From a bacterium (GTDB lineage: Bacteria > CAIJMQ01 > JAADFP01), in NCBI GenBank assembly GCA_027021085.1, contig JALUVB010000079.1, positions 1 to 33,225 on the forward strand: DNA of 33,225 nt. Direction: 5' to 3'. Position numbers and translations under genes: made by a program. The notes beneath the pieces were generated by a model, which saw only the letters and a list, made by a program, of their open reading frames with translations, was not told where the DNA came from and made no database searches. Shown here one piece after another: positions 1 through 33,225 of the stretch (position 1 is its first letter; the number at the start of each line of letters is the position of its first letter).

Positions 1-135
1 CCAAATAAGGGTAAGAAGGCGAAGGGTAAAGATGGGTTACAAGGAGAATGCGCATAGTCTATTATACCTCTACTTTAAGGGAGTGAGTAGGTAAGCCTGC
101 CTGCCCCGAATTTTCTGGATGAGTAAGATACCTTG

Positions 136-324
136 GTTTAGTAGCGAGTAGCATTTTAGACTATAGACGGTAGACTATAGACGTTAGACTGGGAGAGGGG
201 ATGCAGAATGCAGAACACAGGTGGGAGAATAGGTGCCCCGACAGGTGCCGGGATAGGGAACTGGCAACTAACAACTCACAACTCACAACTTTTAGACCAT
301 AGACTGCGGTCAGTAGTAAGTAGT
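136..324. repeat. Heptamer-phased repeat array A
   Basis: Reading in fixed 7-base steps from 157 gives five heptamers of form TAGACNN (157-191). The same register continues through GGATGCA/GAATGCA-type units (199-219), TAACAAC/TCACAAC units (269-289), TAGACCA-type units (around 294-307) and AGTAGT units (311-324). The register extends back to about 136. Several different heptamer families therefore follow one another without loss of phase. This resembles the short tandemly repeated repetitive (STRR) heptamers described in filamentous cyanobacteria, but I see no reason to call this genome cyanobacterial. Confidence 0.85.
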
Positions 325-375
325 GAAGGAAAAGCGAAATACAAGATATAAGCAGGGAATAGGTGCCCCAACAGG
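227..375 (+). repeat. 19-bp direct repeat pair, 130 bp apart
   Basis: GAATAGGTGCCCCGACAGG at 227-245 recurs at 357-375 with one change (G to A at the 14th base). The 130-bp offset is not a multiple of seven, so this is a separate repetition from the heptamer array lying between the copies. Confidence 0.7.
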
Positions 376-508
376 GGGCGGTAGCGGGCAGGCCATCCGG
401 ATGTATACCGGGGCAAATCACACCTTTACCCGGTTATCCCGGGATTCTGCCCCGCGGGATGCCGGGAAAGGGGATATTACTGTTTTCAGAGAAATTACTC
501 CTGAATTT

Positions 509-517
509 TGGTATCAT
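509..517 (+). promoter_or_regulatory. Extended -10 promoter candidate for coaD operon
   Basis: TGGTATCAT (TGn followed by TATCAT) lies 29 bases before the coaD start and needs no good -35. The same TGGTAT core occurs in three other promoter candidates of the window (minus strand 14187-14179, 18259-18267, 21123-21131). A ribosome-binding site follows at 529-536. Confidence 0.45.
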
Positions 518-545
518 TGATAATATTAGGGAGAGGTGAGATTCA

Positions 546-1022
546 TTGATAATATACCCGGGAACATTTGACCCCATAACTTACGGACATCTGGACTTAA
601 TCGAAAGGGCCTGTCACATATTCAGCAGGGTTGTGGTGGCAGTGGCAGAGAATCCTGGCAAAAAGCCCTTTTTTACCCTGGCGGAAAGAATGGAAATGGC
701 CAGGGAGGCTACTTCCTCTTTTGCTCAGGTGAGGGTAGAAAGTTTTTCCGGCCTCCTGGTGGAATTTGTGCAGGAAAAGAAATGCCGGGTGATTCTTCGG
801 GGAGTAAGGGCAATATCTGATTTTGAGTACGAATTCCAGATGGCCCTTTCTAACCGGAAACTTGCCCCGGACATTGAAACGATATTCATGATGCCTAAAG
901 AAAATTACTCTTTCTTTAGTTCACGTATAATAAAGGAAATAGCCTCCCTGGGAGGAGAGCTATCAGAGTTTGTCCCTCCCCTGGTGGAAAGGAAGCTAAA
1001 AGAAAAGCTCTTTCAGCTATGA
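546..1022 (+). CDS. coaD: Phosphopantetheine adenylyltransferase (CoaD)
   Basis: Transfers AMP from ATP to 4'-phosphopantetheine to give dephospho-CoA, the penultimate step of CoA synthesis, in the cytosol. Seen: nucleotidyltransferase motif GTFDPITYGH at residues 6-15 (TxGH at 12-15), RGVRAISDFEYEFQ at 85-98, and the ATP-binding YSFFSSRIIKE at 121-131. Length 158 aa matches the family (about 160). The start is TTG at 546: an in-frame TGA at 537-539 excludes anything upstream, the peptide begins exactly at the conserved IYPGTFDP, and GGGAGAGG at 529-536 supplies the Shine-Dalgarno. It is first in a long + strand run, and its stop overlaps the next ATG (ATGA). Confidence 0.96.
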   Translation: MIIYPGTFDPITYGHLDLIERACHIFSRVVVAVAENPGKKPFFTLAERMEMAREATSSFAQVRVESFSGLLVEFVQEKKCRVILRGVRAISDFEYEFQMALSNRKLAPDIETIFMMPKENYSFFSSRIIKEIASLGGELSEFVPPLVERKLKEKLFQL

Positions 1023-2404
1023 GGTTTCTTTGTCTTCTCCTTGTTTTTTTATTTCCCCTTTTAAGCTATGCGGGGGAAATTCTCTGGATACCCATTGAAG
1101 GCGAAATCGAGTGGGGAAAGGCATCTTTCCTGAAAAGGGCACTTGCAAAAGCCTCGCAGGATAAGGTGGATGCAGTAGTCCTGGAAATTTCAACTTTTGG
1201 CGGAAGGCTGGATTCTATGATAGAGATGAGGGACAGCTTGCTTTCTTTTCCCATTCCCACTTTTTCTTTTATAAATCCCCGTGCCATATCTGCCGGCTCC
1301 CTGCTTGCCCTAGCCACTGACCATATCTATATTACCCCCGGCGGGACAATCGGGGCTGCTACACCGGTTACCGGAGGGCTGGGGAAGATGAAGGAGGCGT
1401 CAGAGAAGGTTGTTTCCTATACGCGTGCCCTATTTCGCACTACTGCCTCGGCAAAAAAACATTCTCCCCTGCTGGCCGAGGCATTTGTGGACAAGGATGT
1501 GGAGCTTGTGGAGGTGGAGGGGGGGAAATTGATGTACAAGCAGGAGGCGAAGGGGAAAAAAGTGCTCAGGGTAATCTCTCCCCGGGGAAAACTGCTGACT
1601 CTTTCCGGTAAGGAAGCCAGGCAGGTGGGACTGGCAGAAGGGAATCCTTCTTCCCGGGAGGAGTTCCTCAAGCTTTCCGGGTTGAGGGATGAAAAGATAG
1701 AAAAAGTATTTCCTAACCCGGGAGAAAAGCTGGCGGGTATTCTCACTAATTCCACGGTTTCTTCGCTTCTTTTCTCTTTAGGGATATTGGCCTTGATTTT
1801 TGAATTTACCATGCCGGGTTGGGGAATATCGGGGACTGCTGGGGTTATCCTTCTCTTGCTCTTTTTCACGGGCAAATACTTTGCCGGATTGCTGGAATGG
1901 CTGGACATTCTGCTTTTCCTGTTGGGCTGTACACTTCTTCTGGTGGAAGTATTTCTTATCCCGGGATTTGGCATAGCCGGAATAGCAGGGATACTATTGA
2001 TATTAACTTCGCTTTACCTCTCGCTGGTAAAATATCCTTTACCCCATACTCCTATAGAATGGAAAACATTTAGAGAGGCAATTTACTCGATTTCGTTCAG
2101 CTTTGCAGTTCTTCTTGCCGGGTTTCTCGCATTTCTCAAGTTTCTTCCTCGTACTCCGCTGTTTTCGCATCTCGCTCTTTCCACCTCTCTTAAGAAAAAG
2201 GAGTTTACCGCGCTTCCTGATTATTCTTTCTGGATAGGAAAGAGGGGAAAAACCATTTCCCATATCCGTCCTGCAGGCAAGGTGGAAATTGAAGGAAAAA
2301 TCATAGATGTGGTAAGCGAGGGCGAGTTTATAGAACCGGGAGAGATGGTAAAGGTGGTAAAAACAGAAGGCCCCCGCATAGTGGTGAAAAAGATAGTAGT
2401 GTAG
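1019..2404 (+). CDS. Long NfeD: membrane-bound ClpP-class serine protease
   Basis: A 461-aa NfeD of the full-length type. Residues 1-18 are a signal peptide. About 20-225 form a ClpP-like (SppA-fold) protease domain with GGRLDS at 61-66 and RAISAGS at 88-94. Aligned by eye with the Pyrococcus NfeD protease, the catalytic dyad would be Ser91 and Lys130. Transmembrane segments follow at about 242-262, 270-287, 294-313 and 318-336, with another hydrophobic stretch near 355-370. The C-terminus (about 405-461) is the OB-fold NfeD domain (IGKRGKTISHIRPAGKVEIE). Such proteins pair with stomatin/flotillin proteins and cleave membrane proteins in the known archaeal case; here floA lies four genes downstream. 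Overlaps coaD by 4 nt and abuts the kinase gene. Its substrate is unknown. Confidence 0.9.
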   Translation: MRFLCLLLVFLFPLLSYAGEILWIPIEGEIEWGKASFLKRALAKASQDKVDAVVLEISTFGGRLDSMIEMRDSLLSFPIPTFSFINPRAISAGSLLALATDHIYITPGGTIGAATPVTGGLGKMKEASEKVVSYTRALFRTTASAKKHSPLLAEAFVDKDVELVEVEGGKLMYKQEAKGKKVLRVISPRGKLLTLSGKEARQVGLAEGNPSSREEFLKLSGLRDEKIEKVFPNPGEKLAGILTNSTVSSLLFSLGILALIFEFTMPGWGISGTAGVILLLLFFTGKYFAGLLEWLDILLFLLGCTLLLVEVFLIPGFGIAGIAGILLILTSLYLSLVKYPLPHTPIEWKTFREAIYSISFSFAVLLAGFLAFLKFLPRTPLFSHLALSTSLKKKEFTALPDYSFWIGKRGKTISHIRPAGKVEIEGKIIDVVSEGEFIEPGEMVKVVKTEGPRIVVKKIVV

Positions 2405-4249
2405 ATGCGTTTACAGAGTAAGCTTCTTATCATTCTGCTCGCGGTAACCGTTCTTTCTTTCCTGTTTAATATCCTCATCTCTCTTCTCCTGGTAAGGAAT
2501 ACACTTCTGCTGGTATTCAAAGAGGAGATTTCCGTATCGGGAGATATTTTGAGAAGGGATATAGAAGAAAGAGGCAGGGAGCTGGAGAGGTGGTTGGACA
2601 GCAACCTGACAGACTCTTCTTCCCTGAAGAGCAAATTGCAAGAAACCAGGAAAAGGTTCTCTTTCTGGAAAGAAAAAAAGATTTCCTACCTGCAGGAGAA
2701 CTGGCAGAACATCCCGGATAATAAGCCGCCGCTTCCTCTGTTTCTCCACAATCCGCTTTCCCGGTACCTGGGTAGCATTTCCCAGGCCTCGCTTCTACCC
2801 ATAAAAAGAATTTCCGTGGCTGATGAAACCGGATTCCTCCTTGCCTTTACTAAAAAGCCGGAGCACTTCTTGCTCTCCCGGGAAAAGTGGTGGGAAAAAG
2901 CAAAAAAGGGGAGTAAATTTGTAAGCTGGGACGGAACAGATATGTGCGTGATTATCCCGCTCATGGAAAAGAATACCTTTCTGGGGGTGGTAAAGGTGGA
3001 GGTCGAGGCAGGGAAATTGTTCCGCACGCTTAAATTCTTTTCTATAGGGGAAACAGGCAGTGCGCATGTCTTCCTGGGGGATACCCTGCTCATTTCTTCT
3101 GCCAACTGGAAAGGAAAAGGGGGAAGCCGGGCAATTCTTACTGGTAATGAGTACATAAGAAAAAAGTGGAAGTTGCGGTTCTTGCGTTCCCGCCAGCTGG
3201 GAGACTGGCGTTTAGTGGTGATACAAAAGAGAGAGGAGGGGCTGAGAAGCTACCGGGAAGTCTTCTACCATATTCTCAGGCAGTTTATAGTTATCGTAAT
3301 CGGTGTGGCTTTATTAGGCATATTTTTCTCCCGGCGTGTCACCCTGCCTTTGAGAAAAATAGACAAGTTTGCCCACGAGTTTGCTTCCGGGAAGCTGTCC
3401 ACCCGCATATCCATAAAAACCGCTGATGAGCTTGAGTCTCTTGCCCACTCGCTTAATTCCATGGCAGATAGGTTGCAGGAGAACCTGAAAACCCTGCGGG
3501 AGCAGAAAGAGATGCTGGAGGAGGCAAGCGAAATGAAATCCACTTTTATTTCTGCTGTATCCCACGAGTTCAAAACTCCGCTTACCATAATTCGTAATTA
3601 TGCCCATCTTCTTGCTACGGGTAAACTGGGAGAGGTCAATCCCGAGCAAAAAGAAAGGCTGAAGAAGATAAGCACGCATGCACAGTATTTAGCCCGCTTG
3701 GTGGATAACCTGCTTAACTTTTCCCGTCTGGAATCCGGGGAGTGGGAAACATTTTTTACCAAATTCTCACTGCGCGGTTTACTGGAAAAAGTAAAGGAAG
3801 ACTTTTCCCCCTTTGCCCGGGAAAAGGGAGTAGAGATAGTGCTGCAGCTTCCTTCCCGCCTGCCTTCTATCTATTCAGACCCTTTTGCCCTGAAAATTAT
3901 TATGGATAACCTGGTAGAAAACGGGATAAAGTTCACATTAGGGGCAGGAAAGGTTATAATAAAAGCAGGCAAGGAAGAGGGGAAAGTAAAAATTGAGGTG
4001 GAAGATATGGGGATAGGAATTCCGGAAGGTGAGGAAAACAGGATATTTGAACCGTTCTATCGGGTAGACAAAGAGGAAGCGCGTAAGGGATGGGGTTCTG
4101 GATTGGGGCTTTCTATAACTGCCAGGTTAGTGGAACTTCTGGGGGGGAAAATAGCGGCAAAAAACAAAAAGGAGGGGGGAAGTATATTTCTCCTCTGGTT
4201 GCCGTTGAGATCGGGCGATACAATAGAAAAGGGAGGCAAGGATGGCTAA
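2405..4249 (+). CDS. Membrane sensor histidine kinase (Cache-like sensor, HAMP)
   Basis: A 614-aa class I kinase. TM1 is at about 9-31. An extracytoplasmic sensor of about 260 residues follows, with Cache-like features (SVADETGFLLAF at 137-148, IGETGSAHVFL at 214-224). TM2 is at 291-309, HAMP at about 310-362, a coiled coil to about 375, HisKA with phospho-acceptor His387 in SHEFKTPL, N-box Asn506 (DNLVENGIKF), G1 DMGIGIP at 534-540 and G2 GSGLGL at 564-569. All catalytic motifs are present, so it should be active. It begins one base after the NfeD stop and overlaps the receiver gene by 8 bp, so the pair is almost certainly cognate. The ligand is not predictable from sequence. Confidence 0.93.
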   Translation: MRLQSKLLIILLAVTVLSFLFNILISLLLVRNTLLLVFKEEISVSGDILRRDIEERGRELERWLDSNLTDSSSLKSKLQETRKRFSFWKEKKISYLQENWQNIPDNKPPLPLFLHNPLSRYLGSISQASLLPIKRISVADETGFLLAFTKKPEHFLLSREKWWEKAKKGSKFVSWDGTDMCVIIPLMEKNTFLGVVKVEVEAGKLFRTLKFFSIGETGSAHVFLGDTLLISSANWKGKGGSRAILTGNEYIRKKWKLRFLRSRQLGDWRLVVIQKREEGLRSYREVFYHILRQFIVIVIGVALLGIFFSRRVTLPLRKIDKFAHEFASGKLSTRISIKTADELESLAHSLNSMADRLQENLKTLREQKEMLEEASEMKSTFISAVSHEFKTPLTIIRNYAHLLATGKLGEVNPEQKERLKKISTHAQYLARLVDNLLNFSRLESGEWETFFTKFSLRGLLEKVKEDFSPFAREKGVEIVLQLPSRLPSIYSDPFALKIIMDNLVENGIKFTLGAGKVIIKAGKEEGKVKIEVEDMGIGIPEGEENRIFEPFYRVDKEEARKGWGSGLGLSITARLVELLGGKIAAKNKKEGGSIFLLWLPLRSGDTIEKGGKDG

Positions 4250-4649
4250 GATAATGGTGGTAGATGATGCAGAGGATTTGGTTGACTCTATAGCCATATA
4301 CCTGGAGAAGGAGGGACACAAGGTAATAAAAGTATATACCGGGGAGGAGGCTTTGCGGTTGGCTCCTCTGGAAGCACCGGACCTCATTGTGCTGGATGTA
4401 AATCTTCCTCGCCTGGATGGTTTCGAAGTAGCGCGGCGTTTAAAGGGGCACGTGCTTACTGCTGGCATTCCTATAATCTTTCTTACGGTAAGAACTGCCC
4501 TGAAAGACAGGGTACAGGGATTAAGCCTGGGGGCGCTTGAGTATATCGCCAAGCCTTTTTCCATGGAGGAGCTGAGCAAAAGAATCAAAGAAGTACTGGC
4601 CAGGGTCAAAGAAGCCAGAAGAAAATTAAGGTGGAGAAGAAAGCGATGA
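4242..4649 (+). CDS. Stand-alone response-regulator receiver (CheY-like)
   Basis: A 135-aa single receiver domain with no effector domain. Acidic pocket Asp8/Asp9, phospho-acceptor Asp52 (VLDVNLP), Thr82 and Lys104 (AKPF) are all present. The last ~15 residues are very basic (RRKLRWRRKR). It overlaps the kinase gene by 8 bp. Without a DNA-binding domain its output is probably a protein partner, and its location between two NfeD genes ahead of floA suggests a membrane-linked target; that last step is inference. Confidence 0.9.
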   Translation: MAKIMVVDDAEDLVDSIAIYLEKEGHKVIKVYTGEEALRLAPLEAPDLIVLDVNLPRLDGFEVARRLKGHVLTAGIPIIFLTVRTALKDRVQGLSLGALEYIAKPFSMEELSKRIKEVLARVKEARRKLRWRRKR

Positions 4650-5128
4650 GCAGGGTGCTTCTCTTCTATCTGGGAGGATTGCTGCTTATCTTCCTGGAAT
4701 TATATCTTCCCGGGGGAATACTGGGTACCATAGGAAGCATTTTAATTGTAGTGAGCATGGTATATGCGTATCGCGTTTTACCCCAGCAGGCGCCTTTAAT
4801 TATTGCTTTCCAGATTTTACTGGGAGGGATTCTTATTTATATCTGGATAAAACAGTTTCACCGCACGCGCTGGGGGAAGAGGTTAATCCTGGAGGAAAAG
4901 GAGGATACTAACAGGGGATATGTGGCCCAGGAAAAAGAGCTGGAGAAGCTGGTGGGGAAGGAGGGAATCACCCTTACCCTGCTCAGGCCGGTGGGTATAG
5001 CAGAAATAGAAGGCAAGAGAGTAGGAGTGGTAACCGAAGGGATATATGTAGGGAAAGGGAAAAAGGTGCGGGTTTTGGAAGTAAGCGGCAATCAGCTGAA
5101 AGTCAAGGAGATTGAAGAAGATGCTTGA
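4646..5128 (+). CDS. Short NfeD-family membrane protein
   Basis: The protease-less NfeD type: hydrophobic segments at about 5-20, 26-42 and 50-68, then a soluble OB-fold domain (about 95-155) with the signature GITLTLLRPVGIAEIEGKR-GVVTEG. I start it at ATG 4646, which overlaps the receiver stop as ATGA and has GGAG at 4633-4636; GTG 4631 would add five residues (MEKKA). Short NfeDs are usually encoded next to flotillin/stomatin genes and bind them through the OB domain; floA is two genes on. One operon therefore carries both NfeD forms. Confidence 0.88.
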   Translation: MSRVLLFYLGGLLLIFLELYLPGGILGTIGSILIVVSMVYAYRVLPQQAPLIIAFQILLGGILIYIWIKQFHRTRWGKRLILEEKEDTNRGYVAQEKELEKLVGKEGITLTLLRPVGIAEIEGKRVGVVTEGIYVGKGKKVRVLEVSGNQLKVKEIEEDA

Positions 5129-5432
5129 AAAAATACTCCTGGAAATGTTGGAAGCTTTTCTGCAGGAAGCAAGGGACACCCAGCACCTTGGCTCAGGATA
5201 TTATACCTGCTTACCTTTCATAGAGAGGTATAATAAACTTCTGAAAAAGGTAAAAGAAATTTTGCCGGAAGGTAAAGGTATTTTGGACACCTTCTCTGCT
5301 CTGGATGAGTCGGTTCCTACCGACCCTCTGGAGAAGACCAAGGTAATGGAAAAGATTATCGTGGAAAGTGGCCAGTTAATTGCTTTCCTTAAGAGTATAA
5401 TGGATAAAGAGGAAAAAGGAGGGAAAGGATGA
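5121..5432 (+). CDS. Small helical protein of unknown function before floA
   Basis: A 103-aa, mostly alpha-helical, soluble protein with no motif I recognise. Start ATG 5121 overlaps the NfeD stop by 8 bp (TTG 5112 is possible but adds only MKK) and AAGGAG at 5105-5110 precedes it. It ends in ATGA overlap with floA, so it is translationally embedded between NfeD and floA, suggesting a role with that membrane complex (inference). The Lys/Gly-rich tail (KEEKGGKG) overlaps the strong floA ribosome-binding site. Confidence 0.75.
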
Positions 5433-6421
5433 AAGGTTTTGTTGTTTTTCTGATAGTGATAGTGGGGTTGGTAGTGGCAGGTACGATAATCCGGTTTTTT
5501 GGCTTATGGTTCAGGGCGCTTCTCTCCGGTGCGCGCGTGGGGTTAATGAACCTGGTGGGGATGACCCTGCGCAAGGTGAACCCCGCAGTCATTGTAAATT
5601 CCCGCATAATGGCAGTGAAGGCGGGGCTTGCGGTAAATACGGATGAGATGGAAGCGCATTTCCTGGCCGGAGGTAATGTGGTAAGGGTAGTCCAGGCGCT
5701 CATTGCTGCCAACAAGGCAAATATACCGCTCAGCTTTGCCGAGGCAGCCGCAATTGACCTGGCCGGAAGGGATGTGCTGGATGCAGTGAGGACCTGTGTC
5801 AATCCCAGGGTGATTGATTGTCCTGACCCTTCCCGGGGTAGTCCCACTGTGGCCGCGGTGGCAAAAGATGGTATCCAGTTGAAGGCAAAGGCAAGGGTAA
5901 CCGTACGGATGAATATTGAGAGACTGGTAGGTGGTGCTACAGAAGAGACGGTTATTGCCCGAGTGGGAGAGGGGATAGTGAGTGCTATCGGCTCTTCGGA
6001 GTCGCATAAATCAGTCCTGGAAAATCCCGATGTTATTTCCAAGGCAGTGCTTGCCAAGGGATTGGATGCAGGCACGGCATTTGAAATTCTTTCCATAGAT
6101 ATTGCGGATATCGATGTGGGTGATAATATCGGAGCCAGGTTGCAGATAAAACAGGCGGAAGCTGACAAGCAGATTGCCCAGGCAAGGGCTGAACAGAGAA
6201 GGGCAATGGCAGTAGCCATGGAACAGGAAAATAAGGCCAGGATTGCAGAGATGCAGGCAAAACTCGTGGAAGCGGAAGCAGAAGTGCCCATGGCCATTGC
6301 CGAGGCATTTCGCAAGGGACAGCTGGGAATCATGGATTATTACCGGCTCAGAAATATCCAGGCAGACACGCGTATGAGAGACTCTCTTGCAGGTGATGAG
6401 AAGAGGGAAAAACAGAAATGA
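5429..6421 (+). CDS. floA: Flotillin-like protein FloA
   Basis: A 330-aa bacterial flotillin of the FloA/YqfA family. Residues 4-25 form a hydrophobic membrane hairpin. A SPFH/PHB-like domain follows ([19 protein letters not shown] near 48-66, [20 protein letters not shown] in the last third), then an Ala/Glu-rich coiled coil (about 235-300) and the family C-terminus [20 protein letters not shown]. FloA proteins oligomerise in functional membrane microdomains and affect membrane fluidity, signalling complexes and secretion; NfeD is their usual partner. Start ATG 5429 follows AAAAAGGAGGGAAAGG, a strong ribosome-binding site, and overlaps the previous stop by 4 nt. Confidence 0.95.
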
Positions 6422-6831
6422 AGTTATTGTTCATAATCTTAGGATTCATACTATTTACTCACTTCATTCAGAGGCTTTTTCGCGAAACAGCTGCCCAGGA
6501 TGAATATGTGGCCAAACAGGAAGAAATAGAAAAGTTCCTGCAGGAGGCTTCTACTGCCGGGAAGGAGGATATGCCGGAATTCCCCTCGGAGATGCCTCCT
6601 CCCCGGATGGAAGAAACTCGTGTGCCTCCTCCCCGGGAGCAGGAAGAGCCTGTGTGCTCTCTCGTTGCGAAGCCTGAGCCGGGAGCTCCCTGCCATTCTA
6701 CTGCAGAGGAGGTCACCTGGAAGCCTGAAATTATCCTCACCCGCGAAGGGTTGAGAAATGCCATACTCTACCAGGCAATTCTTGGGCCACCCCGGGCAGA
6801 AAAAGAATGGGAATGGACGGGGTTGAAATGA
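6418..6831 (+). CDS. Unknown single-pass membrane protein after floA
   Basis: 137 aa: one N-terminal transmembrane helix (about 3-18), a charged helix, a Pro/Glu-rich linker (about 50-100, PPPR repeated) and a short conserved-looking tail ([20 protein letters not shown], 106-125). I do not recognise the family. It overlaps floA as ATGA, so it is co-translated with it and is a candidate accessory subunit of the FloA/NfeD complex; that is context-based inference only. Confidence 0.8.
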
Positions 6832-6841
6832 AGCGGCATAT

Positions 6842-7144
6842 GTGTTATTCTTCCTTGCTATGTTTACTTTTTTAATAGCGCTTCATATCCTGGTTTCCAT
6901 ACTCCTGATTCTCATTGTGCTCTTCCAGGTGGGAAAAGGAGCCGGGCTTTCCAATATCTTTGGGGGAGGCCCCAGCGGTGTGTTTGGTGCTTCTACCAGC
7001 ACCTTCTTCACCCGGCTTACCTCCGGGGTGGCGATAGTATTCATGCTCACTTCCCTTTACCTCTCGCTCATTGCACACGAGAAATTTACCCAGTCTTCTC
7101 TGAAAAACCTGCTTATAAAAGGGCAATCTCTACCCAAAAAGTGA
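6842..7144 (+). CDS. secG: Protein translocase subunit SecG
   Basis: A 100-aa two-helix inner-membrane subunit of SecYEG. The family core is plain: HILVSILLILIVLFQVGKG, then GLSNIFGGG and a second helix (FLTSGVAIVFMLTSLYLSL region). The start is uncertain: GTG 6842 has only a weak purine stretch upstream, and ATG 6860 would begin MFTFLIALHIL, closer to typical SecG. It overlaps the downstream binding-protein gene (GTGA). Confidence 0.93.
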   Translation: MLFFLAMFTFLIALHILVSILLILIVLFQVGKGAGLSNIFGGGPSGVFGASTSTFFTRLTSGVAIVFMLTSLYLSLIAHEKFTQSSLKNLLIKGQSLPKK

Positions 7145-8739
7145 GAAGAGTTACTGCTTTTATCCTGTTAATCATTACCCTGAGTTTCTCTCTTTATGCG
7201 GGGGAAAAGCCGGAGTATGGAGGGGCTATCGTGGTGGGCTCCATTGGCGATGCTTCCACGCTTATCCCTTTCGTAGCCTCAGACTCAGCCTCTCAGGACA
7301 TTTGTGGGCTAATCTACAATGGGCTCTTAAAATACGATAAAAACCTTGAGCTGACCGGGGACCTGGCAGAATCCTGGGAGGTCTCCCCGGATAATTTAAC
7401 TATTACCTTCCACCTGAGAAAAGGGGTGAAGTGGCAGGATGGCAAGCCTTTTACTGCAAAGGATTGCCTTTTTACCTACCAGAAGCTAATCGATCCCAAG
7501 GTGCGTACTCCCTATGCTTCAAGTTTTCTCCTGGTAAAAGAAGCAAAGGTTATAGATGACTATACTTTCCAGGTAACCTACAAAGAGCCATTCTCTCCGG
7601 GGCTCTCTTCCTGGACCATGTGGATAGTGCCTGAGCATCTCTTAAAGGGAGAAGACCTGAATACCACTTCCTACGCCAGGAATCCCGTGGGCACGGGCCC
7701 CTATAAATTTCTGCAATGGAAAACAGGCGACAAGATTGTTTTAAAATCCAACCCGGATTACTTTGAAGGAAGCCCCTATATTTCCCGTTACATCTACCGA
7801 ATTATTCCTGACCAGGCCACCATGTTCATGGAGCTCAGGGCAGGAGGAATAGATGAGATGGGGCTTACCCCCTACCAGTTCAAATTGCAGACGAACTCTC
7901 CCTTTTTCCGGCGTAATTTCCGGAAATTTCGCTATCCCAGTTTCGGCTACACTTACCTGGGGTATAACCTGAATAACCCCTTGTTTAAAAGTAAAAAAGT
8001 TCGCCAGGCACTTACCATGGCCATTGACAGGGAAGCCATAATTGACGGAATCCTCCTGGGGCTGGGCACTGTCTCCACGGGCCCCTTTGTTCCCTCCTCC
8101 TGGGCTTACAACCCCGAGGTAAAGCCTTTTCCCTACAATCCGGACAAAGCTAAAGAGATGTTAAAAGAGGAAGGATGGTGGGACCATGACGGAGACGGAA
8201 TTATTGATAAGGACGGTGTTCCCTTCTCCTTCACCATCGTTACCAACCAGGGGAATATACAGCGAAAAAAATGCGCAGAGATTATCCAGGATAACCTGGG
8301 TAAAATCGGGATTAAGGTAGAGATAAGAATAATAGAGTGGGCTACTTTTTTAAGTGAATTCATTGATAAGAAGAAATTTGATGCAGTGATATTGGGCTGG
8401 GCTGGATTGGCAGGTGACCCGGACCCCTACGATATATGGCATTCCTCCCGCACCCGGGAAGGAGAATTCAATTTTATCTCTTACAAAAATAAAGAAGTTG
8501 ATGAACTGTTGGTAAAGGCAAGGAGAACCTTTGACCTGGAAGAGCGAAAAAGATACTACCACAGGATTCACCGGCTAATCTATGATGACCAACCCTACAC
8601 CTTTCTCTATGTTCCTGATTCCCTGGTAATTATACATAGGCGATTCAGGGGGGTAGAACTTGCTCCTGCGGGTATTGGGTATAATTTCATAAAATGGTGG
8701 GTTCCCCGTAAAGAACAGAAGTACCACTTTGAGAAGTGA
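7141..8739 (+). CDS. Extracytoplasmic oligopeptide-binding protein (SBP family 5)
   Basis: A 532-aa solute-binding protein of the OppA/DppA type. Residues 1-21 are a signal peptide ending SLYAG; there is no lipobox cysteine, so it is probably soluble in the periplasm. Signature segments include LTGDLAESWEVSPDNLTITF and HLRKGVKWQDGKPFTAKD, then NPVGTGPYKF and VRQALTMAIDREAII. GTG start at 7141 overlaps the secG stop by 4 nt. No permease or ATPase gene lies in the window, so its transporter is elsewhere or it acts as an orphan receptor. Ligand unknown. Confidence 0.92.
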   Translation: MRRVTAFILLIITLSFSLYAGEKPEYGGAIVVGSIGDASTLIPFVASDSASQDICGLIYNGLLKYDKNLELTGDLAESWEVSPDNLTITFHLRKGVKWQDGKPFTAKDCLFTYQKLIDPKVRTPYASSFLLVKEAKVIDDYTFQVTYKEPFSPGLSSWTMWIVPEHLLKGEDLNTTSYARNPVGTGPYKFLQWKTGDKIVLKSNPDYFEGSPYISRYIYRIIPDQATMFMELRAGGIDEMGLTPYQFKLQTNSPFFRRNFRKFRYPSFGYTYLGYNLNNPLFKSKKVRQALTMAIDREAIIDGILLGLGTVSTGPFVPSSWAYNPEVKPFPYNPDKAKEMLKEEGWWDHDGDGIIDKDGVPFSFTIVTNQGNIQRKKCAEIIQDNLGKIGIKVEIRIIEWATFLSEFIDKKKFDAVILGWAGLAGDPDPYDIWHSSRTREGEFNFISYKNKEVDELLVKARRTFDLEERKRYYHRIHRLIYDDQPYTFLYVPDSLVIIHRRFRGVELAPAGIGYNFIKWWVPRKEQKYHFEK

Positions 8740-8792
8740 AAGCCTGGAGACAGTCCTTCATCCCGTGGCAAAAATAAGGATGTAGTAGAAAA

Positions 8793-9773
8793 ATGAAAGA
8801 ATTGGTTAAAGAGTTCTCCTGGTCCAAATCGCGGGACATTGTATTCAGGGAATGTGCCAGAAAATATTATTTCAACTATTACGGCAGCTGGGGCGGTTGG
8901 AAGTTTGATGCGCCCGAAAGGACCAGGCAAATTTATATGCTTAAACAGTTGAAAAACAGGTATATGTGGATTGGGGAGGTAGTGCACTCCTGTGTTGAAC
9001 GGGGCCTGGTGAATATTTACCGGGGAGCGGCGCTGCCTGATATAGAAGAAGTTATCCGGCTGGCGCGTAAAGTAATGAAAGAGGGTTTCCTTTCCTCCCG
9101 GAGAAAAAGATACCTGAGCAAGCCCAGGACCTGTGCACTTTTTGAACATGAATACAACATTGATATAGGCGAAGAAGAATGGGAGAGGTTGTTTGATTAT
9201 GCAGAGAAGTGTCTCAGGAATTTTTACGCATCCTCATGCTATCAGGAGCTCTCTTCTCTTCCCCAGGAGCACTGGCTTGAGATTGAACAATTTTCTCATT
9301 TCTGGCTGGATAAGGTAAAAATTTATGTTACGCTTGATTTTGCTTGCAGGAAAGGGAAAGAGGTATTTATTTATGACTGGAAGACAGGCAGGGGCGGAAA
9401 TACAGAATCGGATAATATACAACTTGCCTGTTATGCTCTTTATGCCATGGAAAAGTGGAAAGTTTCCACGGCTGATATTAGAACTATTGAGTATAACTTA
9501 GCCAGGGATGAAATGTGTGAATTTCCCGTGGACGGGGAAATAATTAAGGGAGTCAGGGAGTATATAAAGGAAAGCGTTAGCAGTATGAAAGCGATCCTGC
9601 GGGATGAAACCAGGAACCAGGCAGTAGAGACTGACTTTCCTAAGACCGGCAATAAAAATATATGTATGCAGTGCAACTTTAAGAAAGTATGCACTGCTGC
9701 TAATAATGAGGTGCAATCTCCCTCTGCAGCAAAACCTGGAAAGCCAAGGACACTATCCCTTTTCAAACTCTGA
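8793..9773 (+). CDS. PD-(D/E)XK nuclease, RecB/Cas4-like, with probable Fe-S site
   Basis: 326 aa. The N-terminus FSWSKSRDIVFRECARKYYF (8-27) is the helix that opens RecB-type nuclease domains. His65 (GEVVH) is typical. The catalytic set is Asp182 (LDFAC), Asp195-x-Lys197 (YDWKTG) and Gln210 (IQLACYALY). Cys21 together with Cys291, Cys294 and Cys300 (CMQCNFKKVC) matches the one-plus-three cysteine pattern that holds a 4Fe-4S cluster in Cas4 and AddB. A DNA nuclease role in repair is likely; no helicase or cas genes are nearby. It starts 53 nt after the binding-protein gene with no strong ribosome-binding site and is followed by a heptamer array. Confidence 0.85.
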   Translation: MKELVKEFSWSKSRDIVFRECARKYYFNYYGSWGGWKFDAPERTRQIYMLKQLKNRYMWIGEVVHSCVERGLVNIYRGAALPDIEEVIRLARKVMKEGFLSSRRKRYLSKPRTCALFEHEYNIDIGEEEWERLFDYAEKCLRNFYASSCYQELSSLPQEHWLEIEQFSHFWLDKVKIYVTLDFACRKGKEVFIYDWKTGRGGNTESDNIQLACYALYAMEKWKVSTADIRTIEYNLARDEMCEFPVDGEIIKGVREYIKESVSSMKAILRDETRNQAVETDFPKTGNKNICMQCNFKKVCTAANNEVQSPSAAKPGKPRTLSLFKL

Positions 9774-9805
9774 ATAATAGAATCTCTCGGGAAAACTACT
9801 CCCCG

Positions 9806-9924
9806 CTACTTACTACTTAATTCACTGTTCACTATTTACTGCTTACTGTTTCCCCGGTCTACAGTCTATAGTCTGTGGTCTATAGTCTAAAATCCCCCTC
9901 ACTACTATCTACTCACTACTGATC
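9806..9924. repeat. Heptamer-phased repeat array B
   Basis: From 9806 to 9924, 17 consecutive 7-base units can be read in one register: two CTACTTA units, then NNTNACT-type units (ATTCACT, GTTCACT, ATTTACT, GCTTACT at 9820-9847). Five units of the reverse-complement TAGACNN family follow (9855-9889), then ACTNNCT-type units. The TAGAC block is the inverted relative of those at 157-191 and 15594-15628. It fills the gap between the convergent nuclease and lpxD genes. Confidence 0.85.
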
Positions 9925-9989
9925 GGTGGGTTGCACATGGCGTTAAAGTGAATACTCCAGGATAACCGGGGAGAGACCGGAGGGATTTT

Positions 9990-10988
9990 TCAGTCCCGTG
10001 CTTTATTCTTGAGCTCTTTTATAAGCTCGGGAAGGCGGGAAAGAGCTGCCTTTATTCTCTTTTCTTCCCGATGCTCACGGGCCGGGAACCCGGAAACCGT
10101 GAGTCTTGGGGGTATATCTTTGGTAACCACGGAACGAGCTAATACCTTTGCTCCATTGCCGATTTTTACATGGTCGCAGATTGCTGCCTGCCCGGCCAGG
10201 ATTACTCCGTCGCCTATCTTTGTGCTGCCTCCTATTCCTACCTGGGCTACGATGAGGCAGCTTTTGCCGATGCTTACGTTGTGGCCGATTTGCACCAGGT
10301 TGTCAATTTTGGTGCCTTCGCCGATTGCAGTATTGCCAATGGTTCCCCTGTCTATGGTAACATTGGCACCGATTTCCACCTCGTCTTCAATGGTTACGCC
10401 ACCAATGTGGGGAATTTTCTGTATCTCGTTTTTTTCCTGGTGATAGCCGAATCCGTCACTACCAATCACACTGCCGCTGTGGATTATCACCCTTTTCCCT
10501 ATTTTTACCTCTTCCTTTACTGTTACCCGCGGATAGAGATAGCTTTCTTCTCCTATTCGCACGTTCCTTCCAATATAGCAATAGGTAGAAATAATAGTGT
10601 TTTTCCCTATCCTGGCTCCCTCTTCAATAACTGCGTAGGGCCCTACGTGCACCCCCTCTTCCAGTGTAGCCCCGGGAGAAATTATGGCAGTGGGGTGAAT
10701 ACCCTCTTCTTTTCTCTCCCCCTTCCAGGAGCTTAACAAGGTGGTTAGGGCGGAGTAGGGATTATCCGTTACTATAACAGGCTTTCCATTTGGAGGGATG
10801 GAAGGAGTTATTATTACCGCGGAAGCCTGCGTTGTTTTGTAATAGGGAAGAAAGCGAGGGTTAAAACAGAAGGTTATATCTCCCTTCTTTGCTTCTTCAA
10901 TAGGGGCGATACCTGTAATTGCTACTGTTTCATCCCCTATTATTTCCCCTCCTATCAATCTCCTTATATCTTTTAAAAGCATTTTCAT
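9990..10988 (-). CDS. lpxD: UDP-3-O-acyl-glucosamine N-acyltransferase (LpxD)
   Basis: Adds the second (N-linked) acyl chain in lipid A synthesis; cytosolic trimer using acyl-ACP. Seen: the N-terminal uridine-binding domain (about 1-98), a left-handed beta-helix of hexapeptide repeats (about 99-285), and the catalytic His236 in LVQIGHNVSIG, equivalent to His239 of E. coli by the HNV context. 332 aa is normal. Two starts are possible: ATG at 10988 or ATG at 10982; AAAGG just upstream is better spaced for the second. It stands alone, without lpxA/fabZ, downstream of the sigma-54 regulator and in the same direction. Its presence is the main evidence for an LPS outer membrane. Confidence 0.96.
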   Translation of the reverse strand: MKMLLKDIRRLIGGEIIGDETVAITGIAPIEEAKKGDITFCFNPRFLPYYKTTQASAVIITPSIPPNGKPVIVTDNPYSALTTLLSSWKGERKEEGIHPTAIISPGATLEEGVHVGPYAVIEEGARIGKNTIISTYCYIGRNVRIGEESYLYPRVTVKEEVKIGKRVIIHSGSVIGSDGFGYHQEKNEIQKIPHIGGVTIEDEVEIGANVTIDRGTIGNTAIGEGTKIDNLVQIGHNVSIGKSCLIVAQVGIGGSTKIGDGVILAGQAAICDHVKIGNGAKVLARSVVTKDIPPRLTVSGFPAREHREEKRIKAALSRLPELIKELKNKARD

Positions 10989-11003
10989 ACCTTTTAGTAT
11001 ATA

Positions 11004-11019
11004 GTCAAATACCGTGCCA
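11004..11019 (-). promoter_or_regulatory. Sigma-54-like -24/-12 element before lpxD
   Basis: On the minus strand TGGCACGGTATTTGAC matches the sigma-54 consensus TGGCACGNNNNTTGCW except for A instead of C at the -12 pair and C at the last W position. The predicted transcript start (about 10993) leaves a leader of only 5-11 nt, which weakens the case. Confidence 0.3.
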
Positions 11020-11035
11020 AAGTTGATTTACTCCC

Positions 11036-11055
11036 GGGATACAGGCCTGTATCCC
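11036..11055. promoter_or_regulatory. 20-bp perfect palindrome between regulator and lpxD
   Basis: GGGATACAGGCCTGTATCCC is a complete inverted repeat with no loop. It lies 17 bp upstream of the sigma-54-like element of lpxD and about 70 bp past the regulator stop. No T-run follows on either strand, so an operator/activator site is likelier than a terminator. Confidence 0.5.
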
Positions 11056-11124
11056 CTATGTATAAAGCGTCCCGGGGTTTTTTGAGGTTTTAGTGGTCTC
11101 TTGAGTTCCCCGCGGATAATGTGG

Positions 11125-12501
11125 TTATTTTTCTACATTTGTGGTATTTCTCCTGCGGAAATCCTCCGGGTAAAGCCGGTATTTCTTCAGCTTGAGATAA
11201 AGATTCTTCCTGTCTATCCCTGCTTCCAGGGCGGTTTTACTTACGTTCCCTCCGAATTTTTTCAGAAGGGAGGAGAAATAATTTTTCTCAAATTCTTCCA
11301 GTATCCTGTTCTTGCCCTCCTGATAAGAAGAAAAAGAAGGGGTATAATCAGCAAGCGGAATATGGAAGTACTCCTTTTTGAGCGTTTCTCCTTCGCACAA
11401 CACCATTGCTCTCTCTACTAAATTCTCCAGTTCCCGCACGTTTCCGGGCCAGTTATACTGCAGCAAAAGCTGGAGGGCATCCTGCTCTATGTCTTTTATC
11501 TTTTTATTCAGTTTTTGGGAGTAAACTTTTATAAAGTGATTTATCAGAAGCGGAATATCTTCTTTCCTTTCTCTGAGAGGGGGAAGGTGTATGGGGAAAA
11601 CATTCAGGCGAAAATACAGGTCTTCGCGGAATGTCCCTTCCTGCACGGATTCTTTTAAATCCTGGTTGGTGGCCGCTACTACTCGTACATCCACTTTTAT
11701 TACGCGGTTGCTTCCCAGGGGTTCTATTTCTTTTGTCTCCAGAAACCGCAGGAGCTTGGATTGCAGGGAAAGGGAGAGTGAACCTATTTCATCCAGAAAA
11801 AGGGTCCCGTGTTCTGCCAGCTCTATCTTGCCTTTTTTATCCTGCACGGCTCCGGTAAATGTTCCTTTCTTGTGCCCGAATAACTCGCTTTCCAGGAGAT
11901 TCTCCGGTATGGCTGCACAGTTAACCACTATATAGGGGCCGTTTCTGCGCGGGCTGAGCTTGTGTACTGCCCGGGCAACAAGCTCTTTCCCCGTGCCAGT
12001 TTCTCCCCAGATAAGAATGGTGGTGTCCTGCGGAGAAACCTTTTTTACCAGCTGCATGGCTCTTTTCAGCGAATTGCTTTCCCCTACAATCTCACCCTGC
12101 AGGATTTTTTCTTTCAGGCTTATATTTTCCTCTTCCAGGTTTTTCATGTGCAGGGCCTTTTTAACCACCTCTTTCAGCTCTTCCAGGTTCAGCGGTTTAG
12201 TCAAGTAGTGGAATGCTCCGCTTTTCATGGCTTCCACAGCACTCTCCACTGTTCCGAATGCCGTGATGACAATTACCTGGGTGTAAGGATAGATGTCTTT
12301 AATTTTTTTCAGCAGTTCCATTCCATCCATACCGGGCATTTTCAGGTCTGTGATTACTATGTCGTACATGGTATCTTGCATCATTTGCAGTGCTTCCCGG
12401 GAAGAGGTGGCTTTATCCACCTGGTGGCCTTCGTTCTTCAGGTTTATCTCTAAAAGCCGGGTCATCTTGACTTCGTCATCTACGGTAAGTATTCTGCTCA
12501 T
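11125..12501 (-). CDS. NtrC-type sigma-54-dependent response regulator
   Basis: 458 aa in three domains. Receiver 1-120 with Asp52 (TDLKMPG) and Lys102. AAA+ domain about 135-375 with Walker A GETGTGKE (166-173), Walker B TLFLDE (233-238) and arginine-finger region PLRERKEDIP. Fis-type HTH about 415-445 (GGNVSKTALEAGIDRKNLY). The sigma-54 contact loop reads GTFTGA (213-218) rather than the canonical GAFTGA found in the second regulator of this window; the substitution keeps the Phe-Thr pair. It overlaps the kinase gene by 4 nt and points toward lpxD. Targets cannot be told from sequence; the palindrome and -24/-12-like site downstream are candidates. Confidence 0.94.
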   Translation of the reverse strand: MSRILTVDDEVKMTRLLEINLKNEGHQVDKATSSREALQMMQDTMYDIVITDLKMPGMDGMELLKKIKDIYPYTQVIVITAFGTVESAVEAMKSGAFHYLTKPLNLEELKEVVKKALHMKNLEEENISLKEKILQGEIVGESNSLKRAMQLVKKVSPQDTTILIWGETGTGKELVARAVHKLSPRRNGPYIVVNCAAIPENLLESELFGHKKGTFTGAVQDKKGKIELAEHGTLFLDEIGSLSLSLQSKLLRFLETKEIEPLGSNRVIKVDVRVVAATNQDLKESVQEGTFREDLYFRLNVFPIHLPPLRERKEDIPLLINHFIKVYSQKLNKKIKDIEQDALQLLLQYNWPGNVRELENLVERAMVLCEGETLKKEYFHIPLADYTPSFSSYQEGKNRILEEFEKNYFSSLLKKFGGNVSKTALEAGIDRKNLYLKLKKYRLYPEDFRRRNTTNVEK

Positions 12502-14168
12502 TCTTTCTCCCTGGGAAATATAAGACGGAAGAGTGTGCCTTCCCCTGCTTTACTTTTCACTTTTATTTCTCCCCGGTGAAATTTCACTATCTTGGCTACT
12601 ATGGATAATCCCAGCCCTGTTCCTTCCGGCCGCGTGGTAAAGAAAGGCTCGAAAATCTTGTCTGTTATTTCCGGGGGGATTCCTGTGCCAGTATCCTTGA
12701 TGCTAATTTCCATTTTCCCGTTTTTACTTTTTAACCCCACGAATAATTCTCCCCCTTCTGGCATGGATTCAAGCGAATTCAGGATGAGGTTGAGAAAAAG
12801 GTGGTGAAACTGTTCCGGGTCGCAGGAGAAGTAACAGGTATTGTAGGGAAAATCTTTAACCAGCTTGATTTTTCTCTTTTTGAATTCTCCTCCCAATACC
12901 GTCAGGATTCTTTCCATGAGCTCTTTCATCTCCATTCTTTTCTTCCGGGGGCGGGGAATACGGGCTAACTGCAGGAAATCTTTCACTACTCTTTCCAGGC
13001 GCTCTGATTCCTCTATTATAAACTCCAGGAGTTCTTTTTCTTCCTCTCTGTCCGTTTTCCGTTCCTTCAGGGTTTGAGCGGAGTTTTTTATCACTCCCAG
13101 CGGGTTTCTTATTTCATGGGCAATACCTGCGGCAATCTCTCCCACGGTGATAAGCCTCTCGCTTTTTCTCAATTCTTCCTGTATGGCACGCGTTTCCTTG
13201 AGCTCCTGTGCCATGTCGTTGAAAGCCTGCGCCAGACGTCCTATTTCGTCCTTGGTCCTCACCGGTATGTATTGGTCCAGGTCCCCTTCCGCAATTGCAC
13301 GCGCCCCCTGGGTAAATTCTTTTATGGGCTTCATCACTGCTCTGGCCAGGATGTAACCTAACACGGCCGCGATAAAGAACCAGGAAAGCAGGAAGTAGGG
13401 AAAGAAGCGGATAATTACTGACTGAAAAGTGTACCTCTTGGGAAACCCGAGCACCAGCACTCCCAGTAATTTTCCCTTTTCCCCCAGCAGGGGCTCCAGA
13501 TGGAGAGCATAGGGGTTATTCCCTATTTTCCCCCTGGCTTCGTAATATGCCTTGTGGTCCTTCAACAGGATGACTTTTGCTTTGGGCGAGAGTGTTATTT
13601 CTTCAAATAGGGCTTTCTGCAGGTCGTCTTCTTCCTTGCCCTTCTGGTATATGCGCACTTCCAGCCCCAGGGAGCGGGAAAGAAACTGGGTAAAGCGGTT
13701 TCCCAGGAAGTATCCCAGGATGACTCTTCCCTGGTTTCCTCCACCCAGGATAACCGGGACCACTGCTCCGGCTATCAAGCTCCTGAATTCTTCCGTTTCC
13801 AGGAGAAATATGTGTTTACCTGGTTTCCCTATCTCCCCTTCCCTGACCAGGATAACATCTATGGGGAATTCTCCCTTAAAAAATTTCAGAAAGTTCTCCA
13901 TGCCTCGTGCATCCTTGGCTAAAAAATACTCTCTGAACTTACCTTCCTGTACCAGGATTTTCCCGATTATCTCGGCTTTTTTTTCTAATTCTTCTATTCT
14001 TCCCGTGCTGACTTCGGCGGCTTGCGATAACCTTCCCTTCATTTCCCTTTCCAGTCGTATATTCACCAGGTGTGTGGAAATCAAGAAAGAAAAAAGAAGC
14101 GGAGAAAGAGCCACTACTATGAAAGAAATGATAATTCTGTTTTCTAATCTTCCGCGAGAAATTCCCAT
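12498..14168 (-). CDS. NtrB/AtoS-type membrane sensor histidine kinase
   Basis: 556 aa from ATG 14168. The frame stays open to 14489, but the extra 107 codons would run into the divergent cca gene and carry no domain. TM1 is at about 11-33, an extracytoplasmic sensor at about 34-250 (no clear family), TM2 at 252-276, HAMP at 277-329, phospho-acceptor His351 (AGIAHEIRNPLG), N-box Asn464, G1 DTGTGIP (492-498) and G2 GTGLG (516-520). This catalytic core is the type that partners sigma-54 activators, fitting the overlapping regulator gene. The start has no Shine-Dalgarno and a TATAAT ends only 10 nt before the ATG, suggesting a nearly leaderless transcript. Confidence 0.93.
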   Translation of the reverse strand: MGISRGRLENRIIISFIVVALSPLLFSFLISTHLVNIRLEREMKGRLSQAAEVSTGRIEELEKKAEIIGKILVQEGKFREYFLAKDARGMENFLKFFKGEFPIDVILVREGEIGKPGKHIFLLETEEFRSLIAGAVVPVILGGGNQGRVILGYFLGNRFTQFLSRSLGLEVRIYQKGKEEDDLQKALFEEITLSPKAKVILLKDHKAYYEARGKIGNNPYALHLEPLLGEKGKLLGVLVLGFPKRYTFQSVIIRFFPYFLLSWFFIAAVLGYILARAVMKPIKEFTQGARAIAEGDLDQYIPVRTKDEIGRLAQAFNDMAQELKETRAIQEELRKSERLITVGEIAAGIAHEIRNPLGVIKNSAQTLKERKTDREEEKELLEFIIEESERLERVVKDFLQLARIPRPRKKRMEMKELMERILTVLGGEFKKRKIKLVKDFPYNTCYFSCDPEQFHHLFLNLILNSLESMPEGGELFVGLKSKNGKMEISIKDTGTGIPPEITDKIFEPFFTTRPEGTGLGLSIVAKIVKFHRGEIKVKSKAGEGTLFRLIFPREKE

Positions 14169-14178
14169 TACTGTGGAA

Positions 14179-14187
14179 ATTATACCA
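14179..14187 (-). promoter_or_regulatory. Extended -10 promoter for the kinase-regulator pair
   Basis: TGGTATAAT on the minus strand (14187 to 14179), a perfect TATAAT with the TGn extension, in the 72-bp gap between divergent genes. Its -35 region (TTCTTT at 17-bp spacing) is poor. It implies a 5' leader of about 4 nt. Confidence 0.6.
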
Positions 14188-14190
14188 CAG

Positions 14191-14219
14191 TTGGATAGAT
14201 AAAAGAAATCGGTTATACT
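14191..14219 (+). promoter_or_regulatory. Sigma-70-type promoter for cca
   Basis: TTGGAT (14191-14196), a 17-bp spacer and TATACT (14214-14219), followed by a GGTGAGG ribosome-binding site at 14229-14235 and the cca ATG at 14241. The -35 lies just beyond the divergent kinase -10, so the two promoters probably compete. Confidence 0.5.
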
Positions 14220-14240
14220 TACCCAGTCGGTGAGGCAAAA

Positions 14241-15596
14241 ATGCAAATAGAAGGGGTCGTTTTGAAAAAAATATGCGAGATATTCAGTAAGAATGCTGCC
14301 CCCATTTATCTGGTCGGGGGCTCGGTAAGAGATATGCTCATGGGGAAGGAGAGTGATGACCTGGATTTTGCTACCCCCCTTTCTCCGGAGCAGATGAAAA
14401 AGATTTTTAGAGAGGAAGGAATACGCGTTTACCCGGTGGGCATAGAATTTGGCACTATAGGGGTTATTGTAGAGGGAAAGGAAGTTCATATAACCACTTT
14501 CCGGCGCAAGGAAAAGTACTCTCCCAAAAGCAGGAAGCCACAGGTGGAATTAGGCGGGAGCATAGAAGAAGACCTCTCCCGCCGGGACTTCACGGTGAAT
14601 GCCATGGCTTTAACGCCCCAGGGAGAGCTTATTGACCCGTTCAACGGGCGGGAAGACCTGAAAAAGAAGATACTGAGACCGCCCATAGACCCGGATGCTT
14701 CTTTCTCGGATGACCCCTTGCGTATGCTCAGGGCTTTCCGGTTCCAGTCTCGCCTGGGATTCGAAATAGAGGAGAACACCCTCTCTTCTATAGGGAGAAA
14801 TTCCTTCCGGATGCTGTTTCTTTCTCCTGAGAGAATCCAGGTGGAAATGGATAAAATACTAACGGGAGAGTTTGTGAGGAAGGCTCTGGAGGGTATAGTG
14901 GAAAGCAGGCTGGCGAGTTTTTTCCTGCACGAACTTGTTCCGCTAAAAGGTTTACATCAGTCAACCGAATTTCACCATAAAGATGTCTGGAAGCATACCC
15001 TAAGGGTGGTAGAGAATGTTGTCCCGGAACCCCGTCTGCGCTGGGCAGCACTTTTGCACGATATAGCTAAACCCTATACCCGGAGCATAGAAAACAAGGA
15101 GATTCATTTTTACCGCCACGAAGAACTGGGAGCGAAGATTGCCTACTATGTATTAACCCGTCTCCGATACCCCAAGGAATTCATAAAAAAGGTCTGCTTC
15201 TTGATAGCACACCACATGCGGCCTGCTTTCTATGCTTCCAACTGGACGGATTCCGCGGTAAGAAGATTCATGCGGGATATGGGAGAGAACCTGGCTGATG
15301 TTATTACTCTGGCCAGGGCAGATATTACTTCTTACCGCCCGGAACGGGTGAAAAAGAGAATAGAATTGCTGGAGGAACTGGAAAAGAGAATAGAAGAATT
15401 TCAATCCTTTAAAGAAGTTACCTATCCGGTGGATGGGAAAGAGATAATGGAAAGGTTTAATATTGCCCCTGGGCCCCTGGTGGGAAAGATTAAAGAATGC
15501 ATCAGGGAAGGGGTAGAAAAAGGAGAACTGCCCGTGGAGTCTCCCGATAAAGAAGTCTACTTCCGGTACGCAGAAAATAAGCTGAGGCTGATTTAG
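14241..15596 (+). CDS. cca: CCA tRNA nucleotidyltransferase with HD domain
   Basis: Adds or repairs the 3' CCA of tRNAs. Class II polymerase-beta fold: LVGGSVRD (24-31), catalytic Asp40/Asp42 in DLD, RRDFTVNAMAL (114-124), DDPLRMLRAFRF (157-168). A C-terminal HD phosphohydrolase-type domain follows, with FHHKDVWKHTL (244-254), HD at 273-274 (LLHDIAKP) and a later HH near 330. 451 aa suits the HD-bearing type. Both tRNA genes nearby lack an encoded CCA, so the enzyme is needed. The stop codon TAG (15594-15596) is the first three bases of the first heptamer of array C, so the current C-terminus was set by the repeat. Confidence 0.95.
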   Translation: MQIEGVVLKKICEIFSKNAAPIYLVGGSVRDMLMGKESDDLDFATPLSPEQMKKIFREEGIRVYPVGIEFGTIGVIVEGKEVHITTFRRKEKYSPKSRKPQVELGGSIEEDLSRRDFTVNAMALTPQGELIDPFNGREDLKKKILRPPIDPDASFSDDPLRMLRAFRFQSRLGFEIEENTLSSIGRNSFRMLFLSPERIQVEMDKILTGEFVRKALEGIVESRLASFFLHELVPLKGLHQSTEFHHKDVWKHTLRVVENVVPEPRLRWAALLHDIAKPYTRSIENKEIHFYRHEELGAKIAYYVLTRLRYPKEFIKKVCFLIAHHMRPAFYASNWTDSAVRRFMRDMGENLADVITLARADITSYRPERVKKRIELLEELEKRIEEFQSFKEVTYPVDGKEIMERFNIAPGPLVGKIKECIREGVEKGELPVESPDKEVYFRYAENKLRLI

Positions 15597-15663
15597 ACTA
15601 TAGACCTTAGACTATAGACGTTAGACTGGGAGATAGTGAGCAGTAAATAGTGAACAGTGAATG
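15594..15663. repeat. Heptamer-phased repeat array C
   Basis: Ten 7-base units in register: five TAGACNN (15594-15628), then GGAGATA and four GTRARYR-like units such as GTGAGCA, GTAAATA and GTGAACA (15636-15663). The first 35 bases match array A (157-191) in 33 of 35 positions by eye, and the following GGGAG is shared too. It begins inside the cca stop codon. A looser 7-bp pattern of AGTTNNN units recurs at about 15817-15851. Confidence 0.85.
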
Positions 15664-15921
15664 GAGGTTTGGCATCCTGGTTCCCTGGTTTTGTGGAGGA
15701 ACAGGCAGAAGCTTGCGCAGGAATGACGGAGAGTGGGTAGAGGGGGAAGGTTACCGGTAGTAAGCAAAGATAATGTGGAATCCTGCTTCCGCAAGAATAG
15801 CAGATGCAAGGATAATGAGTTAGGAGTGGTTAGTTTGTAGTTACCCGGTTAGGTTGATTTTAGGGGTGGTTGAATTATTGGGGTAGATTTATTTCTTCTT
15901 TTTTAATAAAATTATAGCGGC
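15664..15921. other. Gene-free spacer before isocitrate dehydrogenase
   Basis: No gene is recognised. It holds two CCTG...AGGAAT-type imperfect inverted stretches (around 15690-15725 and 15775-15800), degenerate AGTT heptamers at about 15817-15851, and an A+T-rich tract next to the dehydrogenase start. A TAAAAT at 15907-15912 could be a -10 element, only 9 nt before the ATG; no Shine-Dalgarno is visible. Confidence 0.5.
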
Positions 15922-18244
<2,323 letters not shown>

Positions 18245-18258
18245 GGTTTCCCTGGTTT

Positions 18259-18267
18259 TGGTATAAT
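18259..18267 (+). promoter_or_regulatory. Extended -10 promoter candidate for the tRNA cluster
   Basis: TGGTATAAT lies 14 nt after the purA stop and about 100 nt upstream of tRNA-Lys, with no clear -35. It is identical to the motif at 21123-21131 and to the minus-strand site at 14187-14179. Confidence 0.5.
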
Positions 18268-18364
18268 TAGAGAATTGTGTATTTGGAAATAAGGGGAGTT
18301 AGGGAGAATAGAATATACCTCCATTACTCCGGCTCCGTGCAGTATGTGGTAAGTGGTTATTTGA

Positions 18365-18437
18365 GGGGCATTAACTCAGTTGGTAGAGTAACGGCCTTTT
18401 AAGCCGTGAGTCGGAGGTTCGATTCCTCCATGCCCCA
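18365..18437 (+). tRNA. tRNA-Lys (anticodon TTT)
   Basis: Full cloverleaf of 73 nt: acceptor GGGGCAT pairs with ATGCCCC, D-arm ACTC/GAGT, anticodon stem ACGGC/GCCGT with loop CTTTTAA (anticodon 18398-18400), T-arm GGAGG-TTCGATT-CCTCC, discriminator A. The three bases after the discriminator are CAA, so the CCA end is not encoded. Confidence 0.97.
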
Positions 18438-18500
18438 CAATATAAAAATACCGAGGGCCGAATCCCGGGGAAAGGATTTGGAACTTGCGGGATTGAAGTT

Positions 18501-18520
18501 TTATTCACTTAGGTGAGTAA
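18501..18520. repeat. Short inverted repeat just before tRNA-Glu
   Basis: TTATTCACTTAGGTGAGTAA pairs as TTA-(T)-TCAC / GTGA-(G)-TAA around a 4-base centre, ending 4 nt before the tRNA. It may be a processing hairpin or chance. Confidence 0.4.
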
Positions 18521-18524
18521 TGTT

Positions 18525-18599
18525 GTCCCCATCATCTAGCCCGGCCTAGGATACCAGACTTTCGATCTGGGTACGGGGGTTCGAATCCCCCTGGGGACA
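18525..18599 (+). tRNA. tRNA-Glu (anticodon TTC)
   Basis: A 75-nt cloverleaf: acceptor GTCCCCA/TGGGGAC, D-stem ATCT/AGGAT, anticodon stem CCAGA/TCTGG with loop CTTTCGA (anticodon 18561-18563), T-arm GGGGG-TTCGAAT-CCCCC, discriminator A. No CCA is encoded. Position 37 reads G where most bacterial tRNA-Glu have A, a small oddity. Confidence 0.95.
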
Positions 18600-18783
18600 C
18601 TGCGGTTAAGTACCGGTTAATGTAGTTTTGGGGAGAGGTAGAGGCAATGCGTAAAAATACTCCTATCTTTTCCCTTTAAGCGAGGGGAAAGCGGAGAACG
18701 TAATTAGAGGGTGCGATTAACATAAGAGTTGGGTCCATTCCCTCCTCCAACCTGTGGTGGGAGGCTGAGGCGAGAGAGCTATT
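18600..18783 (+). other. Gap between tRNA-Glu and kdsB with two hairpins
   Basis: No gene is recognised. CTTTTCCC (18667-18674) pairs with GGGGAAAG (18684-18691, one G-T pair) around a 9-nt loop. Further on, at about 18740-18765, CCTCC-T-CCA pairs with TGG-T-GGGAGG around ACCTG. Neither is followed by a T-run. They may be leader structure of kdsB; I cannot match them to a known RNA family. Confidence 0.35.
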
Positions 18784-21112
<2,329 letters not shown>

Positions 21113-21122
21113 ATTTTTATCG

Positions 21123-21131
21123 TGGTATAAT
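21123..21131 (+). promoter_or_regulatory. Extended -10 promoter of the pilus locus
   Basis: TGGTATAAT just after pyrG, with no clear -35. The expected start (around 21137) falls on the ATG of a 24-codon ORF. Confidence 0.55.
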
Positions 21132-21135
21132 AAAA

Positions 21136-21210
21136 ATGGAGAATTGGAAACATTTGCAATTTACAGTATCCCGCCGGTACATGGATGTTGAAATCAGCAT
21201 GATTATATAA
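21136..21210 (+). other. Possible 24-codon leader ORF before first pilB
   Basis: ATG 21136 to TAA 21208-21210 encodes MENWKHLQFTV... (24 aa). It begins at the predicted transcript start and ends 4 nt before the pilB ATG, which has no Shine-Dalgarno of its own. It could couple translation, or be chance: an ORF this short is not rare. Confidence 0.3.
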
Positions 21211-21214
21211 GATT

Positions 21215-22933
21215 ATGTCTAACCGTGAACAGGAAATCTGGAAAGATATCTTAGTAAATATAGGACTGGTGACGGAAGACCAGCTTTCCTTTGCTCTGCG
21301 TGAACAGGAAGAAACGGGAGAAAAGCTAAGCGATGTACTGGTCAGGATGGGATATATCAGCAGGGAAGATTTGACCAGAGCATTAAGTGCGCATTTCGGA
21401 CTCATCCCGGTTAAACTTTCCGACTATCATCCTACGGAGGATGTTATCGCGCGAATACCTCCTCCCCTGGTGAGAAAATATAAAATCGTCCCCCTGGAAT
21501 ATAAAGATGGGGTTCTTACCATAGCAGTGGCTGACCCCCTGGATTTTTTAAGTATTGACAGCCTGGAAAGGATTTTAGGAGTTAAGTTAAAAGCTGTTCT
21601 TACCTCAGATAAAGAAATCGATCAAGCTATCAGTCGTTACTACGGGGTGGAAGAAGAAACCATAGATACAATTTTAGAGGAGTTAACCGAGCAAGATATT
21701 AGCTTTGCCGAAGGAGTAGCCCAGGAGACAGAGGATGCGGAATTAGCGGAAGAAGCTCCCATAATCCGGTTGGTAAGCTTACTTATCCTGGAGGCTTTTC
21801 GTTCGCGTGCCAGTGATATTCATGTAGAGCCCATGTCCGGCAGGTTAAGGATAAGGTACCGGGTAGATGGAATCCTGCACGAAGTGCCTGCCCCGCCAAA
21901 ACGGCTGGAGGGAGCAGTGATTTCCCGTATCAAAATCCTGGCCGGGATGGACATAGCAGAAAAGAGACTTCCCCAGGATGGTCGAATAATGGTAAATGTC
22001 CTGGGAAGACACTTAGATTTGCGTGTATCTTCTCTCCCCGGCATACACGGGGAAAGTGTGGTGATGAGAATCCTGGACAAGTCCAGCCTTCTCTTGGGTA
22101 TTACCGAATTAGGATTTCTGGAGGAGGACCTGGATAAGTGGAAAAGAGTAATTACCCTTCCTAATGGAATCATCCTGGTGACCGGGCCCACCGGAAGCGG
22201 AAAAACCACCACCCTTTATGCGGTTCTCAATGAATTGAACTTGCCGGACCGTAAAATTATAACCATTGAAGACCCGGTGGAGTATCAGATATCCGGGATA
22301 AACCAGCTGCAGGTAAGGCCTCAGATAGGGTTGACTTTTGCCTCTTCCCTCAGGTCCATACTGCGTCAATCTCCCGATATAATCATGGTGGGAGAAATCA
22401 GGGATACTGAGACAGCGGAAATTGCAGTAAGAGCTGCATTAACCGGACATTTGGTCTTCTCTACCTTGCATACCAATGATTCAGCCGGGGCAGTCACCCG
22501 GCTTATAGACATGGGGATAAAGCCGTTCTTAGTTGCCTCTGCGGTACAGGCGGTAATGGCTCAAAGACTGGTAAGAAAGGTTTGCCCCAAGTGTGCAGAA
22601 CCCTATGAGCCAGAGGAGTCCGTATTAAAAGAGATAGAACGCATAATAGGCACCCTGGAAGGGGCCAACTTTGTCAAGGGGAAAGGTTGCCCGGATTGCA
22701 ATATGTCAGGGTACAGGGGAAGAGTTGCCATATTTGAACTTCTGGTGATAAGTGAAGAAATTAGGCGGATTGTGCTCTCCCGGGCTACAAGTTTTGAGAT
22801 CAGGGACCTGGCGCGCAGCCAGGGGATGAAGCTTCTCAGGGAAGACGGCTGGATAAAGGTTTACCGGGGTATTACCACGGTGGAAGAAGTACTTAGAGTA
22901 ACACAACAGGATATAGTAGAAGGAGTAGTGTAA
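21215..22933 (+). CDS. pilB: PilB/GspE-type assembly ATPase (copy 1)
   Basis: A 572-aa hexameric ATPase that powers pilin/pseudopilin assembly at the inner membrane. N-terminal MshEN-like domain (about 6-150) is degenerate: the RLG of the c-di-GMP motif is missing (IWKDILVNIG, KLSDVLVRMG). The core has ASDIHVEP, Walker A GPTGSGKT (324-331), the Asp box IITIEDPVEY, Walker B DIIMVGEIRD and the HLVFSTLHTND His box. The zinc site is Cys457/Cys460 and Cys492/Cys495. Stop overlaps the pilT start by 1 nt. Confidence 0.93.
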   Translation: MSNREQEIWKDILVNIGLVTEDQLSFALREQEETGEKLSDVLVRMGYISREDLTRALSAHFGLIPVKLSDYHPTEDVIARIPPPLVRKYKIVPLEYKDGVLTIAVADPLDFLSIDSLERILGVKLKAVLTSDKEIDQAISRYYGVEEETIDTILEELTEQDISFAEGVAQETEDAELAEEAPIIRLVSLLILEAFRSRASDIHVEPMSGRLRIRYRVDGILHEVPAPPKRLEGAVISRIKILAGMDIAEKRLPQDGRIMVNVLGRHLDLRVSSLPGIHGESVVMRILDKSSLLLGITELGFLEEDLDKWKRVITLPNGIILVTGPTGSGKTTTLYAVLNELNLPDRKIITIEDPVEYQISGINQLQVRPQIGLTFASSLRSILRQSPDIIMVGEIRDTETAEIAVRAALTGHLVFSTLHTNDSAGAVTRLIDMGIKPFLVASAVQAVMAQRLVRKVCPKCAEPYEPEESVLKEIERIIGTLEGANFVKGKGCPDCNMSGYRGRVAIFELLVISEEIRRIVLSRATSFEIRDLARSQGMKLLREDGWIKVYRGITTVEEVLRVTQQDIVEGVV

Positions 22934-23994
22934 TGCTGGAGATTGGTGAACTTTTAAGAATAGTAGTAGAAAGAAATTCTTCTGATTTGCACTTAGTGGT
23001 TGGTAAACCACCCGTACTAAGGATAAACGGGCGTTTGGATATACTGGATTACGAACCCCTTACTCCGGAAGACACGGAAAGAATGATGAAAAGTATTGCC
23101 TCTCCTGCCCACCAGCAGAGGGTAAGGGAAGTGGGAGGCACGGAGTTCGGTTTTGCCTTCGGAGATTTAGCCCGTTTCAGGGTAAGTGTTTACCGGGAAA
23201 AGGGGAGGATAAGCGTGGCCATGCGTCTTATCCCCTACAAACTTTTGACTTTTGAACAGATAGGACTTTCTGACAAAATGAAGGAAATTCTCTATCGTCC
23301 CCGGGGTTTGGTGCTGGTAACCGGGCCTACCGGAAGCGGAAAAACCACTACCTTGGCCACCATGATAGATTATATAAACACCTATCGCGATTGCCATGTT
23401 ATCACCATTGAGGATCCCATCGAGTATTATCACGAGCACAAGAGGAGTATTATTTCCCAGAGGGAAGTCGGGGTGGATGTCCCTTCTTTTGCCGAGGCGA
23501 TAATCAGGTCATTGAGACAGGATCCAGACGTGATAATGGTAGGTGAGATGAGAGACCTGTCCACTATTGAGGCAGCACTTATGGCGGCAGAAACCGGACA
23601 CCTGGTTTTTTCCACACTCCATACCACCGGGGCCGCCCAGACCATTGACAGGATAATAGATGCCTTTCCCACAGAGAGACAGGAACAGGTAAGGGTGCAG
23701 GTGTCTTCTTACCTGATAGCGGTGATTTCACAGACGCTCCTTCCCAAGACTACGGGTTCGGGAAGGGTGGCAGCCTTCGAAATAATGATTGCCATACCCG
23801 CCATTCAGAGCCTGATTAGAGAAAGAAAGACCTACCGCATCACTTCCTTCATCCAGACTGGCGCTCGCTACGGAATGAAGACACTTGACCAGCATCTGTT
23901 TGAACTTTACAACCGGGGTGAAGTAAGTTATGAGGAAATAATGGTAAGGGCGCAGAATCCCGAGGAATTACAGCAAAAAGTGGAGAGCAGGTAA
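22933..23994 (+). CDS. pilT: Twitching-motility retraction ATPase (PilT)
   Basis: 353 aa, the normal PilT length. It has the PAS-like N-domain opening with SDLHLVVGKPPVLRINGRL, Walker A GPTGSGKT (131-138), HVITIEDPIEY, Walker B DVIMVGEMRD, HLVFSTLHTTGA, and the PilT-specific C-terminal AIQSLIRERKTYRI. There is no zinc tetracysteine, which separates it from PilB. Its presence argues for a retractable type IV pilus rather than a pure type II secretion system. Confidence 0.95.
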   Translation: MLEIGELLRIVVERNSSDLHLVVGKPPVLRINGRLDILDYEPLTPEDTERMMKSIASPAHQQRVREVGGTEFGFAFGDLARFRVSVYREKGRISVAMRLIPYKLLTFEQIGLSDKMKEILYRPRGLVLVTGPTGSGKTTTLATMIDYINTYRDCHVITIEDPIEYYHEHKRSIISQREVGVDVPSFAEAIIRSLRQDPDVIMVGEMRDLSTIEAALMAAETGHLVFSTLHTTGAAQTIDRIIDAFPTERQEQVRVQVSSYLIAVISQTLLPKTTGSGRVAAFEIMIAIPAIQSLIRERKTYRITSFIQTGARYGMKTLDQHLFELYNRGEVSYEEIMVRAQNPEELQQKVESR

Positions 23995-23997
23995 GAA

Positions 23998-25710
23998 ATG
24001 CCGACCGGCAGGAAAAGATTAGGGGAACTACTCCTGGAAAAGGGTATTATTACTGAAAAACAGCTCCAGCAGGCGTTGGAGGAACAGGAGAAGACGGGGA
24101 AACTCCTGGGCAGGGTTCTGGTTGACCTGGGTATGGTAAAGGATGAGGATATTCTTGCCGTCCTGGGGGCTCAGACCGGGATGCAGGAGGTGGATATCTC
24201 GAACATTGAAGTCTCCCCCCAGCTCTTGGAAAAGGTTCCCGGTCCCATAGCCAAGGCTTACAAAATAGTACCTATTCGCATGGAGGGAAATACTCTCCTG
24301 GTAGCCATGGGGGACCCGCTTAATATCCAGGCACTGGATGATTTAAGGTTTTTGCTTGACTGTGATGTAAAAGGGCTTATAAGCAATGAGCAGGCAGTAA
24401 ACGAAGCTATCGACAGGCTGTACGGGGGAGAGATGGAGACAGTGGAAGACCTCCTGAAAGAACTTGAGGCAGAAGCAGCCCCCCTGGAGGAGGCCGAAGA
24501 AAGAGCAGTGGAGGATATCCAGGCGCTGGAACAGCTGGCACACGAAGTTCCCGTGGTAAAACTTCTCAACCTGGTACTCATCCAGGCGATAAAAGATAAG
24601 GCCAGTGATATACACTTTGAACCTTTTGAAGACCAGTTCCGCATCCGCTACAGGGTGGACGGAATCCTCTACGAGATGGTCCCACCTCCCCGGCATTTTG
24701 CCCTGGCGGTGAATACCCGGATAAAGGTTATGGCAGATATGGATATTGCCCAGAGGCGGGTGCCCCAGGATGGCCGTATAGAACTGCACCTGGGAGGCAG
24801 AGAGGTGGACCTGCGGGTTTCCACCATTCCCACTGTGCATGGCGAAAGTGTGGTAATGCGTGTCCTGGACAAAAGTGTTTTAATGCTCTCCCTGGAAAAG
24901 CTGGGTTTTGCCGAGGATGACCTGGAAAAAACACACAAATTAATTTCCAGGCCTAATGGAATAGTCCTGGTAACCGGTCCCACCGGTTGTGGTAAAACTA
25001 CCACGCTCTATGCGTGTTTACGCAAGATAAATTCCCCCGAGGTCAAAATAATCACCGTGGAAGACCCGGTGGAATATGACATTGAGGGAATTCATCAAGT
25101 GCAGGTCAAGCAGTCAATAGGCTTAACCTTTGCCACCACATTGAGACATATCCTGCGCCAGGACCCGGATATTATCCTGGTAGGGGAAATCAGGGACCTG
25201 GAGACTGCGGAAATGGCCATACAGGCCTCTCTTACCGGACACCTGGTTTTTGCTACTTTGCACACAAACGACTCTCCCTCGGCCATTACCCGTTTGATAG
25301 ACATGGAAGTAGAACCGTTCCTTATCAGTTCGACCTTAGAGGCGATAATGAGCCAGAGACTGGTTAGGGTCATCTGCAAGGTATGCAGGGAGGAGTACGA
25401 ACCCTCGCTGGAAGAGCTGGAGCTTTTAGAGATGGAGCCTTCCGAAGCAAAGAAGCATAAGTTTTACCGGGGTAAAGGCTGCTCCGCCTGCAACAATATT
25501 GGATACATGGGCAGGACCGGGATATATGAGATTTTGCTTATGAACGAAGAACTGAGAAGGGCAGTGGTGGATAAAGCCTCGGCGGGTGAGATAAGAGAAA
25601 TAGCCCTGAAGTATGGGATGAAGACCTTGAGACGCGATGGATTAGACAAGATTTTTAGAGGGATTACTACTATTGAAGAGGTGGTAAGGGAGACTACCGG
25701 ATATGTATAG
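23998..25710 (+). CDS. pilB: PilB/GspE-type assembly ATPase (copy 2, canonical MshEN)
   Basis: 570 aa. The N-terminal MshEN domain keeps the c-di-GMP-binding pattern: KRLGELLLEKGIITEKQLQQ (5-24) followed by KLLGRVLVDLG. The ATPase core has Walker A GPTGCGKT (327-334, Cys in place of Ser), IITVEDPVEY, DIILVGEIRD, and HLVFATLHTND. Zinc ligands are Cys460/Cys463 and Cys495/Cys498. Three nt separate it from pilT. With copy 1 it brackets pilT, so the two extension motors probably answer different signals or machines. Confidence 0.93.
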   Translation: MPTGRKRLGELLLEKGIITEKQLQQALEEQEKTGKLLGRVLVDLGMVKDEDILAVLGAQTGMQEVDISNIEVSPQLLEKVPGPIAKAYKIVPIRMEGNTLLVAMGDPLNIQALDDLRFLLDCDVKGLISNEQAVNEAIDRLYGGEMETVEDLLKELEAEAAPLEEAEERAVEDIQALEQLAHEVPVVKLLNLVLIQAIKDKASDIHFEPFEDQFRIRYRVDGILYEMVPPPRHFALAVNTRIKVMADMDIAQRRVPQDGRIELHLGGREVDLRVSTIPTVHGESVVMRVLDKSVLMLSLEKLGFAEDDLEKTHKLISRPNGIVLVTGPTGCGKTTTLYACLRKINSPEVKIITVEDPVEYDIEGIHQVQVKQSIGLTFATTLRHILRQDPDIILVGEIRDLETAEMAIQASLTGHLVFATLHTNDSPSAITRLIDMEVEPFLISSTLEAIMSQRLVRVICKVCREEYEPSLEELELLEMEPSEAKKHKFYRGKGCSACNNIGYMGRTGIYEILLMNEELRRAVVDKASAGEIREIALKYGMKTLRRDGLDKIFRGITTIEEVVRETTGYV

Positions 25711-25759
25711 AGTTTTGAAGCGGATTTTCTTTGAACCCGAGATAAAGGGGGTGAAATAG

Positions 25760-27019
25760 ATGGCGGTCTATAACTATGTGGCTTTGAATCCTCAGGGCAA
25801 GGAAGTAAAAGGTACTATTGAGGCCGAGAACGCTACCCTGGCTGCCAACCAGGTGAGAGAAATGGGATACTTCCCTACCCGCATCAAAGAGCAGAAACTG
25901 CCTTCCGCAACCCAGAAAAAGAAGAAAGAGGGCAGTGCCCTTCAGATGACCATCAAGATACCCGGCCTGACTACCCGGGTAAAGCCAAAACAGCTTACAG
26001 AATTTACCCGTCAGTTAGCTACCCTGATCGATGCGGGGCTACCCCTGGTGAGAAGTCTGAATATTTTAAGGGACCAGGCCAAGCCGGGTATATTGAAAGA
26101 AATCTTAACTGACCTGGTGGAAAGGATAGAAGGAGGAAGTACTTTTTCTGAAGCCCTGGCGCAACACCCCCACAGTTTTTCCAAACTCTACATAAATATG
26201 GTAAAGGCAGGAGAATTGGGCGGTATCCTGGAAGTAGTGCTTAACCGCATAGCGGAATTTATGGAAAAGGAGCTTGCTCTAAGACGCAAAATAAAGGGAG
26301 CCATGATTTATCCTGTCGCAGTGGCTTGTGTGGCAGGAGGTATCGTGGGATTCATTATGACTTTTATTATCCCTACCTTCAAAAAAATGTTTATTTCGTT
26401 TGGAGGAACGGGGGCTGCTTTGCCCCTTCCTACCCGGGTACTGATTACGATGTCTGACTTGATAAAGACAAAGTGGTACTATGGGATAATAGGAATAATC
26501 CTTCTGGTGATTCTATTCAAGCTCATTACCAGGACCTCCAAGGGTAAATATGCTATAGATTTCCTGAAATTAAAAATGCTTATCTTCGGACCGTTGTTCC
26601 TGAAGACTGCCATTGCCAGGTTCTCCCGCACATTGGGAACCCTCATAAACAGCGGGGTTCCCATACTCCAGGCACTGGCCATTGTGAAGGAGACAGCAGG
26701 TAACGAAGTCATATCCAAGGCAATGATAAAAGTGCATGATTCCATAAGAGAAGGTGAAAGTATCGCCAAGCCACTGGAGGATTCACGCGTATTCCCTCCC
26801 CTGGTGGTGCACATGGTAGGTGTGGGAGAGGAAACAGGTGCCCTGGATACCATGCTTATAAAGGTAGCAGACGCCTACGAGGACGAGGTAGATACAACAG
26901 TGGCTGGCCTGGCTTCTGTACTGGAGCCTCTGCTCCTGGTAGGGATGGGGCTTGTGGTAGGCTTTATCGTGATTTCTCTCTTCCTACCTCTCATAAAGAT
27001 AGCCCAGATGATTCGTTAA
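25760..27019 (+). CDS. pilC: Inner-membrane platform protein PilC/GspF
   Basis: 419 aa with the N-terminal YNYVALNPQGKEVKGTIEA motif and two T2SSF domains (about 80-205 and 280-405): FTRQLATLIDAGLPLVRSL and FSRTLGTLINSGVPILQAL are the paired repeats. Three transmembrane helices lie at about 185-210, 240-262 and 390-415. It is the platform that PilB/PilT act on. GGGGGTGA precedes the ATG. Its stop directly abuts the regulator start. Confidence 0.95.
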   Translation: MAVYNYVALNPQGKEVKGTIEAENATLAANQVREMGYFPTRIKEQKLPSATQKKKKEGSALQMTIKIPGLTTRVKPKQLTEFTRQLATLIDAGLPLVRSLNILRDQAKPGILKEILTDLVERIEGGSTFSEALAQHPHSFSKLYINMVKAGELGGILEVVLNRIAEFMEKELALRRKIKGAMIYPVAVACVAGGIVGFIMTFIIPTFKKMFISFGGTGAALPLPTRVLITMSDLIKTKWYYGIIGIILLVILFKLITRTSKGKYAIDFLKLKMLIFGPLFLKTAIARFSRTLGTLINSGVPILQALAIVKETAGNEVISKAMIKVHDSIREGESIAKPLEDSRVFPPLVVHMVGVGEETGALDTMLIKVADAYEDEVDTTVAGLASVLEPLLLVGMGLVVGFIVISLFLPLIKIAQMIR

Positions 27020-28399
27020 ATGCCTCTTATTATTCTCGTAGAGGATGATGCAGGGTTAAGGAAGAACCTTACCCTTCTTCTGCAGGAGGAGGGCTTCCAG
27101 GTGGTTGCCTTTCCCGCGGCTGAAGAGGCGGAAGAAAAACTAAAAACGATTTCTCCCGATTTAGTCATTACTGACCTGAAACTCCCGGGTATCAGCGGGC
27201 TGGAATTTGTTTCACACCTTAAGAAAAAGTACCCGCAAGTTCCTGTAATCATAATTACTGCTTATGCTACCTTGAGTAGTGCAGTGGAAGCAATAAGGCT
27301 GGGAGCACGTGATTATCTTATTAAACCTTTTCATCCTGAGAAAGTGATTCTTTCCCTTAGGCGCATACTGGAATTAGAAGAACTGAAAGAGGAAAACCGC
27401 TGGTTAAAAGAAGAACTTTCCAGAAGGGATAAATTTGAAGAAATGGTGGGGAAAAGTTCTTCCATGCAAACTGTTTATAACCTGATAGAGAAGATTGCAC
27501 CCAGTGGAGTGCCGGTGCTGATTGTGGGGGAAAGCGGCACAGGAAAGGAACTGGTAGCGCGTGCCATACATAAAAGGAGCGCGCGAAAAGAGGGTAAATT
27601 CGTACCGGTAAATTGCGGGGCTATCCCGGAGACTCTCATCGAGAGCGAATTATTCGGGCATGAAAAAGGAGCTTTTACTGGGGCCACTGAAAAGAAGAAA
27701 GGGTTACTGGAAATATCTCATGCTGGCACATTGTTCCTAGATGAAGTGGGAGATTTGCCGCTTTCAGTGCAGATGAAGCTACTGAGGTTCCTGCAGGAAA
27801 AAGAGTTTGTACGGGTGGGGGGGACCACTCCCATCAAGGTGGACACACGCATAATTTCCGCCACGAACAAGAACCTGGAAGAAGAAATTGAAAAGGGGAA
27901 TTTCAGGAAGGATCTCTACTATCGCATCCAGGCAGTTGTTCTTCCATTGCCCCCGTTAAGAGAAAGGAAAGGGGATATACCTATTTTAGTTGAGCACTTT
28001 CTCAATAAGTATCGGGATGAAGGGGTAAACAAAAGGGAAAAAAGATTTAGCGCAGAGGCTATGGAGCTGCTTACTGCCTACTCCTGGCCCGGGAATGTGC
28101 GGGAGCTGGAGAACGTGGTAAGGGGATGTATTGCTCTTTCAGAGGGGACTCTTATAGGAGTGGATAGTTTGCCTCCCCGCTTAAAGGAAGGCAGGAGGAA
28201 AGAGAGTAGGTGGCGCGGCTCCTGGGCAGAGATGCAGAAAAAATTTGCAGAGAAGTATATCCGGGAGATTCTTAAGGAAGCCGGGGGTAATGTCTCAAGG
28301 GCGAGCAGAATGGCAGGGATTTCCCGCCGGCATTTCTACGAAAAAATGAAGGAATTCAACGTAAATCCCGAAGAAGCCAGGGGTAGGAAGGGTACTTAG
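27020..28399 (+). CDS. Sigma-54-dependent response regulator (PilR/AtoC-like)
   Basis: 459 aa. Receiver with Asp52 (TDLKLPG) and Lys102. AAA+ domain with Walker A GESGTGKE (170-177), canonical GAFTGA (217-222) and TLFLDEVGDLPLS. Fis-type HTH near 420-445 (GGNVSRASRMAGISRRHFY). Zero-base gap to pilC and 46 bp before the kinase start. Position inside the pilus locus suggests control of pilin genes, as PilR does, but I find no convincing -24/-12 promoter in front of the prepilin genes. Confidence 0.93.
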   Translation: MPLIILVEDDAGLRKNLTLLLQEEGFQVVAFPAAEEAEEKLKTISPDLVITDLKLPGISGLEFVSHLKKKYPQVPVIIITAYATLSSAVEAIRLGARDYLIKPFHPEKVILSLRRILELEELKEENRWLKEELSRRDKFEEMVGKSSSMQTVYNLIEKIAPSGVPVLIVGESGTGKELVARAIHKRSARKEGKFVPVNCGAIPETLIESELFGHEKGAFTGATEKKKGLLEISHAGTLFLDEVGDLPLSVQMKLLRFLQEKEFVRVGGTTPIKVDTRIISATNKNLEEEIEKGNFRKDLYYRIQAVVLPLPPLRERKGDIPILVEHFLNKYRDEGVNKREKRFSAEAMELLTAYSWPGNVRELENVVRGCIALSEGTLIGVDSLPPRLKEGRRKESRWRGSWAEMQKKFAEKYIREILKEAGGNVSRASRMAGISRRHFYEKMKEFNVNPEEARGRKGT

Positions 28400-28445
28400 T
28401 CTTGAGTTGGTGCAGGCGGACGGTTTCCGGGAATTAGGAGGAGAA

Positions 28446-29495
28446 GTGGAACAAAAAAGCAACCCGGCCAAGCATAAATCTATACGTTATCTCCACCTGC
28501 TTCTTCTCATTCTTATAATTTTTTCGGTAGCTCTGCTTCCTTTCCTCTTCTATTTACCCGGCAACATGCGCGTGATAATACTATGCGGGGAATTCTTTCT
28601 CCTGGGCTCTCTCTTTACCCTCATTGTATTTGTTTTAATTGCTCCCTTCCGGCATTCTCTGCAGGCTCCTTATTCCTCTTCTCACCTGGAAGCGCTTACC
28701 TCTTCCCTGGCGCAGGCACAAAGAGAGGTGGTAAGACTGAATCGGGAGTTGGAAAAGGAATTAAGTGTAAAAAAAGAGAAAATAAAAAGGATTCAGGGAG
28801 AAATGTTGTCCCTGCAAATGCAGGTGGTGGAACAGGAAAAACTTGCCTCCCTGGCAAAAATGGCCTCCGGCGTAGTACATGAGATAAAAACCCCCCTCTC
28901 AGTGATGAGAACTTCCACCTATTTATTAAAGAAATTTTCCCGGGACGAGAAGATAAAGGAGCAGGTGGAATTAATAGAGAGCGAGATTTCACGTATAGAC
29001 GAGATAGCCACTTCTCTTATGGATTATTCCCGCAGTGCCAGGGATGTTCCCCTTACCTGGGTGGATGTTGCTCCTCTTCTCCAGGATATCATCAAGGAGC
29101 TTCAATTCACGGGGAAACTGCAGAATATTGAATTAGTAAATAATCTTCCTTCTTCTTTCCCCCCGGTACATGCACATGCAGGCCGGTTAAGAGAAGTACT
29201 GATTAACATAATAAATAATGCGGTGGAATCCATGGAAAATGGGGGGAAACTTATCCTGGAAGGAAGGATAGAAGAAGAAAAAGCTCACCTGATGGTAAAA
29301 GACACCGGGACAGGAATAGCGGCTGAGGATTTAAAAAACCTTTTTGACCCCTTTTTCAGCACCAAAGGAAAGGGTACAGGCTTAGGGTTGGCCATCTCCT
29401 ATGCATTCGTGAAGAGGTTCGGAGGGGATATACGCGTAAAAAGCCTTCCGGGAAAAGGTACCAGCCTGGAATTGATACTCAAGGCAAAGATGTGA
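28446..29495 (+). CDS. Membrane sensor histidine kinase (PilS/AtoS-like)
   Basis: 349 aa from GTG 28446, chosen because TTAGGAGGAG (28434-28443) lies just upstream; TTG 28407 would add 13 residues. Two adjacent transmembrane helices (about 14-37 and 42-66) leave almost no external loop, so it probably senses a membrane or internal signal. A coiled coil follows (about 80-132). Catalytic core: His145 (SGVVHEIKTPLSV), N-box NIINNAVESM, G1 DTGTGIA, G2 GTGLGLAISY. Probable partner of the preceding regulator. Confidence 0.9.
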   Translation: MEQKSNPAKHKSIRYLHLLLLILIIFSVALLPFLFYLPGNMRVIILCGEFFLLGSLFTLIVFVLIAPFRHSLQAPYSSSHLEALTSSLAQAQREVVRLNRELEKELSVKKEKIKRIQGEMLSLQMQVVEQEKLASLAKMASGVVHEIKTPLSVMRTSTYLLKKFSRDEKIKEQVELIESEISRIDEIATSLMDYSRSARDVPLTWVDVAPLLQDIIKELQFTGKLQNIELVNNLPSSFPPVHAHAGRLREVLINIINNAVESMENGGKLILEGRIEEEKAHLMVKDTGTGIAAEDLKNLFDPFFSTKGKGTGLGLAISYAFVKRFGGDIRVKSLPGKGTSLELILKAKM

Positions 29496-29532
29496 GGAAA
29501 AGGTAACAGTTTAGCCTGGCTCCTCCGCTCTG

Positions 29533-29604
29533 CCGGGGAAAATCCCGGTGTGCAAACAGGAGTTTTGAGCCTGTTTACCGTGCATGTCGGGACTGCGGAG
29601 TCCC
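29533..29604 (+). promoter_or_regulatory. Three consecutive hairpins upstream of prepilin genes
   Basis: CCGGG (29533-29537) pairs with CCCGG (29544-29548). AAACAGG (29554-29560) pairs with CCTGTTT (29570-29576). GGGACT (29589-29594) pairs with AGTCCC (29599-29604). None is followed by a T-run. Either a stacked read-through terminator of the kinase operon or a structured leader element; I could not match it to a c-di-GMP or other riboswitch. Confidence 0.4.
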
Positions 29605-29646
29605 TTCTGTCCTATAGTGCGCCTTCTCTGCCGGAAGCTTGCCCGC

Positions 29647-29675
29647 TTTCAAAGGGGAATAGAATTTGCTACAAT
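29647..29675 (+). promoter_or_regulatory. Promoter for the prepilin genes
   Basis: TTTCAA (29647-29652), 17-bp spacer and TACAAT (29670-29675) preceded by TG at 29667-29668 (extended -10). The start would fall near 29682, before GGGGAGAAAGGAG and the first prepilin ATG. Confidence 0.55.
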
Positions 29676-29705
29676 CTAAAGGGGAGAAAGGAGTAGAAAG
29701 TAGTT

Positions 29706-30194
29706 ATGAGTTATAGGTTTTTAGTTTCTAATCTGAGAAAGGGGCCAGGGAGAAAGCAATCAGTGAGTGTTTTCCCCGCTCACAAATCACAACTCGCATT
29801 TCCCTCCCTCACTACTCACAACTCACAACCCGCTACTAATAATAAGAGGGGCTTCACCCTTATTGAACTCATGGTAGTCATAGCCATAATCGTGCTTCTG
29901 GCCGGAGTGATGATTCCGAACTATATAAAAAACATGGAGAAAGCCAAGTTAGCCAAGGCCAAGGCAGATATAGAAATTCTCATCAAGGCCATAACTCTTT
30001 ACAGGGTGGATAGCGAAGAATTTCCTTCCTCTCTCAGCGACCTTACCTCGGGAACTCACCCTTACCTGGCAAGGGGTATTCCTCCAAGCCCATGGGGTGG
30101 TCCTTACACTTACTCGTTGTCTACTAACTCGTATACCATAGAAGCAAAGGATTCGCAGGGGAAAGTAAAATATTCGGAAACCATAAAATTTTAG
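29706..30194 (+). CDS. GspG-like major prepilin/pseudopilin, repeat-encoded leader
   Basis: 162 aa. Prepilin peptidase site KR-GFTLIELMVVIAII: cleavage after Gly49, Glu5 of the mature protein present. Mature ~113 aa ends with the GspG-type segment PYLARGIPPSPWGGPYTYSL. The unusually long leader (48 aa before the Gly) is largely encoded by heptamer array D (29778-29847). ATG 29706 has a distant GGAG; GTG 29763 with AGGGAGAAAG upstream is an alternative that still translates the array. Pro and Gly-rich C-terminus lacks pilin cysteines. Confidence 0.9.
   Translation: MSYRFLVSNLRKGPGRKQSVSVFPAHKSQLAFPSLTTHNSQPATNNKRGFTLIELMVVIAIIVLLAGVMIPNYIKNMEKAKLAKAKADIEILIKAITLYRVDSEEFPSSLSDLTSGTHPYLARGIPPSPWGGPYTYSLSTNSYTIEAKDSQGKVKYSETIKF
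29778..29847. repeat. Heptamer array D inside a prepilin leader
   Basis: Ten 7-base units in one register: GCTCACA, AATCACA, ACTCGCA, TTTCCCT, then CTCAC-bearing units at 29806-29826, and TACTAAT, AATAAGA at the end. It stops one base into the Arg codon before GFTLIEL. It shares the ACTCACA unit with array A (272-289). Confidence 0.8.
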
Positions 30195-30210
30195 GAAGGA
30201 GGAGGAGGAG

Positions 30211-30813
30211 ATGAATACAAAGGCACAAAGGCGGAGAGGCAGAAAGAATTCTTTTAACTCAAAGCTTGCATTTTCTTTACTCGCTACCAAAAGGAGGGGT
30301 TTTACCCTTCTGGAGCTCATGGTGGTGGTGGCCATAATTGTGATTCTGGCCGGGATAATTTTGCCGAATTATGCCAAGAGAGTGGATAGAGCCAGAATGG
30401 TAAGGGCGGAAGCGGATATTTCTGCGCTGGAGACAGCTATTGCCATGTATGCAAATGATATGGGTACCTATTTTGGCGATGTAAATGGAGATATTTCTCC
30501 CGTAGAAACAGGGTTAGTACAGGGCCCTCCTCAATCCGACCCTGTTTATAGCAAGTGGAATGGTCCCTACGTTAAAGGTATAAGTAAAGATCCCTGGGGA
30601 GAAGATTACCGGTTTTTTGGCAGGAACCCGGCAGTAACCAGCCAGGCTCAGCTGGAAACCAACCTGCAGAGCGAATACGGCAGCATTACCAATCTTCCTC
30701 CCCTGCGTTACTACATATTCTCCAAGGGGAAGAACCGCAAGACAGGCACTGGCTATAACCAGGACGACATCAATAACTGGGATGTAAATAAAACCTGGGA
30801 GAGCCTGTATTAA
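30211..30813 (+). CDS. GspG-like pseudopilin 2, octamer-encoded leader
   Basis: 200 aa. Cleavage site KRR-GFTLLELMVVVAII with Gly30. It has a Glu5-containing N-helix and a C-terminal part with YVKGISKDPWGEDYRFFG, again the GspG DPWG signature. It is followed by an extended, Asn/Gly-rich tail (GKNRKTGTGYNQDDINN). ATG 30211 follows AGGAAGGAGGAGGAGGAG, a very strong ribosome-binding site. The first leader codons (30217-30248) are a tandem 8-bp repeat. Lies 16 nt after pseudopilin 1. Confidence 0.9.
   Translation: MNTKAQRRRGRKNSFNSKLAFSLLATKRRGFTLLELMVVVAIIVILAGIILPNYAKRVDRARMVRAEADISALETAIAMYANDMGTYFGDVNGDISPVETGLVQGPPQSDPVYSKWNGPYVKGISKDPWGEDYRFFGRNPAVTSQAQLETNLQSEYGSITNLPPLRYYIFSKGKNRKTGTGYNQDDINNWDVNKTWESLY
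30217..30248. repeat. Octamer repeat inside the second prepilin leader
   Basis: ACAAAGGC is exactly repeated at 30217-30224 and 30225-30232, then GGAGAGGC (30233-30240) and AGAAAGAA follow in the same 8-bp step. Translated as part of the basic leader. Its reverse complement (GCCTTTGT) resembles the CTTTGTCA octamers at 33146-33201. Confidence 0.7.
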
Positions 30814-30817
30814 GATA

Positions 30818-30838
30818 AGTTATTAGTTGTGAGTTGAC
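30818..30838. repeat. Three AGTTNNN heptamers before the third prepilin
   Basis: AGTTATT, AGTTGTG and AGTTGAC follow one another and end 2 nt before the ATG at 30841, in the place where a ribosome-binding site would be expected. Confidence 0.55.
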
Positions 30839-30840
30839 TT

Positions 30841-31488
30841 ATGAGCGAAACTTTGACAAAAGAAGAGAAATCGTCTCAAGATGCAAAGCGCATCTCTGCC
30901 TTTACCCTCATTGAATTGGTCGTGGTGGTGGCCATTATCTCCCTGCTGGTTTTTGCCTCTATTCCCACCTTCAGGGAATTTATTAACACTTCCCGGCTGA
31001 GGCAGGCCTCCTACGATGTAATCTCAGCCCTGAGAACTGCCCGCGCCTCAGCTGTAAGTAACAGAATAGAGTACATGACGCTTTTTTATACGTCTATGCA
31101 AAATCGAAATAATATCCCCAACTTTGCCTATGCCTATCCCATCTGGTCTGCCGTGCTGGTTTACCAGGTGGAGGAAGGCCCCATAGGCGGATGGAAGAGA
31201 TTGCCCGAGAACATCTTCCTGGACTTTAATTATTTCTATGGGTTGGAGACAGGAGGGGTGGTAGGAGCAGACCCTGATGGTCTTCCCTATCCCAACAATG
31301 ACGAAGTGGTGCAGGGGGACAGTATGCCCATAGTAAGATTTAACAAGAAAGGTGGGGTGGAAGGCAGTGGATTCCCGTGTATACAGCTGAGGGATAATTC
31401 TACCCAGGACACGGCGGCCATAAGAGTATTGAGAAGCACGGGAAGAATATACCTTTATTCTTTCCGGGGTAAATTGGTGCAGGAATGA
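30841..31488 (+). CDS. GspH/FimT-like minor pseudopilin
   Basis: 215 aa. Prepilin N-terminus AKRISAFTLIELVVVVAII with Ala in place of the usual Gly before the cleaved bond. After the helix, FREFINTSRLRQASYDVISA and LRTARASAVSNR are the GspH/FimT signature, followed by a beta-rich domain with a Gly/Asp-rich insertion (EGPIGGWKRLPENIF) and VRVLRSTGRIYLY-like C-terminus. No good ribosome-binding site; heptamers fill that space. ATGA overlap with the next gene. Confidence 0.87.
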   Translation: MSETLTKEEKSSQDAKRISAFTLIELVVVVAIISLLVFASIPTFREFINTSRLRQASYDVISALRTARASAVSNRIEYMTLFYTSMQNRNNIPNFAYAYPIWSAVLVYQVEEGPIGGWKRLPENIFLDFNYFYGLETGGVVGADPDGLPYPNNDEVVQGDSMPIVRFNKKGGVEGSGFPCIQLRDNSTQDTAAIRVLRSTGRIYLYSFRGKLVQE

Positions 31489-32132
31489 GTAAAATAAAGT
31501 GCCGGCTGGAAGGTATAGGTTGTATGCGAAATAATCCCAAACTGGCTAAAGGCTCTGCCTGCTCACCCACAAGCGGTCTTACCCTGATAGAAATACTGGT
31601 TTCACTGGCCATTCTCTCCATTGGTATTCTGGCTATTGCGCATCTTTTCCCGGTAGGGTTGAAATCATCCGAGCGTGCGGTATCTTTTACCCGGGCTTAC
31701 TCCTACCTGCAGGACACGCTGGAAAAGCTGAAGTATGCCGCGGGCGTATATGATGCGGAAGATGTGGCAGAGCTGGAGAATACGTTTAACACCACAAATG
31801 GTCCTAACGGCGTTTTCTACATGGACCCCAACTCTTCTCATTACGATAAGCTCGGCTACTATGAGCTCTGGTACAGGTACCGGATGAATGGCCCCGATTC
31901 TCCTTACCAGGCTAATCCCGGGAAATTCACCACTTATAATGACCCGCAAACCGGGCAGGAATTGGCCTGGTCTTACCTGCTCTTTGAAGAGGAATCCAAT
32001 CTGGATACGGATATAGTGCAGAAAGTGTATATTTCTATCTACTGGAAAGAAAGCGGGGGAGAGAGGGCGGATACCACGCCTCTTTACATTGGTAATATTT
32101 ATTACAGGGAGTTTGGACATGTTCTGCCCTAA
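31485..32132 (+). CDS. GspI/PilV-like minor pseudopilin
   Basis: 215 aa. Leader of about 31 residues, site TS-GLTLIEILVSLAILSIGI, and the GspI/PilV pattern LFPVGLKSSERAVSFTRAYS in which a long N-helix leads to a short domain. The ATG overlaps the preceding stop (ATGA). Its stop overlaps the next start by 14 bp. Position between GspH-like and GspJ-like genes matches the gspG-H-I-J-K order. Confidence 0.87.
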   Translation: MSKIKCRLEGIGCMRNNPKLAKGSACSPTSGLTLIEILVSLAILSIGILAIAHLFPVGLKSSERAVSFTRAYSYLQDTLEKLKYAAGVYDAEDVAELENTFNTTNGPNGVFYMDPNSSHYDKLGYYELWYRYRMNGPDSPYQANPGKFTTYNDPQTGQELAWSYLLFEEESNLDTDIVQKVYISIYWKESGGERADTTPLYIGNIYYREFGHVLP

Positions 32133-32775
32133 GAGGGACCAAGGCTTCACCCTCATTGAAATGCTGGTGGCCGTGGCTATTCTGGCTATCATTGGCACCT
32201 CCTTTTATGCCATTTTCCAGGGCTCATTGGTTTCTTCCAACAAGGGGATGAATCTTGCCTTGGTCTCTTCCAATCTTCGCGGAGCCATGGATTACATTAT
32301 TAAAGACCTTAAAAATGCCGTGGACCCGGAATCAACAGGGAGAACGAATTTTTTCTTCGTAGGAGGAAAGAATAATCAATCTTATATGATGTTTGTAGTC
32401 CCAAATGAGGAAGGGGGTTACCAGGTAGTACTTTACACTCACTCAGAGGATGTCAGTGCTCCCGTGTATGCCGGTACTTCTCGGCAAATTTTGTTCAGGG
32501 CCACCCGGAAGTTGGAGGGGATAGATGTTAAGAGTCAACTTTACGGCACTACTCCGGTTTTCCCTCCTTTTGATGCTACCTGGGTTCAGGGAGATGATGA
32601 ACTGGCTATCCATATAAGTGGGGTTGAATTAAAATTCCAGGGAGAGAATGACTGGGATGATACAGGGCTTCTTCCTCTCTATGTTAATGTGAAACTTACC
32701 TCCACCTATGGCAAGGGAGAACTGGGGCAACAAAAGGAAATGGTTATGGAGGACACGGTGTATCTCAGGAAGTGA
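32119..32775 (+). CDS. GspJ/PilW-like minor pseudopilin
   Basis: 218 aa from ATG 32119, with AGGGAG at 32106-32111; upstream in-frame codons to 32089 lack such a site. Short leader MFCPKRDQ then GFTLIEMLVAVAILAIIGTS. The following ALVSSNLRGAMDYIIKDLKN and the late GVELKFQGENDW...YVNVKLT are GspJ-like. The stop TGA overlaps the next ATG (TGATG). Confidence 0.87.
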   Translation: MFCPKRDQGFTLIEMLVAVAILAIIGTSFYAIFQGSLVSSNKGMNLALVSSNLRGAMDYIIKDLKNAVDPESTGRTNFFFVGGKNNQSYMMFVVPNEEGGYQVVLYTHSEDVSAPVYAGTSRQILFRATRKLEGIDVKSQLYGTTPVFPPFDATWVQGDDELAIHISGVELKFQGENDWDDTGLLPLYVNVKLTSTYGKGELGQQKEMVMEDTVYLRK

Positions 32776-33140
32776 TGAGTGACAAGGTGAAGACTCATAA
32801 GGATTTAGAGGTTTGGAAAAAACCTATTGATTTAGTAGAAGAAGTTTACAAAATTACAGAAAAATTCTCCCAAAAGGAAAAGTACGGATTAACTTTTCAA
32901 ATGAGGAATGCAGCTATTTCCATCCCGAGCAATATTGCAGAAGGGGCAGCAAGAAACTCAACGAAAGAATTTATACAATTTTTATATATAGCATTAGGTT
33001 CTTTATCCGAATTAGAAACACAACTTTTAATTGCTCAAAGAATAAAATATTTGTCAGAGTCATCGGTTTTGGAAAGATTAGAAAAATTAATGATCCTACT
33101 TATAGGACTTATAAATAGCCTTGAGAGGAAGAACAAATGA
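32775..33140 (+). CDS. Four-helix-bundle protein (23S rRNA IVS / Avd-like)
   Basis: 121 aa. The family opening THKDLEVWKKPIDLVEEVYK, then QMRNAAISIPSNIAEGAAR and FLYIALGSLSELETQL, is diagnostic of the S23/IVS four-helix bundle family, first noted in intervening sequences of 23S rRNA and sharing its fold with the Avd protein of diversity-generating retroelements. No reverse transcriptase or rRNA is nearby. Function unknown; Avd binds nucleic acid. By hand count 32821-33120 is about 31 % G+C against about 46 % for 32581-32760, so it is a foreign-looking gene inside the prepilin operon. Start ATG 32775 (AGGA upstream) overlaps the GspJ-like stop; GTG 32772 is less likely. Confidence 0.93.
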   Translation: MSDKVKTHKDLEVWKKPIDLVEEVYKITEKFSQKEKYGLTFQMRNAAISIPSNIAEGAARNSTKEFIQFLYIALGSLSELETQLLIAQRIKYLSESSVLERLEKLMILLIGLINSLERKNK

Positions 33141-33156
33141 AAAGACCTTGTCACTC
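32777..33156. repeat. Perfect 12-bp inverted repeat bounding the four-helix gene
   Basis: GAGTGACAAGGT at 32777-32788 (from the G of the start codon) is exactly inverted as ACCTTGTCACTC at 33145-33156 (from 4 nt after the stop). The 380-bp unit contains only this gene. No transposase is present. Confidence 0.75.
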
Positions 33157-33225
33157 TGTACCCTTATCACTTTATCACTTTCTCCCTTTGTCATCTTCTT
33201 CCGGTATGGCTTTAATCATCGTGGT
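33137..33225 (+). CDS. GspK-like prepilin, 5' part only
   Basis: An open frame from ATG 33137 runs off the window end: a basic start MKRPCHSV, a leader of about 22 residues, then SSSGMALIIV, which is the GspK/PilX-type prepilin N-terminus (Gly before Met-Ala-Leu-Ile). GAGGAAG at 33125-33131 is the ribosome-binding site and the ATG overlaps the four-helix stop (ATGA). A gspK gene is expected here after G-H-I-J. The leader is encoded by the octamer array. Confidence 0.7.
   Translation, partial: MKRPCHSVPLSLYHFLPLSSSSGMALIIV
33146..33201. repeat. Octamer array (CTTTRTCA family) inside a prepilin leader
   Basis: Seven 8-base units in register: CCTTGTCA, CTCTGTAC, CCTTATCA, CTTTATCA, CTTTCTCC, CTTTGTCA, TCTTCTTC. 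The first unit is part of the 12-bp inverted repeat, so the matching unit lies inverted at the start of the four-helix gene. Confidence 0.75.

Follow-up and report, generated by a model that had tools for sequence, protein, structure and literature searches.

In this study, tandem arrays of 7- or 8-bp units were examined in the leaders of prepilin genes lying at the end of a 33,225-nt stretch of bacterial DNA, which is referred to as the window and belongs to genome G000. These leader arrays are best explained as passenger copies of dispersed 7/8-bp repeat families, for which prepilin leaders form an unusually permissive coding site, and a probability of roughly 0.7 is assigned to this explanation. 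Families of 7/8-bp tandem repeats would spread through genomes, and arrays landing in coding DNA would survive only when they are in frame and free of stops. The segment from the start codon to Gly(-1) would remain cytoplasmic and, provided that leaders are cleaved in the source organism as predicted, would be removed by prepilin peptidase, which leaves the mature pilin unaltered. Leaders would be unusually permissive because they are cleaved off in this manner, and arrays within them are probably near-neutral; therefore, one repeat after another could overwrite a leader without loss of conservation in the mature protein. In this bacterium and its relatives, such repeats recur in the leaders of pilus and secretion proteins, and the leader resembles a harmless place for selfish DNA to land more closely than it does a regulatory switch.

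If this explanation is correct, a cleaved signal sequence offers a safe harbour for selfish DNA within coding sequence, which would explain the long, odd and unalignable leaders of some pilins. It would also call for caution in inferring function or start-site errors from such leaders. Moreover, genes for the 23S rRNA intervening-sequence protein (IVP) with inverted heptamer flanks would provide a handle on the spread of heptamer repeats, which have long been noticed and have stayed unexplained.

Repeat arrays in the window and their translation

The prepilin genes and repeat arrays of the window are as follows.

29706-30194, + strand: prepilin gene 1 (GspG-like), with the leader at 29706-29849 and the mature part from GFTLIEL at 29850; PF07963 and PF08334 above cut-off
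29778-29847, + strand: leader 1 array of CTCACAA-family heptamers; tandem repeat finding (TRF), shuffles and unit count
30211-30813, + strand: prepilin gene 2 (GspG-like), with the leader at 30211-30297; PF07963, PF08334, and TIGR01710 above cut-off
30217-30246, + strand: ACAAAGGC octamers in leader 2, two of them exact and the others degenerate
30818-30838, + strand: three degenerate heptamers, AGTTATT AGTTGTG AGTTGAC, abutting the gene 3 ATG
30841-31488, + strand: prepilin gene 3 (GspH-like), array-free leader; PF07963
31485-32132, + strand: prepilin gene 4 (PilV/GspI-like), array-free leader; PF07963, with TIGR02523 under cut-off
32119-32775, + strand: prepilin gene 5 (GspJ-like), array-free leader; PF07963, with TIGR01711 under cut-off
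33138-33225, + strand: 5' part of prepilin gene 6 (GspK-like, GMALIIV); 127-bp exact contig overlap and synteny
33164-33192, + strand: octamer array (TTATCACT) in leader 6; TRF and shuffles
157-290, no strand: intergenic heptamer arrays (TAGACNN, CAACTCA) of the same families
9821-9920, no strand: intergenic heptamer arrays (TTCACTG, GTCTATA, CTCACTA)
15593-15662, no strand: intergenic heptamer arrays (TAGACNN, AGTGAAC)

The PF07963 matches were above the cut-off in genes 1-5; gene 6 had no PF07963 match and was assigned by its GMALIIV motif and synteny only, the K-like orthologues coming after J in the relatives G003-G005. The window is an entire contig that ends within gene 6, and contig C296, which overlaps the window end exactly over 127 bp, holds the remainder of this gene. 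An assembly artefact was considered and rejected, since arrays 1 and 2 are located in the interior of the contig, whose end is accounted for by the overlap with C296. The leaders of genes 1 and 2 have net charges of +8 and +10, with Gly(-1) and Glu at +5 present. The gene 6 leader has a net charge of +2 and Gly(-1) and lacks Glu, which is likewise absent from GspK-type pilins. A prepilin peptidase gene (PF01478) was found on contig C285 of G000, and also in the sister species G001 and in G004.

The leader repeats of the window were confirmed to be real. Array 1 consists of a core at 29808-29829 (CTCACTACTCACAACTCACAAC) with degenerate units across 29778-29847, all between the start and GFTLIEL, and its best score over lags 5-12 gave p=0.002 against dinucleotide shuffles; arrays 2 and 6 gave p=0.004 and p=0.002 against shuffles. 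The original prediction of 7-/8-bp tandem arrays in these three leaders is hence borne out. It had also pointed to heptamers before the ATG of gene 3; taken by themselves these are a weak signal (p=0.036 over all lags), but their unit matches the AGTTRTG family found genome-wide.

By the logic of the sequence, the leader arrays should be translated. In genes 1 and 2, an ATG preceded by a Shine-Dalgarno (SD) sequence lies upstream of the array and no in-frame start lies downstream, and in gene 6 the sole in-frame start option past the array start is a TTG within the array's end. Furthermore, array leaders stay positively charged (median +4). The arrays could instead be untranslated repeats that bind a regulator or the ribosome ahead of a misplaced start, as proposed for the TAACTGA repeats and the Geobacter paired sites; published heptamers have been interpreted as regulatory, and the gene 3 heptamers and many arrays of G000 are intergenic. 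However, of the 23 array leaders, 15 lack any in-frame start past the array, and in 19 a start with a preceding SD sequence is found at the array or upstream of it; this alternative is regarded as highly improbable. Control of translation by an RNA hairpin between paired arms was also tried and rejected, as the window folds were unremarkable (z-scores of +0.18, -1.05, -0.83 and +2.01 for genes 1, 2, 3 and 6); weak arm hairpins were seen in gene 2 and J of G004 (z of -1.27 and -1.64).

Dispersal, enrichment and turnover of the leader arrays

The arrays are dispersed in the genome. In the 411 kb of G000 that were sampled, 65 lag-7 arrays were found, far more than expected by chance. The shuffled control gave 11, and this number was equal at all lags from 4 to 15; these 11 were read as N-runs and were eliminated when N was masked in later scans. 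The leader-1 unit occurred 37 times in G000 and its control pattern not at all, and TAGACNN in three copies gave 328 matches, with 0 for the control. Four unit families comprised 90 of the 93 arrays of G000, and no further copies of the leader 2 octamer were present in the sampled 411 kb; the units in G004 were diverse. Array pairs comprised 14 inverted versus 19 direct ones in G000 and 7 versus 4 in G004, which gives no clear indication of general pairing. In-frame arrays were also found within LeuRS and other enzymes, and tolerance is therefore general.

The arrays are also enriched in prepilin leaders. In G004, leader arrays were present in 11 of 24 prepilins versus 4 of 335 other genes (p=1e-11, a value inflated by operon clustering, as operon mates are not independent), and they were present in 2 of 17 prepilins in G001 and 6 of 23 in G003; pilins with GFSFIE or GMALVIV motifs were not classed as other genes in the final counts for G003-G005. 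The hotspot was absent in G005 and G006, and six unrelated IVP-carrying genomes had none, with arrays in 1 of 35 prepilins versus 5 of 90 other open reading frames (ORFs). Single cases came from a Verrucomicrobia locus and from genome G035, and the hotspot is clear only in the class of the source bacterium, with isolated cases elsewhere. In G004, array density was 4.4 per kb in leaders versus 0.9 per kb in intergenic DNA, so tolerance alone may not explain the hotspot. The leaders of G003 carried, in addition, three unrelated dispersed repeats, five more copies of which adjoin other pilin motifs; two of them have a duplicated target within the cleavage motif, and two of the inserts, E2 and E3, are palindromic and belong to dispersed elements.

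Leaders turn over among relatives. Between the sister species G000 and G001, mature pilins are 87-89% identical and the leaders are unalignable, and in 12 pairs from G003 and G004 mean nucleotide identity was 0.89 for mature parts versus 0.42 for leaders. At an orthologous site, an array was present in one relative and absent in another. The number of units in the gene-1 leader is 4 in G004 against 1 in each of G003 and G005, with mature parts 75-89% identical, which agrees with the expectation that unit number varies beside a conserved mature part. Identical, non-repetitive leaders in relatives had been named as evidence to the contrary; the leaders of G001 genes 1 and 2 and most of those in G005 are non-repetitive but differ in sequence from the window leaders, which indicates turnover and not absence of effect. 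Within this class, strong support for the proposal that leaders tolerate the landing of spreading repeats comes from the dispersed families, the differing sister leaders, the N-terminus enrichment and the several unrelated repeat types.

It is unlikely that the arrays were born in place by replication slippage and never moved, with leaders merely tolerating their growth. Slippage has been suggested to favour units of 7 nt (cited in PMC4692102), and the diverse units of G004 and short seed-like array versions in G005 gene 2 fit such an origin. On the other side stand the dominance of four unit families in G000, the abundance of TAGACNN in three copies, the variable presence at an orthologous site and the inverted arrays flanking IVP genes. 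Slippage probably acts after an array has arrived.

The original prediction had also suggested that changes in repeat number might serve as a tuning switch for pilin output. As a contingency locus, an array would gain or lose one unit, shift the frame and thereby toggle the pilin, or would alter leader length or translation. The unit sizes are not multiples of 3 and lie within the N-terminal coding region, as in known phase-variable loci, which commonly have their repeats near N-termini (PMC4692102); slippage would be feasible in perfect arrays, for example (TTACCAT)4.5 of G004, and Coxiella strains differ in the number of heptamers before the S23p ORF (PMC4990558). However, slippage is reduced by the degeneracy of the window arrays, several leaders of a single operon bear unrelated repeats, and the same arrays occur in enzymes and intergenic DNA. 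Moreover, a step of one 7- or 8-nt unit changes the reading frame, whereas the sole clean orthologous copy-number change comprises three units (21 nt) and stays in frame, and the RNA folds offer nothing in favour of a switch. This role is not supported and is considered quite improbable, and permissive leaders that receive dispersed repeats remain the preferred explanation.

An inserted IVP gene with putative inverted flanks

Between genes 5 and 6, the window contains an additional gene with putative inverted flanks.

32775-33140, + strand: gene for a four-helix-bundle / 23S rRNA IVS protein; PF05635 (E=6e-37), TIGR02436
32777-32788, + strand: left arm of an inverted repeat, 12-bp exact (GAGTGACAAGGT); from the sequence
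33145-33156, - strand: right arm (ACCTTGTCACTC), within the gene 6 leader; from the sequence

The TIGR02436 match was above the cut-off, and the gene is an insertion because genes 5 and 6 adjoin in G003-G005. The 12-bp exact inverted repeat was seen by eye, but its IR score was only 12.5 (p=0.03); clear heptamer arms border the IVP copy on C296, and array 6 is the right flank of the inserted gene. In many phyla, IVP genes have inverted, mostly heptameric flanking arrays (16 of 24, versus 0 of 253 controls), and a search of the literature on IVP genes with flanking heptamers yielded only the Coxiella case. IVP genes with inverted heptamer flanks are a possible undescribed class of element. More tentatively, and with considerable doubt, IVP/S23p (Avd-related) genes with inverted tandem-heptamer arms might be undescribed mobile elements that cross phyla, whose arms, singly or in pairs, would give rise to dispersed heptamer arrays in many bacteria and for which prepilin leaders are a preferred site in some lineages.

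Comparison with known repeat systems

The STRR of cyanobacteria are dispersed heptamer arrays of bacteria, and the present arrays resemble them in that tandem 7-mers occur above chance at many, mostly intergenic loci. The STRR are mentioned together with the dispersed GGGAATC heptamers (PMC4692102), and TAACTGA repeats (PMC4679880, where pilins are not mentioned) and the paired hepta/octanucleotide sites of Geobacter metallireducens (PMC2700814) have also been described. All share with the present arrays tandem 7- or 8-mers at many, mostly intergenic loci, variation of sequence and length among close relatives, and a stop-free orientation inside ORFs. Unlike them, the present arrays are clearly over-represented in prepilin leaders, belong to several unit families within one genome, and flank IVP genes in inverted orientation.

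Rickettsia palindromic elements (RPE) and other miniature inverted-repeat elements (MITEs) are fused in frame to ORFs (PMC2229807) and are likewise selfish DNA retained in protein genes at places of low harm. An RPE is a fixed palindromic in-frame unit of 100-150 bp, whereas neither unit nor length is constant among the heptamer arrays, and their preferred site is a cleaved leader, so that the insert is lost from the mature protein. Compared with the heptamer arrays, inserts E2 and E3 of G003 are more similar to the RPE style. Known contingency loci differ from the present arrays in that the units here are degenerate and several unrelated repeats occur per operon.

The Coxiella 23S rRNA IVS, in which variable-number tandem heptamers precede the S23p/IVP ORF (PMC4990558), has the protein family PF05635 and, putatively, terminal inverted repeats in common with the present insertion. 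In contrast to that IVS, which resides in 23S rRNA, the IVP gene of the window has protein genes of an operon on both sides, that of locus L072 lies between tRNA genes, and the flanks here are tandem 7/8-mer arrays.

Arrays in the prepilin leaders of the window

The prepilin operon lies downstream of genes for a secretion/pilus ATPase and T2SSF and of a two-component pair.

29706-33225: prepilin operon, GspG/H/I/J/K-like genes (genes 1-6)

The original prediction had placed short tandem repeats in its leaders, that is, between the start codon and Gly(-1), and these repeats exist. Leader 1 contains heptamers and leaders 2 and 6 contain octamers (p 0.002-0.004 each against dinucleotide shuffles, lags 5-12), and the heptamers ahead of gene 3 were weaker (p=0.036). 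Gene calls were mechanical ORFs with predicted start codons. In genes 1 and 2, a Shine-Dalgarno-preceded ATG lies upstream of the array and no in-frame start occurs from the array to Gly(-1); thus, both arrays would be translated if the genes are expressed. In gene 6, the only such in-frame start is a TTG inside the end of the array. The window comprises an entire contig (C79, 33,225 bp) of a 1.93-Mb draft genome, and gene 6, the last of the operon, runs on into contig C296. The exact 127-bp overlap (window 33099-33225, C296 1-127) places the assembly break immediately past the gene 6 leader array, and a repeat or strain variation at this point could be its cause.

Such arrays are dispersed through the source genome. 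In 411 kb, 65 arrays were found at lag 7 versus 11 in the shuffled control; the latter were identical at every lag tested and were taken for N-runs, so that N was masked in later scans. Four unit families (TAGACNN, AGTGAAC, AGTTGTG and AGTAGCG) accounted for 90 of 93 sampled arrays, and three consecutive TAGACNN units matched 328 times genome-wide versus never in the reversed control. With one mismatch allowed, the leader-1 unit CTCACAACTCACAAC matched at 37 places here and at 12 in the sister species, and three more distant relatives gave no match. No second array of the leader 2 octamer was found in the 411-kb sample.

Turnover of leaders between relatives

The sister species G001, of the same genus, shares 84-89% identity with the source genome across long aligned stretches. 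In genes 1 and 2 the mature parts are 87-89% identical, whereas the leaders are unalignable and those of G001 lack arrays. Conversely, between two upstream genes G001 carries a TAGACNN array that is absent at the window site. In a second operon, the gspG and gspH leaders of G001 are encoded by heptamers; in the source genome the gspG leader has none and the gspH leader carries a different heptamer. The orthologous operon of G003, G004 and G005 (another family of the same class) again contains leader arrays with other units, as in five of the six leaders seen in G004, e.g. (TTACCAT)4.5, AGATTCC/AATCTTC and (GACTATC)5. Across 12 G003-G004 gene pairs with arrays, DNA identity was 0.89 for mature parts and 0.42 for leaders. 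Judged from these alignments, leaders turn over while mature pilins stay.

The prediction that unit number would vary beside a conserved mature part was borne out by the gene-1 leader, which has four units in G004 and one in G003 and G005; the difference of three units (21 nt) keeps the frame. The further proposal, that changes in repeat number tune leader length or pilin output, is unlikely, even though heptamer number upstream of an S23p (23S rRNA IVS-protein) ORF depends on the strain in Coxiella (PMC4990558). Each step of 7 or 8 nt is a frameshift, by which a single-unit change would turn the pilin off rather than tune its leader length, and the RNA folds of the window leaders were not clearly different from shuffles.

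The leaders of G003 are also filled by three quite different dispersed repeats (combined matches: G003, 46; G004, 26). Beyond the operon or leader used as query, five of their copies adjoin further pilin motifs. Two copies of one element, of about 130 bp with inverted ends ACCCCGTTAGAGAT, sit within the GFTL cleavage-site motif itself; they are bounded by a duplicated GG-TTCACC-like target, and the 3' end of the element supplies a new Gly(-1)/cleavage site.

L034:2918-3052: copy in a G003 pilin
L256:749-883: copy in a second G003 pilin

Enrichment in leaders and tolerance of insertion

Leader arrays (score 9.5 or more) per retrieved prepilins
G000 (source genome): 3/22
G001: 2/17
G002 (further compared genome): 1/10, this array probably upstream of the true start
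G003: 6/23
G004: 11/24
G005: 0/17
G006 (further compared genome): 0/7

In 400 kb of G004, 4 of 335 non-prepilin ORFs had an array within the first 80 codons (p=1e-11 versus prepilins by Fisher test, a significance that is overstated because genes of one operon were counted as independent). Six unrelated IVP-carrying genomes (PF05635) gave leader arrays in 1 of 35 prepilins, and only in this class of bacteria is the hotspot established. A search of open-access papers returned no previous account of repeats in prepilin leaders.

In type IV pilin biogenesis, the leader remains cytoplasmic and is cut off by prepilin peptidase, which is encoded in the source genome. PF01478, the peptidase family, had no match in G003 or G005, each with about two dozen prepilin-motif matches, possibly reflecting incompleteness or a divergent peptidase. 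Array leaders are longer (median 30 versus 10 aa) and retain the Gly as well as a positive charge (median +4); since the leader is also cytoplasmic and removed, a stop-free, in-frame insertion should cost little. For TAACTGA repeats, MacGregor argued likewise from orientation and from position at the edges of proteins (PMC4679880), although pilins are absent there. Array density in G004 was 4.4 per kb in leaders versus 0.9 per kb in intergenic DNA; therefore, besides tolerance, preferential insertion or the history of the lineage may contribute.

In-frame arrays in enzymes fit with tolerance being general. In G000 and G001, leucyl-tRNA synthetase carries AACTCGC/AACTCAC heptamers near the editing domain; the stretch at that position in G002 is similar in length but differs in sequence. 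In G004, heptamer or octamer arrays occur in ORFs for housekeeping enzymes: guanylate kinase, an aconitase-family enzyme, asparagine synthase, a GltD-like oxidoreductase, carbamoyl-phosphate synthase and a GATase.

L103:7516-7547 (G000, contig C4): leucyl-tRNA synthetase array
L321 (G001, contig C32): leucyl-tRNA synthetase array, same place
G004, contig C11, 58444, 56102, 123757, 339647, 367708, 369952 and 386726: arrays in enzyme ORFs

The IVP gene and its flanks

The gene 6 leader is also the right flank of a four-helix-bundle (IVP) gene, which lies between genes 5 and 6 in the window; these are adjacent in G003-G005.

32777-32788 and 33145-33156: 12-bp exact inverted repeat bounding the IVP gene, read from the sequence

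A flank inverted-repeat score of 18 or more was reached by 16 of 24 IVP loci versus 0 of 253 control genes, the window copy being low (12.5, p=0.03); moreover, lag-7 arrays stood in both flanks of 10 of the 24 loci and of no control gene. A second IVP gene follows gene 6, from C296:3330, with inverted TAGACNN arrays on both flanks. A connection between this protein family and Avd, a retroelement protein, is only a lead. At one further locus (L072, G015 contig C64), AGGGATT heptamers form inverted arms around an IVP gene, which was seen by eye to lie between two tRNA-like sequences.
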